NCBI GenBank assembly: GCA_030432235.1
Contig: JAUIHT010000009.1
Coordinates: 1 to 64,000, forward strand
DNA from: Verrucomicrobiia bacterium
GTDB lineage: Bacteria > Verrucomicrobiota > Verrucomicrobiia > Opitutales > Cerasicoccaceae
DNA length: 64,000 bases
Direction: 5' to 3'
Shown here: positions 1-64,000 of the stretch, piece after piece
How the letters are laid out: each line of letters starts with the position of its first letter
Position numbering within the stretch: the first letter of the stretch is position 1
The notes under the pieces: generated by a model
The model's database searches: none
Told to the model about the DNA's origin: nothing
Seen by the model: only the letters and a program-made list of their open reading frames with translations
Translations under genes and position numbers: made by a program

Positions 1-330
<330 letters not shown>

Positions 331-483
331 TATTAAAGAAGTACGGTGCCGAAGCGCCGCAACCCTTTGGTTCGTGAGTCTGTGAATCCGTGGATTCAGT
401 ATTTAGACTACGCCTCCCACCCGTGACAGCGGGAGGCTTTGGGTTAAAGAATTGTAGGAGTCCCTACAATCGCACAAAGTAAC

Positions 484-495
484 TTTCAAAGAGCA
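484..495 (-). promoter_or_regulatory. boxA-like antitermination site
   Basis: The minus strand reads TGCTCTTTGAAA, close to the rRNA boxA consensus (TGCTCTTTAACA) that recruits NusB/S10 in E. coli. It lies about 155 bases upstream of the 16S start, where boxA is expected. The identification rests on motif and position only. Confidence 0.6.
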
Positions 496-545
496 AAAAG
501 TGCCGCCGTGAAGCGGCCGGTTTCGCCATTGAGCGAAAGACTGCA

Positions 546-575
546 GATAAAGACAGGTTGCAATCCGTCGGTCAA
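546..575 (-). promoter_or_regulatory. Candidate rRNA operon promoter
   Basis: On the minus strand TTGACC (570-575) is followed after 18 bases by TTTATC (546-551). This is a plausible sigma70-type pair about 50 bases before the boxA-like site. Other weak pairs exist further upstream, so more than one start is possible. Confidence 0.4.
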
Positions 576-1058
576 CAACTTTTTGAAAAAAATTTCAGAA
601 AAAAAAGAACATCGGTCTTTCGACCGTCGCGTCTTTCCGGTTACGGATATCAGCGAAAGGTGGCGGACAGTGACGTTTATTTCACGCCGCGCAACTCTTT
701 TTTTCAAAAAACTTTCGAGGTTTAAAAAGAACTTCTGGAAGGCCTTTTGAGCCCTCCTCTCCCTTGGCCGAAACCAATAAGAGGAAAAGCGACTCAAAGT
801 AGACTTCCGCGCCGATCGCGCAAGCCCTTTTTTGGTATTTTTTTCAGTAGAGAGAAAGAACGTTTATTCATCAGCCCTGGCGGGCGATGGAAGCATGGTT
901 ATTCGGAGCCGCCCGGCACACCTTAAGCATAAAAAGTAGCCGGGCACTACTTCACAATAACGCCGATAGGATACACTATTTGCGCGTTCTATTCCAGTGG
1001 GAGGGGCGTTTTATTAAGCCGCGTACTGGCTTCCATTAGAGCGGCGACCTGCGGGGCC

Positions 1059-1958
1059 TCAACTGCCCGTCGCTGAGGCACGCCCTTTGTTGAGGGCATT
1101 CAGGAGCTTCTCAAAGTTCCGCAGGGCACTGTGGGGAAAAGACTTTTCAGTATTCAGGTGCTCAAGGTCGCGGATGCTGTTTTCCAACAGCGTGGAGAAA
1201 TAGATTTCGTCCGGGTCGGTCTTGTCGAAGAGCGGATTGGGCGCCTGCTGCTGCATATCACGCAAAAGGGATATCGGACGCGCCAGCACATCACGGTTGT
1301 TCTGGATGTAGATCATGCCCTCCTTGCGCGTGCGATTGTTTTCCTCGGCAAAGTACTCGATGACATCGCTGGCGGTCATTTTGACGGTGGATTGCCGCGG
1401 CTCAGCCGAATAGACGTTGGCCGAGTAGGTACTTTGGCTGACGTCCAGCTCGATATTCTTACCCTTGAAGAACGCCCCGAGGAAGGCCCGGTAATCGTTG
1501 AAAGCCTCGCGCCGGTCCTGCGCGTAATTTTCGTAAGAGCTCATCGTGTAGAAATACGTCCTGCGGTAGGTGACGTAATCGTCGTAGCTGGGTACGGACA
1601 TCTCGTAGGGTTTGTCGAAGGCCTTGGCCAGCTTGGCCAGGCATTGCTGGTAGGTATTGTACTCGGCGTAGATACCCAGGTGCAGGGGGACGGTTTTGCT
1701 GTAGGAGCGGGCGTCCACGCCAGCCTCGTAGATGTTGCGGTGACGCTCCTCAAGGTCGGGCATGTCGAACTTGTCCCAGCCGACCGTCATGGGTTCGGCC
1801 CCCTCCTTCATCAACAGGACCAGACCGTACGGCGTCGCCTCCAGAACTCCGGCGAAGGCAACCTCGCGGCCATTGGCGCCCATCAGGGTAACCGGTTCGG
1901 CCCTGGCGGGCACACTACCCAACAGCAATATCGTCGTTAACAAGACGAGACGGCACAT
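1059..1958 (-). CDS. Secreted protein of unknown function
   Basis: About 299 residues from ATG 1958; a TTG two codons upstream is less likely. The first ~20 residues form a signal peptide ending in ARA, so the protein is probably exported. Residues ~25-70 (VTLMGANGREVAFAGVLEA and on) resemble the small beta-rich SHD1-like domains common in secreted verrucomicrobial proteins, but the match is weak. The rest is charged and tyrosine-rich with no motif I know, including a DFxAFLGAFFKGKNIEL-like stretch in the middle. No enzyme residues stand out. It stands alone, divergent from the HTTM gene at 2080, with 121 bp between them. Confidence 0.7.
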   Translation of the reverse strand: MCRLVLLTTILLLGSVPARAEPVTLMGANGREVAFAGVLEATPYGLVLLMKEGAEPMTVGWDKFDMPDLEERHRNIYEAGVDARSYSKTVPLHLGIYAEYNTYQQCLAKLAKAFDKPYEMSVPSYDDYVTYRRTYFYTMSSYENYAQDRREAFNDYRAFLGAFFKGKNIELDVSQSTYSANVYSAEPRQSTVKMTASDVIEYFAEENNRTRKEGMIYIQNNRDVLARPISLLRDMQQQAPNPLFDKTDPDEIYFSTLLENSIRDLEHLNTEKSFPHSALRNFEKLLNALNKGRASATGS

Positions 1959-2079
1959 GATCAATCTATATCAAGAAACACTACGAGGGACTTGGCAAGC
2001 CTCCTTCGCCCTGCCCTCCCCGGACCAGCTTCCCGTCTTGATTTTCCGCCTCGAAACCTGTCATGTCCTTGGCTGAACG

Positions 2080-3528
2080 ATGGACAATCCGGGCAAGCTA
2101 CTGACGAAAACCTTCGCGATGGACCTGCGTTCGCTGGCCGTCTTTCGCATGGCCCTGGGGCTGCTCATCCTGTGGGACCTGCTGTGGCAGCGCTGGCCCT
2201 GCCTGCACGCGCATTACAGCGGAGGCGTGATGGACCCGGCACTGCTTGCGGACGAGTCCCGCATGCTGGGCTGGTTCCTTTCGCTGCACCAGCTTTTCCC
2301 GGACCCCACCGCGTTGCACACGCTGTTCGCGGTGCAAGCCCTACTCGCCGTAGCGCTCATCGCCGGCTGGCGGACCTGGGTCATCGCCCCGCTGAACTGG
2401 TTGCTGCTGTGCTCGCTGCAGGCGGCCAACTTCTTCGTGCTCGACGGCGGCGACGCCCTCCTGCGCCTCATGCTGCTCTTCGGCTGCTTCCTGCCGTTGG
2501 GGGCACGCTGGTCCCTCGATGCCCGTCGACGCCAGAGCCCCGCCCTCACGACACTGCCACCGGTTTTCCTGCCCGCCGCAGCCTGCCTGATGCTCCAGGT
2601 GGCCGCCGTTTACTGGTTCTCCGTTTTCTTCAAAACGGACCCAATGTGGACGCAAAGCTACGACCTGCTCTACTACGCTTTTCACACGCCGCTCTATGCG
2701 AAAGCCCCGGCGCTATTCCTGGCCGGATATCCTGCGCTGCTGAAGGTAGTCACCTTTCTGGTCTACTGGTGGGAAGTGCTCGGGCCGCTCTGGGTGCTCG
2801 TGATGGCCTCCAAGCCGCGCCTCCGCCTGGCGGGCATCGGCGTGTTCTGGCTGTTCCATTTCATGATTTTCCTGAGCTTCGGCCTGGAGGTGTTTTCCTT
2901 CGCCTGTATGACCGGATGGGTGGTCTTCGTGCCCGGCAAGCTCTGGGATCGTTTTAACCATGAGACTCGCACAGCGCCATCAAGCGCCGCCGTTCAAAAA
3001 CCAAGCCGCGCGCTGCTGGCAACGCAAGGGGTGGCCGTGGGCCTGTTCCTGCTGGCGCTTCTTGGCAACGCCGTCAGTGTGCAGGGCAAACGCTTCCACG
3101 AGATGCCGCAGCCCTTCCGCAGCGTGGCCACCGCCTTCATGCTGAACCAGACCTGGCGGGCCTTTTCCACCGAGGCGACTCTCAGCCAACAGTACTGGGT
3201 TGGTATCGACGGACAGACCGACGACGGACAGTGGCTCAATCTGATTACCGGCCAACCCGCCGACGGCGAGCTGCCGCCCTCGATCCGGCATTACTTTCCC
3301 AACGAACGCTGGCGGCACAGCATCCTCTTCCTCCTGCAAAAGCGCAACCGGGCGCACCTGCCCGTGCTGATGCGCCACTACGCCGACGCATGGAACGCCC
3401 ACGCCACGGCCGACGAACAGGTCCACCGCGTACGCTTTGTACTCTACGCTGACCAAACGGAGCCCCCCGGCGTCGAGCCCGTCCAGGACATCCGCCAGTA
3501 CACCCTCTACGAGACGGAGCTTCCCTGA
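2080..3528 (+). CDS. HTTM-domain membrane protein
   Basis: 482 residues with several hydrophobic segments. The N-terminal half (AMDLRSLAVFRMALGLLILWDLL, then a run of helices ending in LPLGARWSLDARR) is typical of the HTTM domain, the four-helix fold shared with vitamin K-dependent gamma-carboxylase. Bacterial HTTM proteins are poorly understood and often lack carboxylase residues, so the reaction is not known. The C-terminal part after ~310 has one more helix followed by a soluble region. It starts a plus-strand run with the channel gene (34-bp gap) and the MFS gene. Start ATG 2080 fits the beginning of the domain. Confidence 0.8.
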   Translation: MDNPGKLLTKTFAMDLRSLAVFRMALGLLILWDLLWQRWPCLHAHYSGGVMDPALLADESRMLGWFLSLHQLFPDPTALHTLFAVQALLAVALIAGWRTWVIAPLNWLLLCSLQAANFFVLDGGDALLRLMLLFGCFLPLGARWSLDARRRQSPALTTLPPVFLPAAACLMLQVAAVYWFSVFFKTDPMWTQSYDLLYYAFHTPLYAKAPALFLAGYPALLKVVTFLVYWWEVLGPLWVLVMASKPRLRLAGIGVFWLFHFMIFLSFGLEVFSFACMTGWVVFVPGKLWDRFNHETRTAPSSAAVQKPSRALLATQGVAVGLFLLALLGNAVSVQGKRFHEMPQPFRSVATAFMLNQTWRAFSTEATLSQQYWVGIDGQTDDGQWLNLITGQPADGELPPSIRHYFPNERWRHSILFLLQKRNRAHLPVLMRHYADAWNAHATADEQVHRVRFVLYADQTEPPGVEPVQDIRQYTLYETELP

Positions 3529-3561
3529 AGCAACGGGCTTGCCGTAGGCCGGTCGGGCGTC

Positions 3562-4254
3562 ATGCTGCCGGGTATGACAGGCAAGGCGCAACCGCCCAAG
3601 CATGCAAAGTACGGCCCAAACACAGCCCTGCTCCTGGCGCTGACCGGGCTCATGGTCTTATATCCAGCTATCGACCAAAGCACGCATTCGGAGTGGGTCG
3701 CGTTTGTCTTCAGCACCCTGATCTTGATCTGCGCCTACAGTGTACTGGCACATAAACAGAAGCGCACGCTGGCCCTGGTGCTGATACTCGGTATCCCCAT
3801 GCTGGCTCTGGGCTGGCTACCCTTCTGGCAAAACGAAACCCTCCACATCCTCGGCGCCCTGGCCAACCTCGCCTTTTATTTTTTCATCACCTACCATGTG
3901 ATCAAAAGCGTGCTGACCGCTCCTGTGGTGACACCCGACATAGTCGCCGGAGCCATCGCCATCTACATGTTGCTGGGCATCCTGTGGTCCGGCATTTACC
4001 TCGGCATCTACACCTTCTCCCCTGAAAGCTTCTACGTCGGCAATCCAGATGCCGCGGGCGCAAACCTGGACCGCGCCGACCTGCTCTATTTCAGCTTTAT
4101 CACACTGAGCACACTGGGTTACGGCGACATCACGCCGGTCAGCGGCATTGCCCGCTCCATGGCGGCTCTTGAGGCCATGATCGGCGTGGTTTACATGGCC
4201 GTCTTTGTCGGGCGCATCGTCTCGCTGCGCAAACCCATGGAAACGGACGCATGA
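3562..4254 (+). CDS. Two-pore-helix type potassium channel family protein
   Basis: 230 residues. Four or so hydrophobic segments precede a pore region with TLGYGD at residues 184-189, the potassium selectivity filter (usual form T-V/I-GYGD), and a final helix. This fits the Ion_trans_2 group of small bacterial K+ channels. No cytoplasmic RCK/TrkA domain follows, so gating is unclear. An internal ATG at 3574 could also start the protein. The stop overlaps the start of the next gene by four bases (ATGA), so the two are probably translated together. Confidence 0.85.
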   Translation: MLPGMTGKAQPPKHAKYGPNTALLLALTGLMVLYPAIDQSTHSEWVAFVFSTLILICAYSVLAHKQKRTLALVLILGIPMLALGWLPFWQNETLHILGALANLAFYFFITYHVIKSVLTAPVVTPDIVAGAIAIYMLLGILWSGIYLGIYTFSPESFYVGNPDAAGANLDRADLLYFSFITLSTLGYGDITPVSGIARSMAALEAMIGVVYMAVFVGRIVSLRKPMETDA

Positions 4255-5552
4255 AGAAGCTTCCGCGCGGAGCCATTGCCTGGGCGCTTTATGACTGGGC
4301 AAACACCGGCTATGCCATGGTCGGGCTGGCGCTCATTTTCCCGCAACTGTACAAGGGCTTCTGGGGCGCAAACCTCCCCGCGGACCGGCAGACCTTTTTC
4401 TTCAATATAACCGTCTCGGTGGCCAGCCTGCTGGTGGCGGTGCTGGCGCCCATCCTCGGCAGCGTGGCGGAGCTGGGCGGGCTGCGCAAACGCCTGCTGC
4501 TACGCTTCTGCGTGCTCGGGGTCTGCGCCTGCGCCTGCGTGGCGTTCATCGGCAAAGGGTACTATCCGCTGGCCAGCCTGGTCTATATCGTGGGCACAGT
4601 CAGTTTTTACTGCGGCAACATCTTCTACGACTCAATGCTGGAAAAGGTCTCCGAGGCAAATAACCGACACTTCATCAGCGGCCTGGGCTTTTCCTTCGGC
4701 TACACTGCGGGCTTCTGCATCTTGCTGGTCAGCGCCTTGCTGCTGAAAAACCCGGGCTGGCTCGGGATGAGTAAAGACATCGAGGTGAGCCGCTTCCTCT
4801 TTGTCTTTGCCGCTGCCTGGTGGGCGCTTTTTGCCCTGCCGCTGGCCCTGCGCATCAAAGAGCCGCCCAAGCCCGAGCGCCCCCAGTTCAAAACCATGGC
4901 CATGCAGGGGCTGAGGGAAACCTGGGCTACGCTCAAGGAGATCTTCGGGCAAAAACACATCCTGTGGTTCCTGCTGGCCTACCTGTTCTACATCGACGGG
5001 GTAAACACCATCATCACCACCGCTTCCAACTACGGCACGACCATCGGGTTCACACAGGCGCAAATCATCACCGCGTTCTTCGTGGTGCAGGTCTTCGGCG
5101 TACCCTGTGCGGTCGTTTTCGGGTTGCTCGGGCAGCGTTTCGGCCCGCGCCGGCTCATCTTCTGCGCCATCGTCATCTATCTCGGTGTGACCGCCTACGG
5201 GGCCACCATCAGCGCCCAACCCATAGGAAAGCTGTTCGGCATGGAAATTTACGAAATGTACCTGCTGGCTGCACTGATTGGGCTGGTACAGGGCGGCGTC
5301 CAGGCCCTGAGCCGCTCGTACTTTACCAGCATCATCCCGCCCGGAAAGAACGTCGCGTACTTCGGCTTCTATAGCATGATCGGGAAAAGCGCCGCCGTGC
5401 TCGGTCCCCTGCTGATGGGCCTGGTCGCCCTGCTCTTCAACGACCCGGCACGCCCCGACTTCTCCACCCGCCTCGGCATGGGCTCGGTCTCGCTACTGTT
5501 CATCATCGGCGCCCTCTTTCTGACCAAGGCCCGGCCGGAGCGCGAGGTATAG
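4251..5552 (+). CDS. MFS permease, UMF1 (Atg22-like) family
   Basis: 433 residues, about 12 membrane segments. The N-terminus WALYDWANTGYAMVGLALIF is the hallmark of the UMF1 family of MFS transporters, related to yeast Atg22, which exports amino acids from vacuoles. The substrate in bacteria is not established. A glutamine/glycine-rich GLVQGGVQALSRSYF segment near residue 345 is also typical. Its start overlaps the stop of the channel gene by four bases, indicating translational coupling. Confidence 0.85.
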   Translation: MKKLPRGAIAWALYDWANTGYAMVGLALIFPQLYKGFWGANLPADRQTFFFNITVSVASLLVAVLAPILGSVAELGGLRKRLLLRFCVLGVCACACVAFIGKGYYPLASLVYIVGTVSFYCGNIFYDSMLEKVSEANNRHFISGLGFSFGYTAGFCILLVSALLLKNPGWLGMSKDIEVSRFLFVFAAAWWALFALPLALRIKEPPKPERPQFKTMAMQGLRETWATLKEIFGQKHILWFLLAYLFYIDGVNTIITTASNYGTTIGFTQAQIITAFFVVQVFGVPCAVVFGLLGQRFGPRRLIFCAIVIYLGVTAYGATISAQPIGKLFGMEIYEMYLLAALIGLVQGGVQALSRSYFTSIIPPGKNVAYFGFYSMIGKSAAVLGPLLMGLVALLFNDPARPDFSTRLGMGSVSLLFIIGALFLTKARPEREV

Positions 5553-5627
5553 GGACTCCTACCGAAAAACAAGCTTCACTTTGACGGCTTGCCTGTGGGC
5601 GGGGGAGCACTTTTGATAGCCCGCTTC

Positions 5628-7043
5628 ATGGAAATCGTTCCGACTAAGAAATTCCCCCAGCGCGATGCGGCGGCCTTCGCGGCCTTCCTGGGCCACTGCC
5701 GGGACGTGGCGCGGCAGAAGGGGCGCCCGCAACTGGCCAACGTGAGTTTGCGTGTGCGACACATCGACCCGCTGGCGGTCTTGCAGTCGATTTACGAGCC
5801 GGGGCAGCTTCACGGCTATCTGGAGCGTCCACAGACGGAGGAGGCCATCGCCGGGGCCGAAGCCGTTCTGGAAAAAACGGCCTCCGGACCGGGGCGTTTC
5901 GCGGCCCTGCGTGAGTTCGCCGGGGAGGTGTTGAACAACACCATCGCCATTGGCGACCTCGACGCGCCCATGGCCGGACCTTTCTTCTTTTGCGCTTTCG
6001 CCTTCGACAAAGATTCGGCGGATGAAGCCTTCCCGGCGGCGCGGGTCTTCGTGCCGCTCTGGCAGGTGGCCCGTCGCGGGGGTGAATGCCTGGCGGTGGC
6101 GAACGTTCTGGTGACGCCCGACGCCCCGGTCGAGCTCCTGGCCAAGCGCGTGCTGGCGGCCCACGGCAAGTTCTCCGTCTTCGACTACGCGGGCATCCCC
6201 GACCCCGGCCCCGCGCCGAAGGTGGTCGATACCACTGAGGCGGACCCGCAGGCCTTCGAGGCCGGCGTGACCGAGGCCCTCGGGCGCATTGAGGCAGGCA
6301 ATTACGAGAAGATCGTCCTGGCCCGCGCCGTCGATGTGCGCGCGGACCGTCCCTTCCAGCCCCTGGAGACGGTCAACCGCCTGCGGGAGCGTTTCCCGTC
6401 CTGCTATTGTTTTTCCTTCGCCAACGCCCTGGGCGGCAGCTTCATCGGGGCCACCCCGGAGCGCCTGGCGCGCGTGCGCGATGGCGTGCTGGAAACCGAG
6501 GCCCTGGCCGGGTCCGCTGCCCGCGGTCAGGGTGCCCGTGAGGATGCCCATCTGGCCGCCGCCCTGCTCTCCAGCGAGAAGGACCTGCGCGAACACGGGC
6601 ACGTCGTGGCTTCCATTCGCCAGCGCCTGGAGGCGCTCGGGCTATCGCTGGAACTGCCCGCGCAGCCGGGCCTGTTGAAGCTCGCCAACGTCCAGCATCT
6701 GCGCACCCCCATCCGGGCGGCGCTCAACGGCGAAGGCCCCCACCTGCTGGACGTCGCCGCCGCGCTGCATCCCACACCCGCCGTCGGAGGGCGTCCACGC
6801 GAACAGGCCGTGCCGGACATTCCGGCGTTGGAGGGCTTTTCCCGCGGGCTCTTTGCCGGGGCTCTCGGGGGCTTCGATCACCGTGGCGAAGGCGAGCTCG
6901 TGGTGGGCATCCGCAGCGGCTTTTTCCAGGAGGAAACCGCGCGGCTCTTTGCCGGAGCAGGCATCGTGGCCGGTAGCGATCCCGCCCGCGAAAAACTGGA
7001 AACGGACATGAAACTCCGCGCCCTCCAGGAGGCTATACAGTAA
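5628..7043 (+). CDS. menF: Isochorismate synthase
   Basis: Converts chorismate to isochorismate, the first committed step of menaquinone synthesis. The C-terminal half carries chorismate-binding family blocks in order: GNYEKIVLAR, FIGATPERL, TEALAGSAARG, HLRTPI, LHPTPAVGG and the final GAGIVAGSDP. LHPTPAVGG is typical of isochorismate synthases. ATG 5628 gives 471 residues; a TTG at 5589 would add 13 unconvincing residues. It is followed by a 117-bp gap holding a strong hairpin and then menD on the same strand, which supports the assignment. Confidence 0.93.
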   Translation: MEIVPTKKFPQRDAAAFAAFLGHCRDVARQKGRPQLANVSLRVRHIDPLAVLQSIYEPGQLHGYLERPQTEEAIAGAEAVLEKTASGPGRFAALREFAGEVLNNTIAIGDLDAPMAGPFFFCAFAFDKDSADEAFPAARVFVPLWQVARRGGECLAVANVLVTPDAPVELLAKRVLAAHGKFSVFDYAGIPDPGPAPKVVDTTEADPQAFEAGVTEALGRIEAGNYEKIVLARAVDVRADRPFQPLETVNRLRERFPSCYCFSFANALGGSFIGATPERLARVRDGVLETEALAGSAARGQGAREDAHLAAALLSSEKDLREHGHVVASIRQRLEALGLSLELPAQPGLLKLANVQHLRTPIRAALNGEGPHLLDVAAALHPTPAVGGRPREQAVPDIPALEGFSRGLFAGALGGFDHRGEGELVVGIRSGFFQEETARLFAGAGIVAGSDPAREKLETDMKLRALQEAIQ

Positions 7044-7047
7044 GTTT

Positions 7048-7123
7048 TTTGAACAGAAGGTCGCTAAGAGCGCAAAGAATACGAAACAAATGGCTTCGCG
7101 TTCTTTGCGACCTTCTGTTCAAA
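7048..7123. repeat. Large inverted repeat between menF and menD
   Basis: Perfect 17-bp arms: TTTGAACAGAAGGTCGC at 7048-7064 and its complement at 7107-7123. The pairing continues inward for another ~13 bases with three mismatches (AAGAGCGCAAAG against AAGAACGCGAAG). It lies just after the menF stop. It has no clean T tract, so it may be a stable mRNA structure, a bidirectional terminator or a REP-like element. Its wording resembles other dispersed gap repeats in this window. Confidence 0.85.
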
Positions 7124-7160
7124 TTTCACTTCCAATCTTCCTGTTAAATATTCCCTTTCC

Positions 7161-8861
7161 ATGCACGAGTTGTTGCGCAGTAACCTGAATTTCTTCTGGG
7201 GCGGCCTGGTGGCCGAGACGCTCAAACGGCGCGGTCTGCGGCGGGCGGTCATCTCGCCCGGCTCGCGTTCGGCGCCCCTGACGGCGGCCTTCGCCCTGAC
7301 CGAGGGCATCGAAACCACCCCGGTGCTGGACGAGCGTTCGGCGGCTTTTTACGCGCTGGGCCTGGTCAAGGCGACGGGGCGTCCGGTGGCGCTGGTTTGC
7401 ACCTCCGGCACGGCGGCGGCCAATTACCTGCCAGCCGTGGTGGAGGCTCACTACGCCGGGCTGCCGCTCTTTGTCCTGACCGCTGACCGCCCCCCGGAGC
7501 TGCGCGACTGCGCCGCCGGGCAGGCCATCGATCAGCAGAAGCTGTTCGGAGACTACGCGGCCTGGCAGCACGAGCTGGCCCTGCCGGACGCCGCACTCCT
7601 GCCTTACCTGCGCAACACCGTGCTGCACGCTTGGCGCACCTGCTGGCATCAGCATGGGCCGGTGCACCTCAATGTGCCCTTCCGCGAGCCCCTGGCTCCG
7701 CTGCCCGATGATGGCGACTGGCAGGTACCGGAGACTTTTTGGGACAAACCCGAGCCCCTGCGCAAACCCCTGACCGAGCACGAGGGCATTCTCAAAGCCC
7801 TGCAGGAGGCCGGCGACGGCATCATCATCGCCGGACCGCATCACAGCCCCGATCCGGAGGCCTACGCACGCGGCGTCGAAGAGCTGGCGCGTTGCCTGGG
7901 CTGGCCGGTGCTGGCCGACGCGCTCTCGCCCCTGCGGCACACCAGCGTGGGCACCCTCACGCCCATCGCCCATTACGACGCCATCCTGCGCGACCAGGAA
8001 CTGGCGGAAAAGCTCGCCCCACAGGCCGTCCTGCAGCTCGGGCCGCTGCCCACTAGCAAGGTCCTACGGAAATGGCTGGCCGGGCTCGACGTGCCGACGT
8101 GGATCGCCTCGGACCGCCCGGTCAACCTCGACCCGCTGCACCGCCGCAATGCCATCTGGCTGGCACGCTTCGAGGAGCTGACTCGCCTCGGCGCCCTGAT
8201 CGACGAAACCTCCGATCTCGCCGTGGCCTGGGCCCGCGCCCAGGAGGCCGTGGCCGAGCGCCTGGAGGATTCCCTGACCGGCTGCGAAACGCTCTTCGAG
8301 GGCAAGCTGCCCTGGGTGCTGGCGCAAAACCTGCCGGCGAGGACGCCGGTCTTCGTGGCCAGCTCCATGCCGGTGCGCGACACGGAGTTTTTCTGGCCCG
8401 TCAGTCACCGCCATTTCCGCGTGGCGGCGAATCGCGGGGCCAACGGCATTGACGGCACACTCTCGGCGGCCCTGGGCTATGCCGAGGGCTGTGATCAGGC
8501 GGGCGTGCTCGTCACCGGCGAGTTGGCCTTCCTGCATGACAGCAACGGCCTGCTCCTGGCCAAGGATTATCCCGGCAGCCTGACGGTCATCGTCATCAAC
8601 AACGATGGCGGCGGCATTTTTGAGCATCTGCCTATCGCGAAGTTCGATCCGCCTTTTGAAAAGTATTTCGCCACCCCGCAGTCGGTGGATTTCGCTGCGC
8701 TGGCCGCTGCCCACGACGTGCCTTATCATGCGCCCGAAAGCTGGGAGGAAGTGGTCGACCTGGTCAGCCAACTGCCCGAACGCGGCCTGCGCATCATCGA
8801 ACTCAAAACCGACCGCAAGGCCGACACCAAGCTCCGACAGGCGCTGTTAAACGGCGCTTGA
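7161..8861 (+). CDS. menD: SEPHCHC synthase (2-succinyl-5-enolpyruvyl-6-hydroxy-3-cyclohexene-1-carboxylate synthase)
   Basis: ThDP-dependent enzyme that joins 2-oxoglutarate and isochorismate in menaquinone synthesis. 566 residues is the normal length. N-terminal pyrimidine-binding domain: RAVISPGSRSAPLT, with the catalytic-type glutamate in LDERSAAFYALG, then CTSGTAAANYLPAV. The C-terminal diphosphate-binding domain has VTGELAFLHDSNGLLLAKD and INNDGGGIFEHLP. The usual acidic residue after the glycine is aspartate; here it is glutamate (GEL), a conservative change at a Mg2+-binding position. Directly downstream of menF on the same strand. Confidence 0.95.
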   Translation: MHELLRSNLNFFWGGLVAETLKRRGLRRAVISPGSRSAPLTAAFALTEGIETTPVLDERSAAFYALGLVKATGRPVALVCTSGTAAANYLPAVVEAHYAGLPLFVLTADRPPELRDCAAGQAIDQQKLFGDYAAWQHELALPDAALLPYLRNTVLHAWRTCWHQHGPVHLNVPFREPLAPLPDDGDWQVPETFWDKPEPLRKPLTEHEGILKALQEAGDGIIIAGPHHSPDPEAYARGVEELARCLGWPVLADALSPLRHTSVGTLTPIAHYDAILRDQELAEKLAPQAVLQLGPLPTSKVLRKWLAGLDVPTWIASDRPVNLDPLHRRNAIWLARFEELTRLGALIDETSDLAVAWARAQEAVAERLEDSLTGCETLFEGKLPWVLAQNLPARTPVFVASSMPVRDTEFFWPVSHRHFRVAANRGANGIDGTLSAALGYAEGCDQAGVLVTGELAFLHDSNGLLLAKDYPGSLTVIVINNDGGGIFEHLPIAKFDPPFEKYFATPQSVDFAALAAAHDVPYHAPESWEEVVDLVSQLPERGLRIIELKTDRKADTKLRQALLNGA

Positions 8862-8879
8862 GCCGCGGCACCGCATCGT

Positions 8880-10046
8880 TCAATCGAGGCTGGCCCAGAT
8901 TTTACGGGCGCACTCGATGTAAAAAGCGTAGTTCTCCAGCGAGACATCCGGCGGCACCCGGTGGTCGCAGAAAGGGATGTAGCCCCCTTCCTCCACGAGA
9001 GGGGCGAGCCGGTGCACCTCAGCCTCGATTTCGTCCCGGCCACGCGCGAGGATGCGTTTGTTGAAGCCGCCCATCAACCGCAGATCCTTGCCCCAGCGGC
9101 GCCGCATCTCCACCGGATCCTGCCCCCAGGTACCGACTTCAATCGGGAACATGATATTGACGCCCGCCTCGAGCCAGAGCGGAATCAGCTCGTCGATTTT
9201 GCCGTCGCAATCCACCCAGGCAAATTCGATGCCATAACGGTGGGCGACTCCCATGACCCGCTTGTAGAAGGGGCTCAGATAGCGTTTGAAGTGCTCCGGC
9301 GAAAGCAGAGGCCCAGCGTTGTAGCACATGTCCTCCCAGAAGGAAACCGCCTCAAAGCGGCCGCCATCGGCTAAGACTTTTTCCATGCACGCGCAGATGC
9401 AGTCGCCGATGGTTTCGATGATTTCCTCGAACAGGGCCGGTTCGTCGTAGACCAAGTAGGAGACCTCCTCGACGCCCATCCAGTTGCGTACCCAACCGTA
9501 GCTGGAGCCGCCTATGAGCGCTACGGTGGCATTGCGCGAGGTATCCTGCCACTCGGCGAGTTTGGTCTCGTAATCTTCCGGGATGCGCTTCGGTTCGTCC
9601 GGATTCAGCCGCCAGCGAAAATGCGTCTCCCAGGATTCACGATCGACCAGCGTATGGCCCATGTGCTGCGGTATCGACGCCGTGGTCTTCGGCCTCAGGA
9701 GCCGGACGCCTTGACCGTCCTGTATGACCTCGGTATCGCCGCGATCCTCCAGCACCACTTCCGGAAAGCGCGGGCAGAGGCCGTTCTCCAGGCCGCCGTA
9801 ACCAAACTCGTCCATACCGAAAAAGCGGGCCATATCCTGATGATAATTCCCCGTCGGAGTGACGGTCCAACCGGTCTCGCGCCAGAGTTCGAAGGTTTCC
9901 TGCCAAAGACCGAAATCCCAGAGGGGCATCCGATCACGCGCCTCGTAGCGCATGGTGGCCAGGAAGCGCTCACGGTCCGTCATGGAACCGCGAGGCTTAG
10001 CGAAGGGGGCAATGGGAGAAGAGAGGCCATTAGGGGCGGTGCTCAT
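8880..10046 (-). CDS. Uroporphyrinogen decarboxylase-like (URO-D superfamily) protein
   Basis: 388 residues with the URO-D fold signature: MTDRERFLATMRYEARDRMP near the start, a DxxGY-like acceptor region, FKRYLSPFYKRV, and VDCDGKIDELIPLWLEAGV. Proteins of this kind outside heme synthesis often act as corrinoid- or metal-linked methyltransferases, or have unknown roles. It lacks the N-terminal arginine pattern of true HemE and is therefore not called hemE. The start may instead be the ATG at 9983 (MTDRERF). It converges with menD, 18 bp away, and has no methyltransferase partner next to it. Confidence 0.8.
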   Translation of the reverse strand: MSTAPNGLSSPIAPFAKPRGSMTDRERFLATMRYEARDRMPLWDFGLWQETFELWRETGWTVTPTGNYHQDMARFFGMDEFGYGGLENGLCPRFPEVVLEDRGDTEVIQDGQGVRLLRPKTTASIPQHMGHTLVDRESWETHFRWRLNPDEPKRIPEDYETKLAEWQDTSRNATVALIGGSSYGWVRNWMGVEEVSYLVYDEPALFEEIIETIGDCICACMEKVLADGGRFEAVSFWEDMCYNAGPLLSPEHFKRYLSPFYKRVMGVAHRYGIEFAWVDCDGKIDELIPLWLEAGVNIMFPIEVGTWGQDPVEMRRRWGKDLRLMGGFNKRILARGRDEIEAEVHRLAPLVEEGGYIPFCDHRVPPDVSLENYAFYIECARKIWASLD

Positions 10047-10197
10047 TCTTCCATTTTACGATAAGCCTCGTTCATTGAGAATGGAATATTCGGCTATTCG
10101 CATGGCCTTTTATGCTATTAAGTAGGTATTTGGCCGCTGGACTTTCCTGCTACCCCCTGTCCTCCCGATTAAAGTTGGGGGCGGGGAGAGACACGAA

Positions 10198-11499
10198 TCA
10201 GCCCAAAAAGATTCCGGCGATGCAACCGGTCATGAGGCAGGCCACGGTACCACCAATGAGTGCCTTGAAGGCGAGCGCGGCCAGGGTCGCGCGTTGCGGT
10301 GGGCAAAGCACCCCGATGCCGCCGATTTGGATGCCCATGCTGGCGAAGTTGGCGAAGCCGCACAGCGCATAAGTGGTGATCATGATGCTGTTCTGGTTAT
10401 CCAGGCGGCCATCCTGAATCATCGTTCCCATGTTGTAGTAGGCCACGAACTCGTTCAGCACGGTCTTTTCGCCCAGGAGCTGGCCGACCAGCAGCAGGTT
10501 GCCGGTGTCGATGCCGATGAGCCAGGCCACCGGCGCGAAGAGCATGCCGAGAATGAACTGCATGCTGAAGCCGTCGTACTGGCCCTGCGTCCAATTGGCC
10601 ACCCAGTCGTTGAGGCCGAACCAGCTACCCGGTCCCGCCGTCAGCGCCCAGTTGCACAGAGCGATGAGCGCGGTGAAAACGATCAGCACGGCCCCGACAT
10701 TCAGGGCCAGCATGAGACCCTGCGTGGTGCCCTCCACCGCAGCGTCGAAGACGTTTTCCCCGAACTTGTCCTTGGGAAGCTTCATGTTCTCGTCGACCTC
10801 CCCGGACTCCGGCAAAATTATCTTGGCCACCAGCACGGCAGCCGGAGCCGACAGCAGCGATGCGGTCAGCAGGTTGGCGCCGAACATAGCCTGCAGCTCC
10901 TTGTTCTCGCCGCCCAGCATGGACATGTAGGCCACCAGCACACCGCCGGCGATAGTCGCCATGCCGCCGGTCATGAGGCAGAGCACCTCGCTGCGGGTCA
11001 TCTTCTCCAGATAGGGCCGCACCACCAGCGGCGCTTCGGTCTGGCCGACGAATACATTCGCCGCCGCAGCCAGGCTTTCCGCACCGGAGAGGTGCATGGT
11101 ACGTTTCATCACCCAGGCGAAAGCGTAGACGATGGCCTGCAGCACCCCCAGGTAGTACAGAATCGACGACAAGGCGGAGAAAAAGATGATGGAGGGCAGT
11201 ACCTTGAAGGCGAAGATGGCCCCAAACTTGTTGTCGATCAGGTTCGGGCCGAAGACGAACTGTGCTCCTTCCTCGGAAAAAGCGATGATGTTGACGAAAA
11301 AGTCCGCCACCCCCTGAATGATAGCCCCGACAAAGGGCACCTTCAGGATGAGCGCCGCGATGATGAACTGCAGGGCGACCCCGCTGCCGACGAGACGCCA
11401 GTTGATGGCCGAGCGCTTCCCGCTCAAACTCCAGCAAAACAGTAGTAAAACCGCGATACCAAACAGGCCGCGGACGATTTCAACAAGCAAACTTCCCAT
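10198..11499 (-). CDS. Concentrative nucleoside transporter (NupC/CNT family)
   Basis: About 433 residues from ATG 11499 (MGSLLVEIVRGLFG); an upstream in-frame start at 11580 would overlap the small gene before it. CNT signatures: FFSALSSILYYLGVLQ, the substrate and Na+ site GQTEAPLVVRPYL, GGMATIAGGV, and the C-terminal NEFVAYYNM and CGFANFASMGIQIGGIG. These proteins import nucleosides with Na+ or H+. No nucleoside-degrading genes lie beside it. The reading frame is complete, with the expected number of hydrophobic segments. Confidence 0.93.
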   Translation of the reverse strand: MGSLLVEIVRGLFGIAVLLLFCWSLSGKRSAINWRLVGSGVALQFIIAALILKVPFVGAIIQGVADFFVNIIAFSEEGAQFVFGPNLIDNKFGAIFAFKVLPSIIFFSALSSILYYLGVLQAIVYAFAWVMKRTMHLSGAESLAAAANVFVGQTEAPLVVRPYLEKMTRSEVLCLMTGGMATIAGGVLVAYMSMLGGENKELQAMFGANLLTASLLSAPAAVLVAKIILPESGEVDENMKLPKDKFGENVFDAAVEGTTQGLMLALNVGAVLIVFTALIALCNWALTAGPGSWFGLNDWVANWTQGQYDGFSMQFILGMLFAPVAWLIGIDTGNLLLVGQLLGEKTVLNEFVAYYNMGTMIQDGRLDNQNSIMITTYALCGFANFASMGIQIGGIGVLCPPQRATLAALAFKALIGGTVACLMTGCIAGIFLG

Positions 11500-11560
11500 T
11501 TCCGGTAGCCCGGATAATGCAATTCCCGCGCCAACCCGCAAGCGAATGATCGAGGGGCTT

Positions 11561-11770
11561 TTACGCCCCGATCTCCACACTTTCTACCAAAGGTAGATCC
11601 ACGAAAGCCATACCGCCGTCGCGGGCAAACACGACGGTGGTTCTACCCTTGGGAGGAATGGCTATCCATTCGGGATGTTCCACGCGCAATCGCCTGCCGT
11701 CATTCATGCACAGGTCAAACGGCTTGAATGGCTGGGCATGGTATAAATCTTTGAGGCGCTCCTTTTCCAC
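11561..11770 (-). CDS. Small conserved hypothetical protein
   Basis: 69 residues starting at GTG 11770. The pattern LYHAQPFKPFDLCMNDGRRLRVEHPEW and on to IAIPPKGRTTVVF and VESVEIG matches a family of ~70-residue proteins I know as uncharacterised in Verrucomicrobia and Planctomycetes (family knowledge, not searched). It is predicted soluble, beta-rich and without a signal peptide. It lies 60 bp upstream of the nucleoside transporter on the same strand and 60 bp downstream of the chemoreceptor gene. Confidence 0.7.
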   Translation of the reverse strand: MEKERLKDLYHAQPFKPFDLCMNDGRRLRVEHPEWIAIPPKGRTTVVFARDGGMAFVDLPLVESVEIGA

Positions 11771-11830
11771 CTAAATCACACTGTATTTTATTTCAGTGGT
11801 GCTGTCAAGTTGACAAGCAGCGTACGCACC

Positions 11831-13945
11831 CTACGTCTTGAAGCGGGAAATCTCGCCTTCGAGGATTTCGGCGCTGCGGCGGAGGCTGCCGAGCATACGG
11901 TGGGTTTCCTTGACCGCGCTGGCGGTTTCCTGGGCCGACTTGGAGAGTTGAGCCATAGCCTCGTTGATTTGCCCGGCGCCCTCGGCCTGGCTCGTCATGC
12001 CCTCCAGAATCTGGTCGAAGCGCGGAGGCAGCCCCTGCACCTGCTGGATGACCTCGGTCAGGCGCGAGCTGATTTCGGTGATTTCCTCTACGCTGGTGGC
12101 AACCTGCTCTGAGAACTCCGTCATGCCTTTAACACCGGTGCGGACGGCCCCGACCATCTCCTTGACGCTGCCCTCGATGTCGAGGGTGGAGGCGGCGGCC
12201 TGGTCAGCCAAGCGGCGAATTTCGTTGGCCACGACGGAGAAGCCACGCCCGTACTGGCCGGCCTTCTTGGCCTCGATGGCGGCATTGAGCGACAAAAGGT
12301 TGGTCTGATCGGCCACCTGGGTCATGGTGGCGATGATGCCGGTGATGGCGTCGGCACGCGTCTGGATGAGCGCGAGTTGATCGGACACGGAGGTATTGGC
12401 GCTGGCCAGCTTCGTCATGGACTCCTCAATGGTGCTGAGCACGTCCAGCCCGGACTCCGCCTTGAGGGCGGTTTCCTGGGTGACCGTGTTGACGTCCTGC
12501 ATGGTCTGGGCCAACTCCTTGGCGGTAGTGGCGATCTGCTTGGCCGTGGTGTTAACCTCCACCGCGCTGGTGCCGGTGGCCTGCGCCGTGGTGACCTGCT
12601 GCTGGGCGCTGCTGGTGATAAACTGCGCGGTCTTGCTGATCTCCGACCCAGTGACCTTGACCTTGCCCACGAGGGACTTGAGGTTGCGCGACATGGTGCG
12701 GGTGGCGTTGGCGAGCTGACCGACTTCGTTGTTGCCGCGGCAGGGAATCTCGCCGGTGAGGTCGCCGTTGGCCAGGCGGTTAGCCGCCTCGGTCAGGATA
12801 TTAATGGGCTGTGTGATGCCGCGAGAAAGCAGCAGGGCCAGGATGATGACCACGATGGCCGTGAGCGCGCCGACGGCTATGTTGATGCGCGCCAAGTGAT
12901 TGACCGGGGCGAATATCTCCTCCTTGTCGATTTTGACCACCAGACCTATGCGCAGGTTGGGCAGGTAATCCCACAGGGCCAGCACCTCGACCCCGCTGTA
13001 GTCGAGTGTTTCGCCGCCGCCGTTCATACCGCGCACGGAACGCTGGATGGGCGTAAGCTCCTGGCCAGGAGGCGCGTCGTAGGGAATCTCGCTGTAGGTG
13101 AAGGCCGAGTTGGCCATGCCCTGCAGGTCGTTCAGGGTAATGATGTGATCGCCCTCGCGGGAGGCGAAGATGACTTCGGCGCTCTTGCCCAGCCCGGTGA
13201 GGTTGCTCAGCTTGTCATCCAGATGGCTGTTATCCAGGGCCAGGACGATGGCGCCGAGGTATTTGCCCTGAAAGAGCACAGGGGCGCTGATGAAGAGCGC
13301 GGGGCGGCCAATCGGCGGATAGATACGGAAGTCGCTGGCCTGATTGCTCATCAGTGCGGTCGTGCGCTGGAAGACGCGGCCCAGCTCCGTCTGCCCCTCA
13401 GGCTCGGCCATGAGGTCACGGTGGGCCAAGTCGAGGAAAGGCGCGGAGTACACCACCACGCCCTCCTGATTGACCAGGTACAGCTGACTGAAACCGAAGC
13501 GCGTCGTCATCTGCTCCATCAGCGGGCCGACGTTTTTCTGCACTTCCTTGTAGGCCGGGCTGGATTGCAGCTTGGGCAGATCGGCCGCCGTAATCCCTCC
13601 GAGACTCTGGAGCGTGAAAACCACGCCGGGGCTTTGAGACAGCAGGCTGATAAAGTCGTCGGTCTCCTGCAGGTAGCTGCGCACTTCCTTGACCTGCCGT
13701 TGCGCGATGGCGGAGAGGTAGCCGGACTCCAAGTGCAGCAGGGTGCTGCGGGCAGCCAGATAATTGATCACGCTGATGATGAACAGCGGGACCAAGGCCA
13801 TGAGCAGAAAACAAAGCAGCACCAACCGGGAGAGGCGTTTCTTCGGAGCATCCGTGGCGGTCTGCCGGCCCTTGGCGCGCGCCGGGGTCTGCAGGGCCTT
13901 GCGACGGGCACTGGCGATGGGGATGTTGGTCTCTTGCTGTGCCAT
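11831..13945 (-). CDS. Methyl-accepting chemotaxis protein with Cache-type sensor
   Basis: 704 residues. Order: cytoplasmic tail with basic residues (1-40), TM1 (41-60), periplasmic Cache-like sensor (~65-345), TM2 (354-374), HAMP (~375-427), then the coiled signalling domain. The conserved hairpin tip is at ~540-575 ([16 protein letters not shown]). It would pass ligand binding to CheA/CheW. It lies 6 bp after the gene for a periplasmic amide/urea-type binding protein, so the two are very likely one unit. No che genes lie in this window. Confidence 0.95.
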
Positions 13946-13951
13946 GGGATG

Positions 13952-15262
13952 CTAGTCGGACGGAGCGGTCCAGGAGCCGCCCCAGCTACGGTTGAGTCCG
14001 TTCAGGTAAGCGAGCCAGTCGTCCTCGCGGCGGAAAAGCGGATAAGGCTGGGGGCGCACGGCGACGTCGCTGCTCCAGACGATGCGGAACTGCCCGCCGG
14101 GAACGACCTGGCCGACGCGCGCGATCTTGTACAGGTGCTGGTTGTCCGGGTGGATGAAGACCAGCCCGCCGGGCCCTTTGAAGCTCTGATTGGCGATATG
14201 ATCACCCACCTCGCCGGGCTCGCAACTGGGGCTGAAGAGCCCGCCGGGTTTTTCCGGGGCGGCATCGCGCGCGGCCTGCGCCCAGAGGTGGACGCCCGCC
14301 CAGGCGGCCTCCATCGGGTCCGAGGTGGTGCGGTCCTTGCCATAGCGATCCTTGAAAGCCTGCGTCCAGGCGGTGTTTTCGTTGCTGGGAACGCTCTGGA
14401 AGTAATTCCAGGCAGCGTAGTCGCCGACCAGATTGCGCCAGCCGATGGCCTGCAGCTCATTCTCGCCGATGCTGAAGGAGAGCGTCGGGATTTCCTCGGG
14501 CTTGATACCGGCGTTGCGCAGGTTGTTGAAAAAGGCCTTGTTGGTGCTGCCGTTGAGCGTGTTGATAACCATGTCCGGCTGGGCGGCGGCGATTTCCTCC
14601 ACGACGGCCTCGGTATCGTTACTGCCGAGCGGGATGTAGGACTCGCCCACGACCTCCAGCCCCAAGGCCTTCATCTGGTCCTTGATGATTTCGTTGGCGG
14701 CGCGGGGAAAGACGTAGTCGGAGCCGACCAGAAAGAAGCGTTTGGCCCCGAGCTCATGCTTGGCCCAGTAGATGGCAGGAATGATTTGCTGGTTGGGCGC
14801 GGCCCCCAGGTAAACGATGTTGGGCGAGCTTTCGATGCCCTCGTACTGCACCGGGTAGAAGAGCAGGTTGTTGTACTTCTCCACCACGGGCTTGACCGCC
14901 TTGCGGCTGGCGGAGGTCCAGCAGCCGAAGATGGCGACCACGCCTTCGTCCCGGATGAGCTCCTCGGCGCGGCGGGCAAAGGTCTGCGGATCGGACGCGC
15001 CGTCGGCCACCACGGCCTCGACCGTGACACCGGGAATGAGCCCCTGGTCGTTGACCTCCTGAATCGCCATGAGGGTGGCATCCAGTACGGGCTTTTCTGA
15101 CTCGGCCATGGTGCCGGTCTGCGAATGCAGCACGCCGACCTTGACGGTCTTGTTCGGCGCGGGCGAGCCGCCGTCGCAGCCGCCGGTCATGACGAGGCCG
15201 GCCGCCAGCACCATCGCCAGCATCCATTGCCAAGCAGCCTTCGTTCGCGGCATCACGCGCAT
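13952..15262 (-). CDS. Urea/amide-type solute-binding lipoprotein (UrtA/AmiC-like)
   Basis: About 436 residues from ATG 15262. A signal sequence ends in a lipobox (VMTGGC), so the mature protein is lipid-anchored. The body (VKVGVLHSQTGTMAESEKP, EAVVADGASDPQTFARRAEEL, FGCWTSASRKAVKPVVE, LFYPVQYEG) is very close in style to UrtA, the binding protein of urea ABC transporters, and to short-chain amide binders. No UrtBCDE permease follows. Instead a chemoreceptor starts 6 bp downstream, so a sensory role is more likely than uptake. Alternative starts are 15253 and a TTG at 15298. Confidence 0.88.
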   Translation of the reverse strand: MRVMPRTKAAWQWMLAMVLAAGLVMTGGCDGGSPAPNKTVKVGVLHSQTGTMAESEKPVLDATLMAIQEVNDQGLIPGVTVEAVVADGASDPQTFARRAEELIRDEGVVAIFGCWTSASRKAVKPVVEKYNNLLFYPVQYEGIESSPNIVYLGAAPNQQIIPAIYWAKHELGAKRFFLVGSDYVFPRAANEIIKDQMKALGLEVVGESYIPLGSNDTEAVVEEIAAAQPDMVINTLNGSTNKAFFNNLRNAGIKPEEIPTLSFSIGENELQAIGWRNLVGDYAAWNYFQSVPSNENTAWTQAFKDRYGKDRTTSDPMEAAWAGVHLWAQAARDAAPEKPGGLFSPSCEPGEVGDHIANQSFKGPGGLVFIHPDNQHLYKIARVGQVVPGGQFRIVWSSDVAVRPQPYPLFRREDDWLAYLNGLNRSWGGSWTAPSD

Positions 15263-15387
15263 TGGGCCTAAAGTCTGCGAAAGACCGCTGTCCTTCAAGG
15301 TTTTATTCGGGAGAGTCTTCGTTGGCCTCCGAAGGCTTCCGTATCAATTGCGTTGCGCTTTAGGTGGAAAAAGGCCGCACTGGCACC

Positions 15388-16242
15388 ATGGCCATTCGTG
15401 AGGGCACCTTCACCACCGGCGACGATGTGCGGCTGCATTACCTGGAGGCCGGCCAAGGCCCCGCCCTGGTGATGCTCCCGGCCTGGACGGCGCCGGCGGC
15501 GGGCTTTGCGCCCATCATGGAAATCCTTTCCGACGCTTTTCACTGCATCGCGTTCGATCCGCGCGGGCATGGCGAGTCGGGCAAGCCCACTCACGGCTAC
15601 CGCATCGGGCGCATGGCCATGGATGTGCGCGAACTAATGGCGCACCTCGACCTGGAGCGCGTGGCGTTCTTCGGGCATTCGGCGGGCTGTACCGTGCTGT
15701 GGCGCTACTTTGACCTCTTCGGCGAGGCCAACGTCCGGAGTTGGGTGTTTTGCGATCAAATGACCTGCCGCGTGCGCCGCCCGGAGTGGTCCGACGAGGA
15801 AACCGCCCACCACGGTGCGGAGGCCCTGCCCGCCGAGGTCTACGAGCAGGCCCTGGCTATCGGAGGTCCGGACGGCGAGGCCATCGCGAGCGGTTTTCTC
15901 AAGACGATGTTCACCGCGCACTACCCTGCCGCGGCCCGGGATGCCTTCATCGCCCAGACTTTGAAGATGCCACGCCAGGCGGCGGCGAACTACCTGGTCA
16001 GCGTGAGCTTTTCCGACAACCGCGACGTCCTGCCGCGCCTCACCCGGCCCACGCTATGCCTCACTGGGGAGGCCAGCCACCTCGCCAAAGCCATGCCCTG
16101 GATGGCGAAGCAAATCCCCGGCGCCCACCTGGCCATACTGCCCGCCTCCGAAGGCGGCAGCCATTTCATGGTTCTGGAAAATCCGGCCTGGGTCGCAGCG
16201 CAGGTGCGGAGCTTTTTAGCCGCAAAGAAATGCTCTAGTTGA
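15388..16242 (+). CDS. Alpha/beta hydrolase
   Basis: 284 residues from ATG 15388. The fold is clear: oxyanion region GQGPALVMLPAW, FDPRGHGESGKP, nucleophile elbow FFGHSAGCTVLW (Ser in GHSAG), and a late histidine in EGGSHFMVLENP. An aspartate or glutamate partner lies near LCLTGEASHL. The substrate is not predictable. It starts in the short gap opposite the UrtA-like gene and converges with the lipoprotein gene, with an 8-bp overlap at the 3' ends. Confidence 0.85.
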   Translation: MAIREGTFTTGDDVRLHYLEAGQGPALVMLPAWTAPAAGFAPIMEILSDAFHCIAFDPRGHGESGKPTHGYRIGRMAMDVRELMAHLDLERVAFFGHSAGCTVLWRYFDLFGEANVRSWVFCDQMTCRVRRPEWSDEETAHHGAEALPAEVYEQALAIGGPDGEAIASGFLKTMFTAHYPAAARDAFIAQTLKMPRQAAANYLVSVSFSDNRDVLPRLTRPTLCLTGEASHLAKAMPWMAKQIPGAHLAILPASEGGSHFMVLENPAWVAAQVRSFLAAKKCSS

Positions 16243-16774
16243 AGAAGTCAGCCAGGGCTGCCTTGACGGCTTCGTTGATCCGTGAGCGGCGGGTGGCCTC
16301 CGTTGCGTTGGGCGTGAGGGTCTTGGCCGTATAGTTGCGGTAGATGACCTTGCTGGTGGCCGCGTCGATGACGTCGATGACGACCGCGCCACGGGGCAGC
16401 TCGCCCACACTGCCGCGCTTGCCATGAGCGGCGGAAATGATGTCCGCCGTGCTGGAGCCGTAGTAGTCGGCGATGGCGGTGGTGCTGGCCTTGTCTTGCA
16501 CGATGATGAGGTAATTAACGATCAACTGGCCCTCGCCCGGCGGCACACCTTTAATGCCGTGGCTTTCGAAGTCATTCTTGATGGCCTCGCGAATCATGAG
16601 GTCCGCCTGGGTTTCCTCCGGAGTAAAGCCCGGGCGAGCCTCCGTCACGAAGCTGGCGGTGGTGTAACCCTTGGCCGAGCCACTGGTAACGGTGGAAACG
16701 GTGTTACAACCGCTGAAAGCCAGCAGGCCGAGTGAAAACGCGCACAAGCAGGAGAGTCGGAGGAGTTTGATCAT
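16235..16774 (-). CDS. Lipoprotein, DUF4136-like
   Basis: About 179 residues from ATG 16774 (MIKLLRLSCL). The signal ends in a lipobox LLAFSGC. The mature part (Y-x-T-A-S-F near the start, ADLMIREAIKNDFESHGIK, LIVNYLIIVQDK, GAVVIDVIDAATSKVIYRNYTA, INEAVKAALADFF) follows the pattern of DUF4136 lipoproteins. Those are small envelope proteins of unknown role that resemble LptE/TolB-like folds. The 3' end overlaps the convergent hydrolase gene. Confidence 0.75.
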   Translation of the reverse strand: MIKLLRLSCLCAFSLGLLAFSGCNTVSTVTSGSAKGYTTASFVTEARPGFTPEETQADLMIREAIKNDFESHGIKGVPPGEGQLIVNYLIIVQDKASTTAIADYYGSSTADIISAAHGKRGSVGELPRGAVVIDVIDAATSKVIYRNYTAKTLTPNATEATRRSRINEAVKAALADFFN

Positions 16775-16905
16775 CCCCCTGTGTCTAGCTTCGCACAGCC
16801 TCAACGCAAGCCCGGAAAGGCGGATACACAATGTGGCCAGAGTCGTCTCAGCGATAGACAATTACGTTGAATTAGCTCCTCGGCTTTCATTAGACTCTAA
16901 CACAG

Positions 16906-17508
16906 ATGAATAAGTTCGCCCTCTCTCTTCTCATTACCCTCGCCGCACATGCCGCTTACGCGGAGGCAATAAGTGTTCAGGAACCCCTATCCCTCGACAT
17001 CCTCGACGAAAAGGTGGCCGTGGTTGCCAGAAACGTGGCCGATGTTTACGGCCTGAGTGTCGCACTGCCGGAATCGGCACTGACCAAAAAGATATCGCTG
17101 GAGATTAATAAGAAGAGTCCGGAAGCTATTTTTAACGCCATTGCCAAAGTCTCCGGCTATGAGGTAACCGAAGAGGACGGCATTTACACCTTTACGGAGA
17201 CAGCACCTGCCTGGGTGCCGATTCCCGGCGCCAAGAAAGTAGCCAGCGGATTAATCATCCAATGGGTTGCCCCCGAGGACGGAATCGTGATTTTCGCAGA
17301 AAGCACCCGAAAAATTGTCTTCGAGACCAAGAGTCTCTCCAAAGGTCAGGTATTTGGCACCCTGAAGGCAGAAAAGCCTGAACCCAACCTGGCGGGCCTC
17401 ATTGAGATGTCTATTCCCGAGATCAAAGACAAAGAGGTTTTCCCTACCCTGAGCTTTAACCTCTATTTCGTGCCTTCTTCAACAGCAGCCGGGGAAAAGG
17501 CAGAATGA
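16906..17508 (+). CDS. Exported protein with STN-like (secretin/TonB short N-terminal) domain
   Basis: 200 residues with a signal peptide (cleavage near AYAEA). Residues ~25-100 (LSLDILDEKVAVVARNVADVYGLSVALPES, then KKISLEINKKSPEAIFNAIAKVSGYEV and DGIYTF) have the rhythm of the STN/secretin N0 domain. That domain normally sits at the N-terminus of secretins or TonB receptors. Here it is free-standing, followed by a beta-rich tail with no channel domain. Its partner is unknown. AT-richer than its neighbours. Confidence 0.65.
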   Translation: MNKFALSLLITLAAHAAYAEAISVQEPLSLDILDEKVAVVARNVADVYGLSVALPESALTKKISLEINKKSPEAIFNAIAKVSGYEVTEEDGIYTFTETAPAWVPIPGAKKVASGLIIQWVAPEDGIVIFAESTRKIVFETKSLSKGQVFGTLKAEKPEPNLAGLIEMSIPEIKDKEVFPTLSFNLYFVPSSTAAGEKAE

Positions 17509-17515
17509 ACCACCC

Positions 17516-19051
17516 CTACTCCTGCGGCTGGGGCCGCGGGAAAAGGATGGTCTTGTCGCCGAGGGGCTGCCCCGCGAGGGAATTGCCCCAAGCCAGCTTG
17601 CCCTCGTAGGCATCGACTGCTTCCGCGCCGAGAAGGTCAAAAATCCTGGCGGCGACCTGTGGTATGACAGGCACGAGCAGCACCGTAGCCAGGCGGAGAG
17701 ATTCCGCCATGGTGGCGAGGGAGGTCTCCAGTGCAGCGCGGTCGGCCGGGTCGTCGGACTTGGCCAGCTTCCAGGGAGCGCGCTGCTCGGCGTAGGCGTT
17801 GATCTTGCGAATAAACGCAAAAACCTCCTCCAGCCCGCGGTGAAAGGCGAAGTCCTCATAATGCGCGAGCACCTTGTCGGCGGTGCCTTCCCAGGCTGCC
17901 TTGAGGGACTTTTCCGGGTCTTCCTCGACACTCGCCTCCGGCACCTTTTGTTCGGTGTAACGCCCGCCCATGTTGAGCAGGCGGCTGACGAGGTTGCCCA
18001 GGTCGTTGCCGAGGTCGTCGGTGTAGCGGGTGAGGAACTGGTCCGGTGAGAAGTCACTGTCTTGCCCGACGGTCATTTCGCGCGCGAAGAAGTAGCGCAG
18101 CGGGTCCGGCCCGAAGCGCCCGATGAGCTCGAAGGGATCGACGATGTTACCCAACGTCTTGGACATTTTCTCGCCGGAAATATTCCACCAGCCGTGCACG
18201 AGCAGGCTCTTGGGGATTTCGATTCCGGCGGCCTTTAGCATAATCGGCCAGTAAACGGCATGCGGCGGCACCAGGATATCTTTCCCGATGACGTGGAAAT
18301 CCGCCGGCCATTTTTGCAAGAAGCCGTCCGTGCCATAGCCCGCGCCGGTGACGTAGTTGACGAGGGCGTCGAACCACACGTACGTCACAAAGTCCTTGTC
18401 GAAGGGCAGCTCGATGCCCCAGGCCAGGCGCTCCTTGGGGCGGGAGATGCACAGGTCGTTGAGCGGCTCCTTGAGGAACTCCAGCACCTGCTTGGCGCGG
18501 AAGCGCGGGAAGATAAAATCCTCGTGGGTCTTGATGTGGTCTATGAGCCAGTCCTGGTAGGCCGACAGTTTGAAAAAGTAGTTCGACTCGGTGATTTCGA
18601 CGACCTCGCCGAAGAGCTCCGGCCACTTGCCGTTGACCTTGTCCGTCTCGCGCAGGAACTGCTCCTGACGCGTGCTGTAGAAACCCTGATAGTCGGCCTT
18701 GTAGATTTCGCCCTGGTCGAAAATCTTCTGCAGGATGTCGCTGACGACGGCCTTGTGGCGCGGCTGGGTGGTGCGGATGAAGTCGTCGTTGGAGATGCCC
18801 AGGTCCGCGCAGAGCTGCTGGAACTGCACCGCGACGCCGTCGCAGAAGGCCTGCGGCTCGACGCCCTGCCTGGCGGCGGACTGCTGCACCTTCTGCCCGT
18901 GCTCGTCCAGGCCGGTCAGGAAAAACACGTCGTCGCCGCTCAGCCGGCGATGCCGCGCGATAATGTCGGACAACACCTTCTCATAGGCGTGCCCCAGGTG
19001 CGGCGAGCCGTTCGCGTAGTCAATCGCGGTTGTAATGTAGAAAGTCTTCAT
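17516..19051 (-). CDS. metG: Methionyl-tRNA synthetase
   Basis: 511 residues, class I synthetase charging tRNA-Met. The HIGH-type motif is SPHLGHAYEK (residues 16-25) and the KMSKS motif is GEKMSKTLGN (~293-302). TGLDEHGQK and the anticodon-binding helix bundle are also present. It is the short form, without the zinc knuckle repeats and without the C-terminal EMAP-like tRNA-binding domain found in E. coli MetG. ATG 19051 is the natural start, since the first residues MKTFYITTAIDYANG are conserved. Confidence 0.96.
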   Translation of the reverse strand: MKTFYITTAIDYANGSPHLGHAYEKVLSDIIARHRRLSGDDVFFLTGLDEHGQKVQQSAARQGVEPQAFCDGVAVQFQQLCADLGISNDDFIRTTQPRHKAVVSDILQKIFDQGEIYKADYQGFYSTRQEQFLRETDKVNGKWPELFGEVVEITESNYFFKLSAYQDWLIDHIKTHEDFIFPRFRAKQVLEFLKEPLNDLCISRPKERLAWGIELPFDKDFVTYVWFDALVNYVTGAGYGTDGFLQKWPADFHVIGKDILVPPHAVYWPIMLKAAGIEIPKSLLVHGWWNISGEKMSKTLGNIVDPFELIGRFGPDPLRYFFAREMTVGQDSDFSPDQFLTRYTDDLGNDLGNLVSRLLNMGGRYTEQKVPEASVEEDPEKSLKAAWEGTADKVLAHYEDFAFHRGLEEVFAFIRKINAYAEQRAPWKLAKSDDPADRAALETSLATMAESLRLATVLLVPVIPQVAARIFDLLGAEAVDAYEGKLAWGNSLAGQPLGDKTILFPRPQPQE

Positions 19052-19108
19052 GGGCGAAACTCAACGAACGTACGCGAACTCGTGGGAAGCTCAACAGGAA
19101 AGTGAGTT

Positions 19109-19136
19109 CACCACAGAGGACACAGAGAGCACAGAG
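19109..19136 (+). repeat. Short 9-bp tandem word repeat
   Basis: Three copies of CACAGAG spaced 9 bp apart, at 19112, 19121 and 19130, in the gap between metG and the AT-rich pair. Similar CACAGAG/CACAGATT wording appears near 40901. This belongs to the dispersed gap repeats discussed in the findings. Confidence 0.75.
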
Positions 19137-19163
19137 TAAAATATAATTCGTGTTACAGACATA

Positions 19164-19547
19164 TTGACGGAAAATGGTAATTATGAGTATCTGAAAGGTA
19201 TGCATCCTCAAAAAACCATATATTTTATGGTTCAAGGTTCGTCTCCAGATCCTTATAAAATTACATTTGTGCAACGAGATGGTAGTAACTTCTCTGCATT
19301 CTGCACATGCGCCGCAGGAATAAACGGTCAATACTGCAAGCATCGACTAAATATCCTAGATGGAAAACTAGAAGGGATTATTAGCCAAAACGCGGAGCAA
19401 GTTAATGAAGTTGCATCCTGGCTACCTGATTCAGATGTAGAAGCTGCACTAAAAGAGTTGAGAAGGCTTGAGCTAGAATTGGAAATCGCAAAAAAATCGG
19501 TTATCAAAGCCAAAAAGGAGTTAGCGAAGACACTTCAAAAGCAATAA
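19164..19547 (+). CDS. Small SWIM-like zinc-finger protein
   Basis: 127 residues if TTG 19164 is used; ATG 19200 (MHPQKT) would give 115. FCTCAAGINGQYCKHRLNIL has the spacing CxC-x8-CxH, the SWIM zinc-finger pattern for DNA or protein binding. The C-terminal third is a charged helix, probably a coiled coil (EAALKELRRLELELEIAKK). AT-rich compared with flanking genes, which suggests transfer. It sits 6 bp before another AT-rich unknown gene and probably forms an operon with it. Confidence 0.65.
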   Translation: MTENGNYEYLKGMHPQKTIYFMVQGSSPDPYKITFVQRDGSNFSAFCTCAAGINGQYCKHRLNILDGKLEGIISQNAEQVNEVASWLPDSDVEAALKELRRLELELEIAKKSVIKAKKELAKTLQKQ

Positions 19548-19553
19548 ATACGA

Positions 19554-20036
19554 ATGAATATGGAACACGAGCGAAGGTTACTTGAAAGTCTCACACAAGG
19601 TGAGGGTATTCTTCGTCGAACAACCGACCTGTTGAAGGCTCCTGATGCTGATAGCCCGAATCAATGGCATATGTGTGTTCCATCCTGCTTTAATGCCGCG
19701 CTGGATATTCGCTACTCGGAGCGCAAAAAGAATAAAAAGCCCTATTGGGTTTGGACTCAAGGAGCTGATTTTTCCTTCGCTGCAGGTGACATCATTTATG
19801 ATACTCCTGATGGCTATAAGGTTTGGTCAGAAGCCTTAAAATCAATTAAGAGATGCGTACAAATTTCCGAAGCAAAACCAGCAGGAGGAGCGGAGGAAGG
19901 AGACAGATATAGCGGTTTGGTAAAGGCCAAAGTATTCAGGCCAAATGAAAAAAGGTCAGCGCTATGTCTAGAGCAAGAGCTTCAGATGACTCAGTATGAT
20001 TTCGTTAGCTATTTAATATTTGGTAGACCTGAATGA
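19554..20036 (+). CDS. Hypothetical protein in AT-rich pair
   Basis: 160 residues. No recognised domain and no signal peptide. The middle (YWVWTQGADFSFAAGDIIYDTPDGYKVWSEALKSI) looks like a compact mixed alpha/beta soluble protein. It follows the SWIM-like gene by 6 bp and shares its low GC, so the two were probably acquired together. It ends just before the hydrolase at 20050. MEH at 19560 is a second possible start. Confidence 0.6.
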   Translation: MNMEHERRLLESLTQGEGILRRTTDLLKAPDADSPNQWHMCVPSCFNAALDIRYSERKKNKKPYWVWTQGADFSFAAGDIIYDTPDGYKVWSEALKSIKRCVQISEAKPAGGAEEGDRYSGLVKAKVFRPNEKRSALCLEQELQMTQYDFVSYLIFGRPE

Positions 20037-20049
20037 TGTCTTCCGACTC

Positions 20050-20754
20050 ATGCCGCAATTTTTACTCATTCACGGAGGGGCGCATGGGGCGTGGTGCTGG
20101 GAGCCGGTCATCGCGGAGCTGGAGAAGCGGGGGCATCGCGCGGTGGCGTTCGATTTACCGGGGCACGGGGACGACCCCACGCCGCGCGCGTCGGTCAACC
20201 TGCGCGCGTACGTCGGGCGCATCACAGAGTTCCTGCGCGGCGACGACTCCGGCCTGTGGACGCTCGTCGGGCATTCGCTGGCAGGAACCGTCCTGCCGGA
20301 GGTGGCGGTGACCTTCCCGGAGAAGGTCGAGACGGTCATTTATCTGGCGGCTTTTGCGCTGAAAAAAGGCGAAGCCTCTATCAACTACACCCTGCCCGAA
20401 CGCCGAAAGCTTTTTTACGAACTCGCGGCAAACTCCGAGGACAATAGCCTGCCGCTCGACTACGAGGCCTGCCGCCGGCTTTACTTTGCTACGCTTTCAG
20501 AGGACGAGGCCCGGCGCGCCTTTGCCCGGCTCACCCCGCAGCCCTTCGCCGTCTTCACGGACGCGGTGGAGGTCGGCGTCGAGTCCATCCCCTGCCACCG
20601 GCGCTACCTCGCAGGCGTGCAGGACCTCGTCATCCCGGCGGAGCGTTCGCAGCTTTTCGCCGAGCGGCTCGGAGTACCCATGGAAACCGTCGACACCGGG
20701 CACGACGCCATGCTGACCGCCCCGGAGGCCTTGGCACGGATGCTGGCCGGCTAA
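20050..20754 (+). CDS. Alpha/beta hydrolase, methylesterase/hydroxynitrile lyase-like
   Basis: 234 residues from ATG 20050; an upstream GTG at 20020 overlaps the previous gene and adds nothing fold-like. The start FLLIHGGAHGAWCW is typical of the plant-type MES/HNL subfamily of alpha/beta hydrolases. Next come FDLPGHGDD, the nucleophile elbow LVGHSLAGTVLPE, and the late GHDAMLTAPEAL with the catalytic histidine. It probably cleaves small esters; the substrate is unknown. Base composition returns to GC-rich here. Confidence 0.85.
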   Translation: MPQFLLIHGGAHGAWCWEPVIAELEKRGHRAVAFDLPGHGDDPTPRASVNLRAYVGRITEFLRGDDSGLWTLVGHSLAGTVLPEVAVTFPEKVETVIYLAAFALKKGEASINYTLPERRKLFYELAANSEDNSLPLDYEACRRLYFATLSEDEARRAFARLTPQPFAVFTDAVEVGVESIPCHRRYLAGVQDLVIPAERSQLFAERLGVPMETVDTGHDAMLTAPEALARMLAG

Positions 20755-20809
20755 CCGAAGGCACTTTGCTTTCGACATATCCACGCCAAGGGTTTTGTTT
20801 TCGGTCGCC

Positions 20810-22093
20810 ATGAAAACGTGCTTTAGCCTGCTCCTCGCCCTACATATTCTCACCCTGCACGCCCACGACGGCGAACATCTGCACATGGAGCCGAACACGC
20901 ACCCGCCAACCGGTGACGCCTTTTTCGACCTCGCGGTGGTGTACATCAACCAGGGCAATGCCGAGGCCCTGCGCGCCATGCTGGAAGTCCACCCGGAGCT
21001 TATCACCCAGCGCGCCAAGGGCCACGAGGAGTATGAGCGCGGTTACTTCAAGCACCCCACCCTGCTGCACTTCACCGCTTTCAATCCCTGGTGGAACGAG
21101 GACACGAAGGTTCCGCCCACCACCCCGGAGGTCGTCGAGGTGCTGATCGAGGCCGGGGCGGAAGTCGACGCCATCTGTGGCGAGAGTGACAACGAGTGGA
21201 CGACCCTCGGGCTCGTCACCAGCGGCGGCAAAACCAACGAGGCCGGCGTCGAGCCACGCCTGATCGAAATCCTGGTTGAGAACGGCGCGAATACGACCAA
21301 TGGCTTCGAGGGCGCAGTCATTTATCAGGACTGGGAATCTGCCGACCAACTTATCGCGCTCGGTGCGGAGAAGACGCCCGTTGTGCTGGCCTATCAAAAC
21401 GACGCCCCCGCCCTCAAAAAAGCCCTCGCCGAGGCTGATCAGGATACCAAGCAGAAGGCGCTCTTCACCGCCGTGGTCAAAGGCAACCTCGAGGCCACAC
21501 AAGTAGCACTCGACGCCGGGGCCAACCCCTCTGCCTTCATGCCCTCGCCCTTTCATCCCGGTACGACCGCCGTCCACCAGGCCGCGTGGTTCGACCAGGT
21601 CGAGATATTAAAACTCCTCCTCGCCAACGGCGGCAGCGCCGTCCTGCGCGACAAGAACTACGACGGCACGCCGCTGAACTGGGCCGGCCACGCCCACAAC
21701 GACGAGTGCCTGGAAATCCTTTTAGAGGTCACTCCCTACGAAGTCACCCCGCAGCAGATGGCCGCCTGGGGCCTCGACGAGCGACTGCAGAAAGTCATCG
21801 ACGCCGACCCCAAGGCTGCCAACGCAGTCGGTGACTGGGGGGCGCCGCTCCAGCAGGCCGCCTACCACGGGCAAGTCTCCACCGTGGAGCTCCTCATTGC
21901 CAACGGGGCGGACGTCAACCAGACTGCCGGCGGCAAGAAAGTACCCGGCGACGGGGTCACCGCCCTTGACAAGGCCCTCACGCAAAATCTCGGCGGCACC
22001 GGCACAACCCTTGAGGAGCGCGCCGCTTGCGCAAAAATCCTGCGCGCCCACGGGGCCAAGACCGGCGAGGAGCTGGAAGCCGAGCAAGGTTGA
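20810..22093 (+). CDS. Exported ankyrin-repeat protein
   Basis: About 427 residues from ATG 20810 (MKTCFSLLLALHILTLHAH is a signal peptide; 20795 is an alternative start). Repeated ankyrin units occur at ~110-160 (PEVVEVLIEAGAEVDAIC), ~255-310 (TAVHQAAWFDQVEILKLLLANGG, DGTPLNWAGHAHNDECLEILL) and ~350-385 (PLQQAAYHGQVSTVELLIANGADVNQTAGG). Ankyrin repeats bind other proteins; an exported location suggests an envelope partner. No catalytic domain is visible. Confidence 0.85.
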   Translation: MKTCFSLLLALHILTLHAHDGEHLHMEPNTHPPTGDAFFDLAVVYINQGNAEALRAMLEVHPELITQRAKGHEEYERGYFKHPTLLHFTAFNPWWNEDTKVPPTTPEVVEVLIEAGAEVDAICGESDNEWTTLGLVTSGGKTNEAGVEPRLIEILVENGANTTNGFEGAVIYQDWESADQLIALGAEKTPVVLAYQNDAPALKKALAEADQDTKQKALFTAVVKGNLEATQVALDAGANPSAFMPSPFHPGTTAVHQAAWFDQVEILKLLLANGGSAVLRDKNYDGTPLNWAGHAHNDECLEILLEVTPYEVTPQQMAAWGLDERLQKVIDADPKAANAVGDWGAPLQQAAYHGQVSTVELLIANGADVNQTAGGKKVPGDGVTALDKALTQNLGGTGTTLEERAACAKILRAHGAKTGEELEAEQG

Positions 22094-22934
22094 TACAAGC
22101 CGAAGCTCCTTTTCATCTGTGGCCAGCACATGATCCGCTGCCTCAAGGCGGTGCGGATGTTCGCGAAATCGCGATACCAACAGGCGCACCCCAAATGGGG
22201 AATCATATCAAATATATATAAACTTATAAATAATTAAATATTAATTCAAAGCCAGAACCGCCTAAATGAAAGCAGCAATCCAAGATATGTTAACCAATGA
22301 TTAACATATAATTAAGGGACAATAGGGGATTGTAAAAAAAATGTATAAGCCACTTAATTTCAGGGCTAAAAAAGCATTTTTATTTGTTTTTCACTATACT
22401 GGGAATAAGATTTAGCGCAGTTAAGCATTAGCTTATCGATTGATATAACTACTGAAATAACCACTAACTAGTCATAGAACCTATATGCACCCCAACGCCA
22501 ACACACTGACAGCCATCTGCAAGGTTTCCATCAGTGCTCAAGAGCGTTTGCACGTGATATCGTTAGAACCTGTTCATCAGCGCGTCGAGGCCTTGAACTT
22601 ACATCAGAACTCGACCCTGAGCTATCCACTAGCACCCAGATTCCGCCTGTTAAAAACCTAGCCACACAAGAAATATTCGTATCATCTCACATCATGGATG
22701 CACGCCCCTGTCACTGACAGGAAGATAAAGTGCATCCATTAGATAAATACTGTTCAGGGTAATATCTGTCGCGTATTTGCCCTGATTCTCTCTCCCATCA
22801 GCGGCTATAAGCCCGGCGTCATTTCTTTGCTGCGCAAAGAAGGCAAGCCGGATCACACCATCGTGTAAAACATGCGTTTTCGCCTGTTGTGGCGACCTGC
22901 GTATCACTTACCCATTTAACTATTATTTTATACT
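22094..22934. other. AT-rich intergenic region with nested hairpins
   Basis: About 840 bp without a convincing gene and much lower in GC than its surroundings. Two structured spots stand out. At 22694-22739 a perfect 10-bp outer stem (ATGGATGCAC / GTGCATCCAT) encloses a CCTGTC-ACT-GACAGG hairpin (22707-22721). At 22813-22851 CCGGC/GCCGG encloses an 8-bp hairpin TTCTTTGC-TGC-GCAAAGAA (22823-22841). A 58-codon ORF at 22484-22660 has no supporting features. A small RNA, a regulatory leader of the PEP-CTERM gene or a decayed mobile element are all possible. Confidence 0.6.
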
Positions 22935-23531
22935 ATGAACTATTTAAAATTGCTTGCATACATCCCACTCCTTGGCGCTATTCAGGCCCATGCCCTCCTC
23001 GTTACTGTCACAGACGCTGTAGAAGAACTGGTCACCTTCACGTTAACCGAAGACGTTAGCTTTGAGATGACAGGTTCGACCTTCACTCCCACAATTGTTT
23101 TCAAGGAGTGGCTACCCGTGGACAGCCTGGCGAACACCCGTACTTTGAATCCCAACCGTATGTATTATAAAATCAACGACGGGGTAACCCAAAATTCAGG
23201 CCAGGCGGTACTGTATGACTACGGCAGCGCCCAGAATGGGGTGGCCCCTGGCGATGGGGGCATATTTACGCAACCCATTATGCTAACCGTCGGAGATCAC
23301 TTCACGATTGTCGCACAGAGCTGGACTCTAGACCTAAACCAAGCCCAGATAATTGGTGACATAACGGAAACCTTCAGCGGCAATGCCTATATTGTGAACG
23401 GTTCAAGCGGTAATAGCATCAGCACCGTCAGCGCAGTGCCCGAGCCCGCCACCTATACGGCGATTTTCGGAGCGATCGTTTTGAGCCTGTCCTACTGGCG
23501 ACGAATATATAGCAAGCGGAGAGCTGATTAA
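22935..23531 (+). CDS. PEP-CTERM anchored exported protein
   Basis: 198 residues. Signal peptide (residues ~1-20, ending AHA), a beta-rich body, and a C-terminal sorting tail: VPEPATYTAIFGAIVLSLSY followed by WRRIYSKRR. The PEP motif, hydrophobic helix and basic end are recognised by exosortase in exopolysaccharide-producing Gram-negatives. The body has no domain I know. An exosortase should be encoded elsewhere in the genome. Low-GC region upstream. Confidence 0.85.
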   Translation: MNYLKLLAYIPLLGAIQAHALLVTVTDAVEELVTFTLTEDVSFEMTGSTFTPTIVFKEWLPVDSLANTRTLNPNRMYYKINDGVTQNSGQAVLYDYGSAQNGVAPGDGGIFTQPIMLTVGDHFTIVAQSWTLDLNQAQIIGDITETFSGNAYIVNGSSGNSISTVSAVPEPATYTAIFGAIVLSLSYWRRIYSKRRAD

Positions 23532-23593
23532 AAAAGGGTCTCGCCTCCCGGATGGATGCTTCACAGCGTACCCTAAACTGACGAATAGAATGT

Positions 23594-23938
23594 ATGGAAG
23601 TCCACGAGTCTCAAAAACTTCTTTTCGTCTGCGCGCAGAACAAGATTCGCAGCCTGACAGCAGAGCGACTGTTTGCGAATTCACAAAAGTATCAGGTGCG
23701 CTCGCGTGGCGTGGCACGCGAGGCACGCATCCGGCTCAATGAGCGCGATCTCGGCTGGGCGGATGTCGTCTTTGTGATGGAGAAGGAACACAAGAACCGC
23801 ATCGTCAAAAAGTTCGGCGAGGCCATCGCGGGCAAGAAAATCATCTGCCTGTTCATCGAGGATATTTACGTCTACATGCAGCCCGCCCTCATTGATAAGC
23901 TGCGCTCAAAGCTCGCGCCCTACGTGACGGTACCCTAG
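23594..23938 (+). CDS. Predicted small protein-tyrosine phosphatase (COG4551-like)
   Basis: 114 residues. The start LLFVCAQNKIRSLTAE carries the Cx5R phosphatase loop (Cys13, Arg19) followed by serine, as in low-molecular-weight tyrosine phosphatases. The acid loop of the long family is not obvious, and the protein is shorter, which fits the small COG4551 group. DLGWADVVFVMEKEHKNRI is the usual second block. The substrate is unknown. The ATG at 23594 gives the expected N-terminal beta strand. Confidence 0.8.
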   Translation: MEVHESQKLLFVCAQNKIRSLTAERLFANSQKYQVRSRGVAREARIRLNERDLGWADVVFVMEKEHKNRIVKKFGEAIAGKKIICLFIEDIYVYMQPALIDKLRSKLAPYVTVP

Positions 23939-23983
23939 CAATGACACTTGCGGCGCCAACGAATTTATCTACCAACTAGTGTC

Positions 23984-24646
23984 ATGCAGCGCATCGTCGG
24001 ATTCGGAGCTTCCAGCATGCAGGGCGTGGGCGACTCCGCCGGAGGCTCTTTCGCCCGGGTAGCCCGACACTTCACCGATACGGAGCTGGTCTTCGACAAC
24101 CATGGCATCGGTGGCAACTGCCTGGCCGACATGCTTCCGCGCGTGGCCGCCGCCATGACGCCCCCGCCGGACGCCCTCATCGTGTTGCTCGGCTGCAACG
24201 ACCTGCCGCGCCAGCCTGACGGCTCCCCGGAAAAGCGCACCACCCTGCCAGTCTATACCAAGCGCGTCGGAGAACTACTCGGCAAGCTTGACGCGCCGAA
24301 AAAGCTCTTCGTCACCTCCTTTGCGGTCGCGCCCAAGGTGGGCATTGACCCCGCGCTCTTCGAGGCTCACATGGACGCCGCCCTCGCCGCCGCCCGCCTT
24401 CACGGTTACGAAACCTGGGACCTCTTCCGCGAAACCCGCGCCGAGGCCGCTCCCTTCTGGGCCGACGACGGCGTGCACTTCAACGATGACGGCCACGCCT
24501 ACATCGCCGCCCATGTCATCTCATGGATCGAGGCAAACTTTGCCCCGCAAAGCAATCTCCCGGAAGAGCTTCGCGGACTCTCCCCCGAGGAAATGGAAAA
24601 ACGCTGGAGCGAATCCTGCGACACCTGCTGCGGCGACAAGGATTGA
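23984..24646 (+). CDS. SGNH/GDSL-type esterase
   Basis: About 220 residues from ATG 23984; a TTG at 23948 is the alternative. The SGNH blocks are visible: block I MQRIVGFGASSMQGVGD with the nucleophile serine, block II glycine in NHGIGGNCL, block III LLGCNDLP with Asn, and block V DDGVHFNDDGH with Asp and His. Probably hydrolyses acyl esters, perhaps on carbohydrates. It converges with the acetylxylan esterase gene, 27 bp away. The tail has a CDTCCGDKD cysteine cluster of unknown meaning. Confidence 0.85.
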   Translation: MQRIVGFGASSMQGVGDSAGGSFARVARHFTDTELVFDNHGIGGNCLADMLPRVAAAMTPPPDALIVLLGCNDLPRQPDGSPEKRTTLPVYTKRVGELLGKLDAPKKLFVTSFAVAPKVGIDPALFEAHMDAALAAARLHGYETWDLFRETRAEAAPFWADDGVHFNDDGHAYIAAHVISWIEANFAPQSNLPEELRGLSPEEMEKRWSESCDTCCGDKD

Positions 24647-24673
24647 GCGCTTCCTCCTGGCCACTCACCCGGC

Positions 24674-26020
24674 TCAGTTGGCAAGGTGAGCCTTGATGAA
24701 GGCGGCGCTTTCCTTCTTCACATCCGGAGTGTTCGGCGCGCTGTGATGGGTCCCATCCGGGGCGGGAACGATTTGCTTGGCCTGCTTGATTTGATTGTAG
24801 GCGGCATACACACCTGGTGGCGGGCAAGTGGTGTCGATAAGCCCGACGCCGATAAAGGTCTCGGCCTGGGAGCGGGCGCTGAAGTAGATGGCGTCGTAGT
24901 AGCTCATGGCCTCGACCACCGGGGCGGCCTCGGGGGCTCCGAGCTTGTATTTGCCCAACTTGGGCCAGCCCGCCGGGCTCCCACCGATGCCGCACATAGC
25001 GGGCACCTGGCCCACCGCGGCCGACACACGCGAATCGATACCGGCGGCGATGAGAGCCTGCGCCCCACCCTGGCTGGTGCCCATGCAGAGCAAGCGGCGG
25101 CCATCCCACTCCGGCTGGGCGCAAACGAAGTCGAGACCGCGCACCAGGCGCAGAACCATGCCAAGCATGTAGTAACTCTCGCGGCTTTCGTTGCCTTGGT
25201 GGGAGTAGTCGGCCAGCTCGCCCTTGGCCAGGTCGTCGTAATACGCCTGGGGCTGGCCGTTGAGCATGCCATGCGCGTTCATGTCCAGCACGATGGCATT
25301 GAACTGCTTGGCCCGCTGAATGGACGCTATCAGGTTGGCCCGGCACCATGCTCCGGAGACCCCCGCGGCGTGGTAGGTGACGATAACCGGCAGTTTCGCG
25401 CCCTCGGCGTGCGGCGGCACGACGTAATACCCGCGCACCGGCCGATAGTCCAGGCAGGGGATTTCCACGTTATTAAAGGTCCCCCCGGCCTCCTGAAAAG
25501 CAACGACCACCTTGTCGTTGCCCTTGGTCTCGATTTCAAGCTGCTCCGGCGTCAGGGGTGTGAACACCGGCTCCGCCTGCTGCGCCGCCAGCCGGGCCTT
25601 TTGCGCAGCCCAGAAGGCATCAAAGTCAGCCGGCTCCGGCTGATAGGGGGCAAAGGCGTCGGGGTCGAAAACCACTCCGCTGGCGGTGATGGGCTTCGCT
25701 TCCCCGGCGGGTGTGACCGCACACACATACCAGCCGTTCTCCGGCGGCGTGTAGTCGATGGTCGTCTGGGCCGTATCCGCCCCCAGGGTCGCCGTCTCGA
25801 GCACGCTCCAGTAGTCGCGGCGGATGCTGATATCACCCGCGGGCAGGGCCGGACCATCGTCACTGTGGCCGACCGTGAACACGGCCTTCTCACCGGCGGC
25901 ATAGATGCCGTCCGGGTGATCACTGGAGACGGTAAAGCCGGATTCGGCGCGGAGCCCGACGGCCCAAACGAGCAGCAGACCGGCCACCACAGGCAACGGG
26001 GATTTGAGCAATTTCTTCAT
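24674..26020 (-). CDS. Acetylxylan esterase / cephalosporin-C deacetylase family (AXE1)
   Basis: About 448 residues from ATG 26020 (MKKLLKSPLPVVAGLLLV begins a signal peptide). The N-terminal ~100 residues form a beta-rich add-on domain. The catalytic domain has GTSQGGAQALIAAGID with the nucleophile serine, the acid in GLIDTTCPP, and the histidine in PDGTHHSAP. This is the carbohydrate esterase family 7 pattern that removes acetyl groups from xylan-type sugars. Divergent from the SASA gene at 26225, which suggests shared control within a polysaccharide cluster. Confidence 0.9.
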   Translation of the reverse strand: MKKLLKSPLPVVAGLLLVWAVGLRAESGFTVSSDHPDGIYAAGEKAVFTVGHSDDGPALPAGDISIRRDYWSVLETATLGADTAQTTIDYTPPENGWYVCAVTPAGEAKPITASGVVFDPDAFAPYQPEPADFDAFWAAQKARLAAQQAEPVFTPLTPEQLEIETKGNDKVVVAFQEAGGTFNNVEIPCLDYRPVRGYYVVPPHAEGAKLPVIVTYHAAGVSGAWCRANLIASIQRAKQFNAIVLDMNAHGMLNGQPQAYYDDLAKGELADYSHQGNESRESYYMLGMVLRLVRGLDFVCAQPEWDGRRLLCMGTSQGGAQALIAAGIDSRVSAAVGQVPAMCGIGGSPAGWPKLGKYKLGAPEAAPVVEAMSYYDAIYFSARSQAETFIGVGLIDTTCPPPGVYAAYNQIKQAKQIVPAPDGTHHSAPNTPDVKKESAAFIKAHLAN

Positions 26021-26224
26021 GACGGATAACGAGCGAAGTTTGGAAGCGGGCGTTGTTTGCCCGCACGAACGACAAATAAATGGCCGCTGCTGCCGCGGAT
26101 GCAATCGAAACCCGGCGCCATAGGCGATCCGTTCGAACAGGACTGTGGATATTCCCGATTGCCCCAATGCTCCGCCTAAGTGATAGTTAACCTTTCACTC
26201 ACATAACCTACGCCTTTTCCCGTA

Positions 26225-27040
26225 ATGAAAACGCCCCTCGCCATCTTTATTGTTATCCTCGGCCTCCTCGCGCCCGCACGCGCCCAGGATGCCGCACCGC
26301 TGCCAGCCAAAGAGGATTTTTATATCTTCATACTCGCCGGACAGTCCAACATGGCCGGCCGCGGAAAAGTCGAGGCTCAGGACAAAGTGCCGCAGCCGCG
26401 CGTGCTCATGCTAAGCAAGCAAGGCAAATGGGTGCCCGCTGTGGACCCCGTCCACTACGACAAGTCCGTCGCGGGTGTCGGTCCGGGCCGTACTTTCGCC
26501 ATGGCCATGGCGGAGCAGTATCCCGATGCCACCATCGGACTCGTTCCCACCGCCTGCGGTGGCTCGTCCATCACAAGCTGGGTGCCCGGCGGCTATCATG
26601 AGCAGACTAAGAGCCACCCCTACGACGACGCCATGAAGCGCGCCCAGCGCGCCATGCAGGACGGCACGGTGAAAGGCATCCTCTGGCACCAAGGCGAGGC
26701 CGACGGCAAGCCCGACCGCTCCGCCGCTTACGAGGAAAACCTCCGCGCGCTCATTGAACGTTTTCGCGCCGGCCTGGGTCAGCCGGAACTGCCCTTCATC
26801 ATCGGCCAGCTTGGTCAGTTTCCCGCCAAGCCCTGGAACCAGCACCGCAAAACCGTAGATGCCGCCCAACAGAAAATAGCGGCGGATACCCCGAACACCG
26901 GGTTTGTCTCCAGCGACGGCCTCACGCCGAATTCCGACAACGTCCACTTCGACGCCGAGTCCCAGCGCGAGTTCGGTCGCCGCTATGCCGAAGTCTACCT
27001 CGAAGTCATCGGAGAGGAAGGTGCATCCGGCGCGCAGTAG
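26225..27040 (+). CDS. Sialate O-acetylesterase-like carbohydrate esterase (SASA domain)
   Basis: 271 residues with a signal peptide (cleavage near ARA-QD). FYIFILAGQSNMAGRG carries the nucleophile Ser41 in GQSNM, the hallmark of the SASA/DUF303 and CE6 esterases. Next come PTACGGSSITSW, GILWHQGEADG (typical WxQGE), and NVHFDAESQREFG with the catalytic histidine. It removes acetyl groups from sugars outside the cytoplasm. It faces the AXE1-type gene and converges with the FAD enzyme. Confidence 0.9.
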   Translation: MKTPLAIFIVILGLLAPARAQDAAPLPAKEDFYIFILAGQSNMAGRGKVEAQDKVPQPRVLMLSKQGKWVPAVDPVHYDKSVAGVGPGRTFAMAMAEQYPDATIGLVPTACGGSSITSWVPGGYHEQTKSHPYDDAMKRAQRAMQDGTVKGILWHQGEADGKPDRSAAYEENLRALIERFRAGLGQPELPFIIGQLGQFPAKPWNQHRKTVDAAQQKIAADTPNTGFVSSDGLTPNSDNVHFDAESQREFGRRYAEVYLEVIGEEGASGAQ

Positions 27041-27041
27041 T

Positions 27042-28370
27042 CTAGTCCAGCCGCACGCATGCGCCGTTTTTCGCCAGCAGCTCGCGGAGCTCGGTGCCGT
27101 CGAGTTGGGTAACGGGGATGTCGCGTTGGGCACAGAGCGCGGCGGCGGTTCCGGCGGCTTCACCAAGGGCCATGCACTGGGCCTGCACGCGGATGGAGGC
27201 AAAGGCTTCGCGTGTGGCGGAGATGCTGCCACCGGCCACGAGCACGTTTTCCGAGCCCTGCGGCACGAGCGCGCGGAAGGGAATCGAATAGGCACGGTCG
27301 ACAAACTGCACGTCCTGCCCCGGCCCACGCGCGCGATGGAGGTCTACCGGGTGTGCCCCAAAGGCCACCGTATCGGGGCAGTCGCCGGGGCGCAACAGGT
27401 CGTCCACCGTCACGGTGGTCAGGCCGACGATGGAGCGCGTCTCGCGGATGCCCGCCTGGGTGGCGGATTGCAACAGGTAGGCGTCGCGCAGCTCCGGCAT
27501 CTCCGCACGCAGCAGGTCGACGATGGCATGCATGTCCCGGCGCAGGTCGGCTTCAGCGCGGGAGAACTCCCCCGGGGCCACGGCGTTGGCGGCATGGCGG
27601 GTGGCGTTAACCGTCACCTCGCCGGGGCGAAAGGTACTGCCGTAGATGAGCCAGGGGCCGCCGAAACCACCGAGGCTGCCCGCGTCCACCGCGCGCTGAA
27701 GGATTTCGCGGGCACAACGGTTGAAGTAACGCGTGGCATCGTGGGCCATGAGCGGCTCCTGCAAGGCATCCGTGTCGACCCCGCCGAGGCGGAACATGAG
27801 CGAAAGCGGTTGCAGTTCACCCGCCGGACCGCCACGGTAGCACCAGGGCAGTTGTGTGTCGGCCACGACCTCCGCGCTGCCGCTGCAATCGACCACCTGC
27901 CGCGCCGCCACGGCCATGCGACCAGACTTCGTCTCCAGCACAACATGGGTGATGCAACGGCCCTCTTTGGCGGTCAAAACATTGGCATAGGTGGCGCGTA
28001 GCCAGACCTCCGCCTCGGCCTCCCGGGTCATCTCGAAGGCAGTCTGCTGGTACAGCTCGGCGTCGAAGGGGACGTTGCCGCTGGGCAGATCAATAATAGC
28101 ACCGCCGCGCGCGTGCAGGCGCTCGATGAACTCGTTGGGGATGCCGAGGACGACGCGTCGCCCCGCGCTGTTGAATTTGCTGATGGGTCCCACGAGCGCC
28201 GCCGTGGCCATGCCACCGAGAAAGCTGTGATGCTCCAGCAGAAGCGTGCGCGCGCCGGTGCGGGCAGCGGCCATCGCGGCAATGAAGCCCGAAGGGCCGC
28301 CGCCGACCACCGCGACGTCCACCTCGGCGGCGACTTCCAGCTCACGAGCAGGTTCGGTGACCGTCCTCAC
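27042..28370 (-). CDS. FAD-dependent oxidoreductase
   Basis: 442 residues from GTG 28370. The start is set by a perfect ribosome-binding GAGGAGG a few bases upstream and a four-base GTGA overlap with the stop of the preceding gene. An in-frame extension to 28583 reads arginine/histidine-rich and is a shadow of that gene. VDVAVVGGGPSGFIAAMAA is the dinucleotide-binding Rossmann motif; DCSGSAEVVADT and NVLVAGGSISATREAFAS complete the FAD pattern. Enzymes of this family sit in many polysaccharide clusters of Planctomycetes and Verrucomicrobia; the substrate is unknown. Confidence 0.88.
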   Translation of the reverse strand: MRTVTEPARELEVAAEVDVAVVGGGPSGFIAAMAAARTGARTLLLEHHSFLGGMATAALVGPISKFNSAGRRVVLGIPNEFIERLHARGGAIIDLPSGNVPFDAELYQQTAFEMTREAEAEVWLRATYANVLTAKEGRCITHVVLETKSGRMAVAARQVVDCSGSAEVVADTQLPWCYRGGPAGELQPLSLMFRLGGVDTDALQEPLMAHDATRYFNRCAREILQRAVDAGSLGGFGGPWLIYGSTFRPGEVTVNATRHAANAVAPGEFSRAEADLRRDMHAIVDLLRAEMPELRDAYLLQSATQAGIRETRSIVGLTTVTVDDLLRPGDCPDTVAFGAHPVDLHRARGPGQDVQFVDRAYSIPFRALVPQGSENVLVAGGSISATREAFASIRVQAQCMALGEAAGTAAALCAQRDIPVTQLDGTELRELLAKNGACVRLD

Positions 28371-30001
28371 AGCAGGTCCTCCTCGCGCACGCGGTAGGCG
28401 CGGATGAAGGGCCGCTCCGCGCCGGGGTTGCCGTCGGTGTAGTCCGTGATGACGATGGTGCCGTCGGGCAACTGCGTCCAGCCGGAGTAGCCGTTGTCGC
28501 CCCAATGGTTGCGCTCGCAGCGGTCGAGACAGACGAGGCGGTCGCGCCGGAACTGATCGGGGAAGCCACTCGAGACATCCCATTTCCAGTCGATGGCATG
28601 GTCGTCACGATTGGCCACCCGTACCTTGAAGTTACGCCAGAAGCTGCGACCCGTGTTCTGGACGAAGTTCGGGAAATCGGGTTTTTCCAAACGATTACCG
28701 AAACGCACCATGCGCGTGCCGATACCGTCAAGGGGCTCGTCGAGCTTCAACTCGCCGTCGACCCAGAGCCGGATGCGCCCCCCGGAGCGAAGGGCACGGT
28801 AGGTGTGCCAGACCCCCGTATCCAGTGCGACAAAAGCGTCGGGCCGGTCGCCCAGAAAGACCTTGCCCGGAACAAAGTGGATATAGCAGCCCGCCGAAAC
28901 CGTGCAAGCCTGGGCGTCGGCTTCCTCCACACGCAGCTCGAACTCAGCCTCGACCTCTGCGACGGTGTCCTCCGCCGGATAGAGAACAAATTCCGCCGCA
29001 TCTTTCCAACCCTCGCCGGTGTCGAGTACCAGAGCGCGGTCCTCGATGCGGCAGCGCTCCCCGCGCCAGATGAAGGAGTTGGGCTCGTAGCCGAAAGGCT
29101 CGTCCGGGTCGAAAAGAAAGGCGTAGCTGCCGGTGGTTCCGTAGGCGTTGCGGAAGGTGGCCAGCGCCTTGCCCGATTGCAGCCGCCCGACGCAAATACG
29201 GTGCCCGTGGTAGGGCAACAGAGCGGGCTTGCCCCAGGTCACGCCGTTGTCACGGCTGATCCAGCGGCGCGAACTCTGCCCGAAAAACGTGGCGTGATCG
29301 CAGCAGCGCGCGTGCGCCTGGATGATGCCGCCGCCCATCGGCATGAGCCCCACCTCGGCATCGGAGTACAGATAGTCGTCGGAGAGGAAGCACTTGCGCT
29401 CCCAGGTCCTGCCACCATCGCGTGAGGCTGCCAGGTCACAGGCGTAGTAAGCGTAGGGCGGGTTGGCGCCCTCGTATTCGTACTTCGAGACGCGTTGCGT
29501 GCGCGGCTTGGCCAGGATACGCGTGAAAAGCAGCTCGTCGCCACAGTCAGCGATGTAGGACGGCTCGCCGCCGACATCATCGATCTTCACCGGGCCGGTC
29601 CAGGCCTCCCCCGCGTCGTCCGACCAGAAGAGCCAGTTGGACATACCGCGGTCGGGCTTCTGCCAGTGGAAAAGCGAGACGTGCCTCTCGTCCGGACGCC
29701 GCACACCGCGGTCCACGATGATGACCAGGCGGCCGTCTTTCAAGGCCGACAACTGCGGCGCGATGTAAACCGCCCCTTCGTTATGGACGTCCGCATGGGC
29801 CAGCGAACGCGGCTCGTCCCAGGTCAGGCCGCCGTCCAGAGAACGTGTCACCATGACGTCGGTGTTGGTGCACAGGTGCTGGTCAGAGCGGCGGAAGCTG
29901 CAAACCAGCACGCCGTTGACCTGGGCCACGCTGGCCACCGACTGGTAAAAGTCCGGGGAGCGGGCGATGTCTATTTTCTGCTCAGGGGAAACATGACGCA
30001 T
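28367..30001 (-). CDS. Sialidase-fold (BNR/Asp-box) protein with inserted lectin-like domain
   Basis: About 544 residues from ATG 30001, no obvious signal peptide. At least four Asp-boxes mark a beta-propeller: SLDGGLTW, SDDAGEAW, SRDGGRTW and SRDNGVTW. The C-terminal third contains a concanavalin/LamG-like stretch (VWHTYRALRSGGRIRLWVDGEL) before the last propeller strand (GYSGWTQLPDGTIVITDY). It may cleave or bind a sugar acid; sialic acid itself is not proven. It heads a two-gene unit with the FAD enzyme and is divergent from the IclR regulator. Confidence 0.82.
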   Translation of the reverse strand: MRHVSPEQKIDIARSPDFYQSVASVAQVNGVLVCSFRRSDQHLCTNTDVMVTRSLDGGLTWDEPRSLAHADVHNEGAVYIAPQLSALKDGRLVIIVDRGVRRPDERHVSLFHWQKPDRGMSNWLFWSDDAGEAWTGPVKIDDVGGEPSYIADCGDELLFTRILAKPRTQRVSKYEYEGANPPYAYYACDLAASRDGGRTWERKCFLSDDYLYSDAEVGLMPMGGGIIQAHARCCDHATFFGQSSRRWISRDNGVTWGKPALLPYHGHRICVGRLQSGKALATFRNAYGTTGSYAFLFDPDEPFGYEPNSFIWRGERCRIEDRALVLDTGEGWKDAAEFVLYPAEDTVAEVEAEFELRVEEADAQACTVSAGCYIHFVPGKVFLGDRPDAFVALDTGVWHTYRALRSGGRIRLWVDGELKLDEPLDGIGTRMVRFGNRLEKPDFPNFVQNTGRSFWRNFKVRVANRDDHAIDWKWDVSSGFPDQFRRDRLVCLDRCERNHWGDNGYSGWTQLPDGTIVITDYTDGNPGAERPFIRAYRVREEDLL

Positions 30002-30025
30002 GATAGGGCAGGGATTATTGTTGCT

Positions 30026-30055
30026 ATAATAGTTACATATTTTACCTGCCGTCAA
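30026..30055 (-). promoter_or_regulatory. Candidate promoter of the sialidase-like/FAD operon
   Basis: On the minus strand TTGACG (30050-30055) is followed after 18 bases by TATTAT (30026-30031), about 25 bases before ATG 30001. A small dyad TCAA-N7-TTGA (30052-30066) overlaps the -35 side and is a possible operator for the divergent IclR regulator. Confidence 0.5.
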
Positions 30056-30096
30056 GAGTGATTTGACGCCACGAGGAAAAAGACTCAGAAAAACGC

Positions 30097-30807
30097 ATGC
30101 TGCCTCACCAGCCCAACCAAAGTGTTATCGACAGCATACACTGCCTGCAGGAGCTGGCGGCGAGCTCGGAGCCGGTGGGCGTGCGGGAGATGGCGCGACG
30201 CATGGACCTCAACCCCACCCGCGTCAACCGCCTGCTCATGACCATGGCGCATATGGGCGTGGCGGTGCGCAATGCGCGCGGCAAATACTCACCGGGCCCC
30301 GGCCTGTACGTGCTTTCGGCGCAAAACCTTTTTGTCTCGGGCTTCCTCAAACACGCGCTGGCAACCCTGCAGGAACTGAAGGAGCTGGAGCTGGTGGTGG
30401 CCATGGGCACGCTGTGGCGGAACCAGGTCAGCTATATTTACCACTACGCCCCGGGGATGCCGGATTCGCAGGCGCTCGGAAGGATATCGTTCGTGCCCGC
30501 GACACAATCGAGCATCGGCATGAGCCTGCTGGCGCAACAGCCGGACGAGGCTGTGCGCAGCTACTACGGCGACGAACCTATCTTCGGCTACGAAAAAGAC
30601 GGCCTGCCCGGGCTGCTGAAGGACCTCGCGACGTACCGCCGCCAGGGCTACGCACTCTTCCGGCCACCGCACAACCCCGACGTCATGACGCTCGGCATCA
30701 CCGTGGGGGAGAACAAGCCCTGGGCCATCGCGCTTTCCGGCGAATTCTCCGAAGCAGATGCCCCCGCGCTCTACGAGCGGCTCCGGCACGCCACCGAAGA
30801 CTGGTAA
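30097..30807 (+). CDS. IclR-family transcriptional regulator
   Basis: 236 residues. N-terminal winged helix: VIDSIHCLQELAASSEPVGVREMARRM, then NPTRVNRLLMTMAHMGVAVR. The rest is the IclR effector domain (PATQSSIGMSLLAQQPDEAV, ITVGENKPWAIALSGEF, ending ALYERLRHA). IclR proteins sense small metabolites, often sugar acids or aromatics. Being divergent from the sialidase-like/FAD operon, with a ~95-bp shared gap, it is the likely regulator of that operon. Confidence 0.9.
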   Translation: MLPHQPNQSVIDSIHCLQELAASSEPVGVREMARRMDLNPTRVNRLLMTMAHMGVAVRNARGKYSPGPGLYVLSAQNLFVSGFLKHALATLQELKELELVVAMGTLWRNQVSYIYHYAPGMPDSQALGRISFVPATQSSIGMSLLAQQPDEAVRSYYGDEPIFGYEKDGLPGLLKDLATYRRQGYALFRPPHNPDVMTLGITVGENKPWAIALSGEFSEADAPALYERLRHATEDW

Positions 30808-30811
30808 GGGC

Positions 30812-31780
30812 TCAACGCAACCACTCCACCCACTTGGCGCGGTACGCGGCCTGGTTCCCGGGGGTGATGAGCTCGCCATCGGTCAGGATGACGGCGGGCT
30901 CGGGGTCCTTTTTCAGGTACAGCTTTTCGATGAGCATGACCACCGACTGGTAGCCCCAGTCATAGTACTTCTGCGCCACGAGGGCATTCACCGTGCCTTG
31001 CTTCAAGTAAGGCAGCTCCGGTGGCTCCGCCCCGATAGCCACGCATGGCATTTCATCCGCCTCCCAAGGCAGGCCAGCCGCCCCACTGAGCGGCCAGGGG
31101 CCGAGAAACAGCCAGCCGTTCAGCCGGTCGTCACGGTCCTCCGCAGTCACGCGCCGCACGGTGTTGAGCGCGGGTGTAAGCGCCTCCTCGCAGGTAAAAA
31201 TACCGTAGGGGCGGAAGTTGCCGGCCTCCTTCGCCACCGCCTCCGCGCCATCCAGGCGCTGCCGTGCCAGGTCGGAGCCGGACGGTCCGGCCAGTACGGC
31301 CACCGAACCGCCACGCGGGCCCATGGCCTTGGCCAGGGCTTTCATGGCCATCCGCCCCAGAGCCTGCTGGTCGGAACCGATGTAGGCCAGGCGCATATGC
31401 TCGGGCAAATCCCGGTGGAAGCACACCACGGCGATATTCTGCGTAGCCAGGAAGGATATCTCGTCGACCAACTCCTGCCCGGGATGAGGATCGAGCGCGA
31501 TGCCGTCCACCCCCTCGATGAAGAACTCGCCCAGGGCACCGTCCTGAGTGTGTGCATCGCCTTCAACAGGTGCCTTAAAAATCAACTCGATGGACAGCTT
31601 GTGCTCTTTTTCCAAGGCCTTGGCGGCGTCACGGGCCCCGGCCTTGACGACGGCGAAGACCGCGCTGTCACTGTCGCCCCCAAGCAAGCCCAGGCGAAAG
31701 CTGCCCCAGATTTCACGCTCGAGGGCGTGGAGGGGCAGCATCATGCTGAGCATCAAGAGGCTGAGGGCAACAAAGCGCAT
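30812..31780 (-). CDS. Orphan periplasmic sugar-binding protein (ribose/xylose-type)
   Basis: About 322 residues from ATG 31780. Signal peptide MRFVALSLLMLSMMLPLHAL. The body follows the type I periplasmic-binding fold: EGVDGIALDPHPGQELVDEISFLATQNIAVVCFHRDLPEH, YIGSDQQALGRMAMKALAKAM and GPSGSDLARQRLDGA. These proteins deliver sugars to ABC transporters. No ATPase or permease gene is next to it in this window. It converges with the IclR gene and may belong to the same regulon. Confidence 0.85.
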   Translation of the reverse strand: MRFVALSLLMLSMMLPLHALEREIWGSFRLGLLGGDSDSAVFAVVKAGARDAAKALEKEHKLSIELIFKAPVEGDAHTQDGALGEFFIEGVDGIALDPHPGQELVDEISFLATQNIAVVCFHRDLPEHMRLAYIGSDQQALGRMAMKALAKAMGPRGGSVAVLAGPSGSDLARQRLDGAEAVAKEAGNFRPYGIFTCEEALTPALNTVRRVTAEDRDDRLNGWLFLGPWPLSGAAGLPWEADEMPCVAIGAEPPELPYLKQGTVNALVAQKYYDWGYQSVVMLIEKLYLKKDPEPAVILTDGELITPGNQAAYRAKWVEWLR

Positions 31781-31919
31781 ACGATTAGTTACTTGTGTCA
31801 AAAACGGGAAGTATCGATGTGAAAGGCGTGTGCCCGTCGAGGCAAGCAGATTGGCCGCCCACGCTCTAGACAGCTTTGGGATTGCGGTGTTTCACATACG
31901 CCTAAAGAATTTCAAGCCT

Positions 31920-32975
31920 ATGCTAGCTCTGATCATCGCCTGGTACGCGTTGACGGCCCTGTCGTTGGTTTACCTGGTGTGGGATCTGACCACGAACACG
32001 CCCACCGGCACGGTCATGAAGCTGGCGTGGTTCCTGGTGGTGGCCTACACCGGCCCGGTCGGGCTGGCCGTGTACTGGTTTTCCTGCCGCAAACCCAAAG
32101 GCGTCAGCCACGACGACTTCATTAAGGACCACTGGAAGCAGGCCACCGGCTCCCTGCTGCATTGCGTGGCCGGCGACGCCACCGGCATCATCCTCTCGGC
32201 TGCGGTGGTGTTCCACTTCGGGCTGAGCAACGGCCTCGACCTCATCATCGAGTACCTCACCGCCTTCGTCTTTGGCCTGCTTATCTTCCAGGCGCTCTTC
32301 ATGATAAAGATGTACAACGGCAACTACTGGCTGGCCGTCCGCAAAACCTTTTTCGCCGAAACCGTCTCCATGAATTGCGTCATGCTGGGGATGTTCCCCG
32401 CCATGCTGTTGCTCAAAAAAGTCTTCCCGGACTCCGACAGCCCTTACCAAATCGAGTTCTGGTTCGTCATGTCCCTGGCCACCATCGCGGGGATGATTAC
32501 CGCTTATCCCATCAACTCCTGGATGGTCAAGAGGGGCCTCAAGCACGGCATGATGTCGGCCAAGCCGAAATCTGCAGACGCCCACGCCGGGCACAGCGCG
32601 ATGCCGATGCAACCCCCACCCGCCGGGCACGACTCGCACCAAGACATGCCCATGGCCCACGACCACGGCTCTCATGAGCACGGCCACGAGGGCCACGACA
32701 TGTCAAAAATGGGTCACGATATGCCCGGGATGACCGAACACTCCGGCCACGGTTCCCACGAGCACGCGATGCCCATGGAACACAGCGAGCCTGAGATGAA
32801 GCACGAATACCACGGCGACATGAGCGACATGAAAATGGACTCCGGCGCGGGCGAGCATGCCCACCACAGCGCTTCTCTGCCCCTGCCCCACATGCTGGGC
32901 GTCATCGTCGGCACCTTCGCCCTGCTCTTCCTCGCGATTTGGTTGACCAGTCTCGCCGTACCAATCCGTTTCTAA
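31920..32975 (+). CDS. DUF4396 membrane protein with long His/Met-rich insert
   Basis: 351 residues from ATG 31920; an in-frame extension to 31548 is a shadow of the sugar-binding gene. Hydrophobic segments lie at ~1-20, 35-55, 82-100, 108-130, 148-166, 180-200 and 322-345. LLHCVAGDATGIILSAAVV is the DUF4396 signature. Residues ~209-317 are extremely rich in His and Met (DHGSHEHGHEGHDMSKMGHD and neighbours), as in copper or silver binding proteins. Metal handling is therefore likely, but the function of DUF4396 is not established. Confidence 0.8.
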   Translation: MLALIIAWYALTALSLVYLVWDLTTNTPTGTVMKLAWFLVVAYTGPVGLAVYWFSCRKPKGVSHDDFIKDHWKQATGSLLHCVAGDATGIILSAAVVFHFGLSNGLDLIIEYLTAFVFGLLIFQALFMIKMYNGNYWLAVRKTFFAETVSMNCVMLGMFPAMLLLKKVFPDSDSPYQIEFWFVMSLATIAGMITAYPINSWMVKRGLKHGMMSAKPKSADAHAGHSAMPMQPPPAGHDSHQDMPMAHDHGSHEHGHEGHDMSKMGHDMPGMTEHSGHGSHEHAMPMEHSEPEMKHEYHGDMSDMKMDSGAGEHAHHSASLPLPHMLGVIVGTFALLFLAIWLTSLAVPIRF

Positions 32976-33026
32976 AGAAGGGCCTAGACAGCGCGAAGCG
33001 ACTGCCTCAGATTGGGAATCAGGCTC

Positions 33027-34382
33027 ATGGTTTCCCTGGTCGATATAGTTTTTCTGCTCATTGGCATCCTCCTCGGCGCGGTGGCAGCCTACTTCTATTT
33101 GAAGTCCTCCCTGACCGGCAGCATCCAGGCCCAGAAGCAACTCAGCGACTCCCTGCAAACAGAAAAGGATGCCCTCGCCCGGCAACTGACCGACAAGATG
33201 CAGGAGGCCAACGAGCTCGCGCTCAAGCTACGCGAGACCGAGACCCGCCGCGAGGCCGACGCCGAGCAAATCAAGCGTCTGGAAGAGCTCAAAGTGACTT
33301 TCGGCGACACCTTTAAGGCGCTTTCCGGAGAGGCGCTGAAGGCCAACAACACACAGTTTCTGGAGCTGGCCCGGACCCAACTGGAGAAGTTCCAGGAGGG
33401 CGCCAAGGGCGATCTGGAAAAGCGCCAGCAGGCCATCGACAAGCTGATGGAACCCATCAAGCAGAGCCTCGAAAAGGTCGACGAGAAAATCCACAGTCTG
33501 GAAAAAGCGCGCGTCGGCGCCTATGAGGGCATGCTCCAGCAGGTCAACCACCTCATGAAGATGGGCCAGGGCCTGCAATCCGAGACCGCCAACCTGGTCA
33601 AGGCCCTCCGCGCACCGCAGGTCCGCGGCCGCTGGGGCGAAATGCAGTTGCGCCGCGCTGTCGAAGCCGCCGGCATGCTGGACCACTGCGACTTCGAGGA
33701 ACAGACTTCGACCACCACCGACGAAGGCGCGCTCCTGCGGCCCGACCTGCTCATCCATCTGCCCGGCGGACGCAACGTGGTGGTCGACGCCAAGGCCCCG
33801 CTGGCCGCCTACATCGACGCGCTCGAGGCACAGACCCCGGAGGAGCAAAAACGTCTCCTGGCCGAACACGCCCGCCAGGTGAAGGACCACCTGAAGAAAC
33901 TCGGCGGCAAGGCCTACTGGAAGCAGTTCGCGTCGTCGCCGGAGTTCGTCGTGCTCTTCCTCCCGGGCGAGTCCTTCTTCAGTGCCGCGCTGGAGCAGGA
34001 CGTGCATCTCATCGACTACGGCGTGGACCAGAAGGTCATTTTGGCCACCCCTACCACCTTGATCGCCTTGCTAAAAGCCATCGCCTACGGCTGGCGGCAG
34101 GAGGCCATCGCCCGCGAGGCCGAGGAGATTTGCCAGCTCGGCAACGAAATCTACGAGCGCATGGAGGTCTTCGCCCGCCACCTCGGCGGCATCCGCAAGG
34201 GCCTCGACTCCGCAACCAGCTCGTACAACAGCGCCGTCAGCTCCCTGGAGAGCCGCGTCCTCGTCACCGCCCGCAAGCTGGGCTCCATGCGCGTGACCGC
34301 CGACAAGGACATCGACCGCCTCGAACCAGCCAACACCAATTTGAACAAACCCACCTCCGCCGAACTGAACGAGGAGGGGTGA
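33027..34382 (+). CDS. rmuC: DNA recombination protein RmuC family
   Basis: 451 residues from ATG 33027. One N-terminal membrane helix (VDIVFLLIGILLGAVAAYFY) is followed by a long coiled coil (~30-165). The RmuC core then begins at LRAPQVRGRWGEMQLRRAVE, with DLLIHLPGGRNVVVDAKAPL and FVVLFLPGESFF, a PD-(D/E)XK-like nuclease fold. RmuC limits inversions at short inverted repeats in E. coli, which is relevant given the many inverted repeats here. A four-codon longer TTG start at 33012 is less likely. Confidence 0.92.
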   Translation: MVSLVDIVFLLIGILLGAVAAYFYLKSSLTGSIQAQKQLSDSLQTEKDALARQLTDKMQEANELALKLRETETRREADAEQIKRLEELKVTFGDTFKALSGEALKANNTQFLELARTQLEKFQEGAKGDLEKRQQAIDKLMEPIKQSLEKVDEKIHSLEKARVGAYEGMLQQVNHLMKMGQGLQSETANLVKALRAPQVRGRWGEMQLRRAVEAAGMLDHCDFEEQTSTTTDEGALLRPDLLIHLPGGRNVVVDAKAPLAAYIDALEAQTPEEQKRLLAEHARQVKDHLKKLGGKAYWKQFASSPEFVVLFLPGESFFSAALEQDVHLIDYGVDQKVILATPTTLIALLKAIAYGWRQEAIAREAEEICQLGNEIYERMEVFARHLGGIRKGLDSATSSYNSAVSSLESRVLVTARKLGSMRVTADKDIDRLEPANTNLNKPTSAELNEEG

Positions 34383-34383
34383 T

Positions 34384-34884
34384 ATGGGAGCTACGCGCCC
34401 CTGCTTTACGAAATCCAGGCAACCAGTTATGCAAGAAGAAGAGCAATGTTCTCTATGCAGAAAAGCTTTTCCGATGGACCGGTCTGAAGTCTGGGAAAGT
34501 CAAGACGGTGAGAAGATTATGCTTCCGGATTCGAGTACACTGTACGCTGTCGTTAACACTTCCCTCGGTGAACTCAATATCTGCGAAGAGTGCGTAGAAA
34601 AAGACCTACCCCACTTTTTCAGTAAAGATGACAGAAATGAGATTTACTACCAATTCGGGCTGGCTCTGCATGAAGAGAGAAAGCACCAACGCGCAATCGG
34701 ATTTTTAGAAAGAGCAGAGCTAAATTCGGATATCCTCTTGGCTCTTGGAAATGCTTACGATGGCATTGGAGAGACCGCACGAGCAATAGCATGCTATCGT
34801 GCGATACTTGAAGAGCAACCCGATCATCCTTATGCCAAGGCAAATCTCGAAAGTATAACCAAAAGGGATGCCAGCGGACGATGA
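34384..34884 (+). CDS. Small zinc-ribbon plus TPR-like protein
   Basis: 166 residues from ATG 34384; 34429 (MQEEEQ) is the other candidate. The N-terminal part has CSLC ... CEEC, a zinc-ribbon pair about 45 residues apart. The C-terminal ~80 residues are TPR-like (YYQFGLALHEERKHQRAIGFL, ALGNAYDGIGETARAIACY, PYAKANLESI). It is probably an adaptor. It starts one base after the rmuC stop but is clearly AT-richer, so it may be a later insertion. Confidence 0.65.
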   Translation: MGATRPCFTKSRQPVMQEEEQCSLCRKAFPMDRSEVWESQDGEKIMLPDSSTLYAVVNTSLGELNICEECVEKDLPHFFSKDDRNEIYYQFGLALHEERKHQRAIGFLERAELNSDILLALGNAYDGIGETARAIACYRAILEEQPDHPYAKANLESITKRDASGR

Positions 34885-34893
34885 TTGTTAGGG

Positions 34894-36288
34894 CTACGCC
34901 TTGCCCCAGTTCGGGTTGGGTTTGGGGATAAGGGCCTCGACTTCGTCCCGCCAGGTGGCGAGCTGGGCGGCGAGGTTCTCGGTGATGTCCGGCAGGGCGT
35001 CGGCGAGGTTGTGCTCCTCGGAGATATCCTCGCGGAGGTTGTAAAGCTCGCGGCGGCCGTCCTCGAAGAACTCGATGAGTTTGTAATCGCCGGAGCGCAC
35101 GGAGCAGCCCGGCCTGCCGCCTTGGTTGCTATAGTGCGGGTAGTGCCAGAAGATCGGCCCGCGCTCGAAGTCCTCCCCGCACAGCAGCGGCAGGAAGCTC
35201 ACGCCGTCGGCGGCCTGCTCCGGCTCGGCCGGGAGTCCGGCGGCGGCGAGGAAGGTCGGATAGAAGTCCGGCGTAGTGACGGGCTCCTCCGTGCGTGAGC
35301 CGGGTGCGATTTGCCCGGGCCAGCGGACGAGCAGGGGCTCGCGGGTGCCGCCCTCGTACATCCAGCCCTTGCCCTCGGCCAGGGGTGCGTTGCAGGTGGG
35401 TGAGGTCTCGGCGGTGGACAGCCCGCCGTTGTCGGAGGTGAAGACCACGATGGTGTTGTCCGCCTGACCGTTGCGCTCGAGGGCGTCGAGCAGGCGACCA
35501 ATGTTGGTGTCCATGTTCTCGACCATGGCGGCGTATTCCGGACTGGACTGGATGCGACGACGCTCAATGTGAAGGTGACGCTTGTGCTGGCAGGGGAAAT
35601 TCTCGCACACCTCGATGGGGTCTATCTTGTCGAGGCCCAGTTGGCGGGCCTTCTCCTCGTATTTGGCCACCAGATCGGGCGGCGACTGGGTCGGCGTGTG
35701 CACGGCGTAGTGCCAGAGATTGAGGAAAAAGGGCTTCTCGTCGCCGGAAGTGGCGTGGCCGTCAAGGAGCTTGATCGCCTCATCCGTCAGGCGGTCGGTC
35801 AGGTATTCGCCCTCGGGGCCGTCCTTCAGCGTAGGCAAGCCGTAGGGGCTGAAGTAGCCACCCTGGGGCAGGCCCCAGTCGCAGCCGCCGAGGTTGCACT
35901 CGAACCCGTGCGTCTCCGGCCAGGTCATGCGCCCGCCGAGGTGCCATTTGCCCACATGCCAGGTGCGGTAGCCGTGCCCTTTCAAGGTGGTGGCGAGGCT
36001 GCGCTCGTGCATGGGCAGGTTGGAGACGTAGGGCACATCGCAGAGCCGCCCAACGCTGTGGCCGCCGATGTACTGTGTCACACCGACGCGCGCGGGGTAC
36101 TTGCCGGTCAACATGCTTGCACGCGTGGGCGAGCAAACCGGACAGGACGCGTAGGCGTCGGTAAAAAGCATGCCCTCGGTGGCGAGTTTATCCAGGCGGG
36201 GCGTCTCGTAAAAGCTGCTGCCGTAGCAACCGAGGTCGCGCCAGCCGAGGTCGTCCATCAGGATGAAGAGGATGTTGGGCTTGCTCAT
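34894..36288 (-). CDS. Sulfatase (S1 family, formylglycine type)
   Basis: About 464 residues from ATG 36288 (MSKPNILFILMDDLGWRDLG). The metal-binding Asp pair is at 12-13. CSPTR at 52-56 is the C-x-P-x-R signature in which the cysteine becomes formylglycine; TGKYPARVG follows. VFTSDNGGLS and HVGKWHLGG are also conserved. No signal peptide is visible, so it may be cytoplasmic, or exported by another start (36315). It removes sulfate from sulfated polysaccharides or small molecules. The maturase gene is not in this window. Confidence 0.93.
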   Translation of the reverse strand: MSKPNILFILMDDLGWRDLGCYGSSFYETPRLDKLATEGMLFTDAYASCPVCSPTRASMLTGKYPARVGVTQYIGGHSVGRLCDVPYVSNLPMHERSLATTLKGHGYRTWHVGKWHLGGRMTWPETHGFECNLGGCDWGLPQGGYFSPYGLPTLKDGPEGEYLTDRLTDEAIKLLDGHATSGDEKPFFLNLWHYAVHTPTQSPPDLVAKYEEKARQLGLDKIDPIEVCENFPCQHKRHLHIERRRIQSSPEYAAMVENMDTNIGRLLDALERNGQADNTIVVFTSDNGGLSTAETSPTCNAPLAEGKGWMYEGGTREPLLVRWPGQIAPGSRTEEPVTTPDFYPTFLAAAGLPAEPEQAADGVSFLPLLCGEDFERGPIFWHYPHYSNQGGRPGCSVRSGDYKLIEFFEDGRRELYNLREDISEEHNLADALPDITENLAAQLATWRDEVEALIPKPNPNWGKA

Positions 36289-36372
36289 AGGGACAATGGG
36301 GCTGTCACCACTCAACCAGTGAATCCCATGTCGCGAAAAGACTTCTTTTCGAAAAAATAATGCGCTTCGTGG

Positions 36373-37548
36373 TCAAATACCGGCAGTGGCATTCTGGCGG
36401 GCAGCCAAATCTTCAAAACGCTTGAGCGCCATGCCGACGCACTGGTCCATATTGTAATAGCGATAGGTGGCGAGGCGGCCGCAGAAGGTGACGTTCTTCT
36501 CCTGCTTGGCCAGCTCTTCGTACTGCTTGTAGATGGCGGCGGAGTCCTCGGCGGGAATCGGATAGTACGGTTCCTTGCCCGGAGCGTAGTCGTCGGGAAA
36601 CTCGCGCACGACGGTGGAGTTCTCCGTGGCCTGCCCGGTGGCGTGCTTCAGCTCCACCGTGCGGGTGAAATCGTAGTCGTTGGGGTAGTTGACCTGCAGC
36701 GTGGGCTGCCAGAAGCCCGGCTTGCCCGAGACGGCCTCGCGCTCCTTTAACGTGTCCGGCATGTAGTCCTCGAACTGGAACTTGAGCGAGCGGTACGGCA
36801 GGCGGCCGTGCTTGTAGTCGTAAAACTCGTCGATGGACCCGGTGAAGACCATGTGGTCGTACTCGACCTCGTTCATGACCTCGCGGTAGTCCGTGTTGAG
36901 CAGTATTTTGAGCTTATCGCCGCAGGCCTTGACGAGGTTGCGGAACAGCACCCGGTAGCCGTGTTTGGGCAGGGCCTGGAACTCCTCGCGCAGGTAGCGG
37001 TCGTCTCGGTTGGTGCGGATGGGGATGCGGCCGCAGACAGAGGCGTCGAGGTCCTTCGGGTGGCGCTTCCACTGCTTGAGAGTGTAGCCTTCGAAGAACT
37101 TTTTGTACAAATCCCAGCCGGTTTGGGAGATAATGACCTCCTCGGAGTTTTTCGGCTCGGGGATGTCGACCTTGTTCTCCTCCAGCCAGGCGATGAACTC
37201 CTCCTCGGTGGCATCGCGATCAATGAGTTGTTCAAAAGTCTTCAGGTTGACGGGAAAGCTCCAGTAGCGGCCCTCGGTGAAGCTGCTGACCTGGTATTTG
37301 ACCTCGTGCCACTCGGTGAACCGCGAAAGGTAGTCCTTGATTTTGTCCGAGTTGGTGCGGAAGTAGTGCGGCCCGTAGGGGTGGATGAGCACGCCGGCCT
37401 CGGAGTACTCGTCGTGGGCGTTGCCGCCGATATGGTCACGCTTTTCCACGACCAGGCAGGTCTTGCCGAGCTCGTTGGTCAGCCGCTCGGCCATGACCAG
37501 ACCGGAGAAGCCGGCCCCGACGATGAGGGTGTCAAATTTCCAAGGCAT
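36373..37548 (-). CDS. glf: UDP-galactopyranose mutase
   Basis: 391 residues from ATG 37548 (MPWKFDTLIVGAGFSG). FAD-binding Rossmann motif at residues 7-17, VVEKRDHIGGNAHDE, HPYGPHYFRTN, FFEGYTLKQW, FTGSIDEFYDY and FCGRLATYRYYNMDQ are the UGM signature blocks. It converts UDP-galactopyranose to UDP-galactofuranose for cell-surface glycans. The sulfatase lies downstream on the same strand, 85 bp apart; no other glycan genes are adjacent. Confidence 0.95.
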   Translation of the reverse strand: MPWKFDTLIVGAGFSGLVMAERLTNELGKTCLVVEKRDHIGGNAHDEYSEAGVLIHPYGPHYFRTNSDKIKDYLSRFTEWHEVKYQVSSFTEGRYWSFPVNLKTFEQLIDRDATEEEFIAWLEENKVDIPEPKNSEEVIISQTGWDLYKKFFEGYTLKQWKRHPKDLDASVCGRIPIRTNRDDRYLREEFQALPKHGYRVLFRNLVKACGDKLKILLNTDYREVMNEVEYDHMVFTGSIDEFYDYKHGRLPYRSLKFQFEDYMPDTLKEREAVSGKPGFWQPTLQVNYPNDYDFTRTVELKHATGQATENSTVVREFPDDYAPGKEPYYPIPAEDSAAIYKQYEELAKQEKNVTFCGRLATYRYYNMDQCVGMALKRFEDLAARQNATAGI

Positions 37549-37595
37549 AAAAAGGCGCAGGAAAGACCGCCCGGCGGCCCTTGCCAAGGAGATTC

Positions 37596-37680
37596 TGGTT
37601 CTCGTTTATCGGTTCTCAAATGCCAGTTCTCAGTGGGGAACGTCACAACCCAACAACCGAAAACCGATAACTGAGAACCA
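37596..37680. repeat. Imperfect inverted repeat upstream of the acidic membrane protein
   Basis: TGGTTCTCGTTTATCGGT at 37596-37613 pairs with 37663-37680 with two mismatches in 18. The bases between repeat CAGTTCTCAG- and AACCGA-type words. It lies in the gap between divergent genes and is a member of the dispersed word-like repeats. Confidence 0.75.
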
Positions 37681-37730
37681 AAAACTAAAAACTAAGAGTG
37701 TTGAATCTTCCCCCGGAACTGCCTTACTCT

Positions 37731-39359
37731 ATGCCCCATACAAGCAAGATGGACGACGAGCGCATTCCCCAGCTACCCAAAATCCCGTTCCTGGCGGCAG
37801 ATGGCATCATGGTCATCTTCGCGATTGTCATCGCCAACAGCGGAGAGGGCCCGCTCAACCCGATGCTGTTTTTCTGGGTCATTTTCTGCGTCGCCCTCGG
37901 TGGAGTCTTTGGCTGCCTGCCCTTCTACGTGGAGTACAAGAACAAGGTGCGCCTGGCCGAGTACGACCAGCACCAGGCCAACCTCGAAAACGCCGAACGC
38001 ATGGAGGATGCCCTCGCCGGCATGCGGCAGATATCCGAGGTCATCGCGGAGCAGACCGAGCGCGGTCACCGCGCCGCCAGCGCTATCGAGGGGCTGGTCA
38101 GCCGTCTCGACTCCCGTCTGGCCAGCATTGAGGACAAGGAAGCCGCCGAAAAGGAGAAGGAAGACCCCGTGCCCGCCATGGTGGAAAACCTCTCCTCGCA
38201 AATCAACGGCTCCGTCGCCTCGCTCGTGCGGGAGCTGAAGGCCGCCCAGAGCGTCGGCCAGTCCGAGCTGCGCGAGCTTCTGGCCAAGTCCAACGTGGAG
38301 CTGCGCGAGTCCATCGACAAGGTCGCAGCCTTCGCCGAAAACCAGGTCGCCACCGATATAACGGCGGAGCTCTCCGCCCTCGGCAGCCGCCTAGACAGCA
38401 TCGTCGAAACCCTTTCCCAGCCGCCCGCGGAGCATCCCGGCAACGTCGAAATCGTCGACCTCTCCGAAGATTCCACCGAAGAACCGGAGGAAGAAGCTGC
38501 CGAAGAGGCCCCCGAAACGGAAGAAGAGACTGAGCCTGTCGATGAGGCCGAACCCGAGCCGGAGGCCATGGAGGAAGAGGATGCCGAGCTGGAGGATGCG
38601 GAATACAACGAGGCCGTCGCGGAAGAGTTCCCGGTTGGCGACAATGCCGAGGAGGAAGAACCTGAAGCGGAGGAAGCTCCGGAGGAAACCGAGCCAGAGG
38701 ATACGGCAGAGGACTCGGAGGATGCCATCGTCGAGGATGAACTGGAAGACGAAGACACCGAGGACGAGGAAGACGAAAGCGACGACGTCAGCTTCCTGTC
38801 CCCTGAGGACGAGGCCGAGCTCGAAGACGAGGACGACGAAGAGGAGGACGAAACCTCCGAACCGGAGGATGCCTCATCCGAAGAAGAACCCGTCGCGGAG
38901 GAACCTGCCGAAGAGGAACCCGAAAAAGAGCAAGAAGACGAATCCGAGGAAACGGCAGAGCCCGAACCCGAGCCAGAGGAAGCAGAGCCGGAGCCCGTTG
39001 CCGAAGAAGAGCCCGAGGAAGAGGACGCTTCCCATGACCAGCCCGACTTGCTCGACGACATCCCGGAGGGCTCGGCCAAGGCCAAAAGGGCCGGTCGTAA
39101 GGAGACCTCGCTGGTCGCGCAGGTGCTCATCGGTATCGGCAACAAACCCTACGTGCGCGGCACCGGGCCTGGCCTTTCGGAGGACGAGGGCGTCCCCATG
39201 GAATTTTTGGAAATTGGCAAGTGGCAGTGGGTCGCCCCCGACGCCTCCGAGCCCGTCACAATTACCATTTATAAGAACGACCAGGTGCCCGCCGAGGGAG
39301 ACCCCATCACCCTCGAGCCCGGCCAGAAGCGCGTCGTCACGCCGCGGTTTGCGGGATAA
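37731..39359 (+). CDS. Membrane-anchored protein with extreme Glu/Asp-rich stretch
   Basis: 542 residues from ATG 37731. Two hydrophobic segments (~20-40 and 47-65), then a coiled coil (~75-240; residues such as AEQTERGHRAASAIEGL). Residues ~250-445 are almost entirely Glu, Asp, Ala, Ser, Thr and Pro. A compact C-terminal domain of ~90 residues begins at LVAQVLIGIGNKPYVRG and ends in ITLEPGQKRVVTPRF. The acidic stretch is expected to be disordered and could bind cations or basic proteins such as DNA-binding proteins. The C-terminal domain looks genuine but unassigned. No partner is obvious. Confidence 0.75.
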   Translation: MPHTSKMDDERIPQLPKIPFLAADGIMVIFAIVIANSGEGPLNPMLFFWVIFCVALGGVFGCLPFYVEYKNKVRLAEYDQHQANLENAERMEDALAGMRQISEVIAEQTERGHRAASAIEGLVSRLDSRLASIEDKEAAEKEKEDPVPAMVENLSSQINGSVASLVRELKAAQSVGQSELRELLAKSNVELRESIDKVAAFAENQVATDITAELSALGSRLDSIVETLSQPPAEHPGNVEIVDLSEDSTEEPEEEAAEEAPETEEETEPVDEAEPEPEAMEEEDAELEDAEYNEAVAEEFPVGDNAEEEEPEAEEAPEETEPEDTAEDSEDAIVEDELEDEDTEDEEDESDDVSFLSPEDEAELEDEDDEEEDETSEPEDASSEEEPVAEEPAEEEPEKEQEDESEETAEPEPEPEEAEPEPVAEEEPEEEDASHDQPDLLDDIPEGSAKAKRAGRKETSLVAQVLIGIGNKPYVRGTGPGLSEDEGVPMEFLEIGKWQWVAPDASEPVTITIYKNDQVPAEGDPITLEPGQKRVVTPRFAG

Positions 39360-39378
39360 TAACCGCACCTCATCATCC

Positions 39379-40293
39379 ATGAATTGCTTCATTTACCTGC
39401 TGGCAACGACAATCGCGCTGACCACAGCCGCGCGGGCGGAGGCCAGACTTTGGACATCGATTAATGGAAATCAACTTGAAGCGGAAATCGTAAGATTTGA
39501 CAGGGAAAACATCACCCTAAGGGCGAAAGACGGGCGCATCATTCAGTCGCCAATGGATATGCTGAGCCAGGAGGATGTCATCTTTGCCCTAACCCAGCAA
39601 CCAGCCAACTATGGTGCCTTTGGTTTCCCTCAGGATGATGCAGAAGTACTTTGTGACAACCGGATTTTGAAGCTCTCCGTCGCAAATGACGTCACAAATC
39701 TGTATGTCCAGGCAATCCTTTGGGATGATGCCGAAAACAAGGAGACAGAAAAACCAGTGTACGTCAGGGACAGTAGCACAGCCGAAAAACGTATCGACCA
39801 GTATAAGCTCCTCGGCGACCACTCGACGCTCTACTTCGAATTGGATGGAGATGGGCACGTCACCCCGATCATTAAGAGAAAGTACAGCTTGAATCCATGG
39901 TCCAACAGGAAAGGCTTGTGGTATCAAATCCATGTTACCTCCAATAGCTCGACGACACTGAAAGGCGACTCGAAGGGCACTGGCGGCATTGACCACGTAA
40001 ATACCATTGAGGGGAAAACCGTCCGGATCGACAGCTTCGTAATTCCCCTCGAAGACCTCAATGCCTGGGAAGGTGATGAAATCAAGATGCTCTATGTCGG
40101 CTACTCGCAAGAGCCAGATGAGCAATACAGTACTGTTGGAAAATTTACCGGGGAGAATTACTTCTTCAGCTCAGTGGACCGGGACAAGTACAGCCCCTAC
40201 ACCATCAAGGATTCCACGGAAGCCTATGCTTTAAAAGGCCCCGCTTGGCAAATGGCTGAATTCAACCAGCCTGACACCCCTCCTACTCCTTGA
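39379..40293 (+). CDS. Exported protein with SHD1-like N-terminal domain
   Basis: 304 residues from ATG 39379. Signal peptide ends near RAEA. Residues ~20-70 (LWTSINGNQLEAEIVRFDR, then ENITLRAKDGRIIQSPMDMLSQED) are an SHD1 (SLA1 homology domain 1) type small beta domain, frequent in exported planctomycete and verrucomicrobial proteins. The remainder (~80-290) resembles a carbohydrate-binding or DOMON-like beta sandwich (FELDGDGHVTPIIKRKYSLNP) but is not firmly assigned. Its 3' end overlaps the convergent neighbour by 11 bp. Confidence 0.72.
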   Translation: MNCFIYLLATTIALTTAARAEARLWTSINGNQLEAEIVRFDRENITLRAKDGRIIQSPMDMLSQEDVIFALTQQPANYGAFGFPQDDAEVLCDNRILKLSVANDVTNLYVQAILWDDAENKETEKPVYVRDSSTAEKRIDQYKLLGDHSTLYFELDGDGHVTPIIKRKYSLNPWSNRKGLWYQIHVTSNSSTTLKGDSKGTGGIDHVNTIEGKTVRIDSFVIPLEDLNAWEGDEIKMLYVGYSQEPDEQYSTVGKFTGENYFFSSVDRDKYSPYTIKDSTEAYALKGPAWQMAEFNQPDTPPTP

Positions 40294-40831
40294 CCTGCAA
40301 CTTCTCGCCGGAGCCGGCCTTGACCTGCGGGATGCCTTCGTCGGTCTTGTTTTTCATGGTCTGGAAGCGATTGATGTCACGCAGGGAAACCTCGTCGACC
40401 ATCTGCTGAAAGCGGCGGCCCTCGGGCGTGCGCAGCTCGGTGTTGGTGAACTTGCTGGACATGACCTGCTCCTTGAGGTTGTTCCAGTTGGACACTGTGG
40501 CCATGCGTCGATTGTCGGGAGATTTGTCAAATGATACCTTCTCCTTGTCGAAGCGGTCCATCTCGACGGTCTCGCGGTTGAAGCGCGAGCGGTCATCCTG
40601 TAAGGTGGACTTCTTTTCGCCCAGGGAGGTAAAGTTGCCGTGCCACTCCTGCAGCTCCATGGTCTTGCCCTCGAACTGCTTATTGATTTCCGGACGGGGG
40701 TTACGGGTGTCGAAATCGGTGCTCTTTTCGAGCAGGTCACTGCGCTTTCCCATATCCACGCGACGCGGCGCCGCCACGGCCACGGAAAGGCCGAGCAGGG
40801 CAACAACACACGGGGCTATTAAGAAACGCAT
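40283..40831 (-). CDS. Small exported hypothetical protein
   Basis: 182 residues. Signal peptide (MRFLIAPCVVALLGLSVAVAA), then a highly charged, mostly helical mature part without cysteines or known motifs (RSDLLEKSTDFDTRNPRPE, LQDDRSRFNRETVEMDRFDKEKV). It may be a periplasmic structural or coiled-coil protein. Convergent with the SHD1-like gene. Confidence 0.65.
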   Translation of the reverse strand: MRFLIAPCVVALLGLSVAVAAPRRVDMGKRSDLLEKSTDFDTRNPRPEINKQFEGKTMELQEWHGNFTSLGEKKSTLQDDRSRFNRETVEMDRFDKEKVSFDKSPDNRRMATVSNWNNLKEQVMSSKFTNTELRTPEGRRFQQMVDEVSLRDINRFQTMKNKTDEGIPQVKAGSGEKLQVKE

Positions 40832-40900
40832 TTTTCTATAGTATCACTTCGGCCCCGCATCGCAACCGGATTCTGCGTACCGAGCGGCAACACTTTCTTA

Positions 40901-41026
40901 GCCACAGATTAGCGCAGATTTTCTATTATACCAGTTCTCTAAAGAAGTAAGAATATTGACCACGGATTACACGAATGGGCACGGATGCGTTTACCTCGTA
41001 TCTGCGTTATCCGTGTAATCCGTGGT
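40901..41026. repeat. Word-like repeats with a 15-bp perfect inverted repeat
   Basis: CCACAGATT and CGCAGATTT words near 40903-40922 are followed by a perfect inverted repeat: ACCACGGATTACACG (40959-40973) with its complement at 41012-41026. The 38-bp centre repeats GGGCACGGATGCG-type words. It lies in the gap between two exported-protein genes and could form a long hairpin at their mRNA ends. Confidence 0.8.
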
Positions 41027-41045
41027 TAAAAAACTCCCAGCCTTG

Positions 41046-41654
41046 CTACTGCTTGTGGAAGGCCGGGGGGCGGGTCTTGTCGGCTTCGGACTCGGTGCCG
41101 GGCTGCGTGGAGGTCATGGCGACCTCGAGAATGTTCATCCCCTCGCTGTTGAGCGCGGCGAACTGCTTCTGCCAATCGCCCACCGTCTTTTTCACGTCCG
41201 CGTTGCTGGTTGCCTCGCCTATGGCGTAGCACAGATCCGAGCAGTACCCCATTGCCTTCAACTGCGCCACGACCAGGGCCACGCGCAGATCGACATCCTT
41301 GGAGAACAGTAGCTCGCCAGTGGTACGGCTGGCGGCACGCTTGCGGGCGGTTTCCTCCGCAGCGGGCAGGTCCACCTGCTTCAGATTGGTCACGGTGCCG
41401 TCCTTCTTCCAGGCATCAAGCTGCGCGGTGACCACCTTGTTGAAATCGGCGATTTTGCGCACCCAGGCCTCGATCTCCGCGCCGGGGTCCTTGACCCACA
41501 GCAGCTTGTCGACGTTCTGCTCCTGGCTCGTGACGCTGTAGAGCAGTGCATAACCACTGTACCCCGCGTCCGTCCCGGGCGCGGACTGCTGCTTTGGGCA
41601 ACCGGTCAGCAGGAGCATGGAAACGATGAATGGGAATACCAGAGATGCTTTCAT
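41046..41654 (-). CDS. Lipoprotein of unknown function
   Basis: About 202 residues from ATG 41654. The signal ends in a lipobox LLLTGC, so it is lipid-anchored. The mature region is helical and charged (KLLWVKDPGAEIEAWVRKIADF, then RVALVVAQLKAMGYCSDLCYAIGEAT). A CxxxC pair near the middle might form a disulfide. No known domain. The stop lies 20 bp from the inverted repeat ending at 41026. Confidence 0.65.
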   Translation of the reverse strand: MKASLVFPFIVSMLLLTGCPKQQSAPGTDAGYSGYALLYSVTSQEQNVDKLLWVKDPGAEIEAWVRKIADFNKVVTAQLDAWKKDGTVTNLKQVDLPAAEETARKRAASRTTGELLFSKDVDLRVALVVAQLKAMGYCSDLCYAIGEATSNADVKKTVGDWQKQFAALNSEGMNILEVAMTSTQPGTESEADKTRPPAFHKQ

Positions 41655-41719
41655 GACCACAGCCTAGGTCAGTAAAGCGACCACGTAAAGACCGGGTTTG
41701 GGCGAAAAGATATCGACCC

Positions 41720-41747
41720 TTGACAGGATATACATGGTAGATACAAT
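41720..41747 (+). promoter_or_regulatory. Promoter of mazEF
   Basis: TTGACA (41720-41725), 16-bp spacer, TACAAT (41742-41747). The predicted transcript would begin around 41754, on or next to ATG 41755, so mazE may be translated from a leaderless or near-leaderless mRNA. The element is a good sigma70 match; the start point itself is inferred. Confidence 0.6.
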
Positions 41748-41754
41748 GGTCCCC

Positions 41755-41997
41755 ATGAAAACCAAGATTGCACGCTGGGGAAACAGCCTCGCACTACGCA
41801 TCCCCAAACACCTAGCTGAAAGCCGCAACCTGACGGAGGGTGCCGATGTGGAAATCCTGGAGGATGCCGAAGAGCTACGCCTGCGCCCCCAAAAAAAGCA
41901 ACAGTACGACCTCGACGAGCTGTTAGAAAAGGTGACTCCCAGAAATCACCACAGCTCACATTGGGATGACGCACCACAAGGAAAAGAAGCTTGGTGA
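41755..41997 (+). CDS. mazE: MazE-type antitoxin
   Basis: 80 residues. MKTKIARWGNSLALRIPKHLAE is the typical AbrB/MazE-like beta-strand DNA-binding fold, with the RWGNS-LRIPK pattern. The C-terminal tail (LDELLEKVTPRNHHSSHWDD) is the unstructured part that usually wraps the toxin. It binds the toxin and represses its own promoter. The gene overlaps the toxin start by four bases (GTGA). A second in-frame ATG at 41746 lies inside the -10 box and is unlikely. Confidence 0.9.
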   Translation: MKTKIARWGNSLALRIPKHLAESRNLTEGADVEILEDAEELRLRPQKKQQYDLDELLEKVTPRNHHSSHWDDAPQGKEAW

Positions 41998-42332
41998 GAG
42001 CCTACGTTCCAGCGCAGGGAGATATAGTTTGGCTGGAATTCAGTCCGCAGGCCGGGCATGAGCAAGCGGGACATCGCCCGGGCTTGGTTCTCTCCCAACG
42101 GTCGTACAATAAAAAGACCGGACTGGCGCTTTGTTGCCCAATTACCTCAAAGGTCAAGGGCTACCCGTTCGAAGTGCTCATCGACGGGCAAAATATCCAT
42201 GGTGCGGTCCTAGCCGACCAAATGAAGAGCCTGGACTGGCGAGCCCGACGTGCAAAGTTTGTTGAAAAGGCAGTGGATAGCGCCTTACAGGAGACCTTGG
42301 CCAAGGTGGGAGCGATCATCAAACTAGCATAA
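41994..42332 (+). CDS. mazF: MazF/PemK-type toxin (mRNA interferase)
   Basis: 112 residues from GTG 41994, preceded by a GGAAAAG ribosome site; an adjacent TTG is less likely. GDIVWLEFSPQAGHEQAGHRPGLVLS is the MazF/PemK beta-barrel start, and CPITSKVKGYPFEV and DQMKSLDWRAR follow. It cuts single-stranded RNA at short sequences when the antitoxin is lost. Translationally coupled to mazE. Confidence 0.93.
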   Translation: MRAYVPAQGDIVWLEFSPQAGHEQAGHRPGLVLSQRSYNKKTGLALCCPITSKVKGYPFEVLIDGQNIHGAVLADQMKSLDWRARRAKFVEKAVDSALQETLAKVGAIIKLA

Positions 42333-42369
42333 TCATATACCGGCCTAACTTCACTTAAAAGCTAGCGGC

Positions 42370-42894
42370 ATGAAACGTACATCAATGTGGGTAGTGTTTG
42401 CACTCGTGGCGACATGCCTTGAATCACTTGCAGGCGAAATGGCACCTGCCGCTCCAACCACTTCAAACGTGTATCGAGATCTACCCGTAATAGAAAAATA
42501 TACCTTAACAAGTAGACCGCTAGACCCATACACCATAGAGACAAGAGGCGGATCGATTCAAGTCGAAGGTCTTGCTATAGACTACAAAGCCAATTCCTAT
42601 ATCATCGTAGATAAGATATCCTTCCGAGATATCGGGATTGATAACGATGGTGGACTAGAAATCGGAAAAGTAACCGAATCTGAAACCTGCTGCCTGGTTC
42701 GCATTGCAGAACTCAGGAACTGGCCAAAAGAATACAAAAATAAGAAAATTCTATTGAGTGGCTTTTTGAATGTCGCGCAATCACCGCAAAACGACCTTCC
42801 GCAAAAGAATAAAGCCTCTGAGCTTTATCCCTATCTCCCCAAAACACCTTATTATTTTACGAATTATCAATGGGAACTTGCACCCGATTCATAG
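42370..42894 (+). CDS. Exported hypothetical protein
   Basis: 174 residues. Signal peptide to about residue 22. The mature protein is AT-rich in codon use compared with the dehydrogenase after it. It contains YKANSYIIVDKISFRDIGIDNDGG and TESETCCLVRIAELRNWPKEY, with no recognised domain. The 93-bp gap to the dehydrogenase and the different composition argue against co-transcription. Confidence 0.6.
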   Translation: MKRTSMWVVFALVATCLESLAGEMAPAAPTTSNVYRDLPVIEKYTLTSRPLDPYTIETRGGSIQVEGLAIDYKANSYIIVDKISFRDIGIDNDGGLEIGKVTESETCCLVRIAELRNWPKEYKNKKILLSGFLNVAQSPQNDLPQKNKASELYPYLPKTPYYFTNYQWELAPDS

Positions 42895-42987
42895 CAATTG
42901 GTTTGAGTCCTGTTCCTCTCTCTCATAATCTTCTTACCCCGATAAAGCCTTGCGCCGTCGCTTGGGCGTGGGCTGAATGGATGGCTT

Positions 42988-43956
42988 ATGAAAATCGTGG
43001 TTCTGGACGCGGACACTTTTCTTTATCCCGACGAAGCGCCCTGGGCGCCGTTAAAAGAATTCGGCGAGTTCGTGCTACACGGCGTGACCGATCAGAAGGA
43101 CGAGGCGCTCATTGCCGAGCGCTGCGCCGGGGCAGAGGTCGTCCTGACCAACAAGGTGCCGCTTTCGGGGGCGACGCTGGCAAAGCTCCCCGACCTCAAA
43201 CTCATCTCAGTACTAGCCACGGGCTACAACATCGTCGACGTCACCGCAGCCAAGGAACGCGGGGTGACCGTCTGCAACGTGCCCGGATACTCGACGAACT
43301 TCGTGGCGCAGCACGCCGTGGCGCTCATGCTCGCGCTGTGCAACCGCGCCGCCCCGCTCGACGCCTGGGTACGCGACGGCGGCTGGACGCGCTCGCAGAC
43401 TTTTACCTGGTGGGACCGCGACCTCGTTGAGCTCGACGGGCTGACCGTCGGCATCGTCGGCCTGGGCACCATCGGGCGCCGCGTCGGGGAAATCGTCACC
43501 GCCATGGGCTGCAAAGTGCTGGGCGGCTCACGTTCGCGTAAGAACGCGCCGGACTGGCCGGGCTTCGCCTGGGCCGACACCGAGGAGATTTTTGAAACCG
43601 CCGACATCGTCACGCTGCACTGCCCGCAGACACCGGAGAACACCGGCTTCATCAACGCCGCCCTGCTGAAAAAGATGAAGCCCTCGGCTTTTCTTATCAA
43701 CACGGCGCGCGGCGGCCTCATCAACGAGACGGACCTGCGCGAAGCTTTGGAAAACAATGTCATCGCCGGGGCCGCCCTGGATGTCGTCGGCACCGAACCC
43801 ATGCGGGCGGACTGCCCTCTCCTCGGTGCGCCCAACTGCATTATTACCCCGCACGTGGCCTGGAGCAGCGGCCCCGCCCGTCAGCGCCTCCTTGACGCCA
43901 CCGTAGCCAACATCCGTGGCTTCCTCGACGGCAAACCTCAGAACGCGGTCGGGTAA
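42988..43956 (+). CDS. D-2-hydroxyacid dehydrogenase (glycerate dehydrogenase-like)
   Basis: 322 residues. NAD(P)-binding motif TVGIVGLGTIGRRVGE (~152-167). The catalytic triad pattern is present: Arg in NTARGGLINE, Glu in DVVGTEPMRADCPLL, and His in CIITPHVAWSS. The family reduces 2-oxoacids such as hydroxypyruvate or glyoxylate; the substrate cannot be told from the sequence. Another ATG at 42981 is out of frame, so ATG 42988 is chosen. Confidence 0.92.
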   Translation: MKIVVLDADTFLYPDEAPWAPLKEFGEFVLHGVTDQKDEALIAERCAGAEVVLTNKVPLSGATLAKLPDLKLISVLATGYNIVDVTAAKERGVTVCNVPGYSTNFVAQHAVALMLALCNRAAPLDAWVRDGGWTRSQTFTWWDRDLVELDGLTVGIVGLGTIGRRVGEIVTAMGCKVLGGSRSRKNAPDWPGFAWADTEEIFETADIVTLHCPQTPENTGFINAALLKKMKPSAFLINTARGGLINETDLREALENNVIAGAALDVVGTEPMRADCPLLGAPNCIITPHVAWSSGPARQRLLDATVANIRGFLDGKPQNAVG

Positions 43957-43976
43957 GGGTTAGGCTAGGCGGTGAC

Positions 43977-44372
43977 ATGCAAATCGTCCTCTATGATGGT
44001 GACTGTGGCTTCTGCAACAGGTCCGTCACCTTCATTTGGAAACGAGATTCGGAAGGCATTTTTTACTTTTGCAAGATACAGTCTGAGCAAGGCCGTGCGT
44101 TGTTAGAAAAAGCAGGGGAGCCCAAGCCCAAACTCGATACCTTTTATCTCATTGAAAACGAGAAGCTTTATGAGCGAAGCGAGGCGGCGCTTAGGGTAGG
44201 CAGACAGTTACCATACTGGCACATAATTGCCGTCCTATTTCAATTTCTGCCACTGCGATTGCGCGACCGTGTGTATGACTGGGTTGCCCACAACCGGCAT
44301 CGATTGGCCGGAAAGACCACCTGTGAGCTGCCTCCGGAAAACGTAAAAGCACGCTTTCTCGATACTGCGTAA
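43977..44372 (+). CDS. DCC family (DUF393) thiol-disulfide protein
   Basis: 131 residues. The N-terminus IVLYDGDCGFCNRSVTFIWK carries the DxDCxxC motif (Asp9, Cys10, Cys13) that names the family. The later KLYERSEAALRVGRQLP block is also typical. These thioredoxin-like proteins probably handle disulfides, but no substrate is known. No signal peptide is present. Starts 20 bp after the dehydrogenase stop. Confidence 0.9.
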   Translation: MQIVLYDGDCGFCNRSVTFIWKRDSEGIFYFCKIQSEQGRALLEKAGEPKPKLDTFYLIENEKLYERSEAALRVGRQLPYWHIIAVLFQFLPLRLRDRVYDWVAHNRHRLAGKTTCELPPENVKARFLDTA

Positions 44373-44456
44373 ACCCGCCCGTTCAACCGTCAACCAGCAT
44401 GTCATTTGAGCCTCGCGCGGGACGGGACGATACTGTATTAGTTGTAACGAGTTGTG

Positions 44457-45275
44457 ATGAAAGTCCCCCCCTGCCCCCTTCTCTTTTTGTGTCTCCTGCC
44501 CGGCCTGCTTTTTGGCGAAGCCAAGGTCAACACTGCCGAGGACGACCCCTTCTTCGGCAACTACGACCACGGCTGGCGTGACGGCATGAATAGCGGCGGC
44601 GGCTTTGGCCCCTGGGTGCTCAAGGCCAGCGAGACCAACGACGGCTTCAAAACCTGGGCCGGCTTTTTTATCGCGCACGACAAGCCCGAGCTCGACGGCA
44701 TCGCACGCCACGGCAAGGCCTGGGGCCTCTACGCCAACGGCCAGCGCTTCGAGGAGGCGGTCGCCTTCCGCACACTCAGCCGGCCACTGGAATCCGGCGA
44801 TACCTTCTCCGTCTTCTTCGAGTTCGACGGCTTCGAATCCAAATGGGGCGCGGATAGCCTGCGGCCCGGCCGCGCCGGCATCGCCCTGCGCATTGAGGGT
44901 GCCCCCGACACCCTCGACGGCTACCGCGACGGCGCGCGCGTCCTCGTGGAGACCACGGCGGCCTCGCCCAACTACATCGTCAGCGACGACGAACGCGAGT
45001 GGGACACCGGGGTAAAAGTCGACCCCAAGGGCGCGCTCATCACGGTGACCCCCCGCGGCTACTACAGCTATAACCTCGAGATCAAAACGCTCGGCAAAGG
45101 CGTCGTGCACCGCTTCACCAACCGCAAGCTCGGCGGCGAGCCCCGCAAGAAGATTCACGGCTTCGCCCTCTTCGCCCTCAACACCGAGACGCACGATGTT
45201 TACTTCAGCGGCCTGCAGGTCGCCAGCCCCCTGCCCCCCGCCGACGACGCCGTCCGCAATATGGTGAAAAACTGA
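44457..45275 (+). CDS. Exported hypothetical protein upstream of malQ
   Basis: 272 residues from ATG 44457, the second codon of a GTG-ATG pair. Signal peptide to about residue 22. The mature part begins DDPFFGNYDHGWRDGMNSGGGF and has the feel of a beta-sandwich such as a concanavalin-like domain (FSVFFEFDGFESKWGAD, GIALRIEG). No catalytic residues are obvious. Proteins of this sort are common near starch and maltodextrin genes, and this one sits 75 bp before malQ, so carbohydrate binding is possible. Confidence 0.6.
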   Translation: MKVPPCPLLFLCLLPGLLFGEAKVNTAEDDPFFGNYDHGWRDGMNSGGGFGPWVLKASETNDGFKTWAGFFIAHDKPELDGIARHGKAWGLYANGQRFEEAVAFRTLSRPLESGDTFSVFFEFDGFESKWGADSLRPGRAGIALRIEGAPDTLDGYRDGARVLVETTAASPNYIVSDDEREWDTGVKVDPKGALITVTPRGYYSYNLEIKTLGKGVVHRFTNRKLGGEPRKKIHGFALFALNTETHDVYFSGLQVASPLPPADDAVRNMVKN

Positions 45276-45282
45276 AAGCCTG

Positions 45283-45348
45283 AAAACCTGAAACGCATCT
45301 TGCTTACCCCTTTCAAACCAAGCACCAGGCACTAAGCACCAAAGCACT
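45283..45348 (+). repeat. Word-like repeats before malQ
   Basis: Words such as GCCTGAAAACCTGAAA (45288-45303) and AAGCACCAGGCACTAAGCAC repeat within ~65 bp. The style matches the other gap repeats in the window. No clear inverted arms and no ORF. Confidence 0.5.
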
Positions 45349-45350
45349 TT

Positions 45351-46898
45351 ATGTTGTTCAAACGCGACAGTGGCATCCTGCTGCACCCGACGTCGCTCCC
45401 GGGGCCCCACGGCATGGGCGAGCTCGGCCCTGCCGCCATCGACTGGCTCGACCAGCTTTGCGAGGCAAAGCAAAACCTCTGGCAGGTGCTCCCGCTCGGC
45501 CCCACCGGCTACGGCGACTCGCCCTACCAAAGCCTGTCCAGCTTCGCCGGCAACCCGCTGCTCATCAGCCTCGACCTCCTGGTCGAGGACGGCCTGCTGG
45601 AAAAGGACGAACTGGACATCATCCCGAAGATGCCGCCCGGCGAGGTCGTTTACGAAAAGATCATCCAGCCGCGTCAGGCCCTGCTGCAAAAGGCTGCGCA
45701 ACGCTTCCTCTATGAAGCCCCCGTCGAAGGGCTCAGCGCCTACGAACGCTACCGCCACCGCGAGCGCTGGTGGCTCGACGAGTTTGCCTTTTACAAAGCC
45801 CTCAAGGAGCGCAATAAACTGCGGCCCTGGAGTGACTGGCCCGAGGGCCTGGCCCGGCGCGACCCCGCCATCCTGAAGGACGCCTTCGAGCGCTACCACG
45901 ACGCCATCGAGGAGCACAAGGCCCTGCAATACTTCTTCGAGACGCAATGGCAAAGGGTCCGCAAGGCCGCCAATGACCGCGGCATCCGCATCGTCGGTGA
46001 CGTGCCTATCTTCGTCGCGCACGACAGCGCCGACGTCTGGGCTCATCGCGACCTCTTCGAGCTGGACGACAAGGGCCAGCCAACCGTCATTGCGGGTGTG
46101 CCGCCGGACTACTTCTCGTCCACCGGACAGCGCTGGGGCAACCCCCTCTACCGCTGGGAGGTCCATGCCGCCGACAATTTCGGCTGGTGGCGCACCCGCA
46201 TGCGCAAGACCCTGGAGCGCGTCGACCTCGTGCGCGTGGACCACTTCCGTGGCTTCGCGGCCTATTGGGAAATCCCCGCCAGCGAGCCCACCGCGATCAA
46301 GGGCCGCTGGGCTCCGAGCCCCGGCAGGGCTTTCTTCGATGCCTTGAAGCAGGACTACCCGCGCGGCCTGCCCATCATCGCCGAGGACCTCGGCAACATC
46401 ACCGAGGACGTCATCGCGCTGCGCGATGGCTTTGGCCTGCCCGGCATGAGGATATTGCAATTCGCCTTCGGCACCGATCCCATGGCGCACACCTTCGTGC
46501 CCGAGGCCTTCGAGGAGAACTGCGTCGCCTACTCCGGCACCCACGACAACGACACCGTCGCGGGCTGGTTCTACGACGAGGGCAAGGCCAGCAGCCGCAC
46601 CCCGCAGGAATGCGAGGCCGAGCGCAAGGCCTGCCTGGAAATCCTCGGCAGCGACGGCGTGCAGATCCACTGGACCTTTATCGAGACCCTGCTCAACTCC
46701 AAGGCCGGCGCCGTCATCTTTCCCGCGCAGGATGTGCTCGGGCTCGGCTCCGAGGCCCGCATGAATACCCCCGGCGTGCCCTCCGGCAACTGGCGCTGGC
46801 GCATGCTCGAAGACCAGATGGACGAGCTCGTCCGCCACCGCTTGCGCGACCTGACCGAATCCGCCCGCCGCTGCAGCAATGTGGTTAAAAGTCATTAG
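45351..46898 (+). CDS. malQ: 4-alpha-glucanotransferase (amylomaltase)
   Basis: 515 residues. GILLHPTSLPGPHGMGELG, WQVLPLGPTGYGDSPYQSLS, VDHFRGFAAYWEIPA, AEDLGNIT and GTHDNDTVAGWF are the GH77 blocks. The Asp in VDHFRG is the nucleophile and the Glu in AEDLG the acid/base. It transfers glucan chains between maltodextrins. It is followed 115 bp later by a sugar permease, so it is probably part of maltodextrin use. Confidence 0.96.
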   Translation: MLFKRDSGILLHPTSLPGPHGMGELGPAAIDWLDQLCEAKQNLWQVLPLGPTGYGDSPYQSLSSFAGNPLLISLDLLVEDGLLEKDELDIIPKMPPGEVVYEKIIQPRQALLQKAAQRFLYEAPVEGLSAYERYRHRERWWLDEFAFYKALKERNKLRPWSDWPEGLARRDPAILKDAFERYHDAIEEHKALQYFFETQWQRVRKAANDRGIRIVGDVPIFVAHDSADVWAHRDLFELDDKGQPTVIAGVPPDYFSSTGQRWGNPLYRWEVHAADNFGWWRTRMRKTLERVDLVRVDHFRGFAAYWEIPASEPTAIKGRWAPSPGRAFFDALKQDYPRGLPIIAEDLGNITEDVIALRDGFGLPGMRILQFAFGTDPMAHTFVPEAFEENCVAYSGTHDNDTVAGWFYDEGKASSRTPQECEAERKACLEILGSDGVQIHWTFIETLLNSKAGAVIFPAQDVLGLGSEARMNTPGVPSGNWRWRMLEDQMDELVRHRLRDLTESARRCSNVVKSH

Positions 46899-46979
46899 CT
46901 AATAGTTCACATAGGCATCAACACCGTCTATTCGTTTTCAAAACTACCCCCGTTTTACAACCCCGTCGGATTGAGCCTT

Positions 46980-47012
46980 CCTTCAATCTGAAATCTACCT
47001 TCTACAATCTGA
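46980..47012 (+). repeat. Word-like repeat before the SLC45-like gene
   Basis: CAATCTGAAATCTACC at 46984-46999 is followed by another AATCTGAAAT. The 16-mer is the exact reverse complement of a sequence at 62716-62731, showing one dispersed repeat family. Confidence 0.75.
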
Positions 47013-47013
47013 A

Positions 47014-48351
47014 ATGGAAAAGCCCCGTCTCTCCTTCTGGCAGCTCTGGAATATGAGCTTCGGTTTTTTCGGCATCCAGTTCGGCTGGGGCCTGCAGATG
47101 GCCAACATGAGCGCCATCTACCAGTACCTCGGTGCGGAGGCCGACAAGATTGCCTTCCTCTGGCTGGCCGCGCCCGTCACCGGTCTCATCGTGCAGCCCA
47201 TCGTCGGGTACTATAGTGACCGCACCTGGGGCCGCCTGGGTCGCCGACGCCCCTACTTCCTCACCGGCGCCATCTGCGCCAGCATCGCCCTCATCGCCAT
47301 GCCCAACTCCAGCACGGTCTGGATGGCCGCCGGGCTACTGTGGGTACTCGACGCCTCGGTCAATATCTCCATGGAGCCCTTCCGGGCCTTCGTCGGCGAC
47401 CTGCTTCCGCACCAGCAGCGCAAGGCGGGCTTTGCCATGCAAAGCGTGTTCATCGGATTGGGAGCCGTCTTGTCCTCCATGCTGCCATGGCTGCTGACTG
47501 AAGTCTTCGGCATGAAGTTCGAAACCGCCGAGGGCAACGCCATCCCGCCCGCTGTGCATATCGCCTTTTACGTCGGCGCAGCGGTCTTCTTCACCGCCGT
47601 GCTTTATACGATTGTCACGACGAAGGAATACCCACCCGAGGACATGGCCGCCTTTGAAAAAGAGAAGCAGGAAAAGGCCGGGCTCGGTCACGCCTTCGCG
47701 GAAATCTTTCAGGGCATCGGCTCGATGCCCAAGGTGATGAAGCAGCTCGCGGTGGTGCAGTTCTTCACCTGGTTCGGGCTCTTCTGCATGTGGATTTACT
47801 TCGCGCCTGCCGTAGCTGAGCACATCTTCCACGGCACACCCGCAAGCCACGGCGTGCCAGCCAGCCCGGAGTTTGAGAAAGGCGCGAACTGGGCCGGATT
47901 CCTCTTCGGCATCTACAACGGTGTGTGCTTCGTCTTCTCCTTCGCGCTCATCGCGCTGGCCAAGAAGTTCACCGCGCGCGCCATTCATGCCGGCTGCCTC
48001 ATCTGCGGCGGCGTGGGCCTGGGCAGCGTAGCCATTATCGGCAACCAGTATGTGCTCATCCTGTCGATGGTCGGCGTTGGCATCGCCTGGGCCAGCATCG
48101 TCTCCATGCCCTACGCCATGCTCTCCAACGTCCTGCCGCCGGACCGGATGGGCTTCTACATGGGTGTGTTCAACTTCTTCATCGTGCTGCCGCAGATTGC
48201 CGCCTCGCTCGGCCTCGGGCTCATCATGGAACACATGCTCCGCGGCCACACCATGAACGCCATTGTCCTCGGCGGCGCCTCCATGCTCCTCGCTGCCTTC
48301 TGCCTGAAATTCGTCGACGAAAAAGCCGCCGAGGGCGTGGAGGCAGATTGA
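47014..48351 (+). CDS. MFS sugar transporter, SLC45/GPH type
   Basis: 445 residues, about 12 membrane segments. FGIQFGWGLQMANMSAIY and the cytoplasmic loop YYSDRTWGRLGRRRPYFL are typical of SLC45/GPH and sucrose-type sugar transporters. PEFRAFVGDLLPHQQR-like and SMPYAMLSNVLPPDRMG blocks follow. It probably brings in a disaccharide or maltodextrin with protons. Its position after malQ supports maltose or a related sugar. Confidence 0.88.
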   Translation: MEKPRLSFWQLWNMSFGFFGIQFGWGLQMANMSAIYQYLGAEADKIAFLWLAAPVTGLIVQPIVGYYSDRTWGRLGRRRPYFLTGAICASIALIAMPNSSTVWMAAGLLWVLDASVNISMEPFRAFVGDLLPHQQRKAGFAMQSVFIGLGAVLSSMLPWLLTEVFGMKFETAEGNAIPPAVHIAFYVGAAVFFTAVLYTIVTTKEYPPEDMAAFEKEKQEKAGLGHAFAEIFQGIGSMPKVMKQLAVVQFFTWFGLFCMWIYFAPAVAEHIFHGTPASHGVPASPEFEKGANWAGFLFGIYNGVCFVFSFALIALAKKFTARAIHAGCLICGGVGLGSVAIIGNQYVLILSMVGVGIAWASIVSMPYAMLSNVLPPDRMGFYMGVFNFFIVLPQIAASLGLGLIMEHMLRGHTMNAIVLGGASMLLAAFCLKFVDEKAAEGVEAD

Positions 48352-48359
48352 GCTTTCGC

Positions 48360-49094
48360 TTAGTCCTTTTCAGATCGCCGTAATAATAAGAAGCCTAGCA
48401 AAGCGAGTACAATCACCCCACCCAAGGCCCAAGGCCACCAAGTGGACTCCTTCGACTCGGGAGGAGATGGTAATTCAGCCAAATCATCGAGGTCCGCTAC
48501 CTGCGGCTCATTCCCTTCGCTTGCGAAGCCTTGCTGCCTTAAATCATCCAAAGTGATTTGCAGCACATTCTGGAACTTCCCACCTTTATATGCCTTCATG
48601 GTCTCGAGGAGGTCAACCACCTCTGGTGCCACATTCACTTCAGCAGCTTTTTTTGGGGTAATTTCACGTAACCTTAGGATGGCAATGCCCTTTAAATCAT
48701 CATCTTCATCATCCCTAATAACATTGGTAAAGAGTGGTAGCGTTTGTTCATCGACCCGAAGTCCCCGAACCAATACCATTTTCATTTCAGATTCTGATTC
48801 GGGCGACATTGCCTCTTTCACAATCTCGAAAGACTCGGCGTCCCTATTCTGGTTATATGATAGCTTTGCATCTGAAATAACCTGGTTTTCGGGGGAAAGC
48901 TTGGGATACGCTGAGTTTTTGAGCCTTTCTTGATGGGCTTCCATTAACTCTTCGCTCCTCTGTTTGACTGCTTGTATCTGCTCCTCAGTCCATTCTTCAG
49001 GATAGTCCGATGGTGTTTCAGCTTGTGTAAAAGCACAAAATGAAGTCCCAAAAGAAAAAGCTAAAATAAATATGACTGTTATTGGTGTTCTCAT
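48360..49094 (-). CDS. C-terminally anchored exported protein
   Basis: About 244 residues from ATG 49094; TTG 49103 directly follows the previous stop. Signal peptide to ~residue 24. The middle part resembles HEAT-like helical repeats (LPLFTNVIRDDEDDDLKGIAIL, RLREITPKKAAEV). Near the end a helix (WWPWALGGVIVLALLGFLLL) with a basic RRSEK tail anchors it in a membrane. It is the last member of a four-gene minus-strand unit of exported proteins. Function unknown. Confidence 0.65.
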   Translation of the reverse strand: MRTPITVIFILAFSFGTSFCAFTQAETPSDYPEEWTEEQIQAVKQRSEELMEAHQERLKNSAYPKLSPENQVISDAKLSYNQNRDAESFEIVKEAMSPESESEMKMVLVRGLRVDEQTLPLFTNVIRDDEDDDLKGIAILRLREITPKKAAEVNVAPEVVDLLETMKAYKGGKFQNVLQITLDDLRQQGFASEGNEPQVADLDDLAELPSPPESKESTWWPWALGGVIVLALLGFLLLRRSEKD

Positions 49095-49103
49095 ATGGCG
49101 CAA

Positions 49104-51266
49104 CTATTGAACTTGGCTAAGAATATACTGAAAATCTGATATAGCGCTAGCGACCACGTTTTGCTCGCTACTGCTTAGACACGTATGGCTAAAGTTATCA
49201 ACCTCCGCATAATACGCATCCAATTCCCCTAATGCCCAAATTTCAATATTGCCCTTATCCCATGACGACAGACCAGAAAGCGGCGTACCATTCGCAATGG
49301 CACTATCGTAGGCTTCGCGCCCCCAAGACATTGATGTGCGATAGGCTACTGTCTCGCTGGCATGAACGTTTTCATGTATCCATGTAGATGCTAAAACATT
49401 CTCTCCTCCTTGCAGAGCCAGTGGCCCAACATTAATCGTTCCTGTCAGCGGCCATGTAATACCATATTCAGGACGGGTCTCATCGTAAGAAGGAATAGTT
49501 CCACTAAGTTGATACTTGTATCCGACGTGAGCAATGGCTCGAGACGCACGTTGATTTTCCGGATCACTATACTCCCATATATATCTGAATCGAGAAGATA
49601 CTGTTATTAGATTACTCGCAACGATCTCTTGTCCACCCCACTTTGCCACAACTTTAAATCGTCTTTCTTTCAGAATATCAAGATCTTCACATTTGTCATC
49701 CCTGACCTCATCCGGCGCTAGATAACGAATAGGCTCCTCGCCATTACTAGCAAGAAAATCTACCGTACTAATACTCCCCTTTTCGAGGACATCTGGATCA
49801 GACTCTTCAGCCATCCAGACCTCAAAAGATAAACTATTCAAAATAGACTGCTTCAATTCTGAATCCATGCGCAAACTAAGTGTGACGGAATTCTCATCAT
49901 CGATAATTTGTGGAACAAGTGTATCAAAATTGTTCCCTACAAATACGACACTCCCTCCTTCGTACGCTGGCTCTGGTGCAATAATTTCCAGTTCCACCTG
50001 CATCAATACCACGGCATGATCCTGACCGGTTGCTTGGTTCGTGGCCATGCCGACAATGAAAACGCCATTGTCGGACATGGCAGTGGGGAAGAAATCGGCC
50101 CATTGTGGGTCTGGAGTGCCCGTTAAGCGTGGCGAAGATCGTTCTATGATAGCGCCCAAGCTATAGGTCGCAGTGTTGGCACTATTGAGCGTCAACAAGG
50201 CACCCGTAGCGGGGTCTCGTTTTTGCTCCATGTAGTCGGTTTCTGTCAATATCCTCAAAGGCACATCCGTGCCGGGATCGCTCAGCGCGATGCCGCCAGA
50301 GCCTGTTCCTAGAACATGATTTTCGGAGCTATCCTTCAACGAAAGGCTGTAGTCCTCCGTATTGGCAAGTACCTGGCCACTATCGTTTATATCAATTGGC
50401 TCGTAGGTAACCGAATTTCCGTTCTCGGCTGAATAGTAGAAACTGCGCGCATAAACCCCTTCAAAATCAGCGGTAACACCATCTATATATTCCACACGGG
50501 TTGGTGAGTCCTCATAAGCCGATATGATATATGCAGGGATGTAATGGCGGAGGGCGCCAACCCATTCGCCAGAATTATTCATGGCAGCAGGGTAATATTC
50601 CCGACCATTATAGACCTCATCCCATTCATAAAGAGTATCAGGGTTGGGAGATTCAGGGTATTTAATGTAGCATGTGATTACATCCACAGGCTCAAATTTG
50701 TTTCCCCATCCGCTACTAATATTGCCCTCATGCAACCAGTAGCGACCGTCTGGCGTTATCCTACGTCCAAGAAAATAACCATCATCATTAACAAGAGATA
50801 TTCTGGAGCTATGGGTCTCGGCATCAGGTAATGCCTTGGAATCAAATAGTACTGGTGTTGCAGAACCAGCAGGCCAGTAAGCCGCATAGGTTTCTGACGT
50901 TGAAAAAAAAGGGTCATATAATTCGTTCTCCACACCTCCTACGACGATCCCATCATTATTTATATCTGTAGCTAAAACCCAATTGCCCGGAACGTCTGCC
51001 TCCAAAGTAATTTCACCGCTGGGATGCCATACTTTGGCAGGAACCATATCATCGTTTCTAAACAAAACGTGCAGCTTATTACTCACTGCAATCGGCCAAC
51101 GCTCATAATCAGCTCCGACATAGCCCAGGTCTATGATGGCAAAGCCAGGGATTGTTTGCTCCGTCACTGAAGATGTGGTGCCGGGTGGGCTATTCGAGCG
51201 GTCTGACTGTGCATTTACCTTGGCAGCAAAGAGAAGGCCGAACAAGATGAGCGAGAGGGGTTTCAT
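49104..51266 (-). CDS. Large exported protein with HAF-like repeats and a zincin HExxH motif
   Basis: 720 residues. Signal peptide to ~residue 19. Residues ~40-430 contain HAF-type extracellular repeats (ATDINNDGIVVGGVENE, RISLVNDDGYFLGRRITPDG, DINDSGQVLANTEDY). A beta-rich middle section follows. Near the C-terminus TWIHENVHASETV contains HENVH (631-635), a zinc metallopeptidase motif, with a possible third ligand in GELDAYYAE (~Glu681). It may be a secreted protease or a peptidase-like adhesin. AT-richer than most neighbours. It begins 23 bp after the stop of the calcium-binding protein gene. Confidence 0.7.
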   Translation of the reverse strand: MKPLSLILFGLLFAAKVNAQSDRSNSPPGTTSSVTEQTIPGFAIIDLGYVGADYERWPIAVSNKLHVLFRNDDMVPAKVWHPSGEITLEADVPGNWVLATDINNDGIVVGGVENELYDPFFSTSETYAAYWPAGSATPVLFDSKALPDAETHSSRISLVNDDGYFLGRRITPDGRYWLHEGNISSGWGNKFEPVDVITCYIKYPESPNPDTLYEWDEVYNGREYYPAAMNNSGEWVGALRHYIPAYIISAYEDSPTRVEYIDGVTADFEGVYARSFYYSAENGNSVTYEPIDINDSGQVLANTEDYSLSLKDSSENHVLGTGSGGIALSDPGTDVPLRILTETDYMEQKRDPATGALLTLNSANTATYSLGAIIERSSPRLTGTPDPQWADFFPTAMSDNGVFIVGMATNQATGQDHAVVLMQVELEIIAPEPAYEGGSVVFVGNNFDTLVPQIIDDENSVTLSLRMDSELKQSILNSLSFEVWMAEESDPDVLEKGSISTVDFLASNGEEPIRYLAPDEVRDDKCEDLDILKERRFKVVAKWGGQEIVASNLITVSSRFRYIWEYSDPENQRASRAIAHVGYKYQLSGTIPSYDETRPEYGITWPLTGTINVGPLALQGGENVLASTWIHENVHASETVAYRTSMSWGREAYDSAIANGTPLSGLSSWDKGNIEIWALGELDAYYAEVDNFSHTCLSSSEQNVVASAISDFQYILSQVQ

Positions 51267-51289
51267 GATAAGAAGACAGCGTGATAGGA

Positions 51290-52471
51290 TCAGTTCGGTA
51301 TCGTAAGCGAGTAGGTATCTTGCCCTTGGACGAAAGGTAGCTCCGCGCTGCCGTAGGTAGTTGAAAAAATCACGAGCCAGGTGCCATTAGACTGCCTTCG
51401 CTCGATCTGGAACCAGTCACCTTCGGCAGCGCCCGCATTCCACGTGTAGGTATTCGTTCCGTCTCCGTTCGATTTCTTCTTAAAATTCGTGACGGGTGGG
51501 CGGGCGTAGGCGGCCGCATCCACGGAATACAGGGTGAAGGTCAAGCTGTCTCCATTGGGCAGGCTGACCTCCACAGTCGTTGTTCCTATGCTGGGTGGCG
51601 TTTTAAAAGCAGCGATGCTACCGGCTTGAGTATTTCTCAGCGTGAGAGACGCATATCGGTCCTGGTCGGACAGCGACTTGCTTAGGCCTGCGTACCCACC
51701 GTTAACCACAAGCCTGAGCGGAGCGTTCTCAATTTCGGCCCCGTCCTCATTACGCACGGACACCAGAAGGGTTTCACTGAGCACCGAGGACGGAATGCCC
51801 GTCTGCCCATCTCCCCTGTGCGCATAAAGCGAGGCGGGCTGCCCGTTAAAGAAGTCGGCTGCGCCTGTTTCATCGAACCACTCTTCGAGATTGGAGATAC
51901 CATCGCCGTCGTAGTCGCCGTTGGGGAGCAGGTCGGCCTCGGTGGTGATGGTGTTGTCCGGGTCGTAGTAGGCCCAGTTCGTATCATCGACCACGGCCTG
52001 CTTCCAGGCGGTGGAGACGTCGTTATCCCAGATGGCTTCGATATCGTCGGGGATGCCGTCGAAATCGCTATCGGTTTTGTCGAGCGGGTCGGTGCCGAGG
52101 TCCAGCTCGAGTTGGTTGCCGAAGCCGTCATCGTCGAAGTCGTCCTGCCAGGCGTCGGCGGTGGGCACGTCGCTCATCATCAGGCGCATGAAGAAAGGCT
52201 CAGGCGAGCTTACCGAAAAGCCCCAGGCGATTTCTTCGCCCTGCCCCGGCTCGATGATGGGCACGTAGCCCCATTCCATCAGGTCACTGGATTGCTGGAT
52301 GAAGTAGGTCCAGCCCACACGCCCGTCCCACGTGAAGGTATAGGTATCGGTGGAGGGATTGTAGAGGATGCGGCTATTCTCGGTGATGCCCGAGGGCGTC
52401 AGGGCCGGAGCGGCGAGTGCGCCCGCGAGCGTTGAGATAAGGGTGAGAAAAAGTGTCTTCCAGCAGTTCAT
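51290..52471 (-). CDS. Exported protein with thrombospondin-type-3 calcium-binding repeats
   Basis: 393 residues with a signal peptide. Residues ~110-200 contain acidic DxDxDG-like motifs: DDFDDDGFGNQLELDLGTD, KTDSDFDGIPDDIEAIW and NGDYDGDGISNLEEW, typical of TSP3/EF-hand-like Ca2+-binding repeats. An Ig-like segment (ENAPLRLVVNGGYAGL) and a C-terminal beta domain follow. Its start overlaps the stop of the next upstream gene by four bases, so translation is coupled. Confidence 0.75.
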   Translation of the reverse strand: MNCWKTLFLTLISTLAGALAAPALTPSGITENSRILYNPSTDTYTFTWDGRVGWTYFIQQSSDLMEWGYVPIIEPGQGEEIAWGFSVSSPEPFFMRLMMSDVPTADAWQDDFDDDGFGNQLELDLGTDPLDKTDSDFDGIPDDIEAIWDNDVSTAWKQAVVDDTNWAYYDPDNTITTEADLLPNGDYDGDGISNLEEWFDETGAADFFNGQPASLYAHRGDGQTGIPSSVLSETLLVSVRNEDGAEIENAPLRLVVNGGYAGLSKSLSDQDRYASLTLRNTQAGSIAAFKTPPSIGTTTVEVSLPNGDSLTFTLYSVDAAAYARPPVTNFKKKSNGDGTNTYTWNAGAAEGDWFQIERRQSNGTWLVIFSTTYGSAELPFVQGQDTYSLTIPN

Positions 52472-53397
52472 GGGGTGGCTCCTTTCGCATTCTGCCCCGG
52501 ATCGGTGGTCTCATAAGCGCTATTCTTTTCCGGCCAGAAATGAATCACCGTGTCCTCCTTGGGCTTCGGGTGCGTGTCGTCGTAGCGCCTCTGCGCTTCG
52601 TTGAGCGCTTCCCGCTGCTGATACTCCGTTTGGAGCGCTTGGGCGTTTTGCTCATAGTACAAGTGCAGCAGGTCGATGGGCGTGAAGGCCTCCTCGAGCG
52701 GTGGCGGCTGGCCCTCCTCTACAAACACCGCGTACTCGGCGCGGCCGGGCGTGAAGGTCGGGAGCAACGGCACCGGCGAGTGGCTGACGCGCGACATAGG
52801 CAGGGCGGACTCCTGAAAAGCCCGCTCCGGCGTCCGCTCATTCCCGATGCCCATGAGCATGTGGTAGAGCGTGTCCCCATGCTCCAATTGCGTGATGCCT
52901 CGCAGGTAGTTGAAATCCACATTGCTCCAGGCAACGTAGGTCTGGCCGTCGTGCTGCCACCGCAGCCGGGTGACGGCCCGGTCGTAGACCGTCGCGGAGT
53001 AGTGGAACTGAGTCTGCGCCAACCGGGCAAGCCGCTCCTGCTCCGCCAGATCAACCGTACTCGCTACCGTAGGGCTCGGTTTTTGCATGGCAGATTCCAA
53101 CTCCGCCAGATTCGGCGGAACCACGCGGCGGTAGACTACATGCCCGTGCGAAGCTTCCACCTCATTCTCATCGAGTACAAAAAAGGCCGCCCTCTTCCGG
53201 GCCGCCTCTTGCTCATCTACCGTTTGGGCCTCTTCCCTGGCCTGCTTGACGTACGCATCCGCTTCGCTGTCCGTAAGTGGCTCAAGGATAGTTTCATCTG
53301 GATTCGAAGGGGTAAAACGCCCAGTATCCGATCCCCATGCCGATAGCGCACATAAGTAAATTACTATTAAATAGATACAGCAACTAATGGGCTTCAT
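52468..53397 (-). CDS. Exported hypothetical protein, first gene of the secreted cluster
   Basis: 309 residues. Signal peptide (MKPISCCIYLIVIYLCALSAWG). The mature part is charged, helical at the start (SEADAYVKQAREEAQTVDEQEA), and later holds a beta-rich section around FHYSATVYDRAVTRLRW. No recognised domain. It begins the four-gene unit running to 48360 and faces the XRE regulator across a 122-bp gap. Confidence 0.65.
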   Translation of the reverse strand: MKPISCCIYLIVIYLCALSAWGSDTGRFTPSNPDETILEPLTDSEADAYVKQAREEAQTVDEQEAARKRAAFFVLDENEVEASHGHVVYRRVVPPNLAELESAMQKPSPTVASTVDLAEQERLARLAQTQFHYSATVYDRAVTRLRWQHDGQTYVAWSNVDFNYLRGITQLEHGDTLYHMLMGIGNERTPERAFQESALPMSRVSHSPVPLLPTFTPGRAEYAVFVEEGQPPPLEEAFTPIDLLHLYYEQNAQALQTEYQQREALNEAQRRYDDTHPKPKEDTVIHFWPEKNSAYETTDPGQNAKGATP

Positions 53398-53467
53398 GAT
53401 TTATCACAGGTACGGATTAATATCAATATCACCTAATCGGGAAGTCGAGAAGATTTTTCAAAAAATG

Positions 53468-53481
53468 CTAGGTATACCTAG
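53468..53481 (+). promoter_or_regulatory. Perfect palindrome, likely operator
   Basis: CTAGGTATACCTAG is a perfect 14-bp palindrome in the gap between two divergent genes. It lies upstream of a TATTAT (-10-like, 53505-53510) that precedes the XRE gene. Its position fits an autoregulatory operator of the small XRE protein, possibly also covering the divergent secreted-protein unit. Confidence 0.6.
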
Positions 53482-53519
53482 TCGCGGTATCTCCAGCAAA
53501 CTGGTATTATCCCCGCCTT

Positions 53520-53762
53520 ATGGGTGCGGCGGACGATAAGACAGCCAAAAAGATGGCCATTCGGCTTGGCCAAGCTATCCGTGCCCGTCGCGAAAGCGTT
53601 GATCTCAGCCAGGATGAGCTGGCTTGGCGTGCCGAGGTCCACCGCGCCTACATGGGGACCATCGAGCGCGGGGGCCAGAACATCACGGTGTTCAAGCTAT
53701 TCCAGATCGCACGTGCCCTAGGCATCAAGCCCTCGGACATCCTCAAGGATATGAACCTATAA
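53520..53762 (+). CDS. Small XRE-type regulator, controller (C-protein)-like
   Basis: 80 residues, essentially a single HTH domain: AIRLGQAIRARRESVDLSQDELAWRAEVHRAYMGTIERG and NITVFKLFQIARALGIKPSDIL. The size and the HR-Y--TIERG pattern resemble controller proteins of restriction-modification systems, but no such system is adjacent. It probably binds the palindrome at 53468 and may regulate the divergent secreted-protein unit. The terminator just after its stop acts on the other strand. Confidence 0.85.
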   Translation: MGAADDKTAKKMAIRLGQAIRARRESVDLSQDELAWRAEVHRAYMGTIERGGQNITVFKLFQIARALGIKPSDILKDMNL

Positions 53763-53792
53763 AAAAGCACGTCTCAAAGCTGAGACGTGCTT
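53761..53792 (-). terminator. Rho-independent terminator on the minus strand
   Basis: A perfect 12-bp stem (AAGCACGTCTCA at 53765-53776, complement at 53781-53792) with a 4-base loop. On the minus strand the stem is followed by a run of six T (53766-53761). It serves the gene ending at 53830. On the plus strand it lacks a T run, so it does not properly terminate the XRE gene. Confidence 0.85.
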
Positions 53793-53829
53793 CCGAAAGC
53801 TCTTACCGAGCTAACCGCATTCTGGCCAG

Positions 53830-54786
53830 CTACTCCGCCGGTCTCGTAACGACCACGGTTTCGCTGCCCTTTTCGTTACCGGTGTTGAGGATGACGTACA
53901 CGCGGTAGAGGGCGGTGTCGCCGGGGCTGGTCAAACCGTCGGCGGTGGAGAACTCGCGCGTGGCCTCGGCGGGGTTGGTAGCCACGACGTGTTCCTCGGC
54001 GGTATTGTAGGGGCTCACCGGGCTGCGACGCAGTTGGTATTCCTCGAGGTCGTTGTCCGCGGACTCCGAGTAGGTAATGAGCGCCATACTCGTGCCTGCA
54101 TCCCAGATGCCCTCCGCCGTGACGGCGTCCGGGGTGTGGCCGGGGGCCGGGTAAAGCGCGGGCAGGCTCTCGATAATGGCCGAGCCGGGCGCGAAGAGCG
54201 CCTCGATGACGCGACGGTAGCTGACGAGGATGGGTACGATTTTCTCCTGCAGGACATTGCGCGCGTCCCGCGCCAGCTTTAGCTCCTGCTCGTTATCGGC
54301 ATCGGTGATATAGGCGTCAGTGAGCGCGTTCAGGTCGGTCTGGAAGTCCGCGACAGCGTAATCTCCACTGAGCAGGAAGGGGTCGGGGTCCTGAGCCGTG
54401 TTAATCTTCTGCCACAGCGAGTCCATATCCTGCAAGGGCTTGGTAAAAGCCCCTTGTGCGCTACCGATGTTGGGCGCATCCGGCAGGGCGCGCTCGAAGG
54501 CGCTGCCCGGCAGCAGCCCGCGCACGCGGCGGTTAAACTCCAGCAGGCGCTCGCGCAGGGCATCCTTCTGCTGAAACAAGGTGGCGTTGCCGATTTCCAC
54601 ATCGTTGAGCCGGTCCTCCACCGCTGCCTGCTGGTTGGCCAAATCATCCCGATCCGCCTCCAGGCCATCGCGGTCAATGCCTTCGGGCAGATCGATGCTC
54701 GACCCGTTGGCGGTGTTGGCATCCTCCCAGTGGGCGAGGAAGAGGTTAATCGTGGGAATGTATGAGCTGGGTCCTGATATTGGCAT
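53830..54786 (-). CDS. Hypothetical protein, possibly phage- or structure-related
   Basis: 318 residues, no signal peptide. The start PISGPSSYIPTINLFLAHWED is reminiscent of verrucomicrobial proteins of unknown role. Residues ~30-90 form a helical or coiled part (RDDLANQQAAVEDRLNDVE). The last ~100 residues (SMALITYSESADNDLEEYQLRRSP, ending in TGNEKGSETVVVTRP) resemble a fibronectin type III-like domain. Downstream there is a proper terminator. Function unknown. Confidence 0.65.
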   Translation of the reverse strand: MPISGPSSYIPTINLFLAHWEDANTANGSSIDLPEGIDRDGLEADRDDLANQQAAVEDRLNDVEIGNATLFQQKDALRERLLEFNRRVRGLLPGSAFERALPDAPNIGSAQGAFTKPLQDMDSLWQKINTAQDPDPFLLSGDYAVADFQTDLNALTDAYITDADNEQELKLARDARNVLQEKIVPILVSYRRVIEALFAPGSAIIESLPALYPAPGHTPDAVTAEGIWDAGTSMALITYSESADNDLEEYQLRRSPVSPYNTAEEHVVATNPAEATREFSTADGLTSPGDTALYRVYVILNTGNEKGSETVVVTRPAE

Positions 54787-55360
54787 GATGATGATGGGTT
54801 GTGGTTAATCGATGGATGAGAGAAGCGGGCACATGCGCCATGAAGTGAATTCAGAACAGGTTTAACGATGTCGCGTGTATCCGTGATCTACTGTAATATT
54901 TTTAGTATTTATCCCATTACAACCATATTTTAACCGTAATCATCCCCTTATCCTATTTTTGGCGTAACCACAGGGCTGGCACCCGCCAGCGAAACACCTG
55001 TATCGAGTAACAAACCACCTTGGGCTACCCTCCCGATTCACTTTTCTGGCCTTACTCTGCCCTGAACGGCTATTAATGTGCCCTATCCTGCTATTAATCT
55101 GCTCTATACGCTAATTACGGTGCCCTAGAGACCCTTTACGGTGCCCTGACTCGTCATTAATCTGCCCTGAACGCCTCTTACGGTGCCCAGAATAGCTATT
55201 ACGGTGCTCTATCTCGTGATTACGGTGACAAGAATAAGAATATGAGGCAGAATAATAGCCAGATAGAGCACCGTAAGCACTCGCTAGAGGACATGAATCG
55301 TAAAATAGGCCGCTTTAATGAGAATTGTGTATCGTTTTAGGATGCGTGATGCTTCCGTAA
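54787..55360. other. Gene-free region containing the 21-bp array
   Basis: 574 bp without a credible gene. The left part (54787-55051) is plain AT-rich sequence with nothing I can name. The right part carries the nine-unit 21-bp array (55052-55240). At 55262-55276 a perfect 15-bp inverted copy of unit 8 could pair with 55199-55213. After it come 85 bp leading to the next gene. Confidence 0.7.
55052..55240 (+). repeat. Nine-unit 21-bp phased array
   Basis: Units start at 55052, 55073, 55094, 55115, 55136, 55157, 55178, 55199 and 55220, each exactly 21 bp apart. The first 12 bases are conserved (TTACGGTGCCCT in units 4 and 5; TTAATCTGCCCT in unit 6; close variants elsewhere, with unit 9 degenerate) and the next 9 vary. 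Both strands contain stops, and no start codon or ribosome site fits, so it is not coding. The spacing equals two helical turns, which suggests protein binding along one DNA face. Confidence 0.9.
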
Positions 55361-55756
55361 ATGCGATATATCCTCTTTTTAGCTCTCTTGGGCGCAAACT
55401 TGGTCTGTGCGGGCGCACGCTTGCACCCGGAAGCCTGGTATCAGGAGCGCGCCGCAAAAAAGTATAACGCCGAGGCCGAAGTCGTCATGCCGGACGGCAC
55501 CCGCTGCGACCTCGTCACGGACAAGCACGCCATCGAGGTCGACTTTGCTGACAAATGGGCCGAGGCCATCGGCCAATCCCTCAACTATGCCTTCCAGACC
55601 AACAAAAAGGCCGGAATACTACTCATCCTTGAAAACCCCAAAGAGGAAAAACACCTCATCCGCGTCCAGTCCATCATCCTGCATTACAACCTCCCCATCG
55701 ACGTCCTCGCCATCCGCGCCTGGGAGGAGGTGGCTGATGCCTCCGCTAGCGAGTAA
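55361..55756 (+). CDS. Exported protein with PD-(D/E)XK-like core
   Basis: 131 residues. Signal peptide (MRYILFLALLGANLVCAG). The mature part runs WYQERAAKKYNAEAEVVMPDG, then RCDLVTDKHAIEVDFADKW and EAIGQSLNYAFQTNKKAGILLI. The D-x(8)-EVDxxxKW pattern with a following helix matches a PD-(D/E)XK nuclease-like core, here in an exported protein. It is GC-rich, unlike the next gene. The 21-bp array ends 120 bp upstream. A DNA-scavenging or competence role is a guess. Confidence 0.7.
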   Translation: MRYILFLALLGANLVCAGARLHPEAWYQERAAKKYNAEAEVVMPDGTRCDLVTDKHAIEVDFADKWAEAIGQSLNYAFQTNKKAGILLILENPKEEKHLIRVQSIILHYNLPIDVLAIRAWEEVADASASE

Positions 55757-55804
55757 GGATCAGATATATTGCTTTTTGCTAATATTGTTGGCTAATTCTC
55801 CGGC

Positions 55805-58800
55805 ATGGCCATTAGCACACACCCCGGAGGTTCCGCAGACAAAGGAGGCAATAACTATGAGTCTCTATGGGCCGTGCGCGCCATGTGTGAGCTTTTTGAT
55901 GGCAACGCCTCTTCAATGCATGTTGAGACACCCGGAGAAGATAAAGCAGAATTTCACCTGCAAAAAGGAGATACCCTAGAATATTGGCAAACTAAGCGAC
56001 AGATAACGGGACAAGACACTTGGACTATAAAAACCCTGAGCAGAGCAGGTATACTCTCTTATTTTTATGATAAAACACAGCAAGGTAATTTATGCGTATT
56101 TGCCTCAATATCTGAAGCACCGCAACTTGGACAACTTATAGAAAACGCAAAGGCATCTAAAGATGTAGCAAGCTTCAAAGAACATTTCACAAATAAGGAG
56201 AGGCTTACCAGTTTCAACGAGCTCAAAGAAGCCATTGGCACAGATTCAGATGAAGATGCTTATCAGTTCTTGCTTAGAATGACATTGCACGGGGGACGTG
56301 AAATCACGTTAGAGCCCGAGTTCACAAATCGCTTGAGTGTGCTTTTCCAAGGGCCAGGACAAACCACGATGAGTCTACTACGCGACCTCTACATGCACAG
56401 CTCTCACGAATCTCTTACGATTGAAAGCGTTGAACAATATTTAAAGGAAAGAGGCATAGTTCGTAGACGCGATGGCGCTCCTGATATTAGAGAGCGAATA
56501 TCCGCAATAACGCAGGGCTATGTCTCGGGTCAGCAATCGAAATTCATCGGTCGTACACTAATAAAACGGAAACTTGCATCTGAGATTGTTGATGAGCTTA
56601 GAGACAGCACCACGGCACAGAACATTCTAATCTCAAGTGAATCCGGAGGCGGGAAAAGTGCTTGTCTTTACCAAATCGTAGAAGAATTAAGAAATTCAGG
56701 CATGCCAGTATTGGCTTTTCGTTTGGATAGCGTAGAACCTGTAAAGTCTACCATAGCTCTAGGTGAGAAAATTGGACTCCAGGAATCACCTGTTATAGCC
56801 CTTGATCAAGCATGGAGTGGTGGGATGGTCACGCTAGTCGTTGACCAAGTAGACTGCGTAAGCACTTATTCTGGGAGACATCCCGAATTCTTCGAGATTC
56901 TAGCTGCAATCAAAGATGAAATAGCAGGGATTCTCGGGCGGACATCTATTCATCTCATTTTAGCATGCAGAGAAGTTGACTTTGAAAGCGACTTTCGCCT
57001 CAAGCAGTTACTACCAGCAAAGCAGAAGCCAAAGAAGCTTGGGAAGTTCTCGGAGAGTGAAGTCAAAGAAGCAATTACGTCTGCAGGCGGCGACTCCTCA
57101 CTACTGACTAAGCAACAACTAGAGCTTCTTCTCCTTCCTCAAAACCTCTCCCTTTTCATCCAGGCGGGCCTAGCAACAAAGGCCTATTCATTTACAACAA
57201 AGAATGAACTGTTTAATGAATTCTGGAGGTTAAAACGTAGCGCAGTATCGCTAGACAGACCTGATTTCGACACTCTTTGGCCCCAAGTGCTGAGACACTT
57301 AGTCAATATAATGAGTGCAGGTCAGAAGCTTACTGTACCTGAAGTCACTATGGATAATTTTCCACAGGCATTACTCAGCAAGATGACCTCAGAAGGAGTT
57401 TTGACTTTTGAACGACGTCGTTATGGGTTTGTCCATGAATCATTTTTCGACTACTGTTTTGCTAGAACGCAGGCCAATGGAGGGCTAGATTTTATTCAAT
57501 CCCTGGAAGCTGAAAATCAATATCTGTTTAGACGTGCTCAGCTTCGCCAAGTCTTGGAGTTCATGCGTGATGGCGATTTCCATCAATACCTTGAGCAAGT
57601 ACGTTGGTTGCTCGAGAACGATTCCATTCGCGTATTTCTAAAGCTACATGTCGTCGAGCTTATATGCCTACATCCTGAGCCAAAGGATGAAGAGTTGGCA
57701 GTATTGATGCCTTGGATAGAGTCAGAATTGACTCATATCCAAGCTGGCACCACCAACCCAGACAAATTGGCATTACGTATATGGGAAAGCTTCTTTGCAT
57801 CTCGATCTCTGTTCCCTGTAGCGGATCGAATGGGATTGGTTGAGCGGTGGCTGCAATCAGGCAAAGAATGGTTGGAAGACAGAGTTACCGTATACTTACG
57901 CTGGAAGACTGAGAAACACAGCGAACGTGTTGCCGAGTTATTGGAGCCGTACGTTGGAGTCAGTGACGCATGGAACCGACGATTACGTGCAATGATGCAA
58001 TGGCGTAATCACGAGAAAAGCCGTCGCTTCTTCGACTTATTTTTACGCCTGCTAGACGACGGTGTACTCGATGAAGATCTAGAACAATCAGACTCTTATA
58101 ATCGAATCTGGTCACATCTGCATGGCTTTGCGGAAGAAAAACCGGTATGGTGTGCCGAAATCGCGGCGCACTGGTTAAGTCGACAAGTAGAAATCATTTC
58201 AAACTCATCAGAGAATGAGGAAATCAGATGGCGCAAACTGAGAGACCAATCAGGCGTAGACGAAATAATTAAGTGCGCCGAAAAAGCACCCTTAGAATTC
58301 CTGCAATTTAATCTGCCAATTATCTTACAGGCCGCAGAACGGGCATCCTATGCAGTAGAAGAAGGCGTGTATGCTTGCGATAGGATATGGCATAAGAGGA
58401 TATTATCTGAGCACACTGACATAGAAGATGCCTACCTTATTGGCTGCGAAAAAGCGATGGAGGTATTAGGAGAAGAAGAACCTGAAGCACTCCGCCCTTT
58501 CATTGAGCAAGTGCTCCCACACAGACTTTACATCGCAAATTTTTTACTCATCAGCGCATATACAGCAGCCCCCAAGCTCTTTGCTGATGAAGCTCTCACA
58601 CAACTGGCTAATGACTCAAATAGATTGATCTGCGGCTATTCAGATAGTGCTTATTGGACAACAAGAAAACTCATTGAAACCTGTAGTCCGCATTGCTCTA
58701 AAGAAGTAATAGAGAAACTCGAAGAAACAGTTATGACATATCGCTGTCCAGGCGAAGAGGGCAAAGATGGGTTTAAATCACGTGGGCATGTCGCTTTTAC

Positions 58801-60328
58801 GCTTCTGTCAGCTATACCAAAAGAAAAGCTTAGCATTAATGCCGTAGGAAGACTGGGCGAATGGAAAGAGAAGTATAGAGCACCAAAGCCTAGCCCTAGA
58901 GGAATACGCGGAGGTTTCATAGGTTCGCCAATTGAGCAGAATTCAGCAGAAAAAATGACCGACGAGCAATGGCTAAGGGCTATTGAAAAATACAACTCAG
59001 CTGAACGCATTCGCTCGTGGGATGACCCTTTACGTGGCGGAGGTGCACAACTAGCCCAACAATTACAAGGATTCGTAAAGAATGAACCTGAAAGGTTTGC
59101 ACGATTAGCACTTCAGTTCCCAGATGACACAGCAACCTGCTACTATATGAATGTCCTGTATGGGCTTCGAGAAGCGGATATTTCTTCAGATCTTAAACTC
59201 GATGTAGTTCGCCTCGTTTTCGGCATTGAGGAAGAAGCTTGTCTGCGACCTGCTCTAGATGTCTTGGGTTCAATCAATGATGTAATGCTCCCTGAAAATG
59301 CAATCGCATTCATTAAGAGGGCTGTTCAAAATTCTGATCCAGAAGTAGAGATCTGGGATCAGGAGACCCCCTACTATGGCGGCAACATGCTGGACCATGG
59401 AATAAATACCGTCAGGGGTGATGCGGCTGAGGCGATAAGAAATCTCATTTCAGAGAATGAGATATATATTGATGTGTTCCGTGAGGAACTCGAAAGATTG
59501 GCGTCAGATAGTAGTCTCGCAGTACGATCTGTAGCTGCCTCTACCATTCATGTCATTTATATACACAACCAAGAGTATGCCCTGCAATTACTAGATAAGT
59601 TAATCACTGCCGATGATAGGCTACTTACTAGCAATTACTTGGTCAGATTCCTTCGTGTTCTCCTTCGAGCACAAATAGCATTCATGCGTCCATTGATTCA
59701 ACGTATGTTAGCATCGACAAACGAGAAAACTAGAGACGAAGGAGGAGTCTTGGCTTGTTTAGCACGACTGTATCATGAATCAGCCAATGATTTAGCTGAA
59801 ACAGCACTAGCGGGTGACGAAAAAACACGTTTGGGAGCAGCTGAAGTTGCGCAAGCAAATATCCTACATCCTGAATGTCGAGAATGGTGTGAACAAACGT
59901 TGCCAAGATTGTTTAACGACGAAAGCAATGAAGTTCGTCAGAAAGCGGCACATTGCTTCTGGCATTTATGGCAGTCTCCCGAAACCCCATTAACTGACTT
60001 TGAGAATTTGATAGGAGTGTTCTTGAAAAGCCCAGCCTTCATAACTGATTCTAGTATGTTAGTCCACGCTCTCACCGACAGCCGCCAGCGTTTGCCAACA
60101 CTCACTTTGGATATCTGCGAAGAATTTGTGAATCGCTGTAGCGATGAGGCCAGAGACATTAGAACCTCGAGAGCAGCCGACGAAACCTATATTGGCAAGC
60201 TAGTCTTTACCGCTTATGAGCAATTGGAGGGCGAAACTTCGCAGATTCGTGCATTAGACCTAATAGACGCAATGTGCCTAGAAGGCTTACATACTGCGAG
60301 AGAACAATTGTCTTCGCTTGAGAGGTAA
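55805..60328 (+). CDS. Avs-like STAND NTPase with N-terminal nuclease-like domain (putative antiphage protein)
   Basis: 1507 residues, far lower in GC than its neighbours, so probably transferred. Residues ~15-70: GGNNYESLWAVRAMCELF, then E41, GED (~44-46) and E49, then YWQTKRQ (60-66). This is the E...D...QxK layout of Cap4/DUF4297-type nucleases. At ~278-286 ESGGGKSA is a P-loop. At 344-350 LVVDQVD is a Walker B strand, followed by LILACREVD. From ~500 on it is all-helical repeats (HEAT/TPR-like). This is the architecture of Avs antiviral STAND proteins that sense phage proteins. No accessory gene is adjacent. Avs subtype not assigned. Confidence 0.8.
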   Translation: MAISTHPGGSADKGGNNYESLWAVRAMCELFDGNASSMHVETPGEDKAEFHLQKGDTLEYWQTKRQITGQDTWTIKTLSRAGILSYFYDKTQQGNLCVFASISEAPQLGQLIENAKASKDVASFKEHFTNKERLTSFNELKEAIGTDSDEDAYQFLLRMTLHGGREITLEPEFTNRLSVLFQGPGQTTMSLLRDLYMHSSHESLTIESVEQYLKERGIVRRRDGAPDIRERISAITQGYVSGQQSKFIGRTLIKRKLASEIVDELRDSTTAQNILISSESGGGKSACLYQIVEELRNSGMPVLAFRLDSVEPVKSTIALGEKIGLQESPVIALDQAWSGGMVTLVVDQVDCVSTYSGRHPEFFEILAAIKDEIAGILGRTSIHLILACREVDFESDFRLKQLLPAKQKPKKLGKFSESEVKEAITSAGGDSSLLTKQQLELLLLPQNLSLFIQAGLATKAYSFTTKNELFNEFWRLKRSAVSLDRPDFDTLWPQVLRHLVNIMSAGQKLTVPEVTMDNFPQALLSKMTSEGVLTFERRRYGFVHESFFDYCFARTQANGGLDFIQSLEAENQYLFRRAQLRQVLEFMRDGDFHQYLEQVRWLLENDSIRVFLKLHVVELICLHPEPKDEELAVLMPWIESELTHIQAGTTNPDKLALRIWESFFASRSLFPVADRMGLVERWLQSGKEWLEDRVTVYLRWKTEKHSERVAELLEPYVGVSDAWNRRLRAMMQWRNHEKSRRFFDLFLRLLDDGVLDEDLEQSDSYNRIWSHLHGFAEEKPVWCAEIAAHWLSRQVEIISNSSENEEIRWRKLRDQSGVDEIIKCAEKAPLEFLQFNLPIILQAAERASYAVEEGVYACDRIWHKRILSEHTDIEDAYLIGCEKAMEVLGEEEPEALRPFIEQVLPHRLYIANFLLISAYTAAPKLFADEALTQLANDSNRLICGYSDSAYWTTRKLIETCSPHCSKEVIEKLEETVMTYRCPGEEGKDGFKSRGHVAFTLLSAIPKEKLSINAVGRLGEWKEKYRAPKPSPRGIRGGFIGSPIEQNSAEKMTDEQWLRAIEKYNSAERIRSWDDPLRGGGAQLAQQLQGFVKNEPERFARLALQFPDDTATCYYMNVLYGLREADISSDLKLDVVRLVFGIEEEACLRPALDVLGSINDVMLPENAIAFIKRAVQNSDPEVEIWDQETPYYGGNMLDHGINTVRGDAAEAIRNLISENEIYIDVFREELERLASDSSLAVRSVAASTIHVIYIHNQEYALQLLDKLITADDRLLTSNYLVRFLRVLLRAQIAFMRPLIQRMLASTNEKTRDEGGVLACLARLYHESANDLAETALAGDEKTRLGAAEVAQANILHPECREWCEQTLPRLFNDESNEVRQKAAHCFWHLWQSPETPLTDFENLIGVFLKSPAFITDSSMLVHALTDSRQRLPTLTLDICEEFVNRCSDEARDIRTSRAADETYIGKLVFTAYEQLEGETSQIRALDLIDAMCLEGLHTAREQLSSLER

Positions 60329-60348
60329 CAGCATTTTACGTGCTGTTA
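60326..60348 (+). terminator. Hairpin at the end of the Avs-like gene
   Basis: TAACAGCA (60326-60333) and TGCTGTTA (60341-60348) form a perfect 8-bp stem with a 7-base loop that includes the stop codon. No T run follows, so it may stop transcription weakly or protect the mRNA end. Confidence 0.4.
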
Positions 60349-60406
60349 ACAAACGCGGGGGCATCGTCGCTTGACCCAAGCGGCGATTGACGTGACAATC
60401 CGGCGC

Positions 60407-60787
60407 ATGAAAAACGCGCGCGTTCTCATCCTGGCCGGCCTGCTCGGGGCCGGCGTCCTGATGGCCGTTCCGGTGAGCAACCGGGTCGATTCGGCCAACC
60501 GCCCCGTGGTCATCACGAACCAAACGACCTCCACGCCCTACCTGGGCTCCATCGATGCCAAGCTGAACCAGCTCCTGCAAAGCCGCGGGGGCCGCTACGT
60601 CTTCCTCGTCTCCGAGGGCGAGCTGCTGCGGCTGGACACGCAGGAGGGCAAGGTGGCGATGTTCAACATCGTTTCCGGCGCAAGCTGGGACACGCTCGCC
60701 ATCCCGGAGCGCAGCATCGGCCCGGGCAACGCCTTTTACGAAAAGTACGTGCAGTTCCTCGACAAGACCGACTTCAACACCAACTAA
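60407..60787 (+). CDS. Small exported hypothetical protein, paralogue of the next gene
   Basis: About 126 residues from ATG 60407 (TTG 60371 is the alternative). An N-terminal hydrophobic segment (ARVLILAGLLGAGVLMAV) acts as signal or anchor. The rest (GRYVFLVSEGELLRLDTQEGKVAMFN) looks like one small beta domain. Its R-LDT-x(3)-GKVAMFN pattern recurs as RFDSATGDYAIL in the next gene, 9 bp downstream, so the two are probably related and co-expressed. Confidence 0.6.
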   Translation: MKNARVLILAGLLGAGVLMAVPVSNRVDSANRPVVITNQTTSTPYLGSIDAKLNQLLQSRGGRYVFLVSEGELLRLDTQEGKVAMFNIVSGASWDTLAIPERSIGPGNAFYEKYVQFLDKTDFNTN

Positions 60788-60796
60788 ACACGCCCT

Positions 60797-61168
60797 ATGA
60801 AAAACATCGAACGCATCCTCATCGGCGCGCTGGCCCTCGGCTTTGCCGCGCTCTGTGTCAACCAGCTCGATGCGCAAAGCAGCAAGAGCACGACCACCGC
60901 CTCCTCCAAACTGGATAAACGGGAAGAAATCGATATCACGCCGGACAATATGATCATGGGCGCCGGGCGCTTTCGCATCAAAAAGATCCGCCTGACCGAA
61001 GGCCAACGCGAAACCCTTATCCGCTTCGACTCCGCCACGGGCGACTACGCCATCCTCGACACCACGATTCCGGCCTGGGTGCAGGTGGAGCTGCCCACGG
61101 TCAAGCCCGCCGGCCAGTATGAGAACGACGCCCACATCAAGCTGATCGACGACGTGGTTTTTAACTAG
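60797..61168 (+). CDS. Small exported hypothetical protein
   Basis: 123 residues. Signal-like start MKNIERILIGALALGFAALC. A serine/threonine-rich linker (SSKSTTTASSK) precedes a small domain with GRFRIKKIRLTEGQRETLIRFDSATGDYAIL. It resembles the preceding gene in this part and shares its short N-terminal layout. Function unknown. The stop is followed by an AGCGCT-GA-AGCGCT dyad (61167-61180) and then dispersed repeats. Confidence 0.6.
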   Translation: MKNIERILIGALALGFAALCVNQLDAQSSKSTTTASSKLDKREEIDITPDNMIMGAGRFRIKKIRLTEGQRETLIRFDSATGDYAILDTTIPAWVQVELPTVKPAGQYENDAHIKLIDDVVFN

Positions 61169-61183
61169 CGCTGAAGCGCTGGT

Positions 61184-61317
61184 GCCCAAAGTCAAAAGAC
61201 AAAAGTGGCAGGCAAGTGCATAGGCTGCGCTTGGAAACAGGCCGACGCGCCGACCCATAATAAACCCATACGACTTTCGACTTACAGATTTCGCCTTTTG
61301 TCTTTGGGACTTTGGGC
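61184..61317. repeat. Inverted repeat of AAAGTC/GACAAAAG words
   Basis: GCCCAAAGTCAAAAGACAAAAG-type sequence at 61184-61205 pairs with 61295-61317 with one substitution and one extra base. It flanks ~90 bp of ordinary sequence, between two convergent gene groups. Confidence 0.75.
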
Positions 61318-61341
61318 TTTTGACTTTTTGCTTTAGGCTTC

Positions 61342-61848
61342 TCATAGCAAATTCAGTTCGCGTTCGATGCGGGCGAGGGTTTCCGGGGCCAGGGCGCGGT
61401 CCTCGGGCGGGCGTGAGTGGGCATCGCGTTCGGCTTGGCGGCGCTCTTCCTCGCGTAGCTTGAGTTCGAGGCCCTTGATCTGGTTGAAGGCGCCGCTGAG
61501 CTTCTGGATGACGCCGGAGATTTTGGTCAGCTCGGGTTCGTCGAGGTTGGGATTGTCGCAGAGGTAATCGAAGACCTTCTCCCAGGCCACGCTGACGGAG
61601 GCGTCGACCGCGGTGTAGCCGGGAAAGGCTGCCTCCAGGAGTTGCTCGGTACGGCGACGGGCGGCACGGATGCGCTCAACGTGTGCCTGCGCGGCCTCGG
61701 TCAGCTCCGCGAGCGCGGCCGGTGAGCCCGCCCCGGGTTGGACCGGGGAAGGCTCGGGCCGGATGGCGCCCGTCTGCCCATGCGTGGGCCGACTCGGCGC
61801 GCCTTGTGGCTGTCCGTTCTCAGCCGTGTTATCTGTCTGTGGTTTCAT
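61342..61848 (-). CDS. Hypothetical protein, possible small terminase/DUF3486-like
   Basis: 168 residues from ATG 61848. The N-terminal third is proline/glycine-rich and disordered (PTHGQTGAIRPEPSPVQPG). The C-terminal part is helical (WEKVFDYLCDNPNLDEPELTKIS, LKLREEERRQAERDAH). The size and helical end recall Mu-like phage small terminase proteins, but the resemblance is weak. It closes the minus-strand set that begins at 63249. Confidence 0.45.
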   Translation of the reverse strand: MKPQTDNTAENGQPQGAPSRPTHGQTGAIRPEPSPVQPGAGSPAALAELTEAAQAHVERIRAARRRTEQLLEAAFPGYTAVDASVSVAWEKVFDYLCDNPNLDEPELTKISGVIQKLSGAFNQIKGLELKLREEERRQAERDAHSRPPEDRALAPETLARIERELNLL

Positions 61849-61901
61849 CGCTCTCACTCGCATACCCGCACGCCTGCGGGAAAGGTTTGGAAAAGAAGAA
61901 A

Positions 61902-62006
61902 GCAGAAAGATAAAAGATGAAGTAAGAGACCACCTGCGGCAGTCTGGATTGCAGACAAGTAAAGTTCCCCGGATGTCATTTCATCTTTCATCGTTCATCT
62001 TTCTGC
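61902..62006. repeat. Imperfect inverted repeat of AGAAAGAT/CATCTTTC words
   Basis: GCAGAAAGAT at 61902-61911 pairs with ATCTTTCTGC near 61997-62006, with GATGAA/TTCATC words repeated beside both arms. It lies in the gap between two genes of the phage-like module. Confidence 0.65.
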
Positions 62007-62012
62007 GTTTAC

Positions 62013-62282
62013 TCACGCCAGCCCCTGCCCTTCCAGGTAGTCGCGCCCGGTGGCGGTCAGGCGGTAACGTGGCAGGTCGTGGCTAAGCTCCGGGCGGCGC
62101 GAGGCGGCGAGCCCCTTGTCTTCCAGATAGCCAAGCTCTTTGATTAAGTTTGCCTCGTCGGCATCGTGACCGGCCAGGCGCAGGCCTTCGCGGATGGTGT
62201 CCAGGGGAAGGCTGGCCGGAGAGGCCGCCTCCAACTGCAGGAGGATGGCGTGGCGGAAGAGTTGCCGTCGTTGCTTTCTCAT
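62013..62282 (-). CDS. Small winged-helix protein
   Basis: 89 residues. The pattern MRKQRRQLFRHAILLQLEAA, then LDTIREGLRLAGHDADEANLIKELGYLEDKGL and RYRLTATGRDYLEG, is a compact winged-helix fold. Such small wHTH proteins occur in Mu-like phage modules. No signal peptide. It lies between the coiled-coil gene and the putative small terminase gene. Confidence 0.65.
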   Translation of the reverse strand: MRKQRRQLFRHAILLQLEAASPASLPLDTIREGLRLAGHDADEANLIKELGYLEDKGLAASRRPELSHDLPRYRLTATGRDYLEGQGLA

Positions 62283-62343
62283 GGTTATGAATCGTTTTGA
62301 ATATTGATAGGATTGAAGATGGCGGAGAAATGATGCCGTGTAA

Positions 62344-62694
62344 TCAAACTGGCTCGTGGATGTGGCCGTGCTTGGCCAGCAGCTTGTCCGTCTTGATGGC
62401 CAGTTCGTGCAGGCGCTGGTTGGCGGATTCGGTCGTGGCGATGAGCCGCGCCAGGTGCTCCGCGTTTTTATAAATCAGTGCGTGGACGGCGGCGAAGTCG
62501 GCCTTGGTGTCCCGCTGGTGCTGGAAGACCTGGGCGCGGAGCTTGTCGAGCTCGACCAGGGTCGCGTAGGTCGTCTTCGGGTCGGGCTTCTCCTGGAAGA
62601 CTTCGCGCAGGCGCAGGAGCATGAGCAGGCCGCTCAGCAGGGCCAGGCCGATGATGAATGCGCTTCCGATGGTGGTGGCGTGGTCGAGGGACAT
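62344..62694 (-). CDS. Membrane coiled-coil protein, DUF2730-like
   Basis: 116 residues. One N-terminal membrane helix (GSAFIIGLALLSGLLMLLRL) followed by a coiled coil (TTYATLVELDKLRAQVFQHQ, ARLIATTESANQRLHELAI). This is the layout of the DUF2730 proteins of Mu-like phages. Function unknown. The gene sits between the holin-like and winged-helix genes. Confidence 0.6.
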   Translation of the reverse strand: MSLDHATTIGSAFIIGLALLSGLLMLLRLREVFQEKPDPKTTYATLVELDKLRAQVFQHQRDTKADFAAVHALIYKNAEHLARLIATTESANQRLHELAIKTDKLLAKHGHIHEPV

Positions 62695-62802
62695 TTCGGA
62701 TTGAAGATTTAAGATGGTAGATTTCAGATTGGATAAAGACTCGCAGAGGGAACTTGGTCGGCTGGATGTTTATTTCATCTTTCTGCTTTTATCTTTCATC
62801 GT
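62695..62802. repeat. Word-like repeat with a shared 16-mer
   Basis: GGTAGATTTCAGATTG at 62716-62731 is the reverse complement of 46984-46999. Related words (TTGAAGATTTAAGAT, TTTCATCTTTCTGC) fill the rest of the gap, with weak inverted pairing. Confidence 0.7.
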
Positions 62803-63249
62803 TTAGACGCGGTTGTGCCCGGCGAGGGAGCCGCCGAAGTACAGGCCGATGATAGCGCTGAGCAGGTGTGTATCGAGGGGGGTCAGGGTGAGGCCGCGCA
62901 GTTCGACCCAACGGATTTTCTCCACATCACTGGTAAAGAAGAGAAAGCCCTCATCCAGCTCCGGGTAGCCGACGAAGACCGGCAGGTCCGGCATCCACAC
63001 CGCCACGACTTTGGGCAGGACGACGATGGCCAGCACCGCCAGCAACGCGATGGCGCGACGGGTCCACTGGAAGCCCCAGTTTTCATAGCGGCGCGCCTGC
63101 TCGATGATGGAGGCCTGCTTGCTCAAGGCTTCGAGCGTGTAGAGGCGTTCGCGGCGCTTGGCCTCCTGGCCCAGAGCGATGAGCTTCATGACGCCGCCGA
63201 GCAGGGAGGAGCCCAGCAAGGTGGCAAGTTCGGTCGGGATGGAAAACAT
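62803..63249 (-). CDS. Holin-like membrane protein (3TM/GTA holin type)
   Basis: 148 residues from ATG 63249 (MFSIPTELATLLGSSLLGGV). Hydrophobic segments at ~8-25, ~68-88 and near the C-terminus (HLLSAIIGLYFGGSLAGH), separated by a charged helix (EAKRRERLYTLEALSKQASII). This agrees with the three-helix holins of gene-transfer agents and tailed phages. First gene of a minus-strand module with three more small phage-like genes. Confidence 0.6.
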   Translation of the reverse strand: MFSIPTELATLLGSSLLGGVMKLIALGQEAKRRERLYTLEALSKQASIIEQARRYENWGFQWTRRAIALLAVLAIVVLPKVVAVWMPDLPVFVGYPELDEGFLFFTSDVEKIRWVELRGLTLTPLDTHLLSAIIGLYFGGSLAGHNRV

Positions 63250-63490
63250 GGCGGGAATGAAGGTGTGTTTTGGTGTCGGCCGGCTGGCCTCGGTGATAGT
63301 TTTGCATGCATAGTAACATATAGGAAAAATAGTTACGGTTGGTTCTTTTGTAGATGTGGAAGCGTTTGATAGATTGGGCAAAAAAAGTGAAAATTTCTTC
63401 GTCCAAGGGCTCCCAGAGGCTTGTTACAAATGGACGACGATGGAGAATTTGCTTTGAAAAGAAGCGCCGAATTGGCTTCTCTGACGGAGC

Positions 63491-64000
63491 ATGAAGGTAA
63501 TCACGCGCCAAAAGTTTTACGATCGCGGCAAGGGCCTGACACCGGGCGAGCTGGTACGCGTCGCCAAGGGACACGAGGGCGAATGCGCCATCAGCGTGTA
63601 CTGCTACGGTCCCAAGACTTTCGAAACGAAGGAAACCTGTAGTGTGGAGGAGGCCCTGGCCCTGGTCGGCAAGACGCCGGTGACCTGGATACAGGTGCGC
63701 GGCATCCAGGACGAGCACCGCATCCGCAGCCTTTGCGAAGGCCTCGGCATGCACCGGCTCGCCGTCGAGGATGTGCTCTCGTCCGACAGCCGCTCGAAGT
63801 TTGAGGAGTTCGGGCCCAACCTCTTTGTCGTCTCCAAGGCTGCCATGATGAACAAGGAGCGCGACAGCATGACTATCGAGCAAATCAGCATCTTCCTCGG
63901 GGAGGGCTTTCTGCTCAGCATCCAGGAGGGCGACGAACCGCTTTACAATCCCGTCATCCAGCGTCTGCAGCACAGCACCTCACGCGTGCGCAACAGCGAC
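63491..64000 (+). CDS. corA: CorA-type magnesium transporter, N-terminal part (cut by window edge)
   Basis: 170 codons are visible from ATG 63491 to the edge, with no stop. VTWIQVRGIQDEHRIRSLCEGLGMHRLAVEDVL and SRSKFEEFGPNLFVVSKA are the CorA N-terminal cytoplasmic domain pattern, followed by FLGEGFLLSIQEG. The membrane part with GMN lies beyond the edge. CorA forms pentameric Mg2+ channels. The gene is divergent from the holin-like gene, with a 241-bp gap that holds nothing I can name. Confidence 0.9.
   Translation, partial: MKVITRQKFYDRGKGLTPGELVRVAKGHEGECAISVYCYGPKTFETKETCSVEEALALVGKTPVTWIQVRGIQDEHRIRSLCEGLGMHRLAVEDVLSSDSRSKFEEFGPNLFVVSKAAMMNKERDSMTIEQISIFLGEGFLLSIQEGDEPLYNPVIQRLQHSTSRVRNSD

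Follow-up and report, generated by a model that had tools for sequence, protein, structure and literature searches.

The window analysed here, a stretch of 64,000 nucleotides from a genome of the Verrucomicrobiia (Cerasicoccaceae), contains a short run of imperfect 21-bp repeats and thereby raises the question which property of such an array is held by selection, the letters or the spacing, and what the array is for. The first-pass annotation described nine units phased at exactly 21 bp, and this was borne out by the unit starts (55052, 55073, 55094, 55115, 55136, 55157, 55178, 55199 and 55220, the step always being 21 bp) and by TRF, which reports the array at period 21 and also at period 63 (score 146). 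The core TTACGGTGCCCT occurs 20 times in the window when up to 2 mismatches are allowed, against 4.7 occurrences expected, and none of 100 shuffles matched that count. The two core types that had been said to alternate are both present, but strict alternation is not: positions 4-6 of the units read, in order, CTC, ATG, ATC, CGG, CGG, ATC, CGG, CGG and CGG, and the ninth unit is degenerate. Likewise, the nine remaining bases, taken before to drift freely, are indeed less conserved but not without bias, as position 18 is mostly G, position 19 mostly C and position 21 mostly A over 36 units of the window sequence type.

Features of the array locus in the window (positions on the whole stretch)
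Feature	Position	Strand	Remarks
Linked gene, 318 aa, unannotated	53830..54786	-	two helical modules and a C-terminal fibronectin-III domain
Spacer, A/T-rich, array to gene (265 bp)	54787..55051	.	
Main arm, nine direct 21-bp units	55052..55240	+	core TTA(CGG/ATC)TGC(C/T)CT (12 bp) and a 9-bp variable part
Opposed arm, inverted units 55235, 55256, 55277, 55298	55235..55318	-	position weight matrix from nine units

The earlier description missed two things, the inverted units on the minus strand and the gene to which the array is linked. The window array in fact consists of two opposed arms with a junction near 55237, and their inverted relation is clear from two profile comparisons (z 7.2 and 7.1). 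One unit of the opposed arm (55256, TTACGGTGCTCTATCTGGCTA) is strong and shares 18 of its 21 letters with the unit at 55199; the other three are weaker, and all are in the same 21-bp phase as the main arm. No clear sigma-70 promoter was found on the minus strand of the spacer, and none could be placed for the linked gene.

The connection between array and gene extends well beyond this locus. The genome contains seven copies of the gene, one of which is a C-terminal fragment, and a 21-bp phased array lies directly 5' of all seven; in four gene copies its distance to the start codon is 22 to 36 bp. Homologs with clear scores in 131 other related genomes were limited to three copies, all found in another genus of the same family; each of the three has an exact 21-bp array on its 5' side, composed of other letters (e.g. 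eight units with an AATAAG core). In the 900 bp 5' of the gene, the best self-match lag was 21 or its multiple 63 for 10 of 10 copies from the two genera, as compared to 40 of 3000 random 900-bp windows of this genome. On the 3' side, none of 15 regions reached an identity of 0.5 at lag 21. The unit sequences differ between loci, even among copies of one gene family. For instance, the unit of the copy at C39:340 kb, TTAGGAAGGCGTTCCAGTCGA, has no obvious likeness to those of the window.

One scan of GTDB contigs yielded a further homolog in an Armatimonadetes MAG (JAFDWS010000006.1), where about seven units of GCTCTTTGGGTCTTGCCTAGT and variants precede the gene. When the 300 genomes around this MAG were searched, homologs were found in 34 of them (MAG included), and 12 of the 18 loci with a readable 5' side (MAG counted) carry an exact 21-bp array. 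The co-occurrence of gene and array thus spans two distant phyla. An array is absent at the other 6 of these 18 loci and also at the homolog of genome G378, so that over all readable loci it is present at 22 of 29 (the truncated copy on C37 counted) and absent at 7 of 29. The homologs without an array are mostly found on long branches, and on the tree of homologs the array label needs 4 changes, against 6.4 in shuffles. In two loci of the Armatimonadota group (L206 and L212) the units are near-identical, with self-matches of 0.93 and 0.95; these are young arrays, and they show growth by whole 21-bp units. No homologs of the gene were found on plasmids, phages or viral contigs.

Conserved throughout are the 21-bp phase and the location 5' of a single gene family; an inverted layout of two arms is often kept as well. 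Over 46 arms with 319 junctions and 2905 substitutions, neighbouring units are on average only 57% identical, and 261 of 273 inner units nevertheless fit best at zero shift, although the arms were delimited by phase, which makes indels look scarcer than they are. Wherever a locus contains related arms, these are always mutually inverted, which is the case for nine loci: the window, C37:1010 kb, C39:340 kb, C37:523 kb, C42:1187, C42:82 kb, C39:63 kb and two loci that belong to the Armatimonadota group (L203 and L214). Part of the array at C42:9 kb shows inverted arms, too. The claim that selection acts on the spacing is supported by these data, the 21-bp period being kept beside homologs in another genus and in Armatimonadota-related genomes; the first-pass annotation had also considered a local decay product with a period not conserved in relatives, and the period is conserved in them. 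As to the companion claim, of selection on a 12-base core, the core itself is not conserved. A strict two-unit pattern was found only in this genome when 88 relatives were scanned, and a sequence model (R1) gave only weak matches in 177 relatives, the best of which, where read, lay inside a gene. At the C39:340 kb locus we observed a 63-bp higher-order repeat (L064 10850-11000, identity 0.91 at lag 63), which shows that three units were recently duplicated at once.

The same genome also contains related arrays elsewhere. The search with the 12-mer revealed two further arrays of the window type (C37:1010816-1011208 and C42:1187-1453), both of which have long arms in forward and in inverted orientation, and in these two and in the window the starts of the last forward and the first inverted unit are 15 bp apart modulo 21. 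A three-unit model added more diverged arrays at C42:82 kb, C42:473 kb and C20:227 kb. We also scanned 1.70 Mb (about 30% of the genome) outside long frames in a manner independent of sequence, and found 14 arrays at period 21 and one each at periods 14, 15 and 27, with no others within 13-35; at a stricter setting, 8 arrays remained at period 21 and none at other periods. One of the 14 (C39:461 kb) resembles a 7-bp simple repeat. Several period-21 arrays stand alone between ordinary genes, for instance the one at C42:82 kb between a thiL-like and a proA-like gene, and the array at C39:26 kb lies 5' of a second protein (P0001, 219 aa), which looks helical and fibronectin-like from its sequence. 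An Acido-Lenti-1 RNA (RF01687, L160 3237-3281) is found about 1.1 kb 3' of the gene encoding the latter. No 21-bp arrays were found in 0.4 Mb of two relatives that lack the gene. In the second genus (genome G005) there are four non-coding arrays at period 23 (L166 3513, L168 1405, L173 7607 and L179 18978), which are possibly a sister class with another spacing, so that 21 bp should not be called the only possible spacing. Some of their units are internally palindromic (TGTTG...CAACA), and these arrays are found mostly between convergent genes.

The 318-aa protein itself consists of a two-helix module that occurs twice (residues 6-99 and 111-206), followed by a fibronectin-III domain at about 216-318. 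The AlphaFold model is confident, with a pLDDT of 92 overall and of 96 for the helical part, and in it each module is made up of a 22-residue and a 53-residue helix; the duplication of the module is clear at the profile level (hhalign E 1.5e-18). The fibronectin matches of the C-terminal domain are solid (Z 12.3, 1.7 A over 87 residues). For the helical part the best fold match was the ligand-binding domain of McpS (Z 9.4, 180 residues, 3.0 A) and Foldseek returned nothing below E 0.001; the matches of this part are generic helix bundles only. There was no Pfam match above the cut-off and none in NCBIfam, PHROGs or PADLOC, fold searches identified no recognisable enzymatic fold and no RNase-like fold, and there is no recognisable DNA-binding domain. 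The protein has a pI of 4.3 and most copies of the family are acidic, which argues against the linked protein simply binding DNA itself. The 53-residue helix measures about 80 A and 21 bp of DNA about 71 A, a match of lengths that is only suggestive.

At what level, then, does the array act? Twenty-one base pairs correspond to two turns of B-DNA, and double-stranded sites can be bound in either orientation, so that inverted arms fit sites in double-stranded DNA and not in single-stranded RNA; the inverted arms and the two-turn spacing together favour double-stranded DNA that is bound on one face. An alternative is that the array acts as RNA, either as a repeat-rich leader or as an RNA of its own, to which the gene product would bind as in type III toxin-antitoxin systems. 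Its place directly 5' of the gene and the locus-specific repeats of fixed length, so close to the start codon in four copies, would suit this, but inverted arms would destroy half of the RNA sites. Moreover, folding is no stronger for single arms than for their shuffles (mean z -0.2 and -0.6), arm-to-arm covariation was not found, pairing in mirror register was no better than at other unit shifts (a register test that rules out a long RNA hairpin formed by the two arms), no Rfam family matches any array and the protein is without an RNase-like fold. We therefore regard a role as RNA as improbable. Far less probable still, and already largely refuted, is a present or former coding role, in which the 7 codons of a 21-bp unit would specify a seven-residue repeat. 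In some arrays one frame stays open for 100-170 codons and has heptad-like text (L064 10720-11130 and C39:26066-26581), but most have a stop in every frame, a 3-bp harmonic is absent and the arms are inverted, and coding heptads were rejected on the stops and the missing harmonic. For the window array, which the first-pass annotation had taken to be non-coding, this agrees with what we found, as its best frame still contains a stop. Long open frames with heptad-like text (e.g. QRALSET repeats) occur at L073 4347-4853, L064 10720-11130 and L111 6266-6781, and such frames are a trap for gene callers. Intrinsic curvature was considered as well; the A/T harmonic at 10.5 bp had a z of 5.0 (33 arms) that dropped to 0.9 when related arms were counted once, and intrinsic bending is therefore not claimed. 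Counted in that way, a purine-pyrimidine harmonic at 4.2 bp (five per unit) has a z of 5.9 (33 arms).

The reading that we prefer, to which we assign a probability of roughly 45%, is that the array is a cis-acting platform of double-stranded DNA belonging to the gene just downstream, on which a row of proteins at multiple sites controls or anchors that gene. The protein row would assemble on one face of the DNA, and each of the two opposed arms of sites would probably start one row, the two rows facing each other. For the bound protein, the most likely roles are control of transcription of the linked helical/fibronectin-III gene or anchorage beside it. Each locus would renew its own unit sequence by local duplication and loss of 21-bp units, whereby the letters would drift together with the gene copy and the spacing would be held. 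Both the binding of protein at the array and its action on the linked gene are things we infer. The multi-site binding platform proposed from the window thus remains the best-supported reading, but its binder is so far a matter of candidates, either the acidic helical product of the linked gene or another protein that binds DNA. With units that differ in sequence from one locus to the next, the arrays are unlikely to share one sequence-specific binder, and a single regulator that reads sequence would not suit them. Since solo arrays without the gene exist, control of the linked gene cannot be the sole role. Other points that count against the platform are the protein's acidity and lack of a recognisable DNA-binding domain, the failure to place a promoter, the 7 of 29 readable homologs without an array and the period-23 arrays of the second genus. 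A more far-reaching version is tentative and rather unlikely as it stands: a previously undescribed gene-plus-array system in two phyla, in which selection would hold the geometry of the array (the 21-bp phase, the opposed arms and the place 5' of the gene) as the letters drift, and in which the linked product, with a fibronectin domain and two elongated helical modules that each approximate 21 bp of DNA in length, or a partner of it, would assemble as a row.

The strongest rival to the platform is a mobile or selfish cassette formed by array and gene, with the two-armed array as the recognition or end structure for a transposition or recombination complex and the solo arrays as relics. The up to seven gene copies per genome, the patchy spread of the gene over two phyla and the recurrence of one unit type in solo arrays elsewhere are in line with mobility, as are an IS630-type transposase (L010 60-1133) that ends beside the array at C42:1187 and a REP-type (Y1) transposase (L073 3907-4416) that adjoins the array of the Armatimonadota MAG, both named by eye from sequence features, and the restriction or defence-like genes that adjoin several copies. 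Nevertheless, no recombinase or transposase common to the loci was found among the neighbours read, the linked protein is without a recognisable enzymatic fold and the letters of the array differ between loci, and a cassette seems unlikely to us. A functionless minisatellite that drifts, is renewed by slippage and stands beside the gene by ancestry would explain why units are homogeneous within a locus and different between loci and why near-identical young arrays exist. Slippage alone is not expected to hold one exact period over two phyla, to keep phase through about nine substitutions per unit junction or to give inverted arms and a tie to one gene family, and no such array turned up in the 0.4 Mb scanned from the two relatives that lack the gene; we consider this explanation very doubtful.

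The arrays were also compared with known systems. Plasmid replication iterons have a conserved core within direct repeats of roughly 17-22 bp, and they need a cognate Rep gene and an origin. The arrays share with them direct repeats about two helical turns apart, but they lie on chromosomal contigs, several per genome, with no Rep-like neighbour in the stretches read; as the first-pass annotation noted, no Rep-like protein adjoins the window array, and an iteron origin was rejected on this ground. In centromeres of the ParR/parC type, an ordered row of protein starts from short direct repeats in two groups, and ParM/ParR genes are needed. Two groups of short direct repeats are found here as well, but none of the neighbours is recognisably of the ParM/ParR type and they differ at every locus, so that this candidate, too, was dismissed. 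In type III toxin-antitoxin systems the repeats function as structured RNA, with an endoribonuclease as their partner. The position of the array directly 5' of a protein gene and the locus-specific repeat sequence fit, but such a locus was rejected for the lack of an RNA fold in the arrays; the arms are inverted, and the protein, modelled as helical modules and fibronectin III, has no match to a ToxN/CptN/TenpN-type endoribonuclease in Pfam, PADLOC or NCBIfam. A typical CRISPR had been excluded from the outset and this holds, as the 21-bp units have an imperfect core, spacers of CRISPR size are absent and no cas genes occur among the neighbours read. Compared with helically phased regulator sites, the arrays do show whole-turn spacing 5' of a gene, and by analogy the array would work most like a helically phased multi-site binding region. 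The closest example is that of the BvgA~P sites at the Bordetella ptx and fha promoters, which are weak and poorly conserved, are spaced by 22 bp and lie on one face of the DNA (PMC7250471). In both cases a row of sites precedes a gene, at intervals of about two helical turns. The BvgA~P sites number six, at 22 bp and with one known regulator, whereas the arrays have 21-bp spacing, inverted arms of many units, a locus-specific unit sequence and a fixed link to one gene family across phyla. REP/BIME elements resemble the arrays in being intergenic, dispersed and present in both orientations, but REPs are single palindromes with a shared sequence and not phased arrays with locus-specific units (PMC3733652).

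The open-licence literature yielded nothing on such arrays, and none of the known kinds compared here has the whole set of traits; the data suggest a DNA platform for control or assembly that is linked to a gene and has not been described before. Most cis elements come to light through their conserved letters. In these arrays the letters vary almost freely and it is the spacing that is kept, and ordinary motif and homology searches will therefore miss the class. With them one could ask, in a small natural setting, whether DNA can work chiefly as a ruler. They also give access to a protein family without a name, which has several copies in this genome and is met again in another genus and in genomes related to the Armatimonadota.

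For the more far-reaching version of the platform, a role in conflict with mobile DNA is hinted at by how often restriction and defence-like genes adjoin the arrays. Neighbours of the restriction or STAND type may represent accessory islands or a functional link. Near other arrays we found an Mrr-type endonuclease (L067 8897-9529), an NB-ARC/TPR protein (L064 11575-13746), a type I HsdR (L111 3895-6351) and a type IIG enzyme (L177 14356-17760). In the window, a 131-aa protein without a Pfam match (55361-55756) precedes a 1507-aa protein (55805-60328, plus strand) with an nSTAND-type NTPase and HEAT repeats, which matches the PADLOC candidate defence family PDC-M54A (E 1e-17).
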